64,000 bases of DNA, from contig JAHFPV010000014.1 of assembly GCA_023266575.1 (NCBI GenBank), forward strand, positions 55,637 to 119,636. The letters are read 5' to 3'. The notes under the pieces are model-generated. The model was not told the DNA's origin, did no database searches, and worked only from the letters and a program-made list of their open reading frames with translations. This document shows positions 1-64,000 of this stretch, in pieces. The stretch comes from Sphingobium sp. (lineage in GTDB: Bacteria > Pseudomonadota > Alphaproteobacteria > Sphingomonadales > Sphingomonadaceae). Each line of letters begins with the position of its first letter. The first letter of the stretch is position 1. Position numbers and translations under genes: made by a program.

Positions 1-1832
1 TAGTCGAACTCGATCCCCTGCCCGATCCGGTTCGGCCCGCCGCCCAGGATCACGACCTTTTCGCGATCGGTCGGCGCGGATTCATTTTCCGCCTGCCCGA
101 AGATCGGCGCTTCATAGGTCGAATACATATAGGGCGTTTTCGCCTCAAACTCGGCGGCGCAGGTGTCGATGCGCTTGAATACCGGGCGCACGCCAAGCTT
201 GTGGCGCAGCGCGCGCACCTCATCTTCGGTCACGCCGCCGGTCATCGCCTTGACCGCCTCGTGGATCAGGCCTGACCCGCGCGCGATGCCGCGTTCCATG
301 CCGCGCAGATTGGCGGATTTGAGCGCGAGATAGGCGAGGCGCTTGTCGGAAAAGCCCATAGATTTGAGACGACGCATCCCGTCCGCATCGCGCGGCAGGC
401 CATTTTCGATGACTTCGCCCTCCGCCTCGACAATCTCCTTGATCCGTTCGAGGAACCAGGGGTCGAACTTGGCGATATTGTGGATTTCCGCAACGGTCAG
501 CCCTTCGCGCAACGCCTGCGCGGCGACCAGCAACCGGTCGGGCGTGGGCTGCGACAAAGCGGCGATGATGTCATCCTTGGGCGCGTCTACCAGATGATCG
601 ACATCGTTGAAGCCGCACAGACCGGTTTCCAGACCGCGCAGCGCCTTCTGCATCGATTCATGGATATTGCGGCCAATCGCCATGACTTCGCCGACCGACT
701 TCATCGCGGTGCCGAGCAAAGGCTCTGCGCCCTTGAACTTTTCGAACGCGAAGCGCGGGATCTTGGTCACGACATAGTCGATGGTCGGCTCGAAGCTGGC
801 AGGCGTCGCGCCTGTAATGTCGTTGGTGATTTCGTCGAGCGTATAGCCCACCGCCAGCTTGGCCGCGACCTTGGCGATCGGGAAGCCGGTGGCCTTGGAT
901 GCGAGCGCCGAAGAGCGCGACACGCGCGGGTTCATCTCGATCACGATCAGGCGGCCATCCTTGGGATTGACCGCGAACTGTACGTTGGAACCGCCTGTTT
1001 CGACGCCGATTTCACGCAGCACCGCAATGGATGCGTTGCGCATGATCTGATATTCCTTGTCGGTCAGCGTCAGCGCCGGCGCAACGGTGATGCTGTCCCC
1101 GGTATGGACGCCCATCGGATCGACATTTTCGATCGAGCAGATGATGATGCAATTGTCGTTGCGATCCCGCACGACCTCCATCTCATATTCTTTCCAGCCG
1201 AGCAGCGATTCCTCGATCAGCACTTCGGTGGTGGGCGATGCGTCCAGGCCACCGCGCACGATGGTCATGAACTCGTCGCGATTATAGGCGATGCCGCCGC
1301 CGGTGCCGCCCATGGTGAAGCTGGGGCGGATGATGGAAGGAAGCCCGGTAAATTCCAGCGCCTCCAGCGCCTCCTCCATGGAGTGGGCGATGCGCGAACG
1401 GGCGGATTCCAGCCCGATCTTGTCCATGGCGTCGCGGAACTTGATCCGGTCCTCCGCCTTGTCGATAGCTTCAGCGTCCGCGCCGATCATCTGGACGCCG
1501 TACTTCTCCAGCGTGCCGTCATTGAACAGGGCCAGCGCGGTGTTGAGCGCGGTCTGCCCGCCCATCGTCGGCAGCACCGCGTCCGGCCGCTCCTTCTCGA
1601 TGATCTTCGCCACGATTTCGGGCGTGATCGGCTCGACATAGGTGGCGTCGGCAAATTCCGGGTCGGTCATGATCGTGGCCGGATTGGAATTGACCAGGAT
1701 GATGCGATAGCCCTCCTCTTTCAACGCCTTCACCGCCTGCGTGCCCGAATAATCGAACTCACACGCCTGGCCGATGATGATCGGACCAGCGCCGATAATG
1801 AGGATGGAGGAGATGTCGGTGCGTTTGGGCAT
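1..1832 (-). CDS. carB: Carbamoyl-phosphate synthase large subunit (partial, 3' end outside window)
   Basis: CarB uses the ammonia released by CarA, with bicarbonate and two ATP, to make carbamoyl phosphate for pyrimidine and arginine synthesis. The N-terminal 610 residues are present; the family is usually about 1,070-1,110 aa, so roughly the C-terminal 45% lies beyond the left edge. The start reads [20 protein letters not shown], followed by [13 protein letters not shown], the classic N-terminus of the carboxyphosphate domain. The ATG shares its A with the TAA of the upstream small membrane protein gene (TAATG), so translation is probably coupled. carA lies upstream on the same strand, separated by two small genes. 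Family assignment is certain; the missing end is only a window-edge effect. Confidence 0.97.
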
Positions 1833-2242
1833 TATTTGGCGCTCAATGCTAAATATGAAAAATAAGCTGACGCGCAGGCTGCGACAGCAGCGATGAGGCT
1901 TGTAATCGCAACTACAATGTTGAGCCCCTGGCGTCTTGTGATGCCTAAGATGTGTAGGAAATAATGTTGAATTCGCAAAATTTTGACCCGGCGCAAGCCT
2001 TTTGCTGAAAACTCAAAACCGGCATGTGTTGTATACCCATCATCTTCAAAAAGAGCGCGTCCCCAACCTGATCGCTCCCACGTTGCCAGCAAAATGGTTG
2101 TTGGCACCTTCTGCCCTGTCGGCGCTTTACCATCCACAGAAACGACGTGCCGACCTTCAGCAAGCGCTTCATATCCCAACAGTAGGAAAAGCGCTTTGCT
2201 TTCTTCGCGAAATCGAACGGCGGTTGGCTTCACTGGCTCCAT
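1832..2242 (-). CDS. Small hypothetical protein with C-terminal membrane helix, inside the car operon
   Basis: I do not recognise this 136-aa protein. It has a polar N-terminal part ([19 protein letters not shown]...) and one strongly hydrophobic segment at the C-terminus ([21 protein letters not shown]), so it is probably a tail- or C-terminally anchored inner-membrane protein. Its stop codon TAA overlaps the carB ATG by one base. I chose the ATG at 2242. An ATG at 2353 in the same frame would add 37 residues but overlap the end of rraB by 44 bases. The DNA is visibly richer in A and T than its neighbours and the codon choice is looser, which suggests a recent insertion into the operon. Function unknown. 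Confidence 0.6.
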
Positions 2243-2309
2243 TCCTTTGTCCGACAAAATAGACAAGCAACAGAGACCATATACGAATACGTCGGGCTCG
2301 TGATCGTAC

Positions 2310-2678
2310 TCAATGCACCGCCCCCGTCCGAGCCTCGCACCCCCAACCGTCATATTCCACGCCGCACAATATCTCGATCTGCAAACATTTCTTCGTCAAC
2401 GCGCGGATCGACGCCTCATCTACCGCCTGTTCGCATTCCAGGAACAGGAACAGGTCGCCATCCTCATCTTCTTCGCGGTCGAGTTCGACCATGCCGAACT
2501 GGCTGGCGATTTCCAGGACGCGGTCGAAATCCTTGTCATTGCCCTTGAAGCTGACGTCCACCGCGCGCGGGATCATGGCCTTGTCGCCATTGGCGGCGAG
2601 GTTGGCGAGGACTTCGCGGTCCGCTTCCCATTCGGCGGCCAGGCGCGCTTCATCGACGGGGGGCAGTTTGATACTCAT
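2310..2678 (-). CDS. rraB: RraB-type ribonuclease E inhibitor domain protein
   Basis: This 122-aa acidic protein resembles the RraB family (regulator of ribonuclease activity B), small proteins that in enterobacteria bind RNase E and change which mRNAs the degradosome cuts. Supporting features are the length, the early WEADREVLANLAANGD segment, the central acidic stretch (DREEDEDGD) followed by a beta strand, and the closing LCGVEYDGWGCE. The start ATG overlaps the carA stop as ATGA, so rraB is translationally coupled to carA, with the small membrane protein and carB downstream. The call is by overall resemblance. Its effect on RNase E in this lineage is inference. Confidence 0.75.
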   Translation of the reverse strand: MSIKLPPVDEARLAAEWEADREVLANLAANGDKAMIPRAVDVSFKGNDKDFDRVLEIASQFGMVELDREEDEDGDLFLFLECEQAVDEASIRALTKKCLQIEILCGVEYDGWGCEARTGAVH

Positions 2679-3937
2679 GCCGCCACCGCTTTTTTAAGGC
2701 CATCGACGAAGCGCTGGAACAGGTAGAAACTGTCCTGCGGGCCGGGCGAGGCTTCGGGGTGATACTGGACCGAGAAGGCGTTTTTGTCGGTCAGCGCAAT
2801 GCCGCAATTGCTGCCGTCGAACAGCGAGACATGGGTCGCGCGCACATTGGCGGGGAGCGTGGCGGCATCAACCGCAAAGCCGTGGTTCATGCTGGTGATT
2901 TCGACCAGCCCGTCCTCCAGCCGCTTGACCGGATGGTTCGCGCCGCGATGGCCCTGATGCATCTTGATGGTTTTTGCGCCCACAGCCAGACCGAGCAACT
3001 GGTGGCCGAGGCAGATGCCGAACACAGGAATGTCCGCGTCCAGCACCTGCCGGATCACCGGCACGGCGTAAGCGCCGGTCGCGGCGGGATCGCCCGGACC
3101 GTTGGAAAGGAACACGCCGTCGGGGCCAAGCGCCGACACCTGATCAAAGGTCGCAGTGGCGGGCAGCACGGTGACGCGCGCGCCGGCCTTTACCAGGTTG
3201 CGGAAGATATTGTTCTTCGCGCCATAATCGATCGCGACGACATGGGGGCGGCTATCATCCCCCTCCCGCTTGCGGGAGGGGTTAGGGGAGGGCATGTCCG
3301 GGGTGTCGGCTGTAACAGCCCCTCCCCCGACCCCTCCCGCAAGCGGGAGGGGAGAAGAATAGCCCACGCCCAGCGTCCATGGTCCGCCTTCCCACAACCG
3401 ACTGTCCTTGCCCGTGACTTCGATGGCGAGGTCCATGCCCTCCAAGCCCGGCCAGGCGGCAGCCTTGGCGGCCAGCGCGGCTATGTCGAACTTGCCGTCG
3501 GGATTATGGGCGATGACGATGTTGGGCGCGCCCTTTTCGCGGATCATGCGGGTCAGCGCGCGGGTATCGACGCCTGACAGGCCGATGCGGCCATGGTCGC
3601 GCATCCACTCGTCGAATGGCTGGACGTTGCGGAAATTGCTCGGCTCCGTCACGTCCTGGCGCACCACGCAGCCCAGCGCGAAGGGCGTGTCCGCCTCGAC
3701 ATCGTCGGCATTGGTGCCGACATTGCCGATATGGGGGAAGGTGAAGGTCACGACCTGGCCTGCATAGCTGGGGTCGGTCATGATTTCCTGATAGCCGGTG
3801 ATCGCGGTGTTGAAACAGAGTTCGCCCACCGCTTCGCCCACAGCGCCAAAACCACGGCCGAATACGGCGGAACCATCGGCAAAAACCAATACCCCTGTCG
3901 CTCCTTTAGGCACAATGAGGGTCTTGGCGTCAGCCAT
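2675..3937 (-). CDS. carA: Carbamoyl-phosphate synthase small (glutaminase) subunit with an in-frame repeat insertion
   Basis: CarA hydrolyses glutamine and passes ammonia to CarB. The N-terminal CPSase domain (GFGAVGEAVGELCFNTAITG) is followed by a class I glutamine amidotransferase domain with the nucleophile in FGICLGHQ and the catalytic HPEAS near the end. The ATG at 3937 is chosen over an upstream in-frame start at 4000 because it has an AAAGGA ribosome site about 9 nt away and begins MADAKTLIVPKG. At 420 aa it is longer than the usual 380-390. The excess is about 32 residues (around 196-227: SPLPLAGGVGG ... PSPNPSRKREG) encoded by a GC-rich palindromic element placed in the linker between the two domains. 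Confidence 0.97.
   Translation of the reverse strand: MADAKTLIVPKGATGVLVFADGSAVFGRGFGAVGEAVGELCFNTAITGYQEIMTDPSYAGQVVTFTFPHIGNVGTNADDVEADTPFALGCVVRQDVTEPSNFRNVQPFDEWMRDHGRIGLSGVDTRALTRMIREKGAPNIVIAHNPDGKFDIAALAAKAAAWPGLEGMDLAIEVTGKDSRLWEGGPWTLGVGYSSPLPLAGGVGGGAVTADTPDMPSPNPSRKREGDDSRPHVVAIDYGAKNNIFRNLVKAGARVTVLPATATFDQVSALGPDGVFLSNGPGDPAATGAYAVPVIRQVLDADIPVFGICLGHQLLGLAVGAKTIKMHQGHRGANHPVKRLEDGLVEITSMNHGFAVDAATLPANVRATHVSLFDGSNCGIALTDKNAFSVQYHPEASPGPQDSFYLFQRFVDGLKKAVAA
3259..3352. repeat. GC-rich palindromic repeat inserted in frame in carA
   Basis: Two inverted arms of the form CCCCTCCCGCTTGCGGGAGG, each itself a hairpin, flank a short unique centre (about 3290-3325). On the minus strand the element reads through in the carA frame without a stop and encodes a glycine/proline/serine-rich peptide. 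A half copy lies at 4570-4590 just after yqeY, and a diverged paired copy at 48111-48228. The element is therefore dispersed rather than part of CarA. It behaves like the coding palindromic elements described in Rickettsia, although I know of no named family for it. Confidence 0.85.
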
Positions 3938-4094
3938 GGTCGGGTGGTCCTTTTTTGCTTTTGCGGGGTCCCGTCTGGTGCGGGTTAAACGGCCGGTCAC
4001 CTATGCCTGTGCGGCGTCGCGGTCAACGCCTGTTAAAAATCTCTTTTGGCGTTATATCTACTTCTTTCCCGATAAAAACAGGATTCGCTTCGCC

Positions 4095-4547
4095 ATGATT
4101 CGCGATACCATCAAGAGCGCCCAGATCACAGCCATGAAGGCGGGCGATAAGGAACGCCTGGCCGCCGTGCGCCTGATCATGGCCAAGCTGAAGGACCGCG
4201 ACATCGAACTGCGCGTGGCCAGCAATGTGCCGGACGACGATGTGGTGGTGGTCGAAGTGCTGCAGAAAATGGTCAAGCAGCGTCGCGAATCGATCGACAT
4301 GTTCAAGAGCGGCGGGCGCGACGAACTGGCGGCCAAGGAACAGAGCGAGCTGGAAGTGATCGAAAGCTTCCTGCCGCAACAGCTGAGCGAGGATGAGACC
4401 AAGGCAGCGATCGAGGGGATCAAGGCCGAGGTCGGCGCGGCGAGCGTCAAGGATATGGGCAAGGTGATGGCAGTGCTGAAAGAACGGCACGGCCAGGTGA
4501 TGGACATGAGCAAGGCCAGCGCGCTGGTGAAGGCGGCGCTTAGCTGA
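4095..4547 (+). CDS. GatB/YqeY domain-containing protein
   Basis: This 150-aa soluble protein matches the YqeY family: an N-terminal helical domain (MIRDTIKSAQITAMKAGDK) and a C-terminal domain like the tail of the GatB amidotransferase subunit. Typical landmarks are RLIMAKLKDRDIE, VLQKMVKQRRESI and FLPQQLSEDE. The family is thought to act with tRNA or in amidotransfer, but no defined reaction is established. It is divergent from carA (157 bp between starts) and heads a plus-strand run with the GIY-YIG gene, dnaG and rpoD, an arrangement common in alphaproteobacteria. The start is the first ATG giving the canonical N-terminus; an upstream extension in the same frame has no family resemblance. 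Confidence 0.95.
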   Translation: MIRDTIKSAQITAMKAGDKERLAAVRLIMAKLKDRDIELRVASNVPDDDVVVVEVLQKMVKQRRESIDMFKSGGRDELAAKEQSELEVIESFLPQQLSEDETKAAIEGIKAEVGAASVKDMGKVMAVLKERHGQVMDMSKASALVKAALS

Positions 4548-4569
4548 ACTGAACTGGCGCTTGTGGTTC

Positions 4570-4590
4570 CCCACCCGCTTGCGGGAGGGG
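4570..4590. repeat. Half copy of the carA-type GC-rich palindrome
   Basis: CCCGCTTGCGGGAGGGG directly repeats one arm of the element inside carA. It forms a short strong hairpin about 25 bp after the yqeY stop and could help end transcription, though there is no T-run. Confidence 0.6.
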
Positions 4591-4604
4591 TCACCCGCAC
4601 AACC

Positions 4605-4634
4605 TCCGTTCGTTTCGAGCGAAGTCGAGAAACG
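4605..4634. repeat. Single unit of the GTTTCTCGACTTCGCTCG repeat family
   Basis: One copy of the unit CGTTTCGAGCGAAGTCGAGA with its flanking CCGTT and AACG, without an inverted partner. The same unit occurs as inverted pairs at 4982-5055, 27862-27941 and 59660-59732 and as another single at 63848-63876. Confidence 0.85.
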
Positions 4635-4681
4635 AAAGGCGTGACGCTCGACACTCGGACTGGTTCAGGCATATTCCGCAC

Positions 4682-5089
4682 ATGGCTTTCTGGACCTACA
4701 TGCTCAAATGCTCTGACGGTCGATATTATACCGGCCATACCGACAATCTCGATCAGCGCATCGGCCAGCATCAATGCGGTGAAGGCAGCGCCTTCACGCG
4801 AAAACGTCGTCCGGTGGTGCTGGTCTGGAGCGAAACTTTCGGCACGCGGATCGAGGCATTGGAAGCGGAGCAGATCATCGGCGGCTGGTCGCGTGCCAAG
4901 AAAGAGGCGCTGATCGCCGGGAACTGGTCATTGGTGTCGCACTTCGCCAGACCACCGCGTGAGCGAAATCCGGCCCATACCCCGTTCGTTTCGAGCGAAG
5001 TCGAGAAACCGCAAATGCCGCGTGCGGGTTTCTCGACTTCGCTCGAAACGAACGGCGGTGGTGAAGTGCCGCCGGAGGGGAGATTTTGA
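4682..5089 (+). CDS. GIY-YIG endonuclease superfamily protein with a repeat-derived C-terminus
   Basis: The first about 95 residues form a compact GIY-YIG nuclease domain of the UPF0213/YhbQ type. It shows FWTYMLKCSDGRYYTGHT with the YIG-position YTG, then the conserved arginine (DNLDQRIGQH), FTRKRRPV, and the metal-binding glutamate region EALEAEQIIGGWSRAKKEALI. Such proteins cut or repair DNA, but the cellular role of stand-alone YhbQ-like members is unclear. The last 40 residues (including TPFVSSEVEK and FSTSLETNG) are translated from an inverted repeat pair at 4982-5055 and are not family sequence. The stop overlaps the dnaG TTG start (TTGA), so dnaG is coupled to it. Confidence 0.88.
   Translation: MAFWTYMLKCSDGRYYTGHTDNLDQRIGQHQCGEGSAFTRKRRPVVLVWSETFGTRIEALEAEQIIGGWSRAKKEALIAGNWSLVSHFARPPRERNPAHTPFVSSEVEKPQMPRAGFSTSLETNGGGEVPPEGRF
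4982..5055. repeat. Inverted pair (REPIN-like) inside the end of the GIY-YIG gene
   Basis: Two 29-bp arms in opposite orientation (CCGTTCGTTTCGAGCGAAGT ... ACTTCGCTCGAAACGAACGG) flank a 16-bp centre. The pair is read through as coding sequence and lies only about 30 bp before the dnaG start, so a hairpin in the mRNA could influence dnaG translation. Confidence 0.9.
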
Positions 5090-6987
5090 GCCTAACACCC
5101 GCCTTTCTCGACGAATTGCGTGCGCGCACGTCGCTGTCCACGCTGATCGGGCGTACCGTGAAGGTGCAGAAGGCCGGGCGCGAGTATAAGGCGTGCTGCC
5201 CGTTCCATAACGAGAAAACGCCCAGCTTCACCATCAACGACGAGAAGGGGTTTTACCACTGTTTCGGCTGCGGGGCGCATGGCGATGCGATCCGCTGGAT
5301 GACCGACCAGCGCGGCCTGCCCTTCATGGAGGCGGTCAAGGAATTGGCGCAGGCGGCGGGGATGGATGTCCCTGCGCCCGATCCGCGTGCGGCGCAGCGG
5401 GCGGAGGCGGCCAAGGGGCTGCATGATGCCATGGCAGCGGCGCAAAGCTTTTTTGAGGAGCAGCTGGGCGGGATCGACGGCGCGGAGGCGCGGGCTTATC
5501 TGGGCAAGCGCGGGATCAGCGATGCGACGCGGCGGACCTTCGGCTTTGGTTATTCGCCCGATGGACGCGGGCGGCTGAAAGCTGCGCTCAAGGAATTTGG
5601 CGAGCCGATGCTCGTTGAAGCGGGCCTCCTGATCAACCCAGACGGTGCCGAGCCGGATGGCGGTAAAACCAAAAAGCGCGACACATACGACCGTTTCCGT
5701 GGCCGACTGATGCTGCCGATCCGGGACATTCGCGGGCGGGTGATCGCTTTTGGCGGGCGGATTTTGGGCGCGGGAGAGCCGAAATATCTCAATTCCCCCG
5801 ACACGCCTTTGTTCGACAAGGGACGCACGCTCTACAATATCGACCGCGCCTCCCCCGCCAGCCGCAATACGGGCCGGGTGATCGTGGTCGAAGGCTATAT
5901 GGACGTAATCGCGCTGGCGCAGGCGGGCTTTGGCGATGCGGTCGCGCCGCTGGGAACCGCGCTGACCGAGCATCAGATCGAGCGATTGTGGAAGATGGTC
6001 GAGGTGCCGATCCTGTGCTTCGATGGCGATTCGGCGGGGCAGAAGGCGGCGATCCGCGCGGCGATCCGCGCCCTGCCCCTGCTGCGCCCCGGCCATAGCC
6101 TGGCCTTTGCGACGCTGCCGGCGGGGAAAGACCCAGACGATCTGATCCGCGCCGAAGGGCCAGCGGCCATGGACGCCCTCCTGAACGCCGCGCAGCCGCT
6201 GGTCGATCGGCTGTGGAGCCATGAACAGAGCGTCGCCCCGCTCGACACGCCGGAGCAGAAGGCCGCGCTCAAGCAAAGGCTGGCCGCGATCACCGAGGCG
6301 ATTGGCCATGCCGACGTGCGCGCCCATTATGCCCATGCGTTTCGCGAACGCTATGATGCGCTGTTCTTCGCGCGCCCCGCCTTCAACAGCGCCCCGCGCG
6401 GGCAAGGCACCAACAATGCAGGGCGGTGGCAACGCGACAAGAAGGGCAATTGGAAAGCGCCGATCGCCCCGGTCGGACAGGAAGCGCGCGCGATCGGTGC
6501 GACCGGCATGGAACAGCGGCTGCTCCGCGCGATTCTGGCCAGTTTGCTGCGCCATCCCGACCAGATTGTCCGCCACCGCGAGACTCTGGCGAGCCTGCAT
6601 GTGGCCGATCGGGCGCTGGGTCAGCTGCTCGCCGCGATGATTGCTGCTTCCTTTCGCAAAGAAACAGTTGAAACTGATGGCCTCCTTACCATATTGGGGC
6701 CAGGTGAAGTGTATAATATGGCGAAGGGGATGCTTCGGGCCGACACGTTCACATTCACCCCCCACAGGATGATAACCGACGCCGATCGCGTGACCCGCGA
6801 TCTGGAAGAGGCCATTCGGGTGATGGCGCAGGGACCGGAGCTGGACGCTGCGCTGGCGGAGGCGACGAGACGGGCGAGGGATGACCTCAACGAGGAAAGC
6901 TATGCCGAGCAGCAACGGGTCCATCGACTGAAAATGGATCATGAAAGCCGCCTGGCGGAACTGGCGCAGTCCGACGACATTGAATGA
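5086..6987 (+). CDS. dnaG: DNA primase
   Basis: DnaG makes RNA primers at the replication fork. The 633-aa protein shows an N-terminal CHC2 zinc finger (C38-x2-H41 ... C59-x2-C62, in CCPFHNEKTPSF and FGCGAHGD), the primase catalytic core, a TOPRIM fold with VVEGYMDVIALAQAG at about residue 265 and FDGDSAGQKAA at about 312, and a C-terminal helicase-binding region. The start is TTG at 5086 with a GGAGGGGA ribosome site about 6 nt upstream; it overlaps the previous stop by three bases. Together with rpoD downstream this resembles the macromolecular-synthesis operon of other bacteria. Confidence 0.98.
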   Translation: MSLTPAFLDELRARTSLSTLIGRTVKVQKAGREYKACCPFHNEKTPSFTINDEKGFYHCFGCGAHGDAIRWMTDQRGLPFMEAVKELAQAAGMDVPAPDPRAAQRAEAAKGLHDAMAAAQSFFEEQLGGIDGAEARAYLGKRGISDATRRTFGFGYSPDGRGRLKAALKEFGEPMLVEAGLLINPDGAEPDGGKTKKRDTYDRFRGRLMLPIRDIRGRVIAFGGRILGAGEPKYLNSPDTPLFDKGRTLYNIDRASPASRNTGRVIVVEGYMDVIALAQAGFGDAVAPLGTALTEHQIERLWKMVEVPILCFDGDSAGQKAAIRAAIRALPLLRPGHSLAFATLPAGKDPDDLIRAEGPAAMDALLNAAQPLVDRLWSHEQSVAPLDTPEQKAALKQRLAAITEAIGHADVRAHYAHAFRERYDALFFARPAFNSAPRGQGTNNAGRWQRDKKGNWKAPIAPVGQEARAIGATGMEQRLLRAILASLLRHPDQIVRHRETLASLHVADRALGQLLAAMIAASFRKETVETDGLLTILGPGEVYNMAKGMLRADTFTFTPHRMITDADRVTRDLEEAIRVMAQGPELDAALAEATRRARDDLNEESYAEQQRVHRLKMDHESRLAELAQSDDIE

Positions 6988-6993
6988 GATGGT

Positions 6994-7010
6994 CGTTCCG
7001 ATATGGAACG
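6994..7010 (+). other. Small hairpin between dnaG and rpoD
   Basis: CGTTCC-gatat-GGAACG is a perfect 6-bp stem seven bases after the dnaG stop. It lacks a T-run, so it is more likely an mRNA processing or stability element than a strong terminator. This is inference. Confidence 0.35.
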
Positions 7011-7064
7011 AGGGATTTATATGATCGCTTTCGCAAGAGGAAGCGGCGGAGTTAAGGCGAATAA

Positions 7065-9119
<2,055 letters not shown>

Positions 9120-9142
9120 GCTGCGGCTTATCGGTGATTATC

Positions 9143-9173
9143 AAAGGGCGGTCTGCACAGGCCGCCCTTTTTT
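9143..9173 (+). terminator. Rho-independent terminator after rpoD
   Basis: AAAGGGCGG-tctgcacagg-CCGCCCTTTTTT: an 8-9 bp GC-rich stem followed by six T residues, 24 bp downstream of the rpoD stop. Confidence 0.9.
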
Positions 9174-9260
9174 CTCGTCCGTAAACCGCTCCTTTACCCC
9201 GTTGCCCTAGCTTGACCGTCAAATCCCCGCTGGCGGACCGGGGTTGATAGGAAATGGCAT

Positions 9261-9941
9261 ATGAGCGAAGCGGCACCACGCTATCAATTTGGCGACATAT
9301 CGCGGATATTGGAGGCGCTGGTCGCTGCCGATGGCACGGCGGCCCATGCCTATGCCAATCGGGCGGGTGCCAGCGTGGCGCGCGATTCGCTGCTGTCGCT
9401 GGGCGACCTTGCCGATGGTGCCTATTATCTTTGCCTGCTTCATGGCCGCCATCCCGGTGTGATCGATCATGCAGCCACCCGATCGGCCGACAATGCCGCC
9501 CGTGCCTGGCTGATCGAGGCGGCCGATTCCTTTGCCACCGAACGCGCCTATCTGACCCAGGTTTCCGTTGCCGTCGGCCCTGCCCCCAGCACGGCGGGCC
9601 AGGCCGATTGCGAAACCACCGTCGGGCAGCAACGCCATGCGCTCGACATGCTCGCCCAGTCCGACCGGCGCGGCTGCGCCATGGGCGCAGCGATGGCGCT
9701 GGTGCTGGACTGGCGCGCGGTGCGCCATATTCTGGACATGGCGGCGATCCGCGCGGGGCTGGAGCCGCATCGCTGCACCCTGCCCGACCGTACCGCCACG
9801 CTGGAGGTCGCGCGTGCGATCGGCGGCGATGATGTGGTGGACCGGGCAATCCAGTTTGGCGCGCGCCAGTTGCTGAACCAGCATCGCGGCCTGTGGGATC
9901 TGCTCGCCGCCCGCGCCGACGTGCGTGCGCGTCAGCTCTGA
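9261..9941 (+). CDS. Hypothetical alpha-helical protein (possibly DUF6975)
   Basis: I cannot assign a function. The 226-aa protein is alanine-rich and mostly helical, with no signal peptide or membrane helix. It resembles conserved sphingomonad proteins of unknown function (the DUF6975 label comes to mind from memory and was not verified). Visible segments include LLSLGDLADGAYYLCLLHGR, HPGVIDHAA and a central QRHALDMLAQSDRRGCAMGA. An AGGAA ribosome site precedes the ATG. It follows the rpoD terminator and precedes a MoxR ATPase by 85 bp, so it may start that operon. Confidence 0.7.
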   Translation: MSEAAPRYQFGDISRILEALVAADGTAAHAYANRAGASVARDSLLSLGDLADGAYYLCLLHGRHPGVIDHAATRSADNAARAWLIEAADSFATERAYLTQVSVAVGPAPSTAGQADCETTVGQQRHALDMLAQSDRRGCAMGAAMALVLDWRAVRHILDMAAIRAGLEPHRCTLPDRTATLEVARAIGGDDVVDRAIQFGARQLLNQHRGLWDLLAARADVRARQL

Positions 9942-10026
9942 CCCCTCACCGATAACGCCGACGCGGCTTGCGTCCCTGCCCCGCTTTGCCTAGTCCGAAA
10001 GCAGGACAGCAAGGCGGACCAGAAAT

Positions 10027-10872
10027 ATGCGTTTTGAAGGCACCCAGGATTATGTCGCCACCGACGACCTGAAGGTCGCGGTCAATGCCGCGGTGCTGCT
10101 GCGCCGCCCGCTGGTGGTGAAGGGGGAACCGGGGACGGGCAAGACCGTGCTGGCGCAGGAGATTGCGACGGCGCTCGGCGCGCCGCTGATCGAATGGAAC
10201 GTCAAGTCCACGACCAAGGCGCATCAGGGTCTGTATGAGTATGACGCCGTCGCCCGCCTGCGCGACGGCCAGTTGGGCGACGAGCGCGTCCACGACATTT
10301 CCAACTATATCCGCAAGGGCAAGCTGTGGGAGGCGTTCACCTGCCCCACTTTGCCCGTGCTGCTGATCGACGAGATCGACAAGGCCGACATCGAATTTCC
10401 CAACGACCTGTTGCAGGAACTCGATCGCATGGCGTTCCATGTTTACGAGACGGGCGAGACGATCGCGGCGAAGGACCGCCCCATCGTCATCATCACGTCG
10501 AACAATGAGAAGGAATTGCCCGACGCCTTCCTGCGCCGCTGCTTCTTCCACTATATCAAATTCCCCGATCGCGAGACGATGCAGGCGATTGTCGACGTCC
10601 ATTTCCCTGGCATCCAGAAGATACTCGTCAGCAAGGCGATGGATATTTTCTACGAGATTCGCGACGTGCCGGGCCTCAAGAAAAAGCCCTCGACCAGCGA
10701 GTTGCTCGACTGGCTCAAGCTGCTGCTCAATGAAGATATGCCGCTCGACGTCCTTCAGAACAGCGATCCGACCAAGGCAATCCCGCCGCTGCATGGCGCG
10801 CTGCTCAAGAATGAGCAGGATGTGATGATGTTCGAGCGGCTGGCCTTCATGGCGCGGCGGCAGGGGCGCTGA
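10027..10872 (+). CDS. MoxR-family AAA+ ATPase
   Basis: MoxR ATPases act as chaperones that mature protein complexes, usually together with a von Willebrand A (VWA) partner. The 281-aa protein has Walker A GEPGTGKT (33-40), Walker B with LLIDEIDKAD at about 112-121, sensor 1 around IITSNNEKELPDAFLRRC, and a C-terminal lid. The usual partner gene (a CoxE-like VWA protein) does not follow; the next gene, two bases after the stop, encodes a GFA-fold protein. The substrate complex is therefore unknown. Confidence 0.93.
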   Translation: MRFEGTQDYVATDDLKVAVNAAVLLRRPLVVKGEPGTGKTVLAQEIATALGAPLIEWNVKSTTKAHQGLYEYDAVARLRDGQLGDERVHDISNYIRKGKLWEAFTCPTLPVLLIDEIDKADIEFPNDLLQELDRMAFHVYETGETIAAKDRPIVIITSNNEKELPDAFLRRCFFHYIKFPDRETMQAIVDVHFPGIQKILVSKAMDIFYEIRDVPGLKKKPSTSELLDWLKLLLNEDMPLDVLQNSDPTKAIPPLHGALLKNEQDVMMFERLAFMARRQGR

Positions 10873-10874
10873 CG

Positions 10875-11288
10875 ATGGCGCATGAGGGCGGATGTCTGTG
10901 CGGGGCCGTCCGCATCACGATCGACGCGGAACCGATCACCGCGCGCCAATGCTGGTGTCGCCTGTGCCAATATCTGGGCGCAGGATCGGGGACGGTGAAT
11001 GTCGTGTTTCCGACCGATGCCGTCACGACAACGGGCGAGGTCCGCTGGCACGCCAGCATCGCCGACAGCGGCAATGCGATGCGGCGCGGCTTTTGCCCGC
11101 AATGTGGCACGCCGATTTTCAGCATGGCCGAATCGCGCCCGCACCAGACGATCATCCGGGCCGGTGCGCTGGATGATCCGGGCCTGATCGGGCCGCAGGC
11201 GGTGATCTGGACCGATGCAGCCCCCGCCTGGGCGCATCATGATCCCGACCTGCCGCACTATCCGGCGCAAATCCCGCCAGTCGCCTGA
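10875..11288 (+). CDS. GFA-family (glutathione-dependent formaldehyde-activating enzyme fold) protein
   Basis: This 137-aa protein has the zinc-binding cysteine pattern of the GFA family: GGCLCGAV (C7, C9), CWCRLC (C26, C28, C31) and a later FCPQCGTPIF. Family members are commonly annotated as S-(hydroxymethyl)glutathione synthase-like, but most homologues lack proven formaldehyde activity, so only the fold is claimed. The ATG lies two bases after the stop of the MoxR gene, indicating a shared transcript. Confidence 0.9.
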   Translation: MAHEGGCLCGAVRITIDAEPITARQCWCRLCQYLGAGSGTVNVVFPTDAVTTTGEVRWHASIADSGNAMRRGFCPQCGTPIFSMAESRPHQTIIRAGALDDPGLIGPQAVIWTDAAPAWAHHDPDLPHYPAQIPPVA

Positions 11289-11378
11289 ATTAGGCTCTTG
11301 CGCGCACGCGCTTTGTCTGTAGCGTCACTGTCATAGTTCAAGGCCGCGCCAAGATGGTCTGTTCTGGAGAGGGATGCC

Positions 11379-12398
11379 ATGCCGAAGCGCGCGTTATTCC
11401 TGGTTTCTGCGATCCTGTCCCTAGCCGCACCTATGTGCGCCTATGCTGCGGACGACGCTGAGGCCTGGACGCCTACCGAGACCGCGATCCGCGCCACCAC
11501 GGCAGGGATCAGCTTGCCACAGACGATCGCCAGCCTGTCGCTGACCAAGAGCGGCGAGGCTTCCAATGGCGGGCGCGCGGTGGATAATTATGCGCAATAT
11601 CTCTCGGACGATGGCACGATCCAAGCGACGCTCTACGTCTATCTGCCAACCTATGCCGACGCATCGCTGGCCGCCTATATGACCGACAAGGCGATCATGG
11701 AACGGTTCGGATCGCGCACACGGCGCACCGCCTATGCCAGCGCGCCGGTGGCGGGCAAGGCCGACAGCGCGATCCGCGCCGTCTATGACGATGCCGCCGA
11801 TGGCGCGCTGACCACGGCGGCGGGCTTCGTCCATGCCGGGCGCTGGATCGTCAAGATCCGGGTCACCGGGCCAACCGAACGCCGGGCCGAGGTGCTGGCG
11901 GGGCTGGACGGGATGCTGGCGGGGCTGGCAGTGGATGATCCGGCATCGCTTCACACGACCGGGCCTGCCAGGTTCGACAGCTGTCCCGCAGCCGACACCC
12001 ATGATGCGCGCCTGACGAAGGACGACGCTGCGACCGCCGCTCCGCAGGATGTGCGCATCCCGCGTGAGGGCAAGGACGCGCTGTGCGTGCGCGGCACGGT
12101 GGCCACCGCCGATGGCAGCTATGACATGCTCCAGCAGGCCGGGCGCAGCGACGGCGCGATCATCGTGCCGGTGGATGACAGCGGCACGGTGCTGGCGTTT
12201 GATCCGGCCGCCCACGGCAAGGGTTACAAGCTGTCGATCCATATGGTCGGGCAGACCGACCTCTATGGCATCTATGACCGCGTCCCCAGCCCGCGCCAGA
12301 TCGCCGCGATCCTGGACGGCAAAGACCCGCAAACCGCCAAGGTCGAAGCGACCGCCGCCTATGCCGCCAATGGTGTCGTCACGATGGTGCGCCACTGA
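11379..12398 (+). CDS. Secreted hypothetical protein
   Basis: A 339-aa protein with a clear Sec signal peptide (MPKRALFLVSAILSLAAPMC, cleavage likely after AYA). The mature part has no motif that I recognise; it contains two halves, with RFDSCPAADTHDARL marking the middle and two cysteines that could form a disulfide. A GAGAGGG ribosome site precedes the ATG. It stands alone, convergent with the TIM-barrel gene 10 bp downstream. Likely periplasmic; function unknown. Confidence 0.75.
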   Translation: MPKRALFLVSAILSLAAPMCAYAADDAEAWTPTETAIRATTAGISLPQTIASLSLTKSGEASNGGRAVDNYAQYLSDDGTIQATLYVYLPTYADASLAAYMTDKAIMERFGSRTRRTAYASAPVAGKADSAIRAVYDDAADGALTTAAGFVHAGRWIVKIRVTGPTERRAEVLAGLDGMLAGLAVDDPASLHTTGPARFDSCPAADTHDARLTKDDAATAAPQDVRIPREGKDALCVRGTVATADGSYDMLQQAGRSDGAIIVPVDDSGTVLAFDPAAHGKGYKLSIHMVGQTDLYGIYDRVPSPRQIAAILDGKDPQTAKVEATAAYAANGVVTMVRH

Positions 12399-12407
12399 CG
12401 CGCGGCA

Positions 12408-13202
12408 TCAGCTTTGTGCGGCGATCCACTGACGGGTCGTCGCCAGCATCCGGGCGGCACGGGCGTCAAGATCGGGATAGGCGTCGCGCAACGCCTTCGA
12501 TCGTTCTTCTATCGCGATCGGAATGCCCGGCGGCAACGCTTCACAGAGCGCCGATAGCGGCAGACCGCCCTGCCCCATTGCCATGCGACCGTCGATCGCT
12601 TCGGTCAGGATCGCGGCGGGATCGTTCGGGTCCGCGCCGGGATCGGGGGCGTCACAGAGCTGGACATAGCTAAGCCAGCTCGGCGGCACGGCGGCAATAT
12701 CCGCCAACGTGCCACCCGACCGTCGCCAGTGCAGCGCATCAATCAGCAGCGCCATGGCGGGATGACTTATCCGGCGCAGGATGGCGCTGGCCTGCGCGAT
12801 GGTTTTGACCTGCGTGAACAGGCCGAATTCCAGATTGATGCGCAGGCCATCGCCCGCCTGCTCGGCCAAGGCGGCCAGTTTTGCAGCCGTCGCGCCGGCA
12901 TCGGGATCGCTGCTGACGCACAGGACATTGCGCGCGCCCAGTTCCAGCGCGACATCGACCAGTCGATCATGATCGGGATCAGGCGGACCGGGCTTGATCC
13001 ACACCACTTCCATGTCGATCAGCGGCAGCCCGCTGTCCCGCAACGCGGCGCGCACCGCGCGCGTCGTTGCCGGGGACCAGGTCGCCGCATCATACCACAT
13101 GCCGCCATAGTCGAAGCCCGCCCGCGCCGCTGCCTCGACCAGTTGCAGCGGGCTTGCTTCGGGCATGATGCCCGACGCCATGGCGATCGGGTTGCGCCTC
13201 AC
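12408..13202 (-). CDS. Sugar phosphate isomerase/epimerase-like TIM-barrel protein
   Basis: The 264-aa sequence resembles the xylose-isomerase-like TIM barrel superfamily (AP endonuclease family 2 fold): ASPLQLVEAAARAGFDYGGM near the start, INLEFGLFTQVKT, MALLIDALHWRRSGG and IAIEERSKALRD near the end, with acidic and histidine residues at the expected metal-site strands. I chose GTG at 13202 because it overlaps the stop of the upstream SDR gene as GTGA; an ATG at 13181 is the alternative. It is the last gene of the TetR-SDR-barrel operon that faces the Rieske operon, so it probably acts on a catabolic intermediate of that pathway. Substrate unknown. Confidence 0.82.
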   Translation of the reverse strand: MRRNPIAMASGIMPEASPLQLVEAAARAGFDYGGMWYDAATWSPATTRAVRAALRDSGLPLIDMEVVWIKPGPPDPDHDRLVDVALELGARNVLCVSSDPDAGATAAKLAALAEQAGDGLRINLEFGLFTQVKTIAQASAILRRISHPAMALLIDALHWRRSGGTLADIAAVPPSWLSYVQLCDAPDPGADPNDPAAILTEAIDGRMAMGQGGLPLSALCEALPPGIPIAIEERSKALRDAYPDLDARAARMLATTRQWIAAQS

Positions 13203-13996
13203 CCCGCGGCCATGGCGGCGGCGACCGATGCCTCTATGTCCGCCTTGCTCGGATTGGCGCGCAGGGTCAGGCCACCGCTCACCTGGAGATTCTGGCCGGT
13301 CATGAAACATTCGTCACTGGCCAGGAATACGCAGCTGGCCGCGATATCTGCCGACGTGCCGTAGCGCCCCAGTGGATAGCCTTTTTTGAACGCCTCCATC
13401 AGGCCGGGCACGGCGGCGGCATCGGCTGTCATCGGGGTTTCGGTGAGGCCGGGCGACACGCTGTTGGCGCGGATGCCCAGATGGCCAAATTCATTGGCGA
13501 CGGTGCGGATCATATGATCTGTCCCGGCCTTGGTCGCCATATAGGCGGCATGGTCATGGAACATGATCGTCGCGGTCGCGGAGCTGATCTGGATGATCGA
13601 TCCGCCGCCGCGCCGCTCCATCGCCGGAATCAGCGCCTGCGCCAGCTGGAACGGCCCGCGCAGTTGCAGCGCATACATGGCGTCCAGTTCGTCCTGCGTC
13701 GTTTCGAGGAAAGGTTTGAGCAGCCCCCAGCCGGTGGCGTTGACGGCAATGTCGATGCCACCCAGCGCCTGTTCGGCGGCATCGACCATGGCGAAGATGC
13801 TGGCGCGATCGGTCATGTCGCCGGGGATGGCGACGCCGCCAATCTCGTCAGCCAGAGACTGCATGGCGTCGATCCTGCGCCCGGCAAGGGCGACGCGCGC
13901 GCCTTCGGCAGCGAAGCGGCGGGCGATGGTCTGGCCCATATTGTCCTTGCCAGCCGCGCCGACCACCAATGCCGTCTTGCCTTGCAGACGCGCCAT
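13199..13996 (-). CDS. SDR-family oxidoreductase
   Basis: A classical short-chain dehydrogenase/reductase of 265 aa. It shows the N-terminal nucleotide-binding segment LVVGAAGKDNMGQTIARRF, the conserved asparagine strand (IDIAVNATGWG), the catalytic serine (IIQISSATATI) and Y-x3-K (YMATK), and a C-terminal SGGLTLRAN. The ATG at 13996 has GGAGG five bases upstream; a TTG 15 bases earlier is less likely. It is coupled to the TIM-barrel gene (GTGA overlap) and follows the TetR gene by 74 bp. Probably NAD(P)-dependent oxidation of an alcohol in the adjacent catabolic route; the substrate is unknown. Confidence 0.93.
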   Translation of the reverse strand: MARLQGKTALVVGAAGKDNMGQTIARRFAAEGARVALAGRRIDAMQSLADEIGGVAIPGDMTDRASIFAMVDAAEQALGGIDIAVNATGWGLLKPFLETTQDELDAMYALQLRGPFQLAQALIPAMERRGGGSIIQISSATATIMFHDHAAYMATKAGTDHMIRTVANEFGHLGIRANSVSPGLTETPMTADAAAVPGLMEAFKKGYPLGRYGTSADIAASCVFLASDECFMTGQNLQVSGGLTLRANPSKADIEASVAAAMAAG

Positions 13997-14070
13997 ATCA
14001 TCCTCCCTCAACGCAGCTTCTTTGTTGCCTGGATGAAGGGATTAACGCCGGGGGCCAACTCGGCTTTGTG

Positions 14071-14793
14071 CTAGGCATCCGCACCCAACCCGGTGAAGCC
14101 CGCCGCGACGAAATCGACCAGCCGGTCGACCATGGCGTCCAGATCGCTGGAGCTGAAACGCCCGCCCGATTGCCGGTCGAGCATCCCGCTTTCGACCAAT
14201 ATATGCGTGGTCATCGCCTGAAAAAAGAAGAAGCACCAATGGACGTCGCCTTCGTTCATTTCCGGGTGGAGCGCGTGAAGGGCGTGGACATAGGCGGCGA
14301 TCAGATCGTCGAAATGCTGGCGGAAGGGGGAAACAAACGCCTCCCCCTGCGGCAGGTTGGCGACAAGGGCCATCAGCCGGATATAATTTTTCCAGCCCGG
14401 CCCGCCGCGCATCGATCGATCGACGATCGGGGTGATGAAGGCCCGGATGATGGCGCGGCGGCGGTCGGTGCGGCTGCCATCCAGCGTCACTGCCTGCGCC
14501 AGCGCCTGGGTCATGCCGTCGGCATGTTCGCCCGCCCGGCGGTCGATCACGGCGCGGAAAAGGTCATCCTTCGACCCGAAATGATAATGGGTCAGCGCGA
14601 CCTGAACCCCCGCCTCGGTGGCGATGTCGCGCAGCGAGACGCCGTAGAAACCGCGCTGCGAAAAGAGCGACTCGGCGGCGTCGAGGATGCGGGCTGCGGT
14701 CTCCGGCGCACGGCGACGGTCGGGCTTTGGCGAGGCTTTGGCACCTGTCTCAGCACCTGACGTTTCCGCTAGTTTTAACGTATTTCCGCCCAT
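14071..14793 (-). CDS. TetR/AcrR-family transcriptional regulator
   Basis: The 240-aa protein has an N-terminal helix-turn-helix typical of TetR (AARILDAAESLFSQRGFYGV, SLRDIATEAGVQVALTHYHF) and a variable ligand-binding C-terminal domain with the PsrC-like pattern QGEAFVSPFRQHFDDL. It is divergent from the Rieske oxygenase gene, with 87 bp between the starts and a dyad operator candidate in between, and leads the minus-strand SDR and barrel genes. It most likely represses both arms of the catabolic island until an aromatic or related substrate is present (inference). Confidence 0.92.
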   Translation of the reverse strand: MGGNTLKLAETSGAETGAKASPKPDRRRAPETAARILDAAESLFSQRGFYGVSLRDIATEAGVQVALTHYHFGSKDDLFRAVIDRRAGEHADGMTQALAQAVTLDGSRTDRRRAIIRAFITPIVDRSMRGGPGWKNYIRLMALVANLPQGEAFVSPFRQHFDDLIAAYVHALHALHPEMNEGDVHWCFFFFQAMTTHILVESGMLDRQSGGRFSSSDLDAMVDRLVDFVAAGFTGLGADA

Positions 14794-14842
14794 TTCAGAC
14801 CTATGCCCGACGAATTGACAGGCGACAAGCCGCGCCGATATA

Positions 14843-14860
14843 TTTAGTCGATCGTTCAAA
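14843..14860. promoter_or_regulatory. Candidate TetR operator between the divergent catabolic arms
   Basis: TTTAGTCGATCGTTCAAA is an imperfect dyad: outer TTT/AAA and inner CGATCG are symmetric about the centre. It lies 20 bp upstream of the Rieske gene start and 50 bp from the TetR start, a position suited to autoregulation. Assigned by symmetry and position only. Confidence 0.4.
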
Positions 14861-14880
14861 TAATAAACGAGAGGCGTGTC

Positions 14881-16194
14881 ATGACGGTGGAATCCTTTCT
14901 GGGTCGCAGTATCGCGGACTATGATCCGCCCGTCCGCGGCGACCGCATTACCGGTGAGCGCTATTATGCGCAGCGCTGGGCGGACGCGGAATGGCAGCAT
15001 GTCTGGACCAGGACCTGGCATATTGGCGGCATGGCGGCCGATCTGGAGGAAGCGGGCGATTTCCTGACCCATGCGATCGGGCGGGAATCGATCGTCATGC
15101 TCTGTCAGGAGGATGGGTCGGTCAAAGCCTTTTACAATGCCTGCAAGCATCGCGGCTATCGGCTGGCCTGGACCGAGGTGGGCGGCGCGCCGCTGCTGAC
15201 CTGCGGCTATCATGGCTGGAAATATGCGCCCGACGGCACGCTGGCCCATGTGCAGGACCCGGATGATTTTCCGGGCGGTTCGCCCTGCGGCAAGGTAAAG
15301 CTGGAGGAAATTCCCTGCACGGTGTGGGGCGGGTTCGTGTGGTTCACCATGGATCGCGACGCGGCTCCTTTAAGCGAATGGCTGGGCGCGGCGGGCGTGC
15401 AGCTGGAACAGTGGCAGATGGACAAGATGACGCGGGTAATGGCGCTCAAGTCCGATGTGCCATGCAACTGGAAGATCATTCGCGACAATTTCAACGAAAG
15501 CTATCATCTGCCCACGCTCCACCCGCAAATTGCCGGGTCGATCGACGATGCGCTGGACGGCACCATCTTCGAGATGAACCCTGAAGGCCATAATTGCATG
15601 GTGATGCGGGGCTTGAAGCCATCGGGCCGCTATCCGACTGCTGACATATTGGAAATGCCGCTGGCGCAGGCGCTGGACTATTGGGAGCTGGACCCCAAGG
15701 ATTTCGAAGGCCGCGCCAGCTTGGCCCGCGAGGCGATATTGGCGCAGAAGCGCAAGCTGGGCGCGGCCAAGGGCTATGCCCATTATGCCGCAATGGGCGA
15801 CAGCGAGATTATCGACTATCATCATTACACGCTGTTTCCCAACATCACCCTGACCATGTGGCCGGACGGGTTCCAGCTGCTGCGGTCGGAGCCGCACCCG
15901 ACCGACCCGGAGCGCTGCATTTTCGACCATTGGTTCATGGCGCATGAAATCCCCGGCAGCGATGTCGTGTTCGGGCCGATGGGACCAACGCCGTTCGAGC
16001 AGGTCGAGCGCGAGACCGTGGTGTTCGGGACCAAAACCCTGGGCGATGTTGCTGATCAGGATATGAGCGTGGCGATCGGCCAGCAGCAGGGACTGCATTC
16101 GCGCGGCTATACTGGCGGTATGCTGGCGGGGCAGGAAAAGCGGGTGCAGATGTTCCATGAGCGGCTAAACGACCTGTGCGACATCCATGACTGA
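14881..16194 (+). CDS. Aromatic ring-hydroxylating oxygenase alpha subunit (Rieske/SRPBCC)
   Basis: The 437-aa protein has a Rieske [2Fe-2S] site (C88-K-H90 and C108-x2-H111, in YNACKHRGYRLA and CGYHGWKYAPDG) and a mononuclear iron site (D202, H209-x4-H214 in DNFNESYHLPTLH), with a C-terminal SRPBCC catalytic domain. Such enzymes insert oxygen into aromatic rings or demethylate/hydroxylate related substrates, using electrons from a separate ferredoxin/reductase that is not encoded here. It begins the plus-strand operon and overlaps the next gene by 8 bp. The substrate cannot be told from sequence. Confidence 0.95.
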   Translation: MTVESFLGRSIADYDPPVRGDRITGERYYAQRWADAEWQHVWTRTWHIGGMAADLEEAGDFLTHAIGRESIVMLCQEDGSVKAFYNACKHRGYRLAWTEVGGAPLLTCGYHGWKYAPDGTLAHVQDPDDFPGGSPCGKVKLEEIPCTVWGGFVWFTMDRDAAPLSEWLGAAGVQLEQWQMDKMTRVMALKSDVPCNWKIIRDNFNESYHLPTLHPQIAGSIDDALDGTIFEMNPEGHNCMVMRGLKPSGRYPTADILEMPLAQALDYWELDPKDFEGRASLAREAILAQKRKLGAAKGYAHYAAMGDSEIIDYHHYTLFPNITLTMWPDGFQLLRSEPHPTDPERCIFDHWFMAHEIPGSDVVFGPMGPTPFEQVERETVVFGTKTLGDVADQDMSVAIGQQQGLHSRGYTGGMLAGQEKRVQMFHERLNDLCDIHD

Positions 16195-16717
16195 GGCGGA
16201 CGCTGTTGCGGTCCTGATCGCCAAGCAGCAGTTGGCCGAACTGACCATGGCCTATTGCCGGGGCGTGGATCGCGCGGATGTCGCCCTGCTCCGGTCGATC
16301 TTTCATGAGGACAGCGTCGTGGAAAGCGGCGTGTTCAATGGCAGCGGGGCGGATTTTGCCGTGGAGATTTGCGCCATCGTCCAGTCCGCCTTTCACCAGA
16401 CATCGCATATGACGACCAACCAGTGGTTCCGGGTCAATAGCGACGAGGCTGTCGGCGAATCCTATGTGTTCGGGGTGGCGACGCCGCGCCAAAAAGCCGA
16501 CCGGTCGGTGCAGATGCTGTCGGGCGGGCGCTATCTCGATCGCTTTGCGCGGCGGAACGGCGTGTGGAAATTTAGCGCGCGCCGCTATGTCAGCGACTGG
16601 GCGATCCACCAGCCGTCGGGCGGGCCGGACGATGTGCTGCGCGCCCCCTATCCGTTGCGCGGCACGCAGGGGGCGGACGATCCCGTCCATGATCTTTGGA
16701 AAGGACCGGGCCAATGA
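16187..16717 (+). CDS. SnoaL-like / NTF2-fold protein
   Basis: A 176-aa protein with an NTF2-like cone fold of the SnoaL_4 type (LAELTMAYCRGVDRADVALL, SIFHEDSVVE, HMTTNQWFRV, GGRYLDRFARRNGVWKF). The same fold is used by small beta subunits of ring-hydroxylating dioxygenases, and by hydratases and isomerases. Its position directly after the Rieske alpha subunit (8-bp overlap) makes a structural or accessory role possible, but the sequence looks more like the stand-alone SnoaL group. The stop is coupled to the reductase gene as ATGA. Confidence 0.85.
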   Translation: MTEADAVAVLIAKQQLAELTMAYCRGVDRADVALLRSIFHEDSVVESGVFNGSGADFAVEICAIVQSAFHQTSHMTTNQWFRVNSDEAVGESYVFGVATPRQKADRSVQMLSGGRYLDRFARRNGVWKFSARRYVSDWAIHQPSGGPDDVLRAPYPLRGTQGADDPVHDLWKGPGQ

Positions 16718-17730
16718 GTGCCACCATGAACCGCCGATTCATTCTGGCGGCGCGACCGGACGGGCTGCCCAAAGAGAGCGATTTCCGGCTGGAGGATAGC
16801 CCCCTGCCCGCGCCCGGCCCCGGCCAGATCGTCATCCGCAACCATTATGCCTCGCTCGACCCGGCCATTCGCGGCTGGCTGGACGATGCGCCAAGCTATT
16901 TGCCGCCGGTCGCGCTGGGGGACGCGGTGCGGGCATCGACGATCGGCACGGTCGAGGCGAGCAATGTCGATCGGTTCCAGCCCAGCGACTGGGTGATGGG
17001 GCTGAACCGGATCGAGCAATATAGCGTCGTGACGCCGGACGATTTCATGCATCCGATCGACGTGTCGCTGGCCCCGTCGGTGACGAGTTACCTGTCCTCC
17101 ATGGGCGCGGTCGGGCTGACGGCCTGGTTCGGGGTCAGCGAGATTATGAAGCCCAAGGCGGGCCAGACCGTGCTGGTCAGCGGCGCGGCGGGCGCGGTTG
17201 GCTCCATGGTCGGGCAGCTGGCGAAATTGCAGGGCGCGCGGGTGGTTGGCATCGCCGGGGGCGCGGCGAAATGCGCCCGGCTGATCGACCATTATGGCTT
17301 TGACGCAGCGATCGACTATCGCGGCAAGGATGTCGCGGCGCTGGCGGCGGACATTGGGGAGGCCTGCCCGCAGGGGATCGACCATGTCTATGAGAATGTC
17401 GGCGGCACCTGCCTCGACGCGACGCTGCTGCATATCAACACGCGAGCGCAGATCATCCTGTGCGGGCTGATCGCCGAATATAATGGTGAGCCGCAGGGCG
17501 CGCGCAATATCTGGCAGTTGATCGTCAAGAGCGCGACGATGCGCGGCTATCTGCTCATGGAATTTGTCGATCGCTTCCCCGAAGGCAGCCGCGCCATCGC
17601 GGCGCTGATTGCACAGGGCAAGCTGCGCTTCGACGAGCATATCGAGGAGGGGATCGACCGCGCCTATCCCGCCTTCATGCGATTGTTCGATGGCAGCAAT
17701 GACGGGAAGATGATCCTGAAACTCGCCTGA
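16714..17730 (+). CDS. NADP-dependent medium-chain oxidoreductase (PTGR/CurA type)
   Basis: The 338-aa protein belongs to the zinc-free medium-chain dehydrogenase/reductase group that reduces alpha,beta-unsaturated ketones. It shows NHYASLDPAIRGWLDD near the N-terminus, the nucleotide-binding loop VLVSGAAGAVGSMVGQLAK, and GIDHVYENVGG, ILCGLIAEYN and FVDRFPEG typical of the curcumin/prostaglandin reductase branch. Start ATG 16714 overlaps the upstream stop (ATGA). Third gene of the Rieske operon; it may reduce an enone formed during catabolism (inference). Confidence 0.93.
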   Translation: MSATMNRRFILAARPDGLPKESDFRLEDSPLPAPGPGQIVIRNHYASLDPAIRGWLDDAPSYLPPVALGDAVRASTIGTVEASNVDRFQPSDWVMGLNRIEQYSVVTPDDFMHPIDVSLAPSVTSYLSSMGAVGLTAWFGVSEIMKPKAGQTVLVSGAAGAVGSMVGQLAKLQGARVVGIAGGAAKCARLIDHYGFDAAIDYRGKDVAALAADIGEACPQGIDHVYENVGGTCLDATLLHINTRAQIILCGLIAEYNGEPQGARNIWQLIVKSATMRGYLLMEFVDRFPEGSRAIAALIAQGKLRFDEHIEEGIDRAYPAFMRLFDGSNDGKMILKLA

Positions 17731-17808
17731 CAGGGGCATCAAGCGACTGGATTTGCGCCCCGACTGTCGCCATGCTGAACCGATAGCGAGTTCAGGGGAG
17801 AATGGGTC

Positions 17809-19479
17809 ATGGCGACCGGCATAGAGGACGGCCTGCCCAAACATCATGGCGCGACCCAGAATGAGAAGCTGGTCATCGCCGCCTCCTCGCTGGGGACGGT
17901 ATTCGAATGGTATGATTTCTATCTCTACGGGCTGCTGGCCACCTATATTTCGGCGCAATTCTTCTCCGGCGTGAACGAGACGACCGGGTTCATATTTGCG
18001 CTCGCGGCCTTTGCGGCGGGCTTTGCGGTGAGGCCATTCGGGGCGATCGTGTTCGGGCGGATCGGCGACATGGTCGGGCGCAAGAATACATTTCTGGTGA
18101 CGATGGGGATCATGGGCCTGTCGACCTTCGCGGTCGGGCTGTTGCCCAGCTATGCCAGCATCGGCGTCGCCGCGCCGATCATCCTGCTGATCATGCGGCT
18201 GGCGCAGGGGCTGGCGCTGGGCGGCGAATATGGCGGGGCGGCGACCTATGTGGCCGAACATGCGCCGGAGGGGAAGCGCGGCCTCTATACCAGCTGGATC
18301 CAGACGACCGCGACCTTCGGCCTGTTTGCCGCGCTGCTGGTGGTGATCGGCTTTCGCTTCGCACTGGGTGAGGACGCCTTTGCCGCCTGGGGCTGGCGAC
18401 TGCCGTTCCTGATTTCCATCCTGCTGCTGGGCGTGTCGATGTGGATACGATTGCAGCTGAATGAAAGCCCGGTCTTTCAGAAGATGAAGGATGAGGGCAC
18501 GGTGTCGAAGGCACCGCTGACCGAGGCGTTCGGCCAATGGGGCAATCTGCGCTGGGTCATCATCGCGCTGCTGGGCGCAGTGATGGGGCAGGCGGTGGTC
18601 TGGTATGCCGGGCAATTCTATGCGCTCTTCTTTCTGGAAAAGACGCTGCGGGTGGATGGGGCGACGGCCAATATCCTGATCGCGATCGCGCTGGCGCTGG
18701 CGACGCCTTTCTTCGTGTTCTTTGGCTGGCTTAGCGACAAGATCGGGCGCAAGCCGATCATCCTCGGCGGCTGCGCATTGGCGGCGATCAGCTACTTCCC
18801 GCTGTTCGGCGCGCTGACGAGCGCCGCCAATCCGGCGCTGGCGGCGGCGCAGGCGGCGGCGCCGGTCACGATCGTCGCCCATAGGGAGGAGTGTTCATTC
18901 CAGTTCGATCCGGTCGGCAAGAACCAGTTTGACCGGACAAGCTGCGACGTCGCCAAAGCCTATATGGCCAAGACCGGGGTGAGCTACGCCAATGTCGAGG
19001 CGGCAGCGGGCAGTCCGGCTGTGGTCAAGGTCGGCAGCGCCAGCTTTGCCGCGCCCGATGCGGCCACGCTGGCTGGTCCTGACAAAAAGGCGGCGATTGC
19101 GGGCTTTCAGGATGCGCTGAAAGGCGGTCTGGCGCAGGCTGGCTATCCCGCCAAGGCGGACAGCGGTCAGATCGACAAGGTCGCGGTGGTCGCGATCCTG
19201 TGGGCGCTCGCGATGCTGGTGACGATGGTCTATGGCCCGATCGCCGCGATGCTGGTCGAGCTGTTCCCCAGCCGTATCCGCTACACGTCGATGTCGCTGC
19301 CCTACCATATCGGCAATGGCTGGTTCGGCGGCTTCCTGCCGACGACAGCCTTTGCGATGGTCGCAGCGACCGGGAATATCTATTACGGCCTCTGGTATCC
19401 GGTGCTGATCGCGGCGGCGACGGTGGGGGTCGGGTTGCTGTTCCTGCCCGAAACATTCCGGCGCAATATCGACGAGTGA
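17809..19479 (+). CDS. MFS transporter, metabolite:H+ symporter (MHS) type, with inserted extracytoplasmic domain
   Basis: A 556-aa permease with MHS landmarks: ASSLGTVFEWYDFYLYG in helix 1, FGRIGDMVGRKNTFLVT (motif A), GGEYGGAATYVAEHAPEGKR and WLSDKIGRKPIILGG in the second half. It probably imports an organic acid substrate for the operon. Family members are usually about 430-460 aa. The extra length is a soluble insert of about 110 residues (roughly 345-455) between two late helices, containing two cysteines (EECSFQFDP, RTSCDVAK) and predicted to lie outside the membrane. It ends the Rieske operon, 78 bp after the reductase. Confidence 0.93.
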   Translation: MATGIEDGLPKHHGATQNEKLVIAASSLGTVFEWYDFYLYGLLATYISAQFFSGVNETTGFIFALAAFAAGFAVRPFGAIVFGRIGDMVGRKNTFLVTMGIMGLSTFAVGLLPSYASIGVAAPIILLIMRLAQGLALGGEYGGAATYVAEHAPEGKRGLYTSWIQTTATFGLFAALLVVIGFRFALGEDAFAAWGWRLPFLISILLLGVSMWIRLQLNESPVFQKMKDEGTVSKAPLTEAFGQWGNLRWVIIALLGAVMGQAVVWYAGQFYALFFLEKTLRVDGATANILIAIALALATPFFVFFGWLSDKIGRKPIILGGCALAAISYFPLFGALTSAANPALAAAQAAAPVTIVAHREECSFQFDPVGKNQFDRTSCDVAKAYMAKTGVSYANVEAAAGSPAVVKVGSASFAAPDAATLAGPDKKAAIAGFQDALKGGLAQAGYPAKADSGQIDKVAVVAILWALAMLVTMVYGPIAAMLVELFPSRIRYTSMSLPYHIGNGWFGGFLPTTAFAMVAATGNIYYGLWYPVLIAAATVGVGLLFLPETFRRNIDE

Positions 19480-19510
19480 GACAGTGAGCCGGACATAGTG
19501 AAACGACCGC

Positions 19511-22500
19511 TCAGCCGATCATCATCAGGCTGGCATTGCCCCCCGCAGCGGTGGTGTTGATGGACGTGGAGACCTCCTCCATCAGCCAGTCGAGGCAATA
19601 GCCGTCCAGCCCCGGCGCATGGACCGGGACGATGCGGCCCGGCCAGTTGGCGACGTCCTGTACCATGGCCGAGACTATGTCCGGCTCACCGTCGACCAGC
19701 ACAGCGGCTATGGGCGTGTTGGCGGGAATGGCGAAGCGGGCAGCGACGTCCGTCGGCAGACCGGGGGGCAGCGCCATCCCCTGCACCAGCGCGTCATTGC
19801 CGGTCGCGAGGATCGCGGCCATCTGGCGGAACAGGCCCGCGCGGGTCGCAGGGCGCAGCAGCATCGTGCCGCGCGGGTGTAGCGTATAGAGATTGCGCTC
19901 CCCCACCGGGCCGGGCAGCGTCAACTCAAGCCCCAAGGCGGACATGTCGCCAATGCGGCGGGCGTGGGCGGCGGCGTCCCCCTCCCCCTGCGCGTCGAGC
20001 CAGTCGGCAAAGCTGTGGAGCGGGGAGATGAGCGGTGTGACCCCCGCCGCGCTGACCGGCGGGGTGGTGACGAGGCGGCCGACATAGAGCGGGCCGCCAG
20101 CCTTGGGACCAGTGCCGGACAGGCCGCAGCCGCCAAAAGGCTGGACCCCGACGATCGCGCCGATGACGTTGCGGTTCACATAGATATTGCCGACCTTCAC
20201 CCGCGATGTGACCCGCGCGATGGTTTCGTCGAGGCGGGTGTGCAGGCCGAAGGTCAGGCCGTAGCCGGTGGCGTTGATCGCATCGACCAGCGCGTCCAGC
20301 CCGTCCCGTTTGAACCGCAGGACATGGAGGACCGGGCCGAAAATCTCGCGGTCGAGGTCTGTCAGGCTGTCAATCTCGATGATGGTCGGTGCGACGAAGG
20401 TGCCATGCTTCGTTTCGGGCGGGAGCGGCTGTTGCTCCACCTTGCGACCCAGCGCGCGCATGGCGTCGATATGGGACGTGATGCCATCGCGGGCTTCGGC
20501 GGTGATGACCGGGCCGATGTCCACTTTCAGCGCATCGGTGCGGCCGATGCGCAGTTCGGCCAATGCGCCCTTGAGCATGGTCAGGGTGCGGTCGGCGACT
20601 TCGTCTTGCAGGCACAACACACGCAGCGCCGAGCAGCGCTGGCCCGCGCTGTCGAAGGCAGAGGCGATGACGTCGGCAACGACCTGTTCGGCCAGCGCGC
20701 TGCTGTCCACGATCATCGCATTCTGGCCGCCGGTTTCGGCGATCAGGGGAATGGGCTGTCCGGTGGGCGACAGGCGGGTGGCTAGCTGGCGCTGGATCAG
20801 CCGGGCGACTTGCGTTGAGCCGGTGAACATGACGGCGGCGGTCTGCGGCGCGGCGACGAGCGCTGCGCCGATGCGGCCATCGCCGGGCACCAGATGGAGC
20901 GCATCGATCGGGACGCCCGCTGCGTGGAGCAGGCGGACGGCTTCGGCGGCGATCAGGGGCGTTTCCTCGGCAGGTTTGGCGAGGACGGCATTGCCCGCGA
21001 CCAGCGCAGCGGCGACCTGCCCGGTAAAGATGGCGAGCGGGAAGTTCCACGGGCTGATGCAGGTGACGACGCCCAGCGGCTGTTGCTGCGGGCCGAAGCG
21101 GGTGCGGGCCTGCTGCGCGTAATAGCGCAGGAAATCGATCGCCTCGCGCACTTCGGCGATGGCGTTGGGGATGGACTTGCCCGCTTCACGGACGATGAGG
21201 CCAAGCAGGATGGGCATACGCTCCTGCATCGCGTCAGCCGCGCGATCCAGCGCAGCGGCGCGATCGGCGACGGGGGTTTTGGACCAGACGCAAGCGGCAG
21301 CACGGACAGCCGCGGCCTGGGCTTCTTGCGGCGTGGCGTCGATGACGGTGCCGATACAATCGCGATGGTCGGCGGGGTTGCGGACGGGGCGCGCCTCCCC
21401 TGCCCCGCCTGCTGGCGCGGCGGTCCAGTCGAGCGTGGCGCTGTGCCGGAGCGCCTGGGTCAGGCTGGCCAGCGTCGTTTCGTCGCTCAGGTCGAGGCCA
21501 GCGGCGTTGCGACGGTCGGGGTAGAGGTTCGCGGGAAGCGCGATCAGATCATGATGCGCGCCGGGGTGCGGCATGGCCTGGACCATGTCCACCGGGTCGG
21601 CGATCATCTCCTCCACCGACACGGCGGGGTCCGCGATGCGGTTGACGAAACTGCTGTTCGCGCCATTTTCCAGCAGGCGTCGGACAAGATAGGCGAGCAG
21701 TGTCTCATGCGTGCCGACCGGCGCGTAGATGCGGCAGGGGCGGTTGAGTTTGCCCGCGCCCACCACCTGTTCGTAAAGCGGTTCGCCCATGCCGTGGAGG
21801 CACTGAAATTCATAGGAGCCGATGCTGAAATCCGGGCCGGCCATCTGGTAGATGGTCGCCAGCGTCTGCGCATTATGGGTCGCAAATTGCGGGAACACCG
21901 CGTCCGGCGCGGCAAGCAGTTTGCGAGCGCAGGCGATATAGGCGATGTCGGTGTGCAGCTTGCGGGTATAGACCGGGAAGTCGGCCAGGCCATCGACCTG
22001 CGCGCGCTTGATTTCCGCGTCCCAATAGGCGCCCTTGACCAGACGCACCATGATCCGCCGGTCGGCGCGGCGGGCGAGATCGACGATCCAGTCGATGACG
22101 AAGGGGCAGCGCTTGCCATAGCCCTGCACGACAAAGCCGAGGCCGTTCCAGTCCATTAGCCCCGGATGGAGCGCGAGGCTTTCGAGCAGGTCGAGCGAGA
22201 GTTCGAGCCGGTCAGCCTCCTCCGCGTCGATGTTGAAGCCGATATTATAGCGCTTGGCGAGGGCCGCCAGTTGCTGCACGCGGGGCAAGAGTTCGGCCAT
22301 GACCCGGTCGGCCTGCGCGCGGGCGTAGCGGGGATGGAGTGCCGACAATTTGATCGAAATGCCGGGACCGGCATAGATGCCGCGTCCCGCCGATGCCTTG
22401 CCAATGGCGTGGATCGCCTGTTCATAATCGGCATAATAGCGCGCGGCGTCGGCGGCGGTGGTCGCTGCTTCGCCCAGCATGTCATAGCTATAGGCGAACC

Positions 22501-23110
22501 CCTTGGCCTCCATGACTTTTGCGCGTTTCAAGGCTTCCTTGATGGTTTCACCGGTGACGAACTGTTCGCCCATCATCCGCATGGCAAGGTCCACGCCGCG
22601 CCGGATGACCGGTTCGCCCGCGCGGGCGACGAGGCGGGCCAGCGCTGCGCCAAGGCCGCGATCGTCCACGCTGCCGACCAGCTTGCCCGTGACGACCAAA
22701 CCCCATGTGGCGGCATTGACGAACAGCGACTTGTCGGTCCCCAGATGCGACCCCCAGTCGCCGTCGGCGATCTTGTCGCGGATCAGCGCGTCGCGGGTGG
22801 CCGCGTCAGGGATACGCAGCAGGGCTTCGGCGAGGCACATCAGCGCGACGCCCTCCTGACTGGAGAGCGCATATTCCTGCACCAGCCCTTCGACGCCGCT
22901 GCCCTTATGATTGGCACGAAGGGCAGTGACGAGGGTGCGGGCGGTGTCGCGGGCGGCGGCGCGGGTCGCGTCGGGAAGGGTCGCAGCTTCGATCAGGGGC
23001 GCAAGCGCCTCCGCCTCGTCCCGGCGATAGGCAGCAGTGATCGCCTGGCGCAGGGGGGATTGCGCGCGGATGGCGGGGGCGAAGGCGGCGAAGGGGAGCT
23101 GAGCGGTCAT
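19511..23110 (-). CDS. putA: Bifunctional proline dehydrogenase / L-glutamate gamma-semialdehyde dehydrogenase
   Basis: PutA oxidises proline to glutamate in two steps with substrate channelling. The 1,199-aa protein has an FAD-dependent proline dehydrogenase barrel (about 100-480, with YEFQCLHGMGEPLYEQV), then an aldehyde dehydrogenase (about 540-990) with the catalytic cysteine in SAGQRCSALRVL and the glutamate in PLIAETGGQNAM, then a C-terminal domain. It lacks the N-terminal ribbon-helix-helix repressor domain found in E. coli PutA. The ATG at 23110 is used; an earlier ATG at 23167 adds 19 residues without family resemblance. The divergent Lrp gene is the likely regulator. Confidence 0.97.
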   Translation of the reverse strand: MTAQLPFAAFAPAIRAQSPLRQAITAAYRRDEAEALAPLIEAATLPDATRAAARDTARTLVTALRANHKGSGVEGLVQEYALSSQEGVALMCLAEALLRIPDAATRDALIRDKIADGDWGSHLGTDKSLFVNAATWGLVVTGKLVGSVDDRGLGAALARLVARAGEPVIRRGVDLAMRMMGEQFVTGETIKEALKRAKVMEAKGFAYSYDMLGEAATTAADAARYYADYEQAIHAIGKASAGRGIYAGPGISIKLSALHPRYARAQADRVMAELLPRVQQLAALAKRYNIGFNIDAEEADRLELSLDLLESLALHPGLMDWNGLGFVVQGYGKRCPFVIDWIVDLARRADRRIMVRLVKGAYWDAEIKRAQVDGLADFPVYTRKLHTDIAYIACARKLLAAPDAVFPQFATHNAQTLATIYQMAGPDFSIGSYEFQCLHGMGEPLYEQVVGAGKLNRPCRIYAPVGTHETLLAYLVRRLLENGANSSFVNRIADPAVSVEEMIADPVDMVQAMPHPGAHHDLIALPANLYPDRRNAAGLDLSDETTLASLTQALRHSATLDWTAAPAGGAGEARPVRNPADHRDCIGTVIDATPQEAQAAAVRAAACVWSKTPVADRAAALDRAADAMQERMPILLGLIVREAGKSIPNAIAEVREAIDFLRYYAQQARTRFGPQQQPLGVVTCISPWNFPLAIFTGQVAAALVAGNAVLAKPAEETPLIAAEAVRLLHAAGVPIDALHLVPGDGRIGAALVAAPQTAAVMFTGSTQVARLIQRQLATRLSPTGQPIPLIAETGGQNAMIVDSSALAEQVVADVIASAFDSAGQRCSALRVLCLQDEVADRTLTMLKGALAELRIGRTDALKVDIGPVITAEARDGITSHIDAMRALGRKVEQQPLPPETKHGTFVAPTIIEIDSLTDLDREIFGPVLHVLRFKRDGLDALVDAINATGYGLTFGLHTRLDETIARVTSRVKVGNIYVNRNVIGAIVGVQPFGGCGLSGTGPKAGGPLYVGRLVTTPPVSAAGVTPLISPLHSFADWLDAQGEGDAAAHARRIGDMSALGLELTLPGPVGERNLYTLHPRGTMLLRPATRAGLFRQMAAILATGNDALVQGMALPPGLPTDVAARFAIPANTPIAAVLVDGEPDIVSAMVQDVANWPGRIVPVHAPGLDGYCLDWLMEEVSTSINTTAAGGNASLMMIG

Positions 23111-23202
23111 GGCGCGCAGAATATCCCATTTGCGCAAGTCGATCCGACTTTTCCAAACGTGATTCATGCGCGATATGACTTTTAATCCAACTATGTTAGG
23201 TC

Positions 23203-23688
23203 ATGTGGATGAATAAATTGACCCAAACAGTCGATCTGGATGATTTCGATCGCAAGATCGTCGCCGCTTTGGTGGAGGATGGGCGGATGACCGTTACCGA
23301 TCTGGCGGGGGCAGTCGGGCTGTCCAAGACGCCCTGCCAGATGCGGCTGCGACGGTTGCAGGAGAGCGGGGTGATCCGGGGATTCCGGGCGATGGTCGAT
23401 CCGGCCAAGCTGGGGATGGACCATGTGGCCTTTGCCGAGGTCAAGCTGTCCGACACGCGCGAAAGCGTGCTGGCCGAGTTTAACGACGCTGTGCGGCGCA
23501 TCCCCGAAGTCGAGGAATGTCATATGATCGCCAGCAGTTTCGACTATCTGCTCAAGGTGCGGACGGCGGACATCAGGCGCTATCGCACCGTGCTGGGCGA
23601 GAAGATTTCCAGCCTGCCGCATGTCGCCAGCACATCGACCTTCGTGGCGATGGAAACGGTGTTGGAGGCAGGCGGCAGGCGGAAATAG
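23203..23688 (+). CDS. Lrp/AsnC-family regulator, likely of putA
   Basis: The 161-aa protein has the N-terminal winged helix of Lrp (LDDFDRKIVAALVEDGRMTV, TDLAGAVGLSKTPCQMRLRR) and the C-terminal RAM amino-acid-binding domain (FAEVKLSDTRESVLAEF, EECHMIASSFDYLLKVRT). It is divergent from putA with 92 bp between starts, the arrangement seen for PutR in Agrobacterium and other alphaproteobacteria, where the protein activates putA in the presence of proline. It ends 6 bp from the convergent uxuB gene. Confidence 0.92.
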   Translation: MWMNKLTQTVDLDDFDRKIVAALVEDGRMTVTDLAGAVGLSKTPCQMRLRRLQESGVIRGFRAMVDPAKLGMDHVAFAEVKLSDTRESVLAEFNDAVRRIPEVEECHMIASSFDYLLKVRTADIRRYRTVLGEKISSLPHVASTSTFVAMETVLEAGGRRK

Positions 23689-23694
23689 CTGGCG

Positions 23695-25164
23695 TTAGGC
23701 GGGCCGGAAGGTGGCCAGCGCTGCGCGGGCGCCGTCTGTTTCCAGAATGGTCAGCCAGCGGATCAGCGCGTCGCGGAAGTGCGGGTTCGCGCCCAGAGCT
23801 GGTGGAACCACCGCGTCGAAGGCGAGGATGGCTGCGACCCGATCCTGCGTCGTGCTTGCCGCGCCGAGGGCTGCGACGATGGGCGTCGCCAGCGGATCGT
23901 CCACGATATGGGGCTGGCCCAGATCATCCTGTCCCGCCTGCCAGCGGACCCATGCGGCGACGGCTAGCGCAAGGGCATCGATCCCCTGCCCCGCCGCTAG
24001 TCGCGCGGCGATGGTGGCGAGGAGGCGCTGAGGCAGTTTCTGCGATCCGTCCATCGCGATCTGGCGGGTGCGGTGGCGCAGCGTGGGATTGTCGAAACGG
24101 GCCATCAACTCGCGGCGATAGGCGGCGACGTCCAGTTCCGCCGGGGGCGACAGGGTGGTTTCCGCTTCGTCCCACAGCGCTTCGACGAAGATACGCGCTT
24201 CTGGCAAAGCGAGGACGTCATGGACATGGTCGATCGCCGCGAGACCACCCAGATAGGCGATGCCGCTATGCGCGCCGTTGAGCAGGCGGAGCTTGGCTTC
24301 CTCCCATGGCGCGACGGCGGCGGTGATCTGAACCCCTGCGCCGAAATTCGGGCGCGGGCCGCAGAATTTATCCTCGATCACCCACTGGATGAACGGTTCG
24401 GTCTTGACCATCGCCTGATCCTCGACACCCAGACGGGCGGTCAGGGCGGCGATATCGTCCGGCGTGGTCGCGGGAACGATGCGGTCCACCATCGTTTCGG
24501 GAAAAGCGCCTTCCGCCGCGATCCAGTCGGCCAGCATGGCGTCATGGCGGCGGGCTAGCGCCAGTACGGCGTTGCGCAGGCGGGTGCCATTGTGGGGGAG
24601 ATTGTCGCAGCTGATCGCGGTGAAGGGGGCAAGTCCCGCCGCCTTGCGCTGTGCCAAGGCCGCGACGAGATAGCCGGGCGCGGTTTGGGGGGCGTCGAGC
24701 GAGACGAGATCGGCGGCGAGTTGCGCATCATCCTCGATCAGCGCGCCGGTCGCCGGGTCGAGCTTATAGCCCTTCTCGGTGATGGTGAGCGTGACGATAT
24801 GGGTGTCAGGCGAGGCCAGCGCGGCGATGAGCGCCTGCGGGTCTTGCGGGGCGACGATGACGTCCTGCACCGCACCGATGATGCGCGCCTGCTCCGACCC
24901 GCCATCGCGCACCAGCATGGTGTAGAGGCCATCCTGCGGCACCATCTGGTCACGCACCGACGGGGAGCGGAGCGATGCGGCGGTGATGCCCCAGCGCAGA
25001 TCGCCTGCGTTCAGGGCATTATCGAACACCACCGCCTGATGCGCGCGGTGGAACGCGCCGATGCCCAGATGGACGACGCCGGCCTTCACCTGCGCGCGGT
25101 CATAGCCGGGGCGGATGACGTCGGCGGGCAGACTGGCGAGCGTCTGGCTCGACAGGCGGCTCAC
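23695..25164 (-). CDS. uxuB: Mannitol dehydrogenase family protein, probable fructuronate reductase
   Basis: This 489-aa long-chain polyol dehydrogenase carries the family N-terminus (VHLGIGAFHRAHQAVVFDNA), ISCDNLPHNGTRLRNAV, MVDRIVPATTP and the catalytic lysine/asparagine region EEAKLRLLNGAHSGIAYLG. Next to uxaC the best reading is D-mannonate oxidoreductase, which reduces fructuronate to mannonate. The start is GTG at 25164 and overlaps the uxaC stop (GTGA). Mannonate dehydratase (uxuA) is not in the window. Mannitol or arabinitol dehydrogenase is the alternative, but the context favours UxuB. Confidence 0.87.
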   Translation of the reverse strand: MSRLSSQTLASLPADVIRPGYDRAQVKAGVVHLGIGAFHRAHQAVVFDNALNAGDLRWGITAASLRSPSVRDQMVPQDGLYTMLVRDGGSEQARIIGAVQDVIVAPQDPQALIAALASPDTHIVTLTITEKGYKLDPATGALIEDDAQLAADLVSLDAPQTAPGYLVAALAQRKAAGLAPFTAISCDNLPHNGTRLRNAVLALARRHDAMLADWIAAEGAFPETMVDRIVPATTPDDIAALTARLGVEDQAMVKTEPFIQWVIEDKFCGPRPNFGAGVQITAAVAPWEEAKLRLLNGAHSGIAYLGGLAAIDHVHDVLALPEARIFVEALWDEAETTLSPPAELDVAAYRRELMARFDNPTLRHRTRQIAMDGSQKLPQRLLATIAARLAAGQGIDALALAVAAWVRWQAGQDDLGQPHIVDDPLATPIVAALGAASTTQDRVAAILAFDAVVPPALGANPHFRDALIRWLTILETDGARAALATFRPA

Positions 25165-26576
25165 AGCTTGTAGGCCTGCTTGACGAGGTCATAGGCGAGC
25201 GCGCGGGCGACTTCGAACGCTTCATCCTCTTCCATGCGATGTTCGACGACCAGCTGCGCCAGCCAGCCGCAATCCATGCGGCGGGCGACGTCATGGCGCG
25301 CGGGGATCGACAGGAAGGCGCGGGTGTCGTCGTTGAAGCCGACCGTATTGTAGAAGCCGCCCGTCTCGGTCGCACGCTCGCGGAAGCGGCGCATCCCTTC
25401 CGGGCTGTCATGGAACCACCAGGGCGGGCCAAGCTTGAGCGCGGGATAATGGCCCGCCAGCGGCGCGAGTTCGCGCGAATAGACATCCTCGTCCAGGGTG
25501 AAGAGGATCAGCGTCAGGCGCGGGTCGGTGCCGTAGAGGTCGAGCAAGGGCTTCAATGCCTTCACAAATTCCCCGGCGGTCGGGATGTCGGCACCCTTAT
25601 CCTTGCCGAAGCGTGCCAGCACGGCGGCATTATGGTTGCGGTGGACGCCGGGATGCAGCTGCATCACCATGCCGTCGGCGATCGACATGCGCGCCATTTC
25701 GGTGAGCATATGGCCGCGGAACAGTTCGGCCTCCGCCGCGCTTACCGGGCCGCTGGTGACTTTGGCATAGAGCGCCTCAATCTCCGCGCGGGGCAGATTG
25801 GCGGTGAAGGCGGACGGGTGGCCATGGTCGGTCGAGGTCGCGCCAGCCGCGCGGAAGTCGGCGCGGCGCTTTTCATGGGCGCGCAGATAGCCGGCGAAGC
25901 TGGCGGCATCCTCGCCTGCCATGGCGCAGAAGCGCTGGACATTGGCGATGAATTTGGGGTCGTCGGGGTCCAGCACCGGATCGGGGCGATAGGCGGTGAC
26001 GACCTTGCCGTTCCAATCGCTGGCGCGGATCGCGCGGTGATGGTCGAGCGGGTCGAGCGGACCTTCGGTCGTGGCTATGACTTCGATATTGTAGCGATCG
26101 AACAAGGCGCGCGGGCGGAAAGCCGGGGTTTTCAGCGCCGCGTCGATAATGTCGTAATAATGGTCGGCGGTCTCCGCCTCCAGCCGCACGGTGATGCCGA
26201 ACGCTTCGGCGAACACCCAGTCGAGCCACATGCGCGAGGGCGTGCCGCGAAACAGATGATAATTGGCGGCGAAGATGTGCCAGATGGCGCGCGGATCGCT
26301 GGCGGTCGGACTGCCATCGACGGTCGGCACGCCCAGATCTTCCAGCTCGACGCCCTGGCTGAACAACATGCGGAACACATAATGATCCGGCACGATCAGC
26401 AACTCTGCCGGATTGGCGAACGGCTCGTCATAGGCGAACCAGCGCGGATCGGTATGGCCATGGGGCGAGACGATCGGCAGATCCTTAACGCTGGCATAGA
26501 GCGCGCGGGCGATGTCGCGGGTGCGCGGTTCGGCCGGGAACAGGCGATCCGGGTGCAGGACGAGTGGCTTAGGCAA
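25161..26576 (-). CDS. uxaC: Glucuronate (uronate) isomerase
   Basis: UxaC converts D-glucuronate to D-fructuronate (and galacturonate to tagaturonate). The 471-aa sequence begins PLVLHPDRLFPAEPRTRDIA and contains VSPHGHTDPRWFAYDEPFAN, MQLHPGVHRNHNAAVL and a late PARHDVARRMDCGWLAQLV, all typical of the amidohydrolase-fold uronate isomerases. The start codon is TTG at 26576, supported by AAAGGAG nine bases upstream. First gene of a two-gene operon with uxuB; a LacI-family gene is divergent, with a dyad operator between them. Confidence 0.95.
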   Translation of the reverse strand: MPKPLVLHPDRLFPAEPRTRDIARALYASVKDLPIVSPHGHTDPRWFAYDEPFANPAELLIVPDHYVFRMLFSQGVELEDLGVPTVDGSPTASDPRAIWHIFAANYHLFRGTPSRMWLDWVFAEAFGITVRLEAETADHYYDIIDAALKTPAFRPRALFDRYNIEVIATTEGPLDPLDHHRAIRASDWNGKVVTAYRPDPVLDPDDPKFIANVQRFCAMAGEDAASFAGYLRAHEKRRADFRAAGATSTDHGHPSAFTANLPRAEIEALYAKVTSGPVSAAEAELFRGHMLTEMARMSIADGMVMQLHPGVHRNHNAAVLARFGKDKGADIPTAGEFVKALKPLLDLYGTDPRLTLILFTLDEDVYSRELAPLAGHYPALKLGPPWWFHDSPEGMRRFRERATETGGFYNTVGFNDDTRAFLSIPARHDVARRMDCGWLAQLVVEHRMEEDEAFEVARALAYDLVKQAYKL

Positions 26577-26602
26577 GAATCAGGCTCCTTTGACGCCTGC
26601 TA

Positions 26603-26616
26603 TGCCAGCGGTGGCA
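26603..26616. promoter_or_regulatory. Candidate LacI-family operator upstream of uxaC
   Basis: TGCCA-gcgg-TGGCA is a perfect inverted repeat located 27 bp upstream of the uxaC TTG and about 170 bp before the divergent LacI gene. Position and symmetry fit repression of uxaC-uxuB; the binding protein is inferred. Confidence 0.4.
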
Positions 26617-26783
26617 AAGAACTGAAAGCGTCGAAGCCAGGGAAATTTTGCGATGCTCGCAACTCTACGGCAATGCCCCCGGTCAGATGTAGTCACAGCG
26701 GGATCATTTTACGCTTCGCGATGGGGGGAAGATCAGGCTACGACCCTGACGATGATCTACTTCTCACGACAAGGCCTGACCCT

Positions 26784-27857
26784 TTGAGCGACAGCAGAGC
26801 GTCCCGCCGCCAGCGCAACGCGCCTACGATCAATGATGTGGCGCACCATGCCGGGGTGTCGGCGATGACGGTATCGCGTGTGATCAATGGCGAACAGGCG
26901 GTTCGTCCGGCGACGCGCGCCAAAGTGGATGCGGCGATTGCGGCGCTCAATTATGCGCCAAGCCCTGCGGCGCGCAGCCTGGCGGGTGGCGAGGAAATGC
27001 GGATCGGCCTGCTCTACAGCAATCCGTCCGCTTCTTATCTGAGCGAATTTCTGGTCGGCAGCCTGGAACAGGCCAGCCGCAGCGGCGTCCATCTGGTGGT
27101 CGAAAAATGGGATGAGGAAACCGCCGTCAAGTCGGTGATCGATCATCTGTTGCGCGGGCGGATCGACGGGGTGGTCCTGCCGCCGCCGCTATGCGATCTG
27201 GACGCCATGGCGGAGGCTCTGGCTGCCGCCAACATCGCTGCCGTTGCCGTCGCCACGGGCCGATCAGGCGGTAATCTGGCTGCGGTGCGGATCGACGATC
27301 GGCAGGCCGCCTATGAGATGACCCACCATCTGATCGCGCTGGGCCATAACCGCATCGGCTTTATCAAGGGCCACCCCAACCAGAGCGCCAGCATCCGGCG
27401 GCTGGAGGGCTATGTCGCGGCGCTGGGCGATGCCGGTATTGCCGTGCAGGACGAATATATCGCGCAAGGCTATTTCACCTATCGGTCCGGGCTGGACGCG
27501 GCCGAACAGATATTGGCGCTGGCAGAGCCGCCGACCGCGATCTTTGCCAGCAACGACGATATGGCAGCGGCGACCGTGGCGATTGCCCATCGGAACGGGC
27601 TGGACGTGCCGGGTGACCTGACCGTTTGCGGCTTTGACGACACGTCGCTGGCGACGACGATCTGGCCGGAACTGACGACGATTCGCCAGCCGATCAGCGC
27701 GATGTCGCGCGCGGCGGTGGAGGTGCTGGTGCAGATGCTGCGCGCGCGGCGAAGCAAAATGGAGGCAGAACCGGCGCATCTGGTGATGGAGCATCAGCTG
27801 ATCCGGCGGCAGTCGGACGCACCGCCACGGGTGCGGCCGAAAGTAGGTGGAGTTTAA
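26784..27857 (+). CDS. LacI-family transcriptional regulator
   Basis: The protein (357 aa from TTG 26784) has an N-terminal LacI helix-turn-helix (TINDVAHHAGVSAMTVSRVI) and a periplasmic-binding-protein-like effector domain (RIGLLYSNPSASYLSEFLVG, GHNRIGFIKGHP, PTAIFASNDDMAAATVAIA, VCGFDDTSLATTIWPELTTI). TTG has AAGG nine bases upstream; an in-frame ATG at 26721 would add 21 unrelated residues and has no ribosome site. It is divergent from uxaC-uxuB and probably represses them in response to a uronate. It could instead control the xylX operon 2.6 kb away, whose operator differs from the dyad next to uxaC. Confidence 0.9.
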   Translation: MSDSRASRRQRNAPTINDVAHHAGVSAMTVSRVINGEQAVRPATRAKVDAAIAALNYAPSPAARSLAGGEEMRIGLLYSNPSASYLSEFLVGSLEQASRSGVHLVVEKWDEETAVKSVIDHLLRGRIDGVVLPPPLCDLDAMAEALAAANIAAVAVATGRSGGNLAAVRIDDRQAAYEMTHHLIALGHNRIGFIKGHPNQSASIRRLEGYVAALGDAGIAVQDEYIAQGYFTYRSGLDAAEQILALAEPPTAIFASNDDMAAATVAIAHRNGLDVPGDLTVCGFDDTSLATTIWPELTTIRQPISAMSRAAVEVLVQMLRARRSKMEAEPAHLVMEHQLIRRQSDAPPRVRPKVGGV

Positions 27858-27861
27858 CACC

Positions 27862-27941
27862 ATCCGTTCGTTTCGAGCGAAGTCGAGAAACGCCAAGCGC
27901 TGTGCCAGACGTTTCTCGACACGCTCGAAACGAACGGATGT
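27862..27941. repeat. Inverted repeat pair between LacI and purB genes
   Basis: Inverted arms of the GTTTCTCGACTTCGCTCG family flank a 17-bp centre. The right arm has ACACGCTCG in place of ACTTCGCTCG, a small divergence. It fills most of the 91-bp gap between convergent stops and may serve as a two-way transcription end. Confidence 0.9.
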
Positions 27942-27948
27942 TGGATAG

Positions 27949-29265
27949 TTACGCTTCGCCGAACACCCGGCGGAAAATCGTGTCGACCTGCTTGAAATGA
28001 TAATCGAGGTTGAACTTGTCCTCAATCTCCGCGACCGGCAGCGCGGCGGTGACGTCAGTGTCGGCCTTGAGCAGTTCCAGTAGCGAAAGCTGGCCGTCCG
28101 ATTCCCACACCTTCATCGCGTTGCGCTGGACATAGCGGTAGCTGTCCTCGCGGCTGACGCCCGCCTGGGTGAGGGCCAGAAGGACGCGCTGCGAGTGGAC
28201 AAGGCCGCCCATCTTGTCGAGATTCTTCATCATCCGCTCAGGATAGATGAGCAGCTTGTCGATCACGCCGGTCAGGCGACCGAGCGCGAAGTCGAGTGTG
28301 ATGGTCGCGTCGGGGCCGAAGAAGCGCTCGACCGACGAATGGCTGATGTCGCGTTCGTGCCAGAGGGCGACATTTTCCAGCGCGGGGACGACAGCGGCGC
28401 GGACGACGCGGGCGAGGCCGGTCAGGTTTTCGGTCAGCACAGGATTGCGCTTGTGCGGCATCGCCGACGAGCCCTTCTGGCCGGGCGAGAAATATTCCTC
28501 CGCCTCCAGCACTTCGGTGCGCTGAAGGTGGCGGACCTCGACGGCCAGACGCTCGATCGAGCTGGCAATAACGCCCAGCGTCGCAAAGAACATGGCGTGG
28601 CGATCGCGCGGGATCACCTGGGTGGAGACCGGCTCGATGGCGAGGCCGAGTTTCTCGGCAACATGTTCTTCGACGGCGGGATCGATATTGGCGAACGTGC
28701 CGACCGCGCCGGAAATGGCGCAGGTGGCAACTTCGGCGCGGGCGGCGATCAGGCGGGCCTTGCAGCGGCTGAACTCGGCATAGGCTTCGGCCATTTTGAG
28801 GCCGAAGGTGACGGGTTCGGCATGGATGCCATGGCTGCGGCCGATGGTGGGCGTCAGCTTATGTTCAAAGGCGCGGCGCTTGATGACCCCCAGCAGCTGG
28901 TCGAGATCCTCGATCAGGATGTCCGACGCACGGGCGAGCTGGACCGCAAGGCAGGTGTCCAGCACGTCGGAGCTGGTCATGCCCTGATGCATGAAGCGGG
29001 CTTCGTCGCCCACCTGTTCGGCCACCCAGGTCAGGAAGGCGATGACATCATGCTTGGTGACCGCCTCGATCGCGTCGATCGCGGCGACGTCGATAACCGG
29101 GTTGGTCGCCCACCAGTCCCACAGCGCCTTGGCCGCCGATGGCGGCACCACGCCCAGTTCGCCCAGCTTCTCGGTCGCGTGCGCCTCAATCTCGAACCAG
29201 ATTTTGAAGCGGGCTTCCGGTTCCCAGAGGGCGGTCATTGCGGGACGGGAATAGCGGGGGACCAT
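27949..29265 (-). CDS. purB: Adenylosuccinate lyase
   Basis: PurB splits SAICAR and adenylosuccinate, releasing fumarate, in purine synthesis. The 438-aa protein has the fumarase/aspartase-superfamily signature [16 protein letters not shown], the [14 protein letters not shown] substrate loop and [11 protein letters not shown]. The ATG at 29265 ([20 protein letters not shown]) is preferred over ATGs at 29280 and 29331 because it has AGGA about 8 nt upstream and matches the family N-terminus. It is a stand-alone gene, convergent with the LacI gene. Confidence 0.97.
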
Positions 29266-29550
29266 GGGCGAATCCTGCATAGGAGAGGGATAAGGTGCCG
29301 CGCGCCTAGCAGCGTCCTTGCGCCGGGGCAAATCGCGCCGATGTCATCAAAGAAAATGAAGATAATGGCCTCAACTGGTCGCACTTTGCACAGCAAAGAC
29401 AGTCGAATTGAGCGGATTCCCAAGACAAGCCGTTGAACATGAACGGATATTCAGGAACATTGACGGGTTATCAGTCATTATCCCTCCGTCATTCAACGCC
29501 GGGCAGAGCAAGTTTTCACTGTTCCGGCTTAAGTAACCGAGGAGATTGTC

Positions 29551-29973
29551 ATGATCCGCACGCTTCTAGTCACGACCGCCCTTGCCATTGCCGCCCCCGC
29601 CATGGCGCAGCAGACTGCAACGCCCCAGAGTGCGACACCTGCAGCGCCAGCGGAAGCGCAGACAGCAACGCCTGAAGCGGCCACTCCGGCAACCCCGGCG
29701 ACGCCCGCTAACCCGACCAATGCGGTTGCGTCGATCGTCGATACCGAATTTCCGGCCTATGACGCCAATAGCGACGGCCAGCTCGACCAGTCCGAATTTT
29801 CCAAATGGATGGTCGCGCTGAAGGATCAGGAAATGAAGGCGACAGGCAAGACGCTGCCCGCCGAGCAGGTGACCGCTTGGGCCAATGGCGCGTTCACCAC
29901 GGCGGACGCCGACAAGAGCGTGTCGGTCAGCAAGCCGGAACTGGTCACCTATCTGAGCGGTGGCGCCGGATAA
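29551..29973 (+). CDS. Secreted EF-hand domain protein
   Basis: A 140-aa exported protein with signal peptide MIRTLLVTTALAIAAPAMAQ, an Ala/Thr/Pro linker (about 20-55), and two EF-hand-like calcium loops: DANSDGQLDQSEF (canonical) and DADKSVSVSKPEL (weaker, serine in place of glycine). A GAGGAG ribosome site is 7 nt before the ATG. Small periplasmic EF-hand proteins are common in sphingomonads; their role, perhaps Ca2+ buffering, is not established. It ends at a shared terminator with the convergent small gene. Confidence 0.88.
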   Translation: MIRTLLVTTALAIAAPAMAQQTATPQSATPAAPAEAQTATPEAATPATPATPANPTNAVASIVDTEFPAYDANSDGQLDQSEFSKWMVALKDQEMKATGKTLPAEQVTAWANGAFTTADADKSVSVSKPELVTYLSGGAG

Positions 29974-30031
29974 GTTGACGCAGTTATACTCCCCGTCGCG
30001 AAGGACGGAGAAGAAGAGCCCGTAAGGGTCG

Positions 30032-30074
30032 CAAAAATGGGCGGTATGGTGCGAAGGCCATGCCGCCCTTTTTG
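30032..30074. terminator. Two-way terminator between EF-hand gene and small membrane protein gene
   Basis: GGGCGGTATGG-tgcgaaggc-CATGCCGCCC forms a long stem with T5 on the right and A5 on the left, so it can end transcription from both convergent genes. Confidence 0.85.
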
Positions 30075-30086
30075 CGTCGGCGGGAT

Positions 30087-30281
30087 TTAGCTGCGCTTGC
30101 GGGTGTAGAGCAGGGCCGCGACGATCGCGGCCGAGCCGATGCCGACAGCTGCGCCGGTCCAGGCGGCCTTGCCTGCGGATTTTCGGGCCGCGCTGGCAAG
30201 ATCGCTCTTGTCGTCAGCGGGTACTGCGGGGGTGGCGGATGAGGCGTCGGTGTCCGGCGCGGTCTTTTCAATTTTGCTCAT
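30087..30281 (-). CDS. Small single-pass membrane protein
   Basis: This 64-aa protein starts MSKIEKTAPDTDASSATPAV and has one hydrophobic segment (WTGAAVGIGSAAIVAALLYT) followed by a basic RKRS tail, so a cytoplasmic-C membrane anchor is likely. No family known to me. The ATG at 30281 gives a compact protein; the frame is open upstream but without a likely start. A shared two-way terminator follows. Confidence 0.68.
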   Translation of the reverse strand: MSKIEKTAPDTDASSATPAVPADDKSDLASAARKSAGKAAWTGAAVGIGSAAIVAALLYTRKRS

Positions 30282-30391
30282 GACATCAATAGCTATGCCG
30301 TAAAGCGGCGGCGGGGAAAAGATGAAAGGCAGTTTTGTGACCACCATCGGTCGCAATTGTCGCTGCGCACCGATTGCCCCTGCCCTGCCCC

Positions 30392-30430
30392 TTGACTTCC
30401 GTGCATCAGCATTGTTGGTAGCGCTATCAA
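30392..30430 (+). promoter_or_regulatory. xylX promoter region with LacI-type operator
   Basis: TTGACT at 30392-30397 is a plausible -35 box. Centred where the -10 box would be is TTGGTAGCGCTATCAA (30415-30430), a 16-bp dyad with one mismatched pair and the central GCGC typical of LacI-family operators. The overlap of operator and promoter fits simple repression of the xylose operon, as known for XylR in Caulobacter. Confidence 0.65.
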
Positions 30431-30450
30431 GTATAAACTGCCAGGAGTTG

Positions 30451-31590
30451 ATGATGCCGGTGGACATGAGCCTGTCCGATTGCCTGCCCGCCGATTGGCG
30501 CGATGGCCTGTTTATCGGTCGCGTGCTGCGCGCCGAAGGACCAAGCCCCCTGCTGGTGGCTCAGGGCATCGCCTATGATATGAGCCGGGTCGCGCCGACC
30601 GTGGCGCAGCTGATCGAGAAGCTGCCGGTGTCGCCGGATGCTGGTGAAGCGTTGGGCGCGCTCGACGCGCTGGACCTGCCGCTGCTCAGCCCGGTCGACC
30701 TGCAATGCGTCAAGGCGTGCGGCGTGACCTTCGCCCTGTCAGCGATCGAGCGGGTGATCGAGGAACGGGCGCGCGGTGATTCGGGCGCGGCGGCGGCCAT
30801 TCGCGGCCGGCTGGAGGAGCGGGTCGGCGGCTCCATCCGCGCGGTCGTCCCCGGATCGAGCGAAGCGGCGGCGCTCAAGGCCGCGCTGATCGAGGATGGG
30901 TTGTGGTCGCAATATCTGGAGGTCGCGATCGGCCCCGATGCTGAGGTGTTCACCAAGGCGCCGGTGCTGGCGACCGTTGGGGCTGGCGCGGATATCGGCA
31001 TCCGGTCCGATTCGACCTGGAACAATCCCGAACCCGAAATCGTGCTGATCGTCGATGCGGGCGGCATGGCAGTCGGCGCGACGCTGGGCAATGACGTCAA
31101 TCTGCGCGATTTTGAGGGGCGCTCCGCACTGCTGCTGGGCAAGGCGAAGGATAATAATGCGTCCTGCGCGCTGGGGCCGCTGATCCGCCTGTTCGACGAC
31201 AGCTTCACGATCGACGATGTGCGCAATGCCGAGGTCGGGCTGACCATCGACGGACCGGAAGGCTATCGGCTGGACGGGCGCAGCAGCATGAACCAGATCA
31301 GCCGCGACCCGCTGGAACTGGTGCGCCAGACGCTGAGCGAACATCAATATCCCGACGGGTTCGCGCTGCTCCTGGGGACATTGTTCGCGCCGGTGCAGGA
31401 TCGCGACGATCCGGGGCGCGGCTTTACCCATAAGGTCGGCGATATCGTCACCATCGCGACGCCGCGTCTGGGCAGGCTGGTCAATCGGGTCGTGACATCA
31501 AAAGATGCCGTGCCATGGACCTGGGGGCTGAGCGCGCTGATGACCAATCTGGCGCAGCGCGGCCTGCTGGCAAAGAGGGACGCGGCATGA
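30451..31590 (+). CDS. xylX: 2-keto-3-deoxy-xylonate dehydratase (FAH family)
   Basis: This 379-aa fumarylacetoacetate-hydrolase-family protein closely resembles Caulobacter XylX as I remember it: SPVDLQCVKACGVTFA, IERVIEERARGDSG, DGLWSQYLEVAIGPDAE, STWNNPEPEIVLIVD, GNDVNLRDFEGRSALLLGKA and KDNNASCALGP. XylX removes water from 2-keto-3-deoxy-xylonate to give alpha-ketoglutarate semialdehyde in the Weimberg D-xylose pathway. The start is ATG 30451 with AGGAG just upstream (ATG 30454 is nearly equivalent). First gene of the operon; its stop overlaps xylB as ATGA. Confidence 0.9.
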   Translation: MMPVDMSLSDCLPADWRDGLFIGRVLRAEGPSPLLVAQGIAYDMSRVAPTVAQLIEKLPVSPDAGEALGALDALDLPLLSPVDLQCVKACGVTFALSAIERVIEERARGDSGAAAAIRGRLEERVGGSIRAVVPGSSEAAALKAALIEDGLWSQYLEVAIGPDAEVFTKAPVLATVGAGADIGIRSDSTWNNPEPEIVLIVDAGGMAVGATLGNDVNLRDFEGRSALLLGKAKDNNASCALGPLIRLFDDSFTIDDVRNAEVGLTIDGPEGYRLDGRSSMNQISRDPLELVRQTLSEHQYPDGFALLLGTLFAPVQDRDDPGRGFTHKVGDIVTIATPRLGRLVNRVVTSKDAVPWTWGLSALMTNLAQRGLLAKRDAA

Positions 31591-32345
31591 GCCGGGCCAT
31601 CTATCCCAGCCTGGCGGGCAAACGCGTGTTCATTTCGGGCGGCGGCAGCGGCATTGGCGAAGGACTTGTCGAGGGCTTTGTTGCGCAGGGGGCGCGCGTC
31701 GCCTTTTGCGATATTGCGCAGGCGGAAAGCGAGGCGCTGGTCGCGCGGTTGGACGGCGCTGCCTTCGCGCCGGTCTTTCACCATATCGACCTGCGCGACA
31801 TTGATGCCGTGCAGGCGATGATCGGACAGGTGGAGGCAGAGCTTGGCGGCATCGATATCCTGATCAACAACGCCGCCAATGACGACCGGCACAGTATCAA
31901 CGAGGTCACCCCCGCCTATTGGGACGAGCGGATGGCGGTGAACCTGCGCCACCTGTTCTTTGCGGCACAGGCGGCCGTCCCGGCGATGAAGCGTGCAGGC
32001 GGCGGGGTGATCCTGAATTTCGGGTCGATCAGCTGGCATCTCGCCCTGCCCGATCTGGTGCTGTACCAGACCGCCAAGGCCGCGATCGAGGGGCTGACAC
32101 GCAGTCTGGCCCGCGATCTGGGGCGCGACAATATCCGCGTCAACACCATCATTCCGGGCAATGTCAAAACCCCGCGCCAGATGAAATGGTACACGCCCGA
32201 AGGCGAGGCGGAGATCGTCGCCGCGCAATGCCTGGACGGGCGGATCATGCCGGTCGATGTTGCTGCGCTGGCGCTGTTCCTGGCGTCGGACGATGCGCGT
32301 TACTGCACCGGCCATGATTATTTTATCGATGCCGGGTGGCGCTGA
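31587..32345 (+). CDS. xylB: D-xylose 1-dehydrogenase (SDR family)
   Basis: A 252-aa SDR with FISGGGSGIGEGLVEGF, the NNAANDDRH segment, serine in GSISWHL and Y-x3-K in YQTAK. It resembles Caulobacter XylB along its whole length (AIYPSLAGKRV, AYWDERMAVNLRH, WYTPEGEAEIVAAQCL, and a C-terminal DAGWR). The enzyme oxidises D-xylose to xylonolactone with NAD+. The ATG overlaps the xylX stop (ATGA). Confidence 0.92.
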   Translation: MSRAIYPSLAGKRVFISGGGSGIGEGLVEGFVAQGARVAFCDIAQAESEALVARLDGAAFAPVFHHIDLRDIDAVQAMIGQVEAELGGIDILINNAANDDRHSINEVTPAYWDERMAVNLRHLFFAAQAAVPAMKRAGGGVILNFGSISWHLALPDLVLYQTAKAAIEGLTRSLARDLGRDNIRVNTIIPGNVKTPRQMKWYTPEGEAEIVAAQCLDGRIMPVDVAALALFLASDDARYCTGHDYFIDAGWR

Positions 32346-32397
32346 CGCGGCACAACCGGATTATCGTAACGATATAAAACGGGAAGGACGCACGAGG

Positions 32398-33810
32398 ATG
32401 AGTGAGGGCAGCGCGGAGAAGGTCAATATGGCCTTTATCGCCGCGATCGTTGCGGTAGCGACGATTGGCGGGTTCATGTTCGGCTATGACAGCGGGGTCA
32501 TCAACGGCACGCAAAAGGGGCTGGAAAGCGCCTTTGACCTGGGCAAGCTCGGCATTGGCGTCAATGTCGGGGCTATTCTGGTCGGGTCGTCCATCGGTGC
32601 TTTTGGTGCGGGGCGGATGGCGGACATGATCGGGCGGCGTGGCGTCATGATGCTCGCCGCCATCCTGTTTCTGGTCAGCGCGCTGCTGGCTGGGGCAGCC
32701 GGGTCGTCGGCCATTTTCATCTTCGCGCGGATCATCGGCGGGCTGGGCGTGGGCGCGGCGAGCGTCATTTCGCCGGTCTATATTTCCGAAGTGACCCCGG
32801 CGGCGGTGCGCGGGCGGCTGTCGAGCATACAGCAGGTCATGATCATTTCCGGCCTGACCGGCGCGTTCGTCGCCAATTTCGCTCTGGCCCGTTACGCTGG
32901 CAGCTCCACCGCGCCGCTATGGCTGGATTATACGGCATGGCGCTGGATGTTCTGGTTGCAGGCAATCCCGGCAGCCATCTATTTCGTCGCCTTGCTCTTC
33001 ATCCCCGAAAGCCCGCGCTATCTGGTCGCGCGTGGGCGCGAAACGCAAGCGCAGGCGGTGCTGACCCGACTGTTCGGTGCGCAGGAAGCGGCGCGCAAGG
33101 TGGTGGAGATTCGCGACAGCCTGGCCGCCGACCATCATCGCCCCAAATTGTCCGACCTGATCGACAAGAGCAGCGGCAACATCCGCCCGATCGTGTGGAC
33201 CGGCATTGGGCTGGCCGTGTTCCAGCAGCTGGTCGGCATCAATGTTGTCTTTTATTACGGCGCGACCTTGTGGGAAGCGGTCGGCTTTTCCGAAGATAAT
33301 GCGTTGCAGATCAACATTTTGTCGGGCGTGCTGTCGATCGGTGCCTGTCTGGGGTCGATGCTGCTGATCGACCGGATCGGTCGCAAGCCGCTGCTGCTGA
33401 TCGGATCGGCGGGCATGGCGGTGACGCTGGCGATCGTCGCCTATGCCTTTTCCACCGCGGTCACCGGGGCGGATGGCGGGGTCAGCCTGCCGGGGCATAA
33501 TGGCCTGATCGCCCTGATCGCCGCCAATCTCTATGTGATCTTCTTCAACATGAGCTGGGGACCGATCATGTGGGTGATGCTGGGCGAGATGTTCCCGAAC
33601 CAGATTCGCGGATCGGGGCTGGCGGTCGCTGGCTTTGCCCAGTGGATCGCCAATGCCGCCATTTCGGTCAGCTTTCCCGCACTGGCGGTGTCGCCGGGGC
33701 TGGTCATGACCTATAGCGGCTATGCCCTGTTTGCGGCGATCTCCTACTTTTTCGTGCGCAAGATGGTGCAGGAAACCAAGGGCCGCGAGCTTGAGGATAT
33801 GGTCGGCTGA
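32398..33810 (+). CDS. Sugar:H+ symporter (MFS sugar porter), probable xylose importer
   Basis: The 470-aa permease has sugar-porter signatures: FMFGYDSGVINGT after helix 1, GRMADMIGRRGVM, PESPRYLVARGRE in the central loop, FQQLVGINVVFYYGATLW in helix 7, DRIGRKPLLLIG and VQETKGRELEDM at the end. ATG 32398 follows GGAAGGA; longer in-frame starts read into xylB. Position after xylB and before a mutarotase indicates D-xylose as substrate (inference by context). Confidence 0.93.
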   Translation: MSEGSAEKVNMAFIAAIVAVATIGGFMFGYDSGVINGTQKGLESAFDLGKLGIGVNVGAILVGSSIGAFGAGRMADMIGRRGVMMLAAILFLVSALLAGAAGSSAIFIFARIIGGLGVGAASVISPVYISEVTPAAVRGRLSSIQQVMIISGLTGAFVANFALARYAGSSTAPLWLDYTAWRWMFWLQAIPAAIYFVALLFIPESPRYLVARGRETQAQAVLTRLFGAQEAARKVVEIRDSLAADHHRPKLSDLIDKSSGNIRPIVWTGIGLAVFQQLVGINVVFYYGATLWEAVGFSEDNALQINILSGVLSIGACLGSMLLIDRIGRKPLLLIGSAGMAVTLAIVAYAFSTAVTGADGGVSLPGHNGLIALIAANLYVIFFNMSWGPIMWVMLGEMFPNQIRGSGLAVAGFAQWIANAAISVSFPALAVSPGLVMTYSGYALFAAISYFFVRKMVQETKGRELEDMVG

Positions 33811-33833
33811 GCGGCGGGCCGGTCCTTTTACGG

Positions 33834-34700
33834 GTGGGGGCGCTGGAAGCGGCGCTCTCCCCTGCTGGCGGCGGATCGCTGCTGTGGTTGCGCCATGGCG
33901 GCTTGGATGTTCTGCGGCGCGCGCCGGTGGACTGCCGCGATCCGCTGGGCATGGCCAGTTTTCCGCTGGTCCCCTATGCCAACCGGATCGCGCACGGGCG
34001 CTTTGCCTTTGCCGGGCGGGACTATCAACTGCCATGCAATTTCGGCGATCATCCGCACAGCATTCATGGCACGGGATGGCAGGCGGCTTGGGAGATCGTG
34101 GAACAGAGCGCGGACGCGGTGCGGCTGGTGCAGGATCATGATGGCGGGGCGGACTGGCCATGGGCCTATCGCGCCGAGCAGTATGTGGAAGTGCGGCCCG
34201 ACGCGATCGATATGCGCCTGATGCTGACCAACAGGAGCGACACGGCGATGCCAGCGGGGCTGGGCTTCCATCCCTATTTTCTGGCCGATGCAGGCACGCA
34301 ATTGCAGTTTGCCGCGACCAGCCTGTGGCTGGCGACGCCCGACATGCTGCCCGACCGGGAAGTGGCGGCTGACGCGCTGGGCGACTGGTCGCGCGGGGCC
34401 GGGGTGATGGGCGATACGCTGATCGACAATGTCTATGCCGGCTGGGACGGATGCGCGACGATCGTACGCGGCGACGGCACGCGCATCGTCCTGACCGCCA
34501 GCGGCGCGGACTGGCTGCATGTCTATCGCCCGCCCGGTTCCGTCGATTTCTGTATCGAGCCGGTGAGCCATTGTCCCGACGCGATAAACCGGGCGGGCGG
34601 CATGGCCGTGCTGGCGCCGGGCGCCTCCACGCAGCTGTCGATGACGATCGCCATCGACAAAAGCGATCAGACGCTTCCGAAAAGCGACGGGATCGCCTAA
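33834..34700 (+). CDS. Aldose 1-epimerase (mutarotase) family protein
   Basis: A 288-aa protein with the galactose-mutarotase fold: FPLVPYANRIAHGRF, the catalytic histidine motifs HPHSIHGTGW and GLGFHPYFLA, and the glutamate near the end (FCIEPVSH). It interconverts anomers so that the dehydrogenase receives the right form of sugar. No ATG is available near the 5' end; GTG 33834 is used, 23 bp after the sugar-porter stop. Last gene of the xylose operon. Confidence 0.9.
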   Translation: MGALEAALSPAGGGSLLWLRHGGLDVLRRAPVDCRDPLGMASFPLVPYANRIAHGRFAFAGRDYQLPCNFGDHPHSIHGTGWQAAWEIVEQSADAVRLVQDHDGGADWPWAYRAEQYVEVRPDAIDMRLMLTNRSDTAMPAGLGFHPYFLADAGTQLQFAATSLWLATPDMLPDREVAADALGDWSRGAGVMGDTLIDNVYAGWDGCATIVRGDGTRIVLTASGADWLHVYRPPGSVDFCIEPVSHCPDAINRAGGMAVLAPGASTQLSMTIAIDKSDQTLPKSDGIA

Positions 34701-34733
34701 GCTGCCCCGGTTGACCAGCAAGAGGATATGCCG

Positions 34734-35072
34734 ATGCAATTTTTGCGGACCGCCTTCTGGGTCGTGATCGCCGTCGCCCTCGCCTTTTTCTGCATGGCGA
34801 ATTATGTGCCCGTGACCGTCCGCCTGTGGGGCGACATGGTGATGGAAACCAAATTGCCGGTGCTGCTGATCGGCGCGTTTCTGCTGGGCGCGCTGCCCTT
34901 CTGGATCATGGCACGTGCGACGCGCTGGCGATTGAAGCGGCGGCTGGACAGCGCCGAGCGCGCCTTGGCCGTGACGGCGAGCGCCACGCCGCCGCCCGTT
35001 ACCACCCCGCCAATCACGCCTGACACCTCCATCCCATCCCTTCCCCCCCTCAACCCCGCAGGACCCGTATGA
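34734..35072 (+). CDS. LapA-domain (DUF1049-like) membrane protein
   Basis: A 112-aa protein with two transmembrane helices (FWVVIAVALAFFCMANYV and LPVLLIGAFLLGALPFWIMA), a basic segment (RATRWRLKRRLDSAE) and a proline-rich tail. This is the LapA/DUF1049 layout. In E. coli LapA helps control lipopolysaccharide assembly; the role here is not shown. An ATG six bases upstream (34728) is an alternative start. The stop overlaps pyrF as ATGA, so the two are co-translated. Confidence 0.85.
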   Translation: MQFLRTAFWVVIAVALAFFCMANYVPVTVRLWGDMVMETKLPVLLIGAFLLGALPFWIMARATRWRLKRRLDSAERALAVTASATPPPVTTPPITPDTSIPSLPPLNPAGPV

Positions 35073-35743
35073 GCAGCCCCCTTTATGTCGCGATCGACAC
35101 GCCGGACCTTGGCAAGGCGCAAAATCTGGCGCAGCAGGTGCGTCATCATGTCGGCGGGCTGAAACTGGGGCTCGAATTTTTCTGCGCTAATGGCCATCAT
35201 GGCGTGCATGAGATGATGAAGTTCGGCCTGCCGATCTTCCTCGATCTGAAACTGCACGATATTCCCAATACGGTGGCCAAGGCGGTGCAGGCATTGCACC
35301 TGCTGGAACCGGCGATCCTGACCGTCCATGCCGCGGGCGGGCGGGCTATGCTCGAGGATGCCAAGGCCGCGGCAGGCATCAAGACCAAGGTGGTGGCCGT
35401 GACGGTACTGACCAGTCTGGACGATGCCGACCTGCTCGAGATTGGCGTGGGCGGCAAGGCAGAGGATCAGGTGCGGCGGCTGGCCGATCTGGCGCAAAAT
35501 GCCGGGCTGGACGGGATCGTCTGTTCGGGCGAGGAAGTCGCGATGGTCAAGAAACATTGGTCCGACGGCTTCTTCGTCGTGCCGGGCGTGCGACCCGCAG
35601 GGGGCGCGATGGGCGACCAGAAGCGCGCGGTGACGCCGCGACAGGCGCTGGATCGCGGCGCGTCCATCCTGGTCGTCGGACGGCCGATCAGCCTGGCGGA
35701 AAATCCCGATCTTGCCGCGCGTGAGATTGAGGCGACGCTATAA
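35069..35743 (+). CDS. pyrF: Orotidine-5'-phosphate decarboxylase
   Basis: PyrF makes UMP from OMP, the last step of pyrimidine synthesis. The 224-aa TIM barrel shows YVAIDTPDLGKAQNLA, the KLG substrate lysine (VGGLKLGLEFF), the catalytic triad segment FLDLKLHDIPNTV and the phosphate-binding VVPGVRPAGGAMGDQKRAV. It is coupled to the LapA-like gene upstream and ends at a two-way terminator. Confidence 0.97.
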   Translation: MSSPLYVAIDTPDLGKAQNLAQQVRHHVGGLKLGLEFFCANGHHGVHEMMKFGLPIFLDLKLHDIPNTVAKAVQALHLLEPAILTVHAAGGRAMLEDAKAAAGIKTKVVAVTVLTSLDDADLLEIGVGGKAEDQVRRLADLAQNAGLDGIVCSGEEVAMVKKHWSDGFFVVPGVRPAGGAMGDQKRAVTPRQALDRGASILVVGRPISLAENPDLAAREIEATL

Positions 35744-35782
35744 AAAACGGGGCAGGATTTCTCCCGCCCCGCCCTGTTTTTA
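35743..35782. terminator. Two-way terminator between pyrF and the outer-membrane protein gene
   Basis: CGGGGC-a-GG-atttct-CC-c-GCCCCG is a strong stem with A6 on the left and a T5 run shortly to the right, placed between convergent stops. Confidence 0.8.
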
Positions 35783-36433
35783 GAAGCGCCAGCCGACGCT
35801 GGCCACGACCTGATGCCGGTCGGTGTCGATGTCGAATTCGCTGCTCGTTGCACCGTCCATATAATCGATATGGGCGCTGTCATATTTGGAGTAGCGATAT
35901 TCCACCTTGGCAAAGGTGTTCTGGTTGATCGCGCGTTCCACGCCGCCACCGATGCGCCAGCCGTCCAGCTTGAACGCTGTGTCTGTGGTTTCGTCGCTGT
36001 CGCCAGCCAGCACGTTGAGCTTGGTGTTGGTATAGCCGCCCTTCACATAGACCAGCGTATTGGGGTTGGCGAGAATGCCTGCGCGCGCGCCGACATAGAG
36101 GTCACGGCCCTGGCTGACGCGACCGAAACCGAACTGGTCGGTCAGGTCGAAACGGTCACTCTTGGCAGTGGAGTCGGTATATTCGCCCTCGACGCCAACG
36201 ACAGCGCTGCCCAGATTGATGTCGTAACCAGCGCCAACGCCGTAGAGCAGGCCGTCGATCGACTGGTCGTCGCGGCCATTATTATTGTCTACATCGCTGC
36301 CGGCACCGACATGGTCATAGCCCAAAATCGCTTCGACGCGGGGACCGGTGAAGGTCGGGCCGACGTCCTGTGCCAGAGCAGGTGAGGCGACCGCGGTTCC
36401 GGCCAAAAGGGTTGCGACCACTAACTTACGCAT
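35780..36433 (-). CDS. Outer-membrane beta-barrel protein
   Basis: A 217-aa porin-like protein with signal peptide MRKLVVATLLAGTAVASPAL (cleavage after ALA) and alternating amphipathic strands (VEAILGYDHVGAG, GLLYGVGAGYDINLG, AGILANPNTLVYVKGGY, RIGGGVERAI). It ends in the outer-membrane signature RHQVVASVGWRF with a C-terminal phenylalanine. Size and pattern fit the eight-stranded OmpA-like/opacity barrel group. ATG 36433 is chosen for the signal peptide. Function beyond membrane structure unknown. Confidence 0.92.
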   Translation of the reverse strand: MRKLVVATLLAGTAVASPALAQDVGPTFTGPRVEAILGYDHVGAGSDVDNNNGRDDQSIDGLLYGVGAGYDINLGSAVVGVEGEYTDSTAKSDRFDLTDQFGFGRVSQGRDLYVGARAGILANPNTLVYVKGGYTNTKLNVLAGDSDETTDTAFKLDGWRIGGGVERAINQNTFAKVEYRYSKYDSAHIDYMDGATSSEFDIDTDRHQVVASVGWRF

Positions 36434-36534
36434 ATGCTTAACTCCAATTGTCATTCACGCCCCGCAGGGGTGAGACGTTGAAGTCCGGGCAAAGCCGTTG
36501 GTTGCATGAACCTAAGATAAACAAAGACTTATGT

Positions 36535-36547
36535 TGCCAAATTGGCA
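36535..36547. promoter_or_regulatory. Short perfect dyad upstream of the outer-membrane protein gene
   Basis: TGCCAAATTGGCA is perfectly symmetric (6+1+6), about 100 bp upstream of the outer-membrane protein start, in the 174-bp gap before sdaA. A regulator site is possible; no further support. Confidence 0.25.
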
Positions 36548-36607
36548 CAGTCGCGACCGTCTCGTCCCGATATTGTGGGCTGAAAAGGACGAGCCGATGG
36601 AACCCGC

Positions 36608-37993
36608 TCAGCACTCCACCACGTTGACGGCCAGCCCGCCGAGCGATGTTTCCTTGTAGCGGCTGGCCATGTCCTCGCCGGTCTGGCGCATGGTTTCGAT
36701 GACCGCGTCAAGGCTGACGATATGGCGGCCATCGCCCTGGAGCGCGAGATAGGCGGCGTTGATCGCCTTGACCGCGCCCATCGTATTGCGTTCGATGCAG
36801 GGGATCTGGACGAGGCCGCCGATCGGGTCGCAGGTGAGGCCCAGATTATGTTCCATGCCGATTTCGGCGGCGTTCTCGATTTGCCCGTTGGTGCCGCCCA
36901 GCACGGCGGCTAGGCCCGCTGCGGCCATGGAGCAAGCGACGCCGACTTCGCCCTGACAGCCCATTTCAGCGGCCGAGATGGACGCGCGTTTCTTGTAGAG
37001 GAAGCCGATGGCGGCGGCGGTGAGCAGGAAGCGCCGCTCGCCATCGCGATCCGCGCCGGGGACGAAGCGGCGATAATAATGCAGCACTGCGGGGATCACC
37101 CCCGCCGCGCCATTGGTGGGGGCGGTGACGACACGGCCACCGGCGGCATTTTCCTCATTCACCGCCAGCGCGAACAGGCTGACCCATTCGAAAATCTGTG
37201 CCGGGCCAAGCGCGTCCTGTTGCAGGCGCAGCCGCTGGTGGATCGCCATGGCACGGCGGCGGACTTTGAGGCCACCGGGCAGCAGCCCTTCCTGCGCCAT
37301 GCCGCGATCGATCGAGGCGCTCATCGCGTCGATCACGCTGTCGAGGAAGGCATCGGTGTCTGCCTGCACCCGCCATGCGCCTTCGTTGCGCAGGACCAGC
37401 GTGGCGATGGAGAGGCCGGTCGCCTCCCCCTGTGCCAGCATTTCCGCGCCGGAGGAGAAGGGATAGGGCTGGACGATATTATGGCCGAGCGGCGCGTCAG
37501 GCTGGGGGCTGCCGGGCAGGACCGCGCCGCCGCCGATGGAGTAATAATCCTGCACCTGCGGATCTTCCTGCCCCTCGAACCAGGCGGAAAAACGCATTCC
37601 ATTGCTGTGCGCTTCGAGAAATTCGCCCTTGTGGAAGATGAGGTCGCGCGCTTCCTCAAATGCGATCCAGTCCTCGCCCGACCGGATGCGGCCATCGTCG
37701 CGGATGGCGCGCAGGATCGCGGGGATGGCATCGGGATCGACGCTTTCCGGGCTGTAGCCGGACAGACCGAGCAGGATCGCGCTGTCGGTCGCATGGCCAT
37801 GGCCGGTCAGCGCGAGCGAGCCATAGAGATCACAGCGGACGCGGACAGGCCGGGCGGGCAGCGATTCCATGAACATCAGCGCCGCGCGCATCGGGCCGAC
37901 CGTGTGCGAGCTGGACGGGCCGATGCCGATGGTGAACAGGTCCATGACGCTGATCGCAGCGGCAGCGTCGATGCGGGACTTGGTCACGATCAA
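36608..37993 (-). CDS. sdaA: L-serine ammonia-lyase (single-chain, iron-sulfur)
   Basis: The enzyme deaminates L-serine to pyruvate. The 461-aa protein has the beta-domain start [18 protein letters not shown] and the alpha-domain [4Fe-4S] cysteines in [17 protein letters not shown] and [18 protein letters not shown], with [17 protein letters not shown] between them. The start is TTG 37993, overlapping the tamB stop (TTGA), so it is coupled to tamB although the functions are unrelated. Confidence 0.95.
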
Positions 37994-40900
37994 TAATCCT
38001 TCGACACGCGCACGTTGGCGCTTTCGCGGCCCAGGGTCGAGATGGCGCCGAGCAGAGAGAGCCAGCGCGTGACCTGATATTCGATCCGAGTGGCGCTATA
38101 GCCCTGTCCGTCGGTGATCAGTTCGACATAGGTTTTGCGGGTCAGATATTTGCCCGCCGCGATCGACGTCCCCTGCCCCTGTGTCGGATCGGCAGCGATG
38201 ATGCGCAGCCGGTCTAGGCCCGCCGCCTTGCGCACCGCATTGATCGGGTCCAGCCCGCCGCCGCCCTGCAATGATCCGACGGCCGAGGCGAGTTGCAAGG
38301 CTTCGGGCGCGGACAGGTTGGTGATGGAGGTGCCGAAGAGGATGCGGGAGAGCAATTCATCCTGCGGCAGCGCGGGGACGCTGGTGAAGGTGATCTCCGG
38401 TTTCAGGCCCGTGCCGCCGACATGGATGGTGGCGGTCAGATCGCTGACGTCGGCCTGCGCGTCGATGTCCAGCGTCGGGTTGACCGGCGTCTTGCCGTCA
38501 AACTGGATGCGGCCTTCGCGCAGGTCGAACCGGCGCCCGGCAAATTCATAGCCGCCACGCACCAGCTCCGCCCGGCCTGCAATCGCCGGACTGGTGACGG
38601 TGCCGCCAATGTCGAGATCGGCGCGCCATTCGCTGTCCAGGCCAAGGCCAGTGACGGTCAGGCGGTTGCGCGCGCGCGCCTTGATCGCCAATGCCCAGGG
38701 GACATTGGTGCGGACCCGCTCAACCTCCTCGCCGCGGCGGTTGATTTCGGTCACGGCGAGTTCGGGGATTTGCGCAACGGCAGCGGCACGGCCCAGGGTG
38801 AAGCGGCTCTTGTTGAGGGTCAGGTCGCCGCCGATCGTCCCGCCCACGCCGTCGGAGCGCAAGGTGATAGGCCCGGTGACGGTCGCGGCAATATCGTCCC
38901 GCTCCAGCAGCGCGGCATTGTCCGCCTGCATCGCCAGGTCCATGCCGACGCCCGCTATGCCGTTGAAGGTGAAGCGACCTGTGCCGTTGACCGATCCGCC
39001 ATTTTGCGCGGTGGCGGCGAAGCTGGAGATAACCAGCTGGTCGCCGGAAAAGCGCCCGCCCGCCTTGACATTTTTCAGGCGCATTCCGGTGACGGGACTG
39101 TTGATCGCGGCATTGTCGGTCGCCAGCGATCCCGTGATTTGCGGGTTGCCCAGCGTGCCGCGCATGTCGGCGGAGACGTTGACCGGGCCGCCAATGTCGA
39201 CAATCTCCACGCCGGTCAGCCGCCACAGCGTGTCCGCCGTGCCACCGTAACGCAGCTGCGCGAAGAAAGGCGCGCGGTTCAAGCGTTCGACCAGACCGCC
39301 TTCGCGACCCAACGGGTTGAGCAACGCCTGCGCCCGCCCGATCGTCTTGCCATCGGCGACGAAGATCATGCGGGTAGCAAGGCGATCGGCAGTCAGCGCG
39401 GCGTTGAGGCCGACATCGACCGGTCGGGAACTCAATGACAGGCCCGACCGCGACAGGCCACGGATGCGCAGCTCTGCCGTGCCGGTGGGCAGGCCACCGC
39501 CACGCGGCTGGGCATAGCTTAATGACCCGGTCGCCGTGCCGCCCAGCCCAAGATTGTCATAGCCAATGTCGAGCAGGGCGAGCGGCAATTTCTGCATCCG
39601 CGCCTCGACATGGGTGGAGGTGCTGCCCAGCTCACCCGCCAGTTGCAGCGATCCGCCCGCATAGCTGATGGTCGCGGGCGACAGTTTCCAGCCATCGTCG
39701 GTGCGGGTCAGCAGGGCGGCGCGGGTCAGGCGGATGGGGCGCTTGTCGATCGTGCCGCCAGCGGTCAGGCGGATGCGGTCGGCATCGACCTGCGCTTCGC
39801 CCTGTATGTCGAAGATGCGGCCGCGCTGGCCCGACAGGCTGCCGCGTATCTTGCCCCGCCCATCGACCAGATCGGCATTGGCGGCAAAGCGCCCCAGCAG
39901 CACCCCGCCGACACGCAAACCGCGCGCCTGCGCCGTCGCGGTCAGGGTGGTGCGGGACGGATCGAGCAGCATCGTCGCATCCAGCGTGCCGCGACGCACC
40001 GCGATGACCGTCGGCCCGTCGAAACTGGCGTCGTTGGCGGTCAGCTTGAGCTGGACCTGCTGGATCGCATTGACAGGCTTCAGGCTGATATAGCCGGTGA
40101 CCGGACCATTGACGGCCAATTGCCCATCAAGCCCGCCGGTCACCGGGCGAATGTCGCCGCTGGCGGTGACGCCGGACACGTCGATCCGGACGATGCGCAC
40201 GACCGCCTGCCCGCCCTGCGGCAACAGGATGATGCCGCGCCCGGTGAAGGGACCAAGGGTCGATCCACCGCCAGCGGTATAGCTGTAACCGGTCGCATCG
40301 GGGATCAGCTTCGCGCGCACGTCGCGCAGGCCCAGCGATTTCATCGGGCTGGCGAGCAGCAGGTCGATGGTCGGGCGATCGATCTTGCCATCCAGCGTCA
40401 GCCTGACCGGGCCATATTGACCGTGCCGCCCCTGCCCCTCCAGATGCAGCGTGCCGTCGCGGTGGCGCAGGCCATTGCCGCTAAATGTCAGCAAAGGCGC
40501 GTCGAGCCGCAAATTGGTGAGCGCCAACTGCCCGTCGGGCCGGAGCGCAAGCGCACTGCGCACGGTCGGCAGGCCGCCGCCCAGCGTGCGCAGAAATTCA
40601 TTGTCCAGCCGCCGCACCCGCGCCAGCGCATTGCCGCTGAGGCCAAAGCTGCCATTGGGACCGGGCACCGCGCGCAGCTTGGAGGTCAGGTCGACAATGC
40701 CGAGGCCGCGAATGGCAAGGCCGTTGATCTGGCCATCCAGCCCGAAATCATAACGGCCCGTCTTGAGGTCGGCGAGCATGACCAGCTTGCCGCGCAGCTT
40801 GTCCGACCGCACGTCCATCGGGTTGCTGACGATCTGCTGGCCGTTCAGCTGAAGGACGCCATCGAGCGCGAAATTGCGGATGATGCCCTCGACCAGTTCG

Positions 40901-42168
40901 CCCTGCCCGTCGAGCCGCGCGGCGCGCAGGCGCAGCGGGATCAGCGCCGGGCCATTTTCCGCCCGCCGTCCCTTGCCATCCATGCGCACAGTGCTGATCA
41001 ACGTCTTGTCAAAGGCCAGTTGGCGGGCGGTGAGCAGATATTCATAGCCCAAAGTCGCAAAGGGGCCGTCGAGGCGGATCTTCGCCGCGACATCCTGACC
41101 GCGCATAGTTTTGAGCAAGGCCTGCGGGCGGGCGAGCTTCAGCTGCACCAGCATATTGTCGAGCGCGCTGTTGCGCAGGTCGATCGCGCCGTCCGCGTCC
41201 AGATCGATCGCGGCGGAGCGCAGCCAGAGACGACCGTCAATCACCCGATCGACCATAGTGCCATTGGCGCGGACAGCGAGGCGCGGCGCGGCGAGACGCT
41301 GGACCAGCCCGGTGCCTGCGATCGCGCCGCCCTCGATCGAGCCACGGGCGGAATAAGCGCCGCTGCGTGCGGCGAGGACGAAGTCGGCGAGCGGCTGGCT
41401 GTCGAGCGTGGCGGACAGGCGCCCGTCCCAGCGGCTCCAGCCGCCCTTGCCGCCGATGCGCAGATTGGCATCCTGTTTCAGGCCCGCCATGGCCGCCAGC
41501 ACGCCGCCTTTGGGCGCGTTGACGGTGACGTCGAGGCGGAAGCGGTCATTATCGGGGCGGCTGTCGAGCGCGATGGTCAGCGCGTCCTGCCCGTCGATGA
41601 CGCGGGCGGTCAGATCAATGATCGCGCGGCCACCGCGAATGTCGGCGTCGCCCGCCATCGTCGCCTGCTGCACCCGGCCCGTGATGCCCGGCGCAATCGT
41701 CAGCTGCCCGACCGAAAATTGCATCAGGCGAATGTCGAAACCGGGCAGGATCGGCCCCTGTTTCAGGCTGGGATTGAGTTTGGGCAATTTGTGCAGGGTG
41801 GCGCGCGGGATGACCAGCCGGTCGATATCCAGCCGGTTATAGGCCCAGGCGAAGGGCCACCAGTCCAGCTCCACCCGTGGCGCGTCGAAAAAACGGCCCC
41901 TGGGGTCGGACAGGGTCAGATTGTGCAGGACCGCCTTGCGATAGATGCTGCCGTCGATGCGGTCGACCTGGATGCGCAGGCCCGATGGCGGCTTGATCGT
42001 CGCGATCCGGCTGATGAGGAAGCGATGGCCCGACGAGGTATCGAGCCACGCCAGCGCGCCGACGATTATCAGCAGCAGCGATGCGACGATGCCGACCAGC
42101 CAGCGCTGCCAGCGCCCGTCCCAGGCGCGGCGGCGATGCGGCTTGGTGGCGGGGGCGTCGTCCGCCAT
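37990..42168 (-). CDS. tamB: Translocation and assembly module protein TamB
   Basis: TamB is a long periplasm-spanning AsmA-like protein thought to move phospholipids and to help barrel assembly with TamA. The 1,392-aa protein has an N-terminal membrane helix after a basic start ([20 protein letters not shown]), a long run of beta-rich repeats, and a C-terminal DUF490/TamB domain ([60 protein letters not shown]). Its ATG shares a base with the tamA stop (TGATG), the usual tamA-tamB arrangement. Confidence 0.96.
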
Positions 42169-44216
42169 CAGAAGGCCTGCCCCAGAGACACATAGACAGC
42201 GACGCGCGGGTCGCCCTTTTGCGGGTTGATCGGCGTGCCAACGTCGATGCGGATCGGGCCGAAGCTGCTATAGTAACGTAGGCCAAGCCCGGTACCGATG
42301 CGCAGGTCGCGGAAGCGCGGCAGGAAGGTGGTGGAGATATTACCCGCGTCCACGAACGGCACGACGCCGAAATTGCCAAAGCGCACCCGCGCCTCCAGCG
42401 AAAATTCAGCCAGGCTCTTGCCGCCGACCGGATCGTCATCGACGCCGAAGCGCGGGCCGATCGCCTGATAGCCATAGCCGCGCACCGACGCGCCGCCACC
42501 GGCATAGAAACGGCGCGACGGCGCGATCTGGTCGACCGTAGAGCCAAGGATGGTGCCAAAGCGCGCGCGGGCCGCGACCACCAGCTTTTCGCCCATCGGC
42601 TGGTAGATACTGCCATCGACCTGCACCTTGGCATAGCCGAAGGTCTTGTCCTGAAAGGAGAGTTCGGGGCTGAGCCGGCCACCCAGGCGAAAGCCTTTGG
42701 TGGGGTTGAGCAGATCGTCGCTGCCGTCATAGGTCAGGCTCAAGGGGATCGCGCCGATCAGGAAGGTGCGGCGCGCGCCCCCGCTGAAGGCATCGGCTTC
42801 GTCCGACGCGATCAGTTCCGCACCGAAACGCCAGACCCAGTCCTTCTGAAACAAGATGTTGGTCTGCCGCTCCAGCCCGCCCGACAGGGTGATGGTGCGC
42901 GCATCATAGGCGTCGCGCTTGATGTTGCTGACCGACAGCAGGCCAGTCAGCACATTGTCGCGGCGGTGGAAATTGTTGCGCCGATAGGTGAAGGAAGCGG
43001 TCTGTTCCTGGGTGCCGACGACACCGCGCACCGTCACCGCGCCTTCGGGCGGGAAGAAGTTGCGATGCTGCCAGCTGACTTCGGCGCGATAGCCTTCGCC
43101 CGTGCCATAGCCCAGCTGACCCGCAATGGTGCGCAGCGGTGCAGGGCGGACATCGACGGCGAGATCGACATGGGTGCCATCGCCTGCCTCTTTGGGCGTC
43201 AGGCTGACCGAGGAGACCAGGCCGGTCGCGACAATGGCGCGGCGCAAATCCTCGACATCCGACACCTTGTAAGGATCGCCGGGATCGAAGCGGGCGATTT
43301 CCTGAACATGGTGGGCGCTGAACAATTTTTCGTCATTCAGACGGATCGCGCCAAAGCTGCGATAGCCGCCGGGCGTGACGATGATGTCGAGGTCGCCCTT
43401 GCGCTCCTCATGGTCGATCCGCACTTCGGGTTCATCGACCCTGGCGAAGGGAAAGCCGGTTTCGGCCAGCACCGCCGACAGCGCGTCGCGCCCGGCCAGG
43501 ATCGCATCGGCATCGACCGGATCGCCGACCTTGGGCGGGAATGCGGCGCGCAGTTGCGCTTCCTTGTCGCCCGTTTCGGCGAGACCGGTGAGGTCAACCG
43601 ATTCGAGCAGATATTGCGGGCCGGGGGTGATGTCGAAGCTGACCGCCAGCCGGTCGCTGCCTGCGGGCGGCGCGGCGACGGCGCCCCGGATGCGCGCGGC
43701 ATAATAGCCCTTGGCGCGCAGCAGCCGGTCGATCAGCTCGTCATCCTCTTTGATCCGACGGTTGATCTGCGCCAGGTTGGCGGCCTTGCCCTCCCCCTGC
43801 CGCAGTGCGGACAATTCGTCGAAGCGCAGCTTGAAGGTGGCGTCGGCGATCGTGTCAACGCCGGTAAGCTGGACGGTATAGCGCCGTTCCTCCCCTGCGT
43901 CGGCGAAGGTCGCAGCTTCCTCGACCGGTTCGACCGGCGCGCTGGCATCGGGCGCAGCGTCAGGCGTTGCCACCTGCACGTCAGCCGGATCGTCGGGCAG
44001 CGGCTTGACGCTATCTTCTTGCCCCAGGTCGGGCCAGTCCAGGCCGATGTCGGGCATGGTGTCGAGCGACTGGTCGATGTCCGGCATGGCGTCTGGCGGC
44101 ATGACGGACTGCGCCAGCGCACCGCCCGGACAAGCGAGCAGCATCGGAACAAGCAGGAGCCGTGCGGGGTGCGGGCGGCCAGAAGGGCGGCGAAAGGTCC
44201 GCAAACCATGGATCAT
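42168..44216 (-). CDS. tamA: Translocation and assembly module protein TamA (Omp85 family)
   Basis: A 682-aa outer-membrane protein with a signal peptide (LLLVPMLLACPGGALAQ), an acidic aspartate-rich linker (about 35-100), POTRA domains (about 105-350) and a C-terminal 16-stranded Omp85 barrel with the lid-loop region RRFYAGGGASVRGYGYQAIG. It ends in RVAVYVSLGQAF, with C-terminal phenylalanine. It works with TamB, encoded directly downstream with a one-base overlap. The aspartate-rich linker before the POTRA domains is longer than in E. coli TamA. Confidence 0.95.
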   Translation of the reverse strand: MIHGLRTFRRPSGRPHPARLLLVPMLLACPGGALAQSVMPPDAMPDIDQSLDTMPDIGLDWPDLGQEDSVKPLPDDPADVQVATPDAAPDASAPVEPVEEAATFADAGEERRYTVQLTGVDTIADATFKLRFDELSALRQGEGKAANLAQINRRIKEDDELIDRLLRAKGYYAARIRGAVAAPPAGSDRLAVSFDITPGPQYLLESVDLTGLAETGDKEAQLRAAFPPKVGDPVDADAILAGRDALSAVLAETGFPFARVDEPEVRIDHEERKGDLDIIVTPGGYRSFGAIRLNDEKLFSAHHVQEIARFDPGDPYKVSDVEDLRRAIVATGLVSSVSLTPKEAGDGTHVDLAVDVRPAPLRTIAGQLGYGTGEGYRAEVSWQHRNFFPPEGAVTVRGVVGTQEQTASFTYRRNNFHRRDNVLTGLLSVSNIKRDAYDARTITLSGGLERQTNILFQKDWVWRFGAELIASDEADAFSGGARRTFLIGAIPLSLTYDGSDDLLNPTKGFRLGGRLSPELSFQDKTFGYAKVQVDGSIYQPMGEKLVVAARARFGTILGSTVDQIAPSRRFYAGGGASVRGYGYQAIGPRFGVDDDPVGGKSLAEFSLEARVRFGNFGVVPFVDAGNISTTFLPRFRDLRIGTGLGLRYYSSFGPIRIDVGTPINPQKGDPRVAVYVSLGQAF

Positions 44217-44293
44217 CGCGATGGTCTAGACCAAGTGCGGGCGAAAGCGCCAGCCTTAGAAAGCGAAGAATGCGGCCAAATGCGGGACCGCGA

Positions 44294-44773
44294 TCAGAAG
44301 GCGCTGTGCAGCCGGTCGATCAGCGCGCGGGCCGGGTTGGCATCCTTGACCGTGGCCGGACCCATCATCAGGTCCATCCGGTCCTGCAACCGGGCAACCC
44401 GGTCATATAATTCCTGGCTCGCGTCGATCAGCGATCGAGCCATGAAGGGGAAACCGGCAGCAAGTTCAGGTGCCGTCTGGGTCGCGCGGCCCAGCCGATA
44501 TTTCTCGTCCGACAAGTCCGCGTCGCCAATCTCGCCACGCTGCCACGCCCGCTGGCTGAGCAGCCAGGCGATGATGTGCATCAGGCGGGTGGTCACTTTA
44601 AGCGATTCGCAGGCGAAGGAGACGCGGCGCAGCGGATCGTTCATCCCTTCGTCGGTGCTGGTGCTGCCATCGAAATAGGACCGCGCCTCGTCAGCCATGA
44701 CCATGGCTTCGAGATAAAGGCCGTCGACCAGTCGGCGGTGAAGGCCACGATCCAGAAAGGCTGCGCTTTGCAT
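44294..44773 (-). CDS. rcdA: DUF1465 / RcdA-family protein
   Basis: RcdA in Caulobacter is an adaptor that brings the cell-cycle regulator CtrA to the ClpXP protease. This 159-aa helical protein carries the family core: VDGLYLEAMVMADEARSYF, FACESLKVTTRLMHIIAWLL and SQRAWQRGEIGDADL, with EKYRLGR after it. I connect DUF1465 with RcdA from memory of the family, and the length fits. It is followed by tamA (77 bp gap) and preceded by a YdcH-type gene on the same strand. A GTTAACC half-site like those bound by CtrA lies upstream at 44864. Confidence 0.82.
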   Translation of the reverse strand: MQSAAFLDRGLHRRLVDGLYLEAMVMADEARSYFDGSTSTDEGMNDPLRRVSFACESLKVTTRLMHIIAWLLSQRAWQRGEIGDADLSDEKYRLGRATQTAPELAAGFPFMARSLIDASQELYDRVARLQDRMDLMMGPATVKDANPARALIDRLHSAF

Positions 44774-44895
44774 GGAGGATGAGTGACATATTATCGCAAC
44801 CTTGTCAGGCCCGCCGGTGCGCTTTTAGCGCGCGCTGTCCCATTCAGGGTCGGTTAGCCCGGCGTTAACCACAATATTCCGACATAGAAACGAAT

Positions 44896-45093
44896 TTACG
44901 CAATGATGTCCGGCACCAATGCGTCCTCCAGCTGGGCGATTTCGTCGCGCAGGCGCAGCTTGCGTTTCTTGAACCGGGCAATCTGCATCTGGTCACCCGC
45001 CCCTGCCGCCATCAGCACGGCGATCGCGCTGTCGAGGTCGCGATGCTCCACCCGCAACAGCTCCAGTCGGCGCATAATATCTTCCCGGCTCAC
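44896..45093 (-). CDS. YdcH-family (DUF465) small protein
   Basis: The 65-aa coiled-coil protein has the YdcH core: a helix RRLELLRVEHRDLDSAIAVL, then QIARFKKRKLRLRDEIAQLE. Start GTG at 45093. The family is widespread in Proteobacteria and unstudied. A second YdcH-like gene is divergent 171 bp away. Confidence 0.88.
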   Translation of the reverse strand: MSREDIMRRLELLRVEHRDLDSAIAVLMAAGAGDQMQIARFKKRKLRLRDEIAQLEDALVPDIIA

Positions 45094-45263
45094 TGCGCCC
45101 CCGATCCGTCAACCATGCTCGTCATATGCCCTGATAACCCGCCGCCCGGATGCGGGCCATCGCAAAATTTTCTCATTCAGGCGCAGGGCGCGAATCAGGG
45201 CGAGACAAGCCGAATATTTCATGATCTACTTCGTCATCCATCACCCCTCATCTGGAGAATGTT

Positions 45264-45422
45264 ATGGAAAACAGCCACATTTCAGCTCTTTCTGCCAAGC
45301 ACGCAGGTATCGACGCCCGAATCAAGGCGGAGACGAGTCGGCCCATGCCCGACGCTATTTTGGTCGCTTCGCTCAAGAAGCAGAAATTGCGGTTGAAGGA
45401 AGAACTGGAAGCGCAGCACTAA
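45264..45422 (+). CDS. Second YdcH-family (DUF465) small protein
   Basis: A 52-aa protein: MENSHISALSAKHAGIDARI at the start, then SRPMPDAILVASLKKQKLRL and KEELEAQH. This is the short YdcH form with the conserved LKKQKLRLKEEL helix. A TGGAGAA ribosome site precedes the ATG. Divergent from the other YdcH-type gene; it ends before a long stem-loop. Confidence 0.85.
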   Translation: MENSHISALSAKHAGIDARIKAETSRPMPDAILVASLKKQKLRLKEELEAQH

Positions 45423-45512
45423 GCAGCGGTGCGCGATACGGAAGGAGGTTGAGACGCGGCGGCAGCAGACTGCCGGTCCGGCCGTTCCCGATCATTCCGG
45501 CCCTTATCGTTC

Positions 45513-45563
45513 AGACAGTAAAACGCCCCGCAACCCGTTGGTTGGCGGGGCTTTTTACAGTCT
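45513..45563. terminator. Long two-way stem-loop terminator
   Basis: The core GCCCCGC/GCGGGGC stem with T5 is extended outward by GTAAAA/TTTTAC and AGAC/GTCT with only two mismatched positions, giving an almost continuous 19-bp stem with a 13-nt loop. It lies between the second YdcH gene and the convergent PilZ gene. Confidence 0.85.
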
Positions 45564-45585
45564 GGCCGATGAATGCCTGGTTGGA

Positions 45586-45960
45586 TCAGCGGCGCGGGAT
45601 GCTGCGCTGGTGCGCTCGCAGATAATCGGGCACCGCCTGCGGCACGGCGCCGGTCGAGACCGGCTTGCGCGCCAGTTGCGGGTCGATCGGTTCGTCAAAG
45701 GACAGGCCAATCTTGTCCGCGCGCGCCCAGGCAACGATGCCCGTCATCTTGCCGATGCCCCGCAGTTCAAATTCCACCCTGGTGCCCGCAGGAACGCCAC
45801 GTTCGCAATCGGCCATCAGGCCGGTGGCCGACAGGTTGCGCACGCGGGCCTTGCCCAGCGGCGCACCTTCGGGCGTCATGAAGCTGGTGAGCAGGAACAG
45901 GCTGTCACGCGGCGCGGAGCGTGCCGGTCCCCGATCGGAAGATTCCTGTTCGTCGTTCAT
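45586..45960 (-). CDS. PilZ-domain protein
   Basis: The 124-aa protein has a single PilZ fold. The strands KARVRNLSATGLMADCERGV (with the D/N-x-S-x-x-G motif as NLSATG), GTRVEFELRGIGKMTGIVAW and ADKIGLSFDEPID are all visible. The usual RxxxR motif for cyclic-di-GMP is not clear near the N-terminus, so binding is uncertain. Start ATG 45960 is chosen since longer versions are low-complexity. It lies between the terminator and dksA, same strand. Confidence 0.85.
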   Translation of the reverse strand: MNDEQESSDRGPARSAPRDSLFLLTSFMTPEGAPLGKARVRNLSATGLMADCERGVPAGTRVEFELRGIGKMTGIVAWARADKIGLSFDEPIDPQLARKPVSTGAVPQAVPDYLRAHQRSIPRR

Positions 45961-46028
45961 GCCAAGACCCGCGAATAAAATGCCAGATAATTGGTGGGCA
46001 TTATAGTCGCGGGGGAATGGAGAAAGGG

Positions 46029-46493
46029 TTAATCGTCGCGGGAGATCTTCTCTTGCCGCTCGTGTCGTTCCTGCGCCTCGACCGTCATCGTCGCGATCGG
46101 CCGGGCTTCCAGTCGGCCGAGCGAAATCGGTTCGCCGGTGACTTCGCAATAGCCATATTCGCCATCCTCGATCCGGCGGAGCGCCGCCTCGATCTTGGAA
46201 ATCAGCTTGCGCTGGCGGTCGCGGGTGCGCAGCTCGATCGACCAGTCGGTCTCGCTGGATGCACGATCGTTGAGGTCAGGTTCGCGCAGCGGTTCGTTCT
46301 GGAGGACGGCCAGCGTCCCTTCCGCTTCGGCGTGGATCTGCTTCTTCCAGTCCCACAGCCGCTGCCGGAAATATTCCAGCTGAAGCGGGTTCATGAATTC
46401 CTCATCGGCGGACGGCCGGTAATCAGCAGGAAGTTCGACAGTCGATTTGGGCGGCTTGTCGCCGTCTTTATCGGAATTCAGGACCGATGCCAT
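46029..46493 (-). CDS. dksA: DksA-family RNA polymerase-binding transcription factor (zinc-less type)
   Basis: DksA binds the RNA polymerase secondary channel and, with ppGpp, tunes ribosomal promoters. The 154-aa protein shows the two-helix tip region (FMNPLQLEYFRQRLWDWKKQ, ending with LNDRASSETDWSIELRTRDR, which has the D-x2-A/D tip) and the C-terminal YGYCEVTGEPISLGRLEARP. Only one of the four zinc cysteines remains (C-x2-T, then M-T-V-E-A), as in the DksA2-like forms. It is divergent from the serine-repeat gene, with 423 bp between starts. Confidence 0.93.
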   Translation of the reverse strand: MASVLNSDKDGDKPPKSTVELPADYRPSADEEFMNPLQLEYFRQRLWDWKKQIHAEAEGTLAVLQNEPLREPDLNDRASSETDWSIELRTRDRQRKLISKIEAALRRIEDGEYGYCEVTGEPISLGRLEARPIATMTVEAQERHERQEKISRDD

Positions 46494-46916
46494 CTGGCTC
46501 TCCGACTCGGAGGACGCCGGCGCTTAACGTCCGGGCGCCCATGACTTTTCATTGAGGGCGCCTCATAGCGACGGGCGCAGGGCGACACAAGCGGGCAATC
46601 TTGCGCGTCCTCTTCATTCTGTCCGATTTCGCGGAAGGTCGCTGGCCTGCCCTGCCGAGTCCGGCCAGCCGGGCAAAGGGGCGAAACATGCCAAGCGATT
46701 TTTACCCGGCACGCGCCAGTCGTTCCATAGTGGGACGTTAACCATTTCCCTTGGGAAGAAGGCAGGATTTCCCTCGACTTGACCATCACATTCAGGGTTA
46801 ACACCGTTGCAGTTAACGCTTTCTTTTGCGTTCTTGCGCATAGGAAGTTCCGAGCAGCCCTTCATTGGATAACGCCAATGCCGGGTTGCAGGACAACAAG
46901 ATGAAGAGTGGACCCT
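46494..46916. other. Intergenic region between dksA and the serine-repeat gene
   Basis: A 423-bp gap without a likely gene. The right half is AT-richer and holds three GTTAAC sites (46737, 46797, 46812). The first reads TTAACCAT, the half-site bound by CtrA in many alphaproteobacteria. TTGACC at 46779 could be a -35 box for the serine-repeat gene; no convincing -10 follows at 17 bp. The left part should carry the dksA promoter, but I see no clear match. Confidence 0.4.
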
Positions 46917-48011
46917 ATGTCGGTACGGATGGCTTTGGCTAAATTGTGCGCCTGCACTTGCGGCGGGGCGATCATCGGCGGTGGCGCAGTGCATGTCGCT
47001 GAAAATGCGCGACCGGCAGTGGTCCACAGCAGCAAAAGCACCAAGGCGGCAGCGCCACGCAAACGCTATGCCGTGCGGACAGTGAAGCGCAAGGTGGTGC
47101 GGACGGTCACGACCAGCACGCCGCGCACGGTGACGGTCGTCACCCAGCAGGCCCCCATTCCCCTGCCAGCACCGATGGCCGAAATGCCGATGATGTCGGG
47201 CGGCGGCGGTGCCGTTCCCATGGTCATGGGCGGTGGCGGCGGTTTTGGCGGCGGCGGCTTCGTCGGTGGCTTTTTCGGCGGCGGTGGCGGCGGCAGCGGT
47301 GGCGGGTCCGTTGTGATCTCCTCGACCAGCAGCTCGACCGGCGGCATCAGCAGTTCGACCAGTTCGACCACAGGCGGCGTGTCCACATCGACCGGTGGCG
47401 TCTCGACCTCCACGGGCGGTGTTTCCACGTCCAGCGGCAACGTGTCCACGTCGAGCGGTAACGTTTCGACCTCCAGCGGCAATGTCAGCAGCAGCTCGTC
47501 CTCGTCCAGCTCCAGCTCTTCGTCCTCATCCTCCTCGTCCAGCTCCTCATCGAGCAGTTCGGGCGGATCGAGCGGCGGCAAGCCGGGCAAGCCTGGCCAT
47601 GGTCACGGGTCGAGCGGCGGATCGGGTGGCAGCTCCGGCTCCAGCGGCAGTTCGGGATCGAGCGGCAGCAGCGGATCGTCGGGCAGTTCCGGGTCGAGCG
47701 GCAGCAGTTCGTCGTCATCCTCGTCGTCGGGCAGCTCCTCCTCTTCGGGCGGTTCGTCCAGCTTCGGCAGCACGGGCAGCAGCGGATCGAGCGGCAGCTC
47801 CGGCTCCAGCGGCAGTTCGGGGTCGAGCGGTTCGTCCTCCTCGTCGAGCAGCAGCAGCTCCTCCTCGTCCAGCAGCTCCAGCGGCGGATCGAGCAGCAGC
47901 GGCGGCACCGACGTCCCTGCCCCGCCAATGATCCTGCTGTTCGGCGCAGCCGCGGTCGCACTGGTCGCCCGCCGCCGCTTTGCCGAGCGCAAAGGCGACA
48001 AGGCCGCCTGA
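46917..48011 (+). CDS. Serine/glycine-repeat surface protein with PEP-CTERM-like C-terminal anchor
   Basis: A 364-aa protein with a weak N-terminal signal-like segment (LAKLCACTCGGAIIGGGAV), a Gly-rich block (about 92-130), a long Ser/Gly low-complexity domain (about 132-328) made of short SSSSG, GSSGS and STGG units, and a C-terminus of VPAPPMILLFGAAAVALVAR followed by RRRF. The last part has the plan of a PEP-CTERM sorting signal (short proline motif, one helix, arginine cluster), which directs proteins to an exosortase in polysaccharide-producing Gram-negatives. ATG 46917 is used; GTG 46908 is possible. It ends at a strong terminator. No enzymatic domain is visible. Confidence 0.8.
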   Translation: MSVRMALAKLCACTCGGAIIGGGAVHVAENARPAVVHSSKSTKAAAPRKRYAVRTVKRKVVRTVTTSTPRTVTVVTQQAPIPLPAPMAEMPMMSGGGGAVPMVMGGGGGFGGGGFVGGFFGGGGGGSGGGSVVISSTSSSTGGISSSTSSTTGGVSTSTGGVSTSTGGVSTSSGNVSTSSGNVSTSSGNVSSSSSSSSSSSSSSSSSSSSSSSSSGGSSGGKPGKPGHGHGSSGGSGGSSGSSGSSGSSGSSGSSGSSGSSGSSSSSSSSSGSSSSSGGSSSFGSTGSSGSSGSSGSSGSSGSSGSSSSSSSSSSSSSSSSSGGSSSSGGTDVPAPPMILLFGAAAVALVARRRFAERKGDKAA

Positions 48012-48032
48012 TCCGTCAGGCAGCGACGCGGA

Positions 48033-48068
48033 AAAGGGCGGCTCCCGATAGCGGGGGCCGCCCTTTTC
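48033..48068 (+). terminator. Terminator after the serine-repeat gene
   Basis: AAAAGGGCGGC-tcccgatagcggg-GGCCGCCCTTTT: a long GC stem ending in T4, 22 bp after the stop; the A-run on the left would let it also act on the opposite strand. Confidence 0.85.
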
Positions 48069-48110
48069 GTTTATGCCGAACCACCACTGCGATGATCGTG
48101 ATCTGTAAGG

Positions 48111-48228
48111 CTCCTCCCCCTTTGAGGGGGAGGCTGGGTGGGGGTGTACTGCGGCCAGCGCGGACGCTCGGCTTCGCCTCGCTCCCCCTCCCCCGACCCC
48201 TCCCCGCTGGGGAGGGGAGATGCAGACT
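48111..48228. repeat. Diverged GC-rich palindromic element (carA-insert type)
   Basis: Inverted C-run/G-run arms (CTCCCCCTTTGAGGGGGAG on the left; CCCCTCCCCGCTGGGGAGG on the right) flank a unique centre of about 50 bp. The layout matches the element inserted in carA, but the arms differ. It fills much of the 251-bp gap between two convergent genes. Confidence 0.7.
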
Positions 48229-48262
48229 GGTCCAGCGCATCTTGCTACAAACCGCCTCCAAA

Positions 48263-48703
48263 TCAATTATCGGCGATGATCCGTTCGATGTCGGCTATCG
48301 GATGGTTGACCAGATCCTTGGCGATCTCGCCGGTCAGGCGGCTTTCGACTTCCTTGTGATAATGTTTGCGCATTTCGCCCAGCGTGCCGGGCGGGGCGAC
48401 GATGATCAGCTTCTCATAATCATTGGCAAAGGCGCGATGCTTGAGGATGTCGGCGGCTTGGGCGGCGAAGCGATCCTCCTCCAGATCGTGGAAATTGGTT
48501 TCCGACATGGCGCTGCGATGTCCGCCGACGGAGCTGAAGGCGCGACCGGGCGTGTCCGTCCCCTGATCGCGACCGGCCGGATTATCCTGCTTCTCGACCT
48601 GCTCGGTTTCCAGGCTGGGAATGGCAGCGTCGCCCTTGTTACGGAAAAACAGCATCTTGCGGCCGTCGGCCACCAATATGAGCGCGTCCTGGTCTATCTG
48701 CAT
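48263..48703 (-). CDS. Host attachment family protein
   Basis: A 146-aa protein of the family described as required for attachment to host cells in Agrobacterium. It shows LILVADGRKMLFFRNKGD near the start, ETNFHDLEEDRFAAQAADIL and YEKLIIVAPPGTLGEMRKHY in the middle, and IAKDLVNHPIADIERII at the end. The fold resembles release-factor eRF1 domain 2 (baeRF group), so a ribosome-related role is also possible. Stand-alone gene divergent from serS. Confidence 0.88.
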   Translation of the reverse strand: MQIDQDALILVADGRKMLFFRNKGDAAIPSLETEQVEKQDNPAGRDQGTDTPGRAFSSVGGHRSAMSETNFHDLEEDRFAAQAADILKHRAFANDYEKLIIVAPPGTLGEMRKHYHKEVESRLTGEIAKDLVNHPIADIERIIADN

Positions 48704-48796
48704 CGCCTTGTCCTTTTCATTTTACGGGATACTTGCCTAACGGATGACAGCGCGCAGGGTTGCGTGGCCCGTCGCACGGCGGCATAGGACTGGCCC

Positions 48797-50077
48797 ATGC
48801 ACGACATCCGTTTCATCCGCGAAAATCCCGCTGCTTTCGACGCTGGCCTCGCCCGGCGCGGGCTGGCACCCCTGTCCACCGAAATATTGGCGCTGGACGA
48901 GCAAAGCCGGGCGCTCAAGACGCAGTTGCAGGTGGGGCAAGCCCGTCGCAACGAGGCGAGCAAGCTGATCGGTCAGGCCATGGCGGCGAAGGACGTCGAG
49001 AAGGCGGAAGCACTGAAGGCCGAAGTCGCAGCGATCAAGGAAGGCACGCCCGTGCTGGAGGCGCAGGATCGCGAGGTTGGCGACGCGCTTGGCGCGATGC
49101 TGGCGGCGATCCCCAACCTGCCTGCAGACGATGTGCCGCAAGGCGACAGCGAAGCCGACAATGTGGAGGTGAGCCGCTGGGGGACGGTGCGCGCGTTCGA
49201 CTTTGCGCCGCAGGACCATGCCGATTTCGGCCCGGCACTGGGGCTGGATTTTGAGGGCGGCGCGGCTTTGTCCGGCGCGCGCTTCACTGCGTTGCGCGGG
49301 CAGATGGCACGGCTGCACCGAGCGCTGGCGCAATTCATGCTGGACCGGCAGACGGCTCAGAATGGCTATGAGGAGGTCAATCCGCCGCTGCTGGTGCGCG
49401 ACGAGGCTTTGTTCGGCACGGGGCAGTTGCCCAAATTCGCCGAGGATCTGTTCAGGACGACCGATGGCCGCTGGCTGATCCCGACCGCCGAAGTCAGCCT
49501 CACCAACCTCGTCGCCAACCAGATCGTGCCGCTTGCTGACCTGCCCGTCCGCCTGACCGCGCTCACCCCCTGCTTCCGCTCCGAAGCCGGGTCCGCCGGG
49601 CGTGATACCCGCGGGTTCATCCGCCAGCATCAGTTCGAGAAGGTCGAGCTGGTCGCGATCTGCGCGCCCGACGAATCGGAGGGCGAGCATGAACGCATGT
49701 GCGCGGCGGCGGAGGGCATCCTCGAGGCGCTCGCCCTGCCCTATCGCAAGATGCTGCTCTGCACCGGCGACATGGGCTTTGGCGCGCGCAAGACATGGGA
49801 TCTGGAAGTGTGGTTGCCCAGCCAAAACACCTATCGCGAGATCAGTTCGGTTTCCAACTGCGGCGATTTTCAGGCGCGGCGGATGAACGCCCGCTACAAG
49901 CCGGAAGGGGAGAAGCAGACGCGCTTCCTGCATACGCTGAACGGGTCGGGGCTGGCCGTCGGGCGGACGCTGGTGGCGGTGCTGGAAAATTACCAGCAGG
50001 CCGATGGCAGCGTGATCGTGCCGGATGTGCTGGCGCCCTATATGGGTGGGGTGACACGCCTGACGCCGAAAGCTTAG
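48797..50077 (+). CDS. serS: Seryl-tRNA synthetase
   Basis: The 426-aa class II synthetase has an N-terminal tRNA-binding coiled coil (about 30-100), motif 2 ([20 protein letters not shown] followed by QHQFEKVEL) and motif 3 ([20 protein letters not shown]). It charges tRNA-Ser and tRNA-Sec. The ATG at 48797 gives the canonical start [12 protein letters not shown] repeat element separates it from surE. Confidence 0.98.
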
Positions 50078-50081
50078 CCGT

Positions 50082-50177
50082 TCCCCCTGAGCGAAGTCGA
50101 AGGGCCATGCCGAGCGCGAGCGAGGCGGCTTCGCTTCGCTCAGCGGAAGGCTTCGACAAGCTCAGCCCGAACGGAGT
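50082..50177. repeat. Dispersed palindromic repeat (GAGCGAAGTCGAAGG type) between serS and surE
   Basis: CCTGAGCGAAGTCGAAGGGC, a CTTCGCTTCGCTCAGCGGAA centre and GGCTTCGACAAGCTCAGCCC lie in alternating orientation and can fold into a branched hairpin. They share the core AGCGAAGTCGA with the GTTTCTCGACTTCGCTCG family, so they are probably a sister family. Confidence 0.75.
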
Positions 50178-50187
50178 TGTTTATTCC

Positions 50188-50952
50188 ATGCGCATACTGC
50201 TCACCAACGACGATGGCGTTCACGCCCCCGGCCTCAAAGTGCTGGAGGCCATCGCCCGGCAATTTTCGGACGATATCTGGATCGTCGCGCCGAGCGAGGA
50301 GCAGTCGGGGGCTGGGCATAGCCTGACGCTGACCCGGCCCTTGCGTATCCGCAAACATGGCGAACAGTATTATAGCGTCACCGGCACGCCGACCGACGCG
50401 GTGATGATGGCGGTGGGGCATTTGATGAAGGATGCAAAGCCTGACCTGATCCTGTCCGGGGTCAATCGCGGGGCCAATCTGGCGGAGGACGTCACCTATT
50501 CCGGCACGGTCGCAGCCGCGATGGAAGGCGCGATTTCGGGGATCAGGTCGATCGCGCTGAGCCAGGTCTATGCGCGCGAGGGAATGGGCGACGCGGTGCC
50601 GTTTGCCGCCGCGCAGGCGTGGGGGGCGAAGGCGATTGCGCCGCTGATCGCCATGCCGCCATCGCGCCGGATGCTGTTCAACGTGAACTTTCCGGCGATC
50701 GAACCCGATGCGGTCAAGGGCATCCGCGTCGTGCGGCAGGGCTTCCATGATGTAGACCGCACGAAAATCGTCGAAGGCACCGACCCGCGCGGCTATCGCT
50801 ATTTCTGGTTCAGCCTGGGCAGCAGCGATGCGGTGCCGGAGGGGAGCGATCTGGCGGCGATCGCGCAGGACTATGTCACGGTCACGCCGCTTCATTATGA
50901 CCTGACGCAGGACAGCGCCATGGCGGCAACGGCGGCGGCTTTCGGGCAATAA
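50188..50952 (+). CDS. surE: 5'/3'-nucleotidase SurE
   Basis: SurE removes phosphate from nucleoside monophosphates and is linked to stationary-phase survival. The 254-aa protein begins MRILLTNDDGVHAPGLKVLE with the metal-binding DD, followed by the SGVNRGANLAEDVTYSGTV and VTPLHYDLT family segments. It precedes the NlpD-like lipoprotein gene, the order conserved in surE-nlpD loci. Confidence 0.97.
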   Translation: MRILLTNDDGVHAPGLKVLEAIARQFSDDIWIVAPSEEQSGAGHSLTLTRPLRIRKHGEQYYSVTGTPTDAVMMAVGHLMKDAKPDLILSGVNRGANLAEDVTYSGTVAAAMEGAISGIRSIALSQVYAREGMGDAVPFAAAQAWGAKAIAPLIAMPPSRRMLFNVNFPAIEPDAVKGIRVVRQGFHDVDRTKIVEGTDPRGYRYFWFSLGSSDAVPEGSDLAAIAQDYVTVTPLHYDLTQDSAMAATAAAFGQ

Positions 50953-50997
50953 AGGCAGGGGGTGGCAAGCGCGGCGCGATGCGATAGACAGGCGGCG

Positions 50998-52044
50998 ATG
51001 CAACGCCCGTTCCTTCATTTCGCCCTCCTGCTCGCCCCGATGCTGCTGGCTGCCTGCATCCCCAATGAGGCGGCGCCCCCACGGGGCGAAACGCCGCCCC
51101 CACGGCTGGACGCCGATGCGTCCGCCGTCGAACTGGTCGAGGCGGAACCGGTTTGGACCGCGCAACAGGTGGTGGCCAATGCGCAGACTGTGGCGAAATC
51201 CACCTATATCGTCCAGCCCGGCGACACGCTGCGCGGCATCGGCAATCGCAGCGGCGCGGGATCGGAAGCGATTGCGCGCGCCAACGGGCTGACGCCGCCC
51301 TTCGCCATTCGCGTCGGTCAGAAGCTGACCATCCCCGGCGGCCGCTATCATCTGGTGGCGGAGGGGGAGACGGGGATTGCGATCGCATCCGCTTATGGCG
51401 TGGCGTGGAGCCGGATCGTTGCGGCCAACGGGTTGAGCGAACCCTTCATGCTGCGACGGGGGCAACGGTTGCTGTTGCCGGGTGATGCGCCAGTGGCCGC
51501 GCCGGATTTGGAGCAGCGCGCCGCCGCCTTCCGCATCGACATTGACGATGTGCTGACCGGCGGCCAGCCCGCGGCGGCGGAAAATGCGCCGGTAGTGGTC
51601 GCCTCGTCCCAGCCGCGCCCGCTGCCGAGCAATGTGCCGATCGCCCAGCCCGCCAGTTTTACCGGCCGTTTTGCCTGGCCGGTCAAGGGTAAGCTGTTGT
51701 CGCGCTTTGGCCCCGGCGAAAGCGGCGCGAAGAATAATGGCATCGACATTGCTGTCCCGGCCGGCACGCCGATCCGCGCGACGGCGGACGGCGTGGTCGC
51801 CTATGCCGGTGATCAGGTCGCGGTGTTTGGCGGGCTGGTCCTGATCAACCATGGCAGCGGCTGGGTGAGCGCCTATGGCCATGCCAGCCGGGTCGATGTG
51901 GTGCGCGGGCAGAAAATCACGCGCGGGCAGATTGTCGGCCTGACCGGCGACACCGGCTATGCCAGCCAGCCCAAGCTGCATTTTGAGCTGCGCAAGGACC
52001 GGGTGCCGGTGAACCCCATTCCCCAGCTGCCGACCGCGCCATGA
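50998..52044 (+). CDS. NlpD-like LysM/M23 lipoprotein (degenerate LytM)
   Basis: The 348-aa protein has a lipobox (LLLAPMLLAAC, Cys lipidation), two LysM-like regions (YIVQPGDTLRGIGNRSGAGS and YHLVAEGETGIAIASAYGVA), a proline-rich linker and a C-terminal LytM/M23 domain (KNNGIDIAVPAGTPIRATAD, INHGSGWVSAYGHASRVDVV, LHFELRKDRVPVNPIPQLP). The first metal-ligand histidine is replaced (NNGID), as in E. coli NlpD, so it probably activates an amidase rather than cutting peptidoglycan. The stop overlaps the channel gene (ATGA). Confidence 0.93.
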   Translation: MQRPFLHFALLLAPMLLAACIPNEAAPPRGETPPPRLDADASAVELVEAEPVWTAQQVVANAQTVAKSTYIVQPGDTLRGIGNRSGAGSEAIARANGLTPPFAIRVGQKLTIPGGRYHLVAEGETGIAIASAYGVAWSRIVAANGLSEPFMLRRGQRLLLPGDAPVAAPDLEQRAAAFRIDIDDVLTGGQPAAAENAPVVVASSQPRPLPSNVPIAQPASFTGRFAWPVKGKLLSRFGPGESGAKNNGIDIAVPAGTPIRATADGVVAYAGDQVAVFGGLVLINHGSGWVSAYGHASRVDVVRGQKITRGQIVGLTGDTGYASQPKLHFELRKDRVPVNPIPQLPTAP

Positions 52045-53096
52045 GGGTGGACCGGGCGGCCTCACGATCGACCGAAGGCTTTTTGCGGCGGCGATCGTCC
52101 ATGCCGATGTGGGTGGATTTAAGCTGGCGCGTGGCGCTGGTGTTCGGGCTGATCGCGCTGGTGCTGCTGCTCCACTGGGTCGGGCGCGATGGCCTCAAGG
52201 ACAATCTCGACAATCATATCAGCTTTGTCGATGTGCTCTATTTCACCACCGTCACCGTGACGACGGTGGGCTACGGCGACATTGTGCCGGTGACCCCCGA
52301 AGCGCGCCTGTTCGAATCGCTGTTCGTCACGCCGATCCGGCTGTTCGTGTGGCTGATTTTCCTTGGCACAGCCTATTCGCTTTTCCTCCGCAACATCCTC
52401 TACAGGTGGCGCATGGCCCGTATTCAAGCCGATCTGCACAATCACATCATCGTCACCGGGTTCGGCACCAGCGGGCAGGAAGCAGTGCATGAACTGCTGG
52501 CGCGTGGCACCGACCCGCGTGAGATCGTCGTGATCGACGGCAGCGAAGCCGCGCTGGAACTGGCCGAGGCGCAGGGGTGCAACATATTGTGCGGCGATTC
52601 GACCCGCGACCGGACGCTGAAGGACGTCGCGATCCACCGCGCGCGCAGCATGATCGTGTCGGCCGGGCGCGACGATACGTCGATCCTGATCACGCTCACC
52701 GCCCGACACCTGGCCCCGCGCCTGCCGATCAGCATCGTCGTGCGTAACGAGGATAATGAACTGCCCGCGCGGCAGGCGGGCGCGACCACGGTGATCAACC
52801 CGGTCAGCTTTGCCGGGCTGCTGCTGGCGGGCAGCACCAGCGGCAAGCATATCGCCGATTATATGGCCGATCTGGCGGCATCGGGCGGGCGGGTGAAGCT
52901 GAACGAGCGGTTCGTCAGGCCGGAGGAGATTGGCGGGCCATTGTCGGCGATTACCACCGGCCTTGGCGTGCGGATTTACCGGGAGGACCGACCCATTGGT
53001 TTCTGGGAGGAAGGTGCCGGGCAGCTCCAGACCGGCGACCTCATCATCGAGATCGTCGCGGGCGATGGGGTCAGAGAAAGCCGCAAACTCGACTGA
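52041..53096 (+). CDS. Potassium channel family protein with RCK (TrkA-N/TrkA-C) domains
   Basis: The 351-aa protein has two transmembrane helices around a pore loop with the selectivity filter [12 protein letters not shown], then a cytoplasmic RCK module: TrkA-N Rossmann segment ([40 protein letters not shown]) and a TrkA-C-like end. This is the MthK/Kch-type architecture. It is coupled to the lipoprotein gene (ATGA) and probably shares its transcript; no functional link is known. Confidence 0.93.
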
Positions 53097-53158
53097 TTGG
53101 AGCGCTGGAACAGCGCTGCGTGACATTCCGCGCAAAAATCCCTATGTGCGCGACCATC

Positions 53159-54526
53159 ATGGCAACCAAATTTCCTGACGCGCCGAAGATCGGCATGGTT
53201 TCGCTCGGCTGTCCGAAAAACCTGGTCGATAGCGAACGCATCCTGACCAAGCTGCGCTCCGATGGCTATCAGATGTCGCCCGACTATGCCGGGGCCGACG
53301 TCGTGCTGGTCAACACCTGCGGCTTTCTCGATTCGGCGAAGGAAGAATCGCTGGAAGCTATTGGCGAGGCGATAGCCGAAAATGGCCGCGTCATCGTGAC
53401 GGGCTGCATGGGTGACGAGGCGGAGCTGATCCGCGCGAAATTCCCGCAGGTTCTGGCCGTCACCGGCGCGCATCAATATGAGCAGGTCGTCAACGCGGTG
53501 CATGACGCTTCGCCGCCCGTCCCCAACGCCTTTGTCGATCTGGTGCCGGAAGGTGGCCTCAAACTCACGCCGCGCCATTACAGCTATTTGAAGATCAGCG
53601 AAGGCTGCAACCATCGCTGTTCCTTCTGCATCATCCCCTCGATCCGGGGCGATCTGGTGTCGCGGCGGATCGACGCGGTGCTGCGCGAGGCGGAGAAGCT
53701 GGTGCACGCCGGGACCAGGGAATTGCTGGTCATCAGCCAGGATACGTCTGCCTATGGCGTCGATACGCGGCATGAAAGCCGGTCGTGGAAGGGCCGCGAC
53801 GTGCGTGCGCATATGACCGACATGGCGCGCGAACTGGGGCAGCTGCGCACAGCAGAAGGACGCGCGCCCTGGGTGCGGTTGCACTATGTCTATCCCTATC
53901 CCCATGTCGATCAGGTCATTCCGCTGATGGCCGACGGGCTGCTGACGCCCTATCTCGACATCCCCTTCCAGCACGCCGCGCCCAGCATATTGAAGGCGAT
54001 GAAGCGCCCGGCCAACGAGGCCAAGGTGCTGGATCGCATCCATAAATGGCGTAGCATCTGCCCCGACATTACGATCCGCTCGACCTTCGTGGTCGGCTTC
54101 CCCGGTGAGACGGAGGCGGATTTCCAATATCTGCTCGACTGGCTGGACGAGGCACAGCTCGATCGCGTCGGCGCGTTCCGCTTCGAGCCAGTGGAGGGCG
54201 CGGCGGCCAACGCCCTGCCCGGCGCGTTGCCCGAAGAGGTCAAGGAAGAACGCTATCAGCGGATCATGGAAAAGACTGCCGCGATCAGCGCCGCGAAGCT
54301 CGCGGCCAAAGTCGGGCGCGTGCTGCCGGTGATCGTCGATGACGTGGGCGAGCCGGACGAGGAAGATGGCTCGATCGGCGCGACCGCGCGCTCACAGGCC
54401 GACGCGCCGGAAATCGACGGCAATGTGTTCCTGCGCGATGTCGGCGAAGGGCGGAAGGCCGGCGACATGTTCGACGTGATGATCGAGGATGCCGACGAGC
54501 ATGATCTGTACGGGGTGCCGGTTTAG
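53159..54526 (+). CDS. rimO: Ribosomal protein S12 methylthiotransferase
   Basis: RimO adds a methylthio group to Asp of ribosomal protein S12. The 455-aa protein has the N-terminal cluster cysteines ([30 protein letters not shown]), the radical [11 protein letters not shown], and a C-terminal TRAM domain. ATG 53159 ([20 protein letters not shown]) is chosen; an earlier start at 53144 would add five residues. It is followed by an inverted repeat. Confidence 0.97.
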
Positions 54527-54537
54527 GGGCACACGCT

Positions 54538-54625
54538 CCGTCATCCCGGCGAAAGCCGGGATCTCCCTTCTTCTGTTTCGAGTGGATCAAGAAAAGCGGG
54601 ATCCCAGCATTCGCTGGGATGACGG
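54538..54625. repeat. GTCATCCC inverted repeat after rimO
   Basis: CGTCATCCCGGCGAAAGCCG at the left and GGGATCCCAGCATTCGCTGG GATGACGG at the right can fold as a long stem. The type is common in proteobacterial intergenic DNA and probably ends transcription between the convergent rimO and DUF3298-like genes. Confidence 0.8.
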
Positions 54626-54628
54626 ACG

Positions 54629-55468
54629 CTAATTTACCGCCACAAACCCGTCCTGATACTCCGTCTTGATCGCCTTGCGCGTCGCGGCATCGACCGGCAG
54701 CGTGACCTCGTACGTCCCTTCCGCATAAGGCCCGGCACTATAGGGGCCGACCACCACGGTCACGCCGTCGATCAGCTTGCCGTCCTTTGACGTCAGCACC
54801 AGCACCTGCTCCATCGGGTCGATGCATTGGGTAAATTCATCGTCACCCCGCACCACCGGCGCGCCGCGTTTTTCCGCGCGTTGCTTGTCCAGTTCGGCGC
54901 AAAAGCGGTCGCGGATGGCGGCGGCGAAGGCGGCGGGGCTGGTCATTACCGCCTTGACGCTGGTTTCGCGGCTGCGCGTCTTGTCCCATAGCAAGCTGTC
55001 ATAGCCGGTCATGCCGTGCGCGCCGCCGGTAAAGACATAGGTTTGCGACTGGAGCGCTAGGAAGCGCGGCGTGTCAGCGGACACGCTCCACTCCGTTTCC
55101 AGACTATGCGCGTGGAAGGGGAAGCCTGATTGCTTCGCCGCAGCGCTATCTTCTTTCGCCATTTTCAACGCATCGGCCCTGGACGTCGCCAATTGCTTGC
55201 CAAACTTCTCCACCAGCGCGGGGATAGCGGCTGCCTGTGCCGGATAGGCATAGGCGAACTCCAGCAGGGCGCTCTTGTCCGTCTGCGCGAAGGGTTTGGC
55301 GGGGGGAGCCGGTGGCGGTGTACCCGCCATCTTGTCGGCAAAGCGGGACGCCGCGACATTGGCCGCCGCGTTACCGCTGACCTCCTCGTGCGATGGGGTG
55401 CAGGCGACCAAGAGCATCGCGGCGATACCCAATAGCCCTGCCGACCGGGCCAGTTCCCCCTGCCGCAT
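54629..55468 (-). CDS. DUF3298-like lipoprotein
   Basis: A 279-aa lipoprotein with lipobox cysteine in LLGIAAMLLVACTP and a C-terminal half resembling the PdaC/DUF3298-DUF4163 fold (LEFAYAYPAQ, LALQSQTYVFTGGAHGMTGY, LLWDKTRSRETSVKAVMTSP, VVVGPYSAGPYAEGTYEVTL). Its ATG overlaps the stop of the small upstream gene (TGATG). Such proteins are often found in the envelope; no activity is proven. Confidence 0.83.
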   Translation of the reverse strand: MRQGELARSAGLLGIAAMLLVACTPSHEEVSGNAAANVAASRFADKMAGTPPPAPPAKPFAQTDKSALLEFAYAYPAQAAAIPALVEKFGKQLATSRADALKMAKEDSAAAKQSGFPFHAHSLETEWSVSADTPRFLALQSQTYVFTGGAHGMTGYDSLLWDKTRSRETSVKAVMTSPAAFAAAIRDRFCAELDKQRAEKRGAPVVRGDDEFTQCIDPMEQVLVLTSKDGKLIDGVTVVVGPYSAGPYAEGTYEVTLPVDAATRKAIKTEYQDGFVAVN

Positions 55469-55668
55469 CAGTGCGCCCGTGCAGCGCGGCAGCGTTCGCC
55501 GATCGCCTTGCGCGCATAGTCGCTTTGCAGCGCTTGGCCCACATTGGGCCAGCCTTCGGCGATCAGCGCCTGTTCGACAGCATGGCCATTGTCGAAATGG
55601 CCGCTCTCCGCCAGCGTATAAGCGCGGGCGCGGGCGGCTTGGAGGCCGCGGTCATCGGAATGAATCAT
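55468..55668 (-). CDS. Small hypothetical protein upstream of the DUF3298-like gene
   Basis: The 66-aa protein (MIHSDDRGLQAARARAYTLA..., then GHFDNGHAVEQALIAEGWPN) is basic at the C-terminus and has no known domain; it looks like the small helical proteins common in sphingomonads. ATG 55668 is used; one at 55686 is possible. It is joined to the lipoprotein gene by a one-base stop/start overlap. Confidence 0.7.
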   Translation of the reverse strand: MIHSDDRGLQAARARAYTLAESGHFDNGHAVEQALIAEGWPNVGQALQSDYARKAIGERCRAARAH

Positions 55669-55812
55669 CGTCTCTCTCCTTGGCATTTTGTGATGCGTAG
55701 GAAGCTAGGCCTCACCGGCGCTGGACGCAAATGGGGAAAGGGCGACTTGTGCGATGCGGGCGATGAAATTTCGCACTTTCCATCACTTGCGCCTTTCTCC
55801 TACACCCAATCC

Positions 55813-57207
55813 ATGACCGATTATTCAGCCTTGCTCAAAGCCGACAACAAGCAACCCGCCCGTTCGATCCAGCTGATCGAGGCGACAGGCTATGACGATT
55901 GGTTGGCGACCCAGCCGGAGCGGGTCCGCACGATCGTGGCGGCGCAGAAATTTCAGGGGAAGCCAGGCGAACAGGCGATCGTGCCGGGCGAGGCGGCGGG
56001 CGACTGGTGGGTGGTGGCCGGTATCGCCAGCAAGGCCGCGCCCGGTCCCTGGTGCCTGGCGAAGCTGGCCGAAACTCTACCCGAAGGTACGTACCGGCTG
56101 GCGGAAGGCTCGCCCGATGCGGCGGCATTGGGCTGGCTGACGGCGCATTACCGGTTCGACCGTTATCGCAAGGAGGATGGTGCCGTTGGCCCGCGCGTGC
56201 TGCTGACCAGTGACGTCGCGCGGATCGAGGCGACCGTGCAACTGGCGCAGGCGATCGCGCTGGTGCGCGACCTGATCAATACGCCAGCCGCCGACATGGG
56301 ACCGGTCGATCTGGAAGCGGCGGTGGCGCAGGTCGGCAAGGCGTTCGGGGCCAGCGTCAGCACGACGCGCGGCGATGCGCTGGAACAGGGCTATCCGATG
56401 ATCCACGCCGTGGGCAAGGCGGCGGACAAGAGCTTCGCCCCGCGCCTCATCGAACTGACATGGGGTGATCCCGCCGCGCCGCGCATCGCGATCGTTGGCA
56501 AGGGCATCTGCTTCGACAGCGGTGGCCTCGACATCAAGCCGTCATCGGGGATGCGGCTGATGAAGAAGGATATGGGCGGCGCGGCCCATGCGCTGGCGCT
56601 GGCGCAGCTAATCATGGGGGCGCGGCTGCCGGTGCGGCTGCATCTGCTGATCCCGGCGGCGGAAAATGCGATCAGCGGCAACGCCTTCCGCCCCGGCGAC
56701 ATTTTGCACACGCGCAAGGGGTTGACGGTAGAGATTGGCAATACCGATGCCGAAGGACGGCTTGTGCTGGGCGACGCGCTGACCCGCGCCGGGGAGGAGA
56801 AGCCGGAGCTGATCATCGACTATGCCACGCTGACCGGCGCGGCGCGGGTGGCGGTAGGGCCGGACCTGCCTGCCCTGTTCGCCAATGACGAGCAACTCGC
56901 GGCGGAGATGGCGGCGGCGGGCGTCCAGGTGGACGATCCGACCTGGCGGCTGCCCTTGTGGGATGGCTATGCCGACATGCTCAAATCCGACATTGCCGAC
57001 ATCAACAATGCGGGCGAAGGCGGCTTTGCAGGCGCGATCACGGCTGCGCTGTTCCTCAAGCGCTTCGTGCCGGACGATGTGCCTTGGCTCCACCTCGACA
57101 CCTTTGCGTGGCGACCGGCAGCGAAACCGGGTCGCGCCAAGGGCGGCGAAGCGCTGGGATTGCGTGCAGTTTTCCGCCTGTTGCAGGAGCGTTACGGGCG
57201 CGATTGA
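55813..57207 (+). CDS. Leucyl aminopeptidase family (M17) protein
   Basis: A 464-aa M17 metallopeptidase with the dizinc site in GKGICFDSGGLDIKPSSGMR followed by LMKKDMGGAA, and the signature NTDAEGRLVLGDAL. It releases N-terminal amino acids from peptides in the cytoplasm. The start ATG 55813 is used. The gene is immediately followed by an unusual hairpin region. Confidence 0.95.
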   Translation: MTDYSALLKADNKQPARSIQLIEATGYDDWLATQPERVRTIVAAQKFQGKPGEQAIVPGEAAGDWWVVAGIASKAAPGPWCLAKLAETLPEGTYRLAEGSPDAAALGWLTAHYRFDRYRKEDGAVGPRVLLTSDVARIEATVQLAQAIALVRDLINTPAADMGPVDLEAAVAQVGKAFGASVSTTRGDALEQGYPMIHAVGKAADKSFAPRLIELTWGDPAAPRIAIVGKGICFDSGGLDIKPSSGMRLMKKDMGGAAHALALAQLIMGARLPVRLHLLIPAAENAISGNAFRPGDILHTRKGLTVEIGNTDAEGRLVLGDALTRAGEEKPELIIDYATLTGAARVAVGPDLPALFANDEQLAAEMAAAGVQVDDPTWRLPLWDGYADMLKSDIADINNAGEGGFAGAITAALFLKRFVPDDVPWLHLDTFAWRPAAKPGRAKGGEALGLRAVFRLLQERYGRD

Positions 57208-57224
57208 TATTGCGAGAGATTGTC

Positions 57225-57300
57225 TAGTGGTCCGATTCTGACATTTGATACCGTCTGAGGCTATGTCCTTCTCGAATGTCAGAATCTTTTCGGACAACTA
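57225..57300. repeat. Hairpin A of an unusual twin-hairpin region
   Basis: The inner stem is GATTCTGACATT / AATGTCAGAATC (12 bp). The outer stem is TAGT-G-GTCC / GGAC-A-ACTA (8 bp, one mismatch). They are separated by a TTTTC bulge on the right arm only, and the loop is 29 nt. The region is AT-rich compared with the neighbouring genes and lies 18 bp after the aminopeptidase stop. Confidence 0.85.
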
Positions 57301-57314
57301 TAAACATTTGATTT

Positions 57315-57391
57315 CAGTGGATTTTACGATTTTGACATTTGCAGACCCATTCAAGCGGCCAGGGGATGCAAATGTCAAAATCAATCCACTG
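57315..57391. repeat. Hairpin B of the twin-hairpin region
   Basis: A perfect 16-bp inner stem (GATTTTGACATTTGCA / TGCAAATGTCAAAATC) and a perfect 9-bp outer stem (CAGTGGATT / AATCCACTG), separated by a TTAC bulge on the left arm only, with a 23-nt loop. Same plan as hairpin A but with the bulge on the other arm. ACATTTG is repeated at 57241, 57304 and 57336. It ends 43 bp before the MarR start. Confidence 0.9.
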
Positions 57392-57434
57392 GGTCCGTTA
57401 CGCAACCGGATTGTGCATCATGCGTTAAGCCCAC

Positions 57435-57842
57435 ATGAACGCTCATCCCGCCACCGATCTTTCGCCCGCAATCGACCGGCCCGGCATATTGCCGCTCACC
57501 CACTGGATGCGCACCCTCGTCGATTATGTCCGGTCGGGCAAACCCGACCTCACCAACCGTCAGATGGCGTTGATGATGACCGTCTATATTGGCGACGGGC
57601 CGCATACGGTGCGCGGCCTGGCCGAAGCGCTGCATGTGTCCAAGCCCGTCATCACCCGCGCCCTGAACAAATTATCGGCGCTCGGCTATCTCCGCCGCGA
57701 ACGCGATGTGAGCGACCGGCGCAATATTTTCATCACTCGGACCCCCAAAGGGGCGGAATTTCTTGACGCCTTTCACCTTTTCATCGCAGGAACCGCGCGC
57801 GATGACAGGTATGAACAGCCCCGCGCGGAACGGACCGCCTGA
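57435..57842 (+). CDS. MarR-type winged-helix regulator
   Basis: This 135-aa protein has a MarR winged helix-turn-helix: LTNRQMALMMTVYIGDGPHT, VRGLAEALHVSKPVITRALN and the wing RRERDVSDRRNIFITRTPKG. It may sense a small molecule or stress. It overlaps the downstream NlpC/P60 gene by 41 bp. The twin hairpins directly upstream are a possible control site for it. Confidence 0.9.
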   Translation: MNAHPATDLSPAIDRPGILPLTHWMRTLVDYVRSGKPDLTNRQMALMMTVYIGDGPHTVRGLAEALHVSKPVITRALNKLSALGYLRRERDVSDRRNIFITRTPKGAEFLDAFHLFIAGTARDDRYEQPRAERTA

Positions 57843-58710
57843 AAGAACCCGCTTCAAGCTGGACGGGCGTTCCGTCGCGCTCGACCGCCGCATCCATGCG
57901 GCGCGCGGCGACCTGGCCGACCTGGCATTGGCTGGCACATTATTTTCCGCCCACTATGCCCGCGCCGTCGCCCTCACCTGCGTTGCGCCCGGCACGCCGA
58001 TCCTGAGCGCGCCATCGGCGAGCGGCGAGGCGGTCAGCGAATTGCTGCGCGGCGAGACTTTCCATGCGCTGGACGTGATGACCGACTGGGCCTGGGGCTT
58101 TTGCGGGCATGACGGCTATGTCGGCTATATAAGGCGCGAAGCGCTGGACGTGTTTGAAACGCCGAGCCACCGGATCATCGCCGAGACCGCCCCACTATTC
58201 CGCGCACCCGATATCAAGGCACCGATCGCCGATTACTGGCCGGGCGGCGCGCTTTTTTCGGGCGAAGCAGAGGACGGCTTCATCGCCTGCGCCGAAGGCT
58301 TCATCCATGCGCGCCACGCCGCCCCGCTGGACGCCCCTGCGGCGGACTGGGTCGCGGTGGCGGAGCGTTATCTGGGCCAGCCCTATGTCTGGGGCGGGCG
58401 CGGGCATCGCGGCATCGACTGTTCGGGGCTGGTGCAGGTCGCGCTGGGCCAATGCGGCATCGCGGTGCCGCGCGACACCGACCTGCAATGCGAAGGGATC
58501 GGCAATCCGATTGACAGCGACGCCGTCTTGCAGCGTGGCGATATTCTCTTCTTTCCCCGCCATGTCGGTATCATGATCGACGGCAAGACATTGCTCCACG
58601 CCAATGCCCACTGGATGGCGGTGGTTGCCGAGCCGCTGGCCGATGTGGTTGCGCGGCTGGCCGGGGACCATGCCCAACCCATCATCGCGCGGCGGAGGAT
58701 CGGCGCATGA
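57802..58710 (+). CDS. NlpC/P60 family cell-wall hydrolase
   Basis: A 302-aa protein with an SH3-like region (about 65-140) and a C-terminal NlpC/P60 peptidase (about 185-300): WGGRGHRGIDCSGLVQVALG with the catalytic cysteine, and the histidine in RHVGIMIDGKTLLHANAHW. It cuts stem peptides in peptidoglycan. No signal peptide is visible, so export or an internal role is open. ATG 57802 overlaps the MarR gene; ATG 57811 is close. Its stop overlaps argC (ATGA). Confidence 0.9.
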   Translation: MTGMNSPARNGPPERTRFKLDGRSVALDRRIHAARGDLADLALAGTLFSAHYARAVALTCVAPGTPILSAPSASGEAVSELLRGETFHALDVMTDWAWGFCGHDGYVGYIRREALDVFETPSHRIIAETAPLFRAPDIKAPIADYWPGGALFSGEAEDGFIACAEGFIHARHAAPLDAPAADWVAVAERYLGQPYVWGGRGHRGIDCSGLVQVALGQCGIAVPRDTDLQCEGIGNPIDSDAVLQRGDILFFPRHVGIMIDGKTLLHANAHWMAVVAEPLADVVARLAGDHAQPIIARRRIGA

Positions 58711-59651
58711 CCACACAGGTTTTCATCGACGGCGGCCATGGCACCACCGGCATCGAAATCGCCGACCGGCTGGCGGGACGGCCCGAACTCTCGCTGATCC
58801 GGCTGGATGAGAAGGATCGCAGGGATGCGGGCGCGCGCCGCGATGCGCTGAACGCCGCTGACGTCGTGATCCTGTGCCTGCCCGACGATGCGGCGCGCGA
58901 AGCCGTGGCGCTGATCGACAATGACCGCACCTGCGTGATCGACGCATCGACTGCGCACCGGGTGGCGGATGGCTGGACCTATGGCTTTCCCGAACTGGAG
59001 CCGGGGCATCGCGAGACGCTGGCCGCCAGCCGCTTTGTCGCCAATCCGGGTTGCTGGCCGACCGGCTTTCTGGCGCTGGTGCGGCCGCTGACGCTCGCGG
59101 GACTTCTGCCTGCCGACTGGCCGGTCACCGTGTCGGGCGCGTCGGGCTATTCGGGCGGCGGCAAGGCGATGATCGCGGAATATGAGGGGCCAAACGGCGC
59201 GCCGACCGCATTCCGCGCCTACGGCCTCAGCCTCGCGCACAAGCATGTGCCGGAAATGACCCGCTATTCGGGTCTGACCCACGCACCGCTCTTCGCGCCT
59301 GCTGTCGCCAACGCCTATCGCGGGATGCTGGTCGAAGTGCCGCTGCAATTGCGCGCCATGCCCGGCACGCCTGCACTGGCCGATATTCATGCCGCGCTGG
59401 CGTCGGCCTATGCCGGATCGCCGATCGTCAGCGTTGCGGCGCTGGCCGACAGCGACACCATGGGTGCAATCGAACTGGAGCAGGTCGGTGCGACCGACCA
59501 GCTGCAACTCTTCGTGTTCGGCAATGCTATGAGCGGTCAGGCGAGGCTGGTCGCGGCGCTCGACAATCTGGGCAAGGGCGCGGCAGGCGCGGCGGTGCAG
59601 AATCTCAATATATTGGCGGGACTGCCGGAGACGGCGGGATTGCGGCTCTAA
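58707..59651 (+). CDS. argC: N-acetyl-gamma-glutamyl-phosphate reductase (type 2)
   Basis: ArgC reduces N-acetylglutamyl phosphate in arginine synthesis. The 314-aa protein starts TTQVFIDGGHGTTGIEIADR (nucleotide loop), has the catalytic cysteine in FVANPGCWPTGFLAL and HKHVPEMTRYSG, and ends with LNILAGLPETAGLRL. The short length puts it in the type 2 group. It is coupled to the NlpC/P60 gene (ATGA). Confidence 0.95.
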   Translation: MTTQVFIDGGHGTTGIEIADRLAGRPELSLIRLDEKDRRDAGARRDALNAADVVILCLPDDAAREAVALIDNDRTCVIDASTAHRVADGWTYGFPELEPGHRETLAASRFVANPGCWPTGFLALVRPLTLAGLLPADWPVTVSGASGYSGGGKAMIAEYEGPNGAPTAFRAYGLSLAHKHVPEMTRYSGLTHAPLFAPAVANAYRGMLVEVPLQLRAMPGTPALADIHAALASAYAGSPIVSVAALADSDTMGAIELEQVGATDQLQLFVFGNAMSGQARLVAALDNLGKGAAGAAVQNLNILAGLPETAGLRL

Positions 59652-59659
59652 GCTGTCCT

Positions 59660-59732
59660 CCGTTCGTTTCGAGCGAAGTCGAGAAACGCGGACGCAGCGC
59701 TACCGTTTCTCGACTTCGCTCGAAACGAACGG
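59660..59732. repeat. Inverted repeat pair after argC
   Basis: Two arms of the GTTTCTCGACTTCGCTCG family in opposite orientation around a 15-bp centre, filling the gap between the convergent argC and DUF6961-like genes. Confidence 0.9.
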
Positions 59733-59744
59733 CTGTTGCCTGTA

Positions 59745-59954
59745 TCAATGAATCGTCCCCAGCGGCTGATCATAGGTCAGCAGAACGATGAGCCGTTCGA
59801 TCTGCCGCCAGTGGCAGAAATGGATATGATTGCCCACGTCCAGGCTGCGGTCGGCGCGCGCGGCGGCTTCATATCCGGCATTGTCGCCGAACAGCGCCAT
59901 CAGTTCAGCGGCATCTTCATAGCTTTTTCGGCCCGAAAGATATGGCAACTGCAT
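59745..59954 (-). CDS. Small conserved hypothetical protein (DUF6961-like)
   Basis: The 69-aa protein has the pattern of a sphingomonad family of unknown function: YEDAAELMALFGDNAGYEAA, ARADRSLDVGNHIHFCHWRQ, IERLIVLL and a C-terminal GTIH. The DUF6961 name is from memory. ATG 59954 is used; a GTG at 59984 and an ATG at 59969 are alternatives. Confidence 0.75.
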   Translation of the reverse strand: MQLPYLSGRKSYEDAAELMALFGDNAGYEAAARADRSLDVGNHIHFCHWRQIERLIVLLTYDQPLGTIH

Positions 59955-60145
59955 TGCGACCCCCGTCATTCTTCTTGGCGACACCTGTTAGTTTGGTCCC
60001 ACCTTCAATCCCCGTGCCATTTCAGCGCCTTGGCGCGGCAGGCGGGATGCGAGGGTGAACGGGGTGTTAGCCAAGTCCCATCACGGGACGGACATCCCGT
60101 AACGGCACGATCCGTCCCGCATCCGCACGACATCAAAGCCGCTGG

Positions 60146-60170
60146 CCTTGCCACGCCGTCCATGGCAAGG
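60146..60170 (+). promoter_or_regulatory. Hairpin covering the ribosome site of a small membrane protein gene
   Basis: CCTTGCC-acgccgtccat-GGCAAGG is a perfect 7-bp stem whose right arm overlaps the AAGGGG ribosome site of the gene starting at 60179. Folding would hide the site; control by this means is inference. Confidence 0.4.
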
Positions 60171-60178
60171 GGCTGGGC

Positions 60179-60352
60179 ATGAGCAATGACAGGAAAGACC
60201 CGACTGGCGCGGGCGCGATCATCGCCTTCCTCATCCTGGGGGGTGCGATCACCGGCGGGCTGATGGGCCAACCCAGCATCGGCCTGCTGGCGGGCGTGGG
60301 CGCGGGCGTGCTGATCGCGCTGCTGCTGTGGCTGCGCGACCGGCGCAAATAA
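60179..60352 (+). CDS. Small two-helix membrane protein
   Basis: A 57-aa protein: MSNDRKDPTGAGAIIAFLIL, then GGAITGGLMGQPSIGLLAGV and GAGVLIALLLWLRDRRK. Two glycine-rich hydrophobic helices and a basic tail. AAGGGG lies 6 bp before the ATG. Function unknown. Confidence 0.75.
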   Translation: MSNDRKDPTGAGAIIAFLILGGAITGGLMGQPSIGLLAGVGAGVLIALLLWLRDRRK

Positions 60353-60411
60353 GCGACACAGCCAGCCCCATCTGCCTTGCCCGACGCGGCATCGCGACAT
60401 AGATGAGGGGA

Positions 60412-61737
60412 ATGAACAAGCATCTGATCGCCCTCCCGCTCGTCGTCCTCACCCTGGCCGGCGGCGCATTCCTCTATTTCGCGCAAGGCGACACGGCGCA
60501 ATTGCCCCCCGGCGCGGATATGGGACGCGAACCGGTGTTCACTGGCCCCCGCAGCGAGATGATTCCCACGGTCAATATCGCCGAAGTGAAGCCATGGACC
60601 GCTGGCGAAAAGCCGGTGCCGGCCAAGGGGCTGGCGGTGGCGCGCTTTGCCGAGGGGCTGTCCCATCCGCGTTCCTTGCTGCGTCTGCCCAATGGCGATG
60701 TGCTGGTGGCCGAAACCAACAGCCCGCCCCGCCCGACCGGCGGCATCGTCAACCGGGTGATGAATTATCTGATGAACAAGGCGGGCGCGGGCGATCCCTC
60801 GCCCAACCGCATTTCGCTGCTGCGTGACGCCGATGGCGACGGGCGGGCGGAGACGAAAACCGCTTTCCTGACCGGGCTGAACTCGCCCTATGGCATGGCG
60901 CTTCTGGGCAACACATTGTTCGTCGCCAATACCGACGCGCTAATGGCCTATCCCTACAAGCCGGGCGACACGAAGATCAGCGCGCCGGGTCGCAAGATAT
61001 TGAACCTGCCAGCGCAAGCGCCCAACATGCACTGGACCCGCAGCCTGACCGTCAGCCCCGAAGGGATGCTTTATGTCGGCGTCGGGTCCAACAGCAATAT
61101 CGGCGAAAATGGCCTGGAAAGCGAAGCCAATCGCGCGTCGGTGCTGGAAGTGAACCCCCGGACCGGCGACTATCGCATCTGGGCGTCGGGGCTGCGCAAT
61201 CCTGTCGGCCTGGCCTTTGAACCCAAGAGCGGCGCGCTATGGGGCGTGGTCAATGAACGCGACATGCTGGGCAGCGATCTGGTGCCCGACTATCTGGCGC
61301 GGGTCGAATTTGGCGGTTTTTATGGCTGGCCGTGGAATTATTGGGGTGGGTATGAGGACCGCCGGGTCCAGCCGCAACGCCCGGAAATCCGCGAATATAC
61401 CAAGCGTCCCGACTATGCGCTGGGCAATCATGTCGCACCGCTGGGGCTGACCTTCGCCGACAAGGTGACGCTGGGTGCGCCCTATACCGATGGCGCATTC
61501 GTCGGCCTGCACGGCAGCTGGAATCGCAAGCCCGCGGCGGGTTACAAGGTGGTGTTCGTCGGCTTTGCCGATGGCGAGGCGGGCAAGGCCAAGCCGGTCG
61601 ACGTGCTGACTGGCTTCCTCGACAAGGATGGCAACGCCCGCGGTCGCCCGGTGGACGTGACCGCCGACGCCAAGGGCGCGCTGCTGGTCAGCGACGATGT
61701 CGGCGGCGTTGTGTGGCGGGTGACGAAGGGGAAGTGA
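60412..61737 (+). CDS. PQQ-dependent sugar dehydrogenase family (sorbosone dehydrogenase-like)
   Basis: A 441-aa beta-propeller protein with an N-terminal membrane anchor or signal (LIALPLVVLTLAGGAFLYF) and propeller motifs LSHPRSLLRLPNGDVLVAET, GLNSPYGMALLGNTLFVANT, MHWTRSLTVSPEGMLYVGVG, IWASGLRNPVGLAFEPKSG and GLHGSWNRKPAAGYKVVFV. These fit soluble quinoprotein glucose/sorbosone dehydrogenases, which oxidise sugars in the periplasm with PQQ. ATG 60412 (MNKHL) follows GAGGGG; ATG 60403 is possible. Substrate unknown, and PQQ synthesis genes are not in the window. Confidence 0.9.
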   Translation: MNKHLIALPLVVLTLAGGAFLYFAQGDTAQLPPGADMGREPVFTGPRSEMIPTVNIAEVKPWTAGEKPVPAKGLAVARFAEGLSHPRSLLRLPNGDVLVAETNSPPRPTGGIVNRVMNYLMNKAGAGDPSPNRISLLRDADGDGRAETKTAFLTGLNSPYGMALLGNTLFVANTDALMAYPYKPGDTKISAPGRKILNLPAQAPNMHWTRSLTVSPEGMLYVGVGSNSNIGENGLESEANRASVLEVNPRTGDYRIWASGLRNPVGLAFEPKSGALWGVVNERDMLGSDLVPDYLARVEFGGFYGWPWNYWGGYEDRRVQPQRPEIREYTKRPDYALGNHVAPLGLTFADKVTLGAPYTDGAFVGLHGSWNRKPAAGYKVVFVGFADGEAGKAKPVDVLTGFLDKDGNARGRPVDVTADAKGALLVSDDVGGVVWRVTKGK

Positions 61738-61741
61738 CTTA

Positions 61742-61883
61742 GGCCCAATCGACATTCAGCCCTGACGGCCTGCAAATGGCGATTTCTCGTGCTTCCGGTG
61801 CTCACCTACTTTTAGTAGGCTGCGCTCCGGGTCACGAAAAATCACCATTTTCGGCTCGTCATCATCTGAATGTCGATCGGCCC
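61742..61883. repeat. Nested palindromic element after the PQQ-dehydrogenase gene
   Basis: An outer inverted repeat (ATCGACATTCAG / CTGAATGTCGAT) encloses a middle one (AAATGGCGATTT...CTCGTG / CACGAAAAATCACCATTT) and an inner GTGCTCACCTACTTTTAGTA ... hairpin around TACTTTTAGTA. The layered arms suggest a dispersed repeat rather than a simple terminator. Confidence 0.75.
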
Positions 61884-61888
61884 TAGCA

Positions 61889-61920
61889 TAGCGTGCTCCC
61901 GAGCAGGCGGGAGCACGCTA
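61889..61920. terminator. Strong hairpin between convergent genes
   Basis: TAGCGTGCTCCC-gagcaggc-GGGAGCACGCTA is a perfect 12-bp stem without a T-run. It sits just before the stop of the convergent DUF815 gene; likely a transcription end or barrier. Confidence 0.6.
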
Positions 61921-61922
61921 CG

Positions 61923-62738
61923 TCAGATACGCAACCCGTTGCGCCCCGCCAGTTCCACCACATATTGCCACGCCACGCGCCCCGATCGGCTGCCGCGCTG
62001 GGTTGCCCACTGGATCGCCTCCAATGGATCAAAGCTGATCCCCAGTTTCGCCGCATAGCCGCCAACGATCGCGACATAAGCGTCCTGATCGAGCGCGTGG
62101 AAGCCCAGGCTCAGGCCAAACCGGTCGGACAGCGCCATCCGGTCATCCACCACGTCGCGCGGGTTGATCGGGTCGTCCTGCTCAGACAGATGGCGCGGCA
62201 CGATATGGCGGCGGTTCGACGTCACATAGAGGCGCACATTGGCCGGGCGCGCGGCGGTGCCGCCCTGAAGCAGCGACCGCAGCGACCGGGCGTCGCCCAC
62301 GCCTTCGTCAAAACCGAGATCATCCAGAAACAGGATGAAGGGCCGGGTCGTACCGCGCAGCAGCGAGAAGAGCGTGGGCAAGCTCGCCAGTTCATCGATC
62401 GCGCATTGCAGCAGGGCGATGTCCTGCCCCTCCCCTTGCAACTGGCCGACGACGGATGCGACCACCGCCGACTTGCCCGTCCCGCGCGCACCCCAGAGCA
62501 GCACGTCATGCGCGGCATGGCCCGCCGCATGACGGCGGCTATTGTCGAGCAAAGCCCCCTTTTGCGCGTCGATCCCGGTCAACAGATCATAATCCACCGG
62601 CGCGAACGCCTCGACCGCGTGGATCGCGCGGCCATCCCAGACGTAAGCGGGCGAAGCGGCTAGATCGGCGGACAACGCGGGCGGCGGCGCAAGCCGTTCG
62701 AGCGCCTGGGCAATGCGGTTGAGGAGTTCGTCGGTCAT
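61923..62738 (-). CDS. DUF815-family AAA+ ATPase
   Basis: A 271-aa ATPase with Walker A WGARGTGKSAV, Walker B FILFLDDLGFDEG, VRLYVTSNRRHIVPRHL and a C-terminal helical part (GRVAWQYVVELAGRNGL). DUF815 proteins are widespread; their role is not established. Stand-alone gene divergent from the tsaC-like gene. Confidence 0.93.
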   Translation of the reverse strand: MTDELLNRIAQALERLAPPPALSADLAASPAYVWDGRAIHAVEAFAPVDYDLLTGIDAQKGALLDNSRRHAAGHAAHDVLLWGARGTGKSAVVASVVGQLQGEGQDIALLQCAIDELASLPTLFSLLRGTTRPFILFLDDLGFDEGVGDARSLRSLLQGGTAARPANVRLYVTSNRRHIVPRHLSEQDDPINPRDVVDDRMALSDRFGLSLGFHALDQDAYVAIVGGYAAKLGISFDPLEAIQWATQRGSRSGRVAWQYVVELAGRNGLRI

Positions 62739-62862
62739 GGCGCGGGCTTACCGGGCGACGGGCGCGACGGCAAGCATGGGCACTGCTGTCATACGCCCTA
62801 TGTCATGCGACTGACGCATTGCCCTTTTACTGGGTCGATGCGCCGTCTATATCGCGGGGGCC

Positions 62863-63819
62863 GTGACCATCGCCAATCCAGCCTATTCCACCCGATCCTG
62901 CCGTTATGGCGCGGAATCCCTGCGCGAGGCGGCTTTGCTGATCCGCGCAGGTGAACCCGTCGCGGTGCCAACCGAAACCGTTTATGGCCTGGCCGCCGAT
63001 GCGACTGACAGCCACGCCGTCGCCGCCATCTACAGCGCCAAGGGGCGACCCAGTTTCAATCCGCTGATCGTCCATGTCGCCGACCGGGAGATGGCGGAGC
63101 GGCTGGCGGATTTCTCCGCTGTCGCCGATACACTGGCCGATCGCTTCTGGCCGGGGCCGTTGACTTTGGTGCTGCCGGTGCGGGATGATAGCGGTCTGTC
63201 GCCGCTGGTGATGGCGGGCCTGCCCACCGTGGCGCTGCGCCTGCCCGCCCATCCGGCGATGCGCGCGCTGATCCGGGAAAGCGGGCGACCGCTTGCCGCG
63301 CCATCGGCCAATCGCAGCGGATCGATCAGCCCGACACGGGCCGAGCATGTGCTGGCCAGTCTGAATGGCCGGGTGCGGATGATATTGGATGAAGGGCCGA
63401 CCAGCGAAGGCGTGGAATCGACCATTGCCGCGCCGGAGCATGACCATGTCCGCCTGCTCCGGCCCGGCCCGGTGACGGCGGCGATGCTGGAGGAAGCGAC
63501 CGGGCTGCCGGTTGTGATCGGCAAAGACGGCGGCAAGATCGAAGCGCCCGGCCAGCTCGAAAGCCATTATGCACCGTCCAAGCCGGTGCGGCTCGACGCG
63601 ATGCGCGCGGAGCGGGACGAATATCTGATCGGCTTTGGCCTGATGCCCTGCCACATCAATCTCAGCCCGGAAGCCGACATACGGGAAGCTGCTGCCAATC
63701 TGTTCGCGGCGCTGCACATCGCCGACGCCAGCGCGCAGCAGCGGATCGCGGTCGCGCCCATCCCCGAAGAGGGAATCGGCGCGGCAATCAACGACCGGCT
63801 AAAGCGGGCGGCAGCTTGA
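62863..63819 (+). CDS. L-threonylcarbamoyladenylate synthase (Sua5/TsaC)
   Basis: The 318-aa protein has a YrdC-like domain (AVPTETVYGLAADATDSHAV, AIYSAKGRPSFNPLIVHVAD, FWPGPLTLVLP, AAPSANRSGSISPT) and an additional C-terminal Sua5 domain (SHYAPSKPVRLDAMRAE ...). It makes the threonylcarbamoyl-AMP used to modify adenosine-37 of ANN-decoding tRNAs. Start is GTG 62863. Confidence 0.95.
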   Translation: MTIANPAYSTRSCRYGAESLREAALLIRAGEPVAVPTETVYGLAADATDSHAVAAIYSAKGRPSFNPLIVHVADREMAERLADFSAVADTLADRFWPGPLTLVLPVRDDSGLSPLVMAGLPTVALRLPAHPAMRALIRESGRPLAAPSANRSGSISPTRAEHVLASLNGRVRMILDEGPTSEGVESTIAAPEHDHVRLLRPGPVTAAMLEEATGLPVVIGKDGGKIEAPGQLESHYAPSKPVRLDAMRAERDEYLIGFGLMPCHINLSPEADIREAAANLFAALHIADASAQQRIAVAPIPEEGIGAAINDRLKRAAA

Positions 63820-63847
63820 GTTTGAAGTTTAGGTGAAACCCCAACCT

Positions 63848-63876
63848 CCGTTCGTTTCGAGCGAAGTCGAGAAACG
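63848..63876. repeat. Single unit of the GTTTCTCGACTTCGCTCG family
   Basis: One copy of CGTTTCGAGCGAAGTCGAGA plus flanks, 28 bp after the tsaC-type gene, without an inverted partner within 100 bp. Confidence 0.85.
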
Positions 63877-63932
63877 TAACGCACAGGTTTCTTGCATCTT
63901 GCGGTTGACCTGAGAGCAGTTGCATTCGGGTT

Positions 63933-63962
63933 GACCGTCTGGGGTGGCCACCCCAGACGGTC
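63933..63962. repeat. Perfect 30-bp palindrome
   Basis: Two 15-bp arms (GACCGTCTGGGGTGG and its exact complement) meet with no loop, centred at 63947/63948. It lies in non-coding DNA near the right edge, 57 bp after a repeat unit. Probably a dispersed palindrome or protein-binding site; no gene is visible after it before the window ends. Confidence 0.7.
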
Positions 63963-64000
63963 TGACGGATGGGACCGTGGGTTTCTGGGTTAGAGCCGAA

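Follow-up and report, generated by a model that had tools for sequence, protein, structure and literature searches.

The carA gene of the Sphingobium genome examined here very probably carries a tolerated REP/REPIN-like pair of palindromes (hereafter repeat A) in the linker between the two domains of its product, at a joint that has been refilled repeatedly by several repeat types across the Sphingomonadaceae. The window, that is, the whole stretch of DNA analysed, comprises 64,000 nucleotides of one contig (C23:55637-119636) of G000, a draft genome of 3.62 Mb in 26 contigs; G labels denote genomes and L labels loci throughout. In this window carA, which encodes the carbamoyl-phosphate synthase small chain (TIGR01368, PF00988 + PF00117), occupies positions 2675..3937 on the minus strand. 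We chose the ATG at 3937 as its likely start, the ORF (2675-4000) staying open to a GTG at 4000. The ORF scores TIGR01368 at E 3e-123 in a profile search, Pfam places the CPSase_sm_chain domain at residues 38-163 and the GATase domain at residues 256-432 with the repeat insert between both, and the closest solved structures to the window CarA are those of E. coli CarA, in which the insert position corresponds to approximately residues 180-184.

The insert (3259..3353) is read in frame as SPLPLAGGVGGG..PSPNPSRKREG and consists of an inverted pair of 22-bp palindromes, CCCCTCCCGCTTGCGGGAGGGG in arm 1 (3260..3281, plus strand) and CCCCTCCCGCAAGCGGGAGGGG in arm 2 (3331..3352, plus strand). Its minus strand, which is the sense of the carA mRNA, folds as RNA at -86.6 kcal/mol (z -10.1), and 0/200 shuffles were equally stable. 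The arms, the folding and the domain borders bear out an earlier sequence-only reading of this DNA, which had described a hairpin-forming element in frame in the interdomain linker of CarA. The same reading overestimated the gain at about 32 residues: CarA comprises 441 aa in G000 and 413 aa in its nearest insert-free relative, as judged from the ORFs, which gives a net gain of 28 residues. The insert takes the place of part of the short linker, which we counted against a clean insertion. The stretches GVGYSSPLPLAGG and KREGDDSRPHVVA belong to the predicted CarA with the insert, and a comparison of the insert peptide with plasmid records gave no matches.

Repeat types and their distribution

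Repeat A has the architecture of a short GC-rich palindrome with 22-bp arms that occurs in dozens of copies, often as inverted pairs. With as many as 3 mismatches allowed, its core motif is present four times in the window, where 0.26 occurrences would be expected, although the match at 35326 (3 mismatches) may be due to chance. The half copy that had been described after yqeY is confirmed at 4570..4590 (plus strand), between yqeY and a small GIY-YIG nuclease gene. The related pair that had been proposed at 48111..48228 is a real GC-rich inverted pair, but sequence comparison reveals only a distant relation to repeat A, since the similarity concerns one arm, at 86% over 36 bases (C23:103821-103856, that is, window positions 48185-48220). 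In G000 as a whole, a 103-base query gave 74 BLAST matches at 37 candidate places, one palindromic place often scoring on both strands. We assessed 17 of these places, with 1.5 kb flanks, by a gene-spanning rule based on ORFs and codon composition: 15 are intergenic or at gene edges, and two span genes in frame, namely carA and hrpB. Among the 28 best copies from other genomes of the genus (the carA copy of G009 excluded) the rule flagged four as ORF-spanning. Two of these lie in recognised genes, for isoleucyl-tRNA synthetase (G043) and the 2-oxoacid dehydrogenase E2 (G028), and the other two flagged ORFs, of 148 and 147 aa (L065, L088), were judged to be spurious. Overall, 4/45 copies examined, carA counted, are in frame inside recognised genes, and the hosts (carA, hrpB, ileS and E2) are conserved genes. 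The isoleucyl-tRNA synthetase of G043 (L067) has two in-frame repeats, A and, by eye, an E-like one, and in the E2 of G028 (L076) repeat A lies between the lipoyl and E3-binding domains (Pfam). Repeat A is also found, as if fixed, at the start of one gene that is phytoene/squalene synthase-like by eye (L002, L062-L064, L073, L081).

Inserts in carA fall into seven types, the labels being our own and assigned by text patterns in the peptide: A (PLPLAGG..PSRKREG or PSRLREG..PPASGRG; eight inserts), A2 (..PSPEGEG; two), B (PFVSSEVEK..STSLDTNG; 11), C (PFVPSEVEG..STALGTNG; four), D (ELVEG..STGSARTG; three), E (QRKLGSQ..; two) and F (..LSPEGEG; one). By eye, A and A2 are akin in DNA, as are B and C, so that the seven types represent four or five sequence groups; B and C halves are mixed in the linker of G145, and type A occurs in two of its frames within CarA. 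Most insert-bearing linkers (27/31) fold at z <= -3 relative to base shuffles, and the remaining four have weak hairpin scores (L039 -1.0, L273 -1.9, L222 -2.3, L042 -2.4). Each of the 31 recurs elsewhere in the fetched DNA, in between one locus (type E, L262) and 131 loci, the two E inserts recurring in just 1 and 2. In a separate comparison of the named loci, L192 had no copy. Half-sites of repeat B number 75+67 in G000, against 1+0 for the reversed pattern, and three hosts contain 48, 72 and 22 half-sites of repeat D, compared with 0. Under the ORF and codon rule, none of the 21 repeat-B sites examined in G000 spans an ORF and two reach the 5' edge of one, yet a B pair makes up the tail of the GIY-YIG gene product. 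Several G000 contigs (e.g. C2:89, C5:91, C9:94, C14:95) end about 100 bases past a B half-site that is truncated and has the same outer sequence each time, as would be expected if an insertion sequence lay inside repeat B and broke the assembly there.

The carA linker could be read in 93 of 94 genomes of the genus (G034 being without a carA match) and in 143 of 144 other genomes of the family among the matches listed (150 of 286 carA in 298 genomes, six of the 150 belonging to genus members). Of these 144 family loci, 29 were picked first, mostly for their long ORFs, and the remaining 115 were then fetched too, which makes the listed set complete; unparsed loci (L404/G175, L044 and three named loci) were left out. 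Repeat-derived inserts occur in 12/93 carA of the genus and in 19/143 of the rest of the family, that is, in 31/236 carA read, and are absent from the other 205. Linker lengths are bimodal: 111/162 distinct linkers measure 8-9 aa and have no repeat, and 39/42 long linkers, including those of type X described below, measure 29-51 aa. The sequence-only reading had named the linkers of relatives and the rest of the genome as the places to look, and it is supported because most of these linkers are short and free of the repeat and because repeat A is dispersed, with a further in-frame copy in HrpB.

Closely related genomes differ in the state of the linker. Five species whose carA DNA is 93-96% identical outside the linker display three states (repeat A, repeat B and none). 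G000 and G009 share one A insert, with no difference over 103 bases and 94.5% identity in the rest of carA; their sister G124, whose carA DNA is 93-94% identical to that of G000 and G009, is without insert; and G020 and G037 both carry repeat B. Since the latter two share their insert though their flanks differ, recombination between species may spread inserts, in which case fewer insertions would have taken place. In a FastTree phylogeny of the 236 CarA sequences without the linker, at least 25 changes are needed for repeat presence and 33 when all states are counted; the 25 changes are not a count of insertions, as gain and loss are not separable and recombination can move inserts. Apart from the window's own, three genus groups each contain two or more types (g104 with A, B and C; g77 with A, C and F; g114 with B and E). 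Of 80 named loci, which overlap the other sets in species, 77 were parsed, and nine have long linkers: seven repeats, one type X (L141) and one that is neither (L150). The seven repeats are from S. indicum BiD32, a Sphingobium MAG, Sphingopyxis indica, a Sphingopyxis MAG, Pontixanthobacter rizhaonensis, an Altererythrobacter MAG and Sphingomonas arenae.

Type X is a conserved linker of 38 residues that reads DVDAT..VAAGYPA..LPTPAP in most of its ten genus members (G001, G005, G013, G033, G083, G085, G094, G104, G112, G116). It forms no hairpin and does not recur in the fetched loci, and long linkers therefore also arise by other routes; the longer linker of G127 is, by eye, not a repeat. A derivation of type X from a decayed repeat B was not supported by 25 pairwise comparisons, in which G005 against G020 and G037 alone stands out at the protein level (1 and 6/200 shuffles reach the score), together with a few G005 and G112 pairs at the DNA level (4 to 13/200). 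In a survey of the class, carA was matched in 111/142 genomes, of which 109 do not belong to the family. The best 30 of the class carA loci were read and contained no repeat-like or long linkers (L465 and L485 by eye), the other class genomes being judged by match coordinates alone. Split carA matches in G463 and G534 imply long linkers; among five outliers fetched, G434 and G534 have long linkers that are not hairpin-forming (z 1.4 and -1.7), and the linkers of G476 and G521, compared as protein only, look unlike the repeats.

A probably tolerant joint and rival explanations

In the 236 CarA sequences, insertions of more than 10 aa occur in the linker only; elsewhere the largest comprises 10 aa (one case, near the N terminus), followed by others of 6-9 aa, in a scan that began 172 residues ahead of the linker motif and so leaves out the far N terminus. 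The AlphaFold2 model of the window CarA has a mean pLDDT of 84.9, with values below 50 at residues 199-219 and 221-223 and above 80 over most of both domains, and matches E. coli CarA at TM 0.85 / 0.94. The model thus predicts a disordered insert between two intact domains. The copy of repeat A in HrpB (C22:62807-62907 of G000; L003) is likewise in frame, in a protein in which Pfam finds HrpB_C and DEAD domains. At the HrpB joint, G000, G009 and G020 have A inserts, and G025, G002, G015, G019, G001 and G027 have a different repeat-like peptide, PLP..G.GVG..PSLEGRG, in whole or in part; the hairpin scores at the joint in two of these six genomes are -6.2 (G015) and -4.3 (G027). This survey matched 46/61 genomes, from which 30 loci were fetched, seven of them unparsed and one (L433) with its joint not shown. 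Judged from these sequences, HrpB has a repeat-prone joint comparable to that of CarA.

Read most simply, the linker is a 'landing pad' that owes its role to the tolerance of the protein: repeats land widely, and in-frame, stop-free copies in tolerant joints survive. The element in carA would be an inverted palindrome pair of a dispersed, apparently non-autonomous REP/REPIN-like family, a copy of which would have entered the linker in a recent ancestor of the G000 species and G009, or have passed from one to the other. It would have been retained because the frame stays open and because the joint between the CPSase small-chain and glutaminase domains accepts extra disordered residues, and the seven repeat types, in four or five sequence groups, would have entered this joint repeatedly across the Sphingomonadaceae. 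Direct support comes from the dispersal of the repeats, their presence and absence, the several types, the one permissive site, the in-frame reading and the low model confidence of the insert. We infer from these that the repeats move as mobile elements, that their effect is near neutral and that insertion precedes selection. The earlier suggestion that such a process makes new linker peptides holds in the plain sense that repeat DNA appears to have lengthened linkers repeatedly; a benefit to the cell or an altered enzyme goes beyond that sense.

Tolerance has to be weighed against selection for the inserts themselves. If they were functional, the hairpin or the peptide would be selected, for slower translation between the domains, for coupling of glutaminase and synthetase or as a regulatory site. 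The refilling of the same joint by different and mostly strongly hairpin-forming repeats, and the length range of most long linkers, type X included, are what such selection might produce. However, the large majority of carA are without a repeat insert, the insert sequences, types and frames vary, the type X linker has no hairpin and the lengths are explicable by element size alone, and we regard a function as highly improbable. That the insert is an artefact of assembly or annotation and is not in the protein is scarcely credible: repeats can mislead assemblers, but the identical insert is present in the G009 genome, no stop interrupts the frame, and the same ORF continues beyond the insert into the C-terminal domain.

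The joint might also be a hotspot by virtue of its DNA rather than of protein tolerance, through a target-sequence preference or through local jumps from the repeat-rich yqeY/GIY-YIG region, which lies about 0.7 kb from the carA start. This is unlikely, though a real possibility. In the named loci, carA inserts occur in 3/8 with a GIY-YIG gene against 5/67 without (p 0.035; L150, one of those five, is not a repeat), and in other loci the corresponding figures are 6/14 against 3/32 where at least 1.3 kb upstream is available (p 0.015) and 6/15 against 4/35 at 0.9 kb upstream (p 0.048). At a flank of 600 bases, which often misses the gene, they are 8/29 against 19/93 (p 0.45). These p values ignore kinship, and the locus sets overlap; moreover, inserts are also found in loci without a GIY-YIG gene (L147, L163, L192), and HrpB, on a different contig, has been hit too. 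A RAYT-mobilised REPIN, as in Pseudomonas, would match the inverted palindrome pair, the dozens of copies and the 22-bp arms, but is improbable as an account of the element, given that a Y1_Tnp (PF01797) search gave no match in the G000 draft while being positive in 5/14 control genomes. Y1_Tnp is found in just 23/94 genus genomes and is unrelated to carA inserts (3/12 against 20/81; p 1.0). With RAYT absent from the G000 search and no association in the genus, we dropped it as the mover of the repeats.

Relation to known repeat systems

The unit of a REPIN is two inverted palindromes, present in many copies, and in REPIN/RAYT systems REPs flank the enzyme gene. The repeats described here are alike in their inverted palindrome pairs, their many copies and an enzyme gene flanked by repeats, and differ in that no RAYT was found in G000 and that the repeat-flanked gene encodes a GIY-YIG nuclease. 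In-frame selfish repeats are usually told as scattered cases, those of Rickettsia being the best known, whereas one CarA joint records many arrivals. According to the portions of PMC2229807 and PMC10969869 that were covered, Rickettsia palindromic elements are dispersed palindromic DNA of 105-146 bp, of several families, which lie in frame in conserved proteins and are tolerated, and one example that was tested is an active guanylate kinase. The comparison with Rickettsia made in the sequence-only reading is apt as an analogy: by description, palindromic DNA has been inserted in frame in conserved genes in both cases, but here, in the Sphingomonadaceae, one enzyme joint appears to have been refilled by seven types across a bacterial family. 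Correia, ERIC and YPAL MITEs, as described in the covered part of PMC2229807, are small non-autonomous elements with open frames that are fused in frame to ORFs, and in size, apparent non-autonomy and open frames they resemble the present repeats.

The nearest precedent is provided by the intragenic GTAG/CGTC REPs, which, in the covered portions of Di Nocera et al. 2013 (PMC3733652), are dimers that encode 20-30 aa in genes of several bacteria, including sphingomonads and erythrobacters. The authors suggested that such insertions are neutral and fall in flexible linkers or loops, and in one case, recB of two Xanthomonas, different REPs occupy about the same site. REP dimers are read within genes both there and in carA; in contrast, repeats A-D are by eye without the GTAG/CGTC end tag, which was seen in no A or B copies, although repeat E does show CGTC. 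The main text of that paper does not name CarA (0 occurrences of 'carbamoyl'), its supplement of intragenic REPs may include it, and the covered portions contain no phylogenetic count of repeated insertion. Among titles and abstract openings, our literature search returned none reporting a repeat in CarA, with the same proviso as to that supplement, and the covered part of PMC12306157 mentions neither Sphingo nor intragenic. Set against these portions of the literature, in-frame palindromes in proteins and linkers as tolerant sites are known, and what is new in the present variant is that several repeat types have refilled a single site again and again. Many arrivals in one joint make insertion, tolerance, frame choice and decay traceable with species-level replicates, and CarA and HrpB represent natural experiments on the amount of unstructured peptide that a conserved enzyme will accept.

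A GIY-YIG gene bracketed by repeats

The small GIY-YIG nuclease gene (4682..5089, plus strand; PF01541 at residues 3-74, E 2e-17) lies between yqeY and dnaG (Pfam), 0.7 kb from carA. A repeat-B half copy (4606..4633, plus strand) is found just upstream of it, and a repeat-B inverted pair in its 3' end (4982..5055, plus strand), read as PFVSSEVEK..FSTSLETNG, supplies the C-terminal tail. We tentatively propose that the nuclease mobilises or maintains RAYT-less alphaproteobacterial palindromes, which would make its repeat-bracketed gene the GIY-YIG equivalent of the REP-RAYT 'REPtron'. The gene may thus be a candidate for a repeat-associated mobility enzyme, and we keep it apart from the main explanation. 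If the proposal is true, the enzyme would account for the spread of the repeats as well as for the frequent hits in the adjoining carA. For repeats that lack a RAYT, it is a candidate enzyme that can be tested; among titles and abstract openings, our literature search returned none joining GIY-YIG genes to REPs.

The loci searched contained 44 GIY-YIG ORF matches, 21 of them with the 3' end inside the locus. The tail at the end of all 21 orthologues is encoded by a repeat, as recognised by pattern in 18 and by eye in L176, L057 and L056; two of the genes are degenerate. In 18/21 the 5' and 3' flanks share a repeat word of 16-36 bases (the misses being L170 with 11, L057 with 10 and L056 with 9), whereas of 840 random intervals from the same loci 10.8% share at least 12 bases and 4.4% at least 14. 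Because these orthologues represent one locus in related species and are non-independent, we compared relatives from plasmid records, 12 of which were read out of 39 records matched. Plasmid copies bracketed by repeats of their own host account for 3/4 of the alphaproteobacterial ones (Sphingomonas parapaucimobilis and two Methylobacterium) and 0/8 of the others. The shared flank words of these non-orthologous copies measure 16 bases in S. parapaucimobilis, 17 in M. bullatum and 28 in M. aquaticum, where the gene is frameshifted, against 8 in S. paeninsulae, where the gene contains a stop, and 8-11 in the eight non-alphaproteobacterial copies. The three flanked neighbourhoods are repeat-rich, with 11, 5 and 14 of 33 control intervals reaching 12 bases, but the largest control word, of 15 bases, is below the value for the gene each time. 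The repeat beside the S. parapaucimobilis gene occurs at 172 places on nine replicons of the strain, and that beside the M. bullatum gene at no fewer than 40 places in its record.
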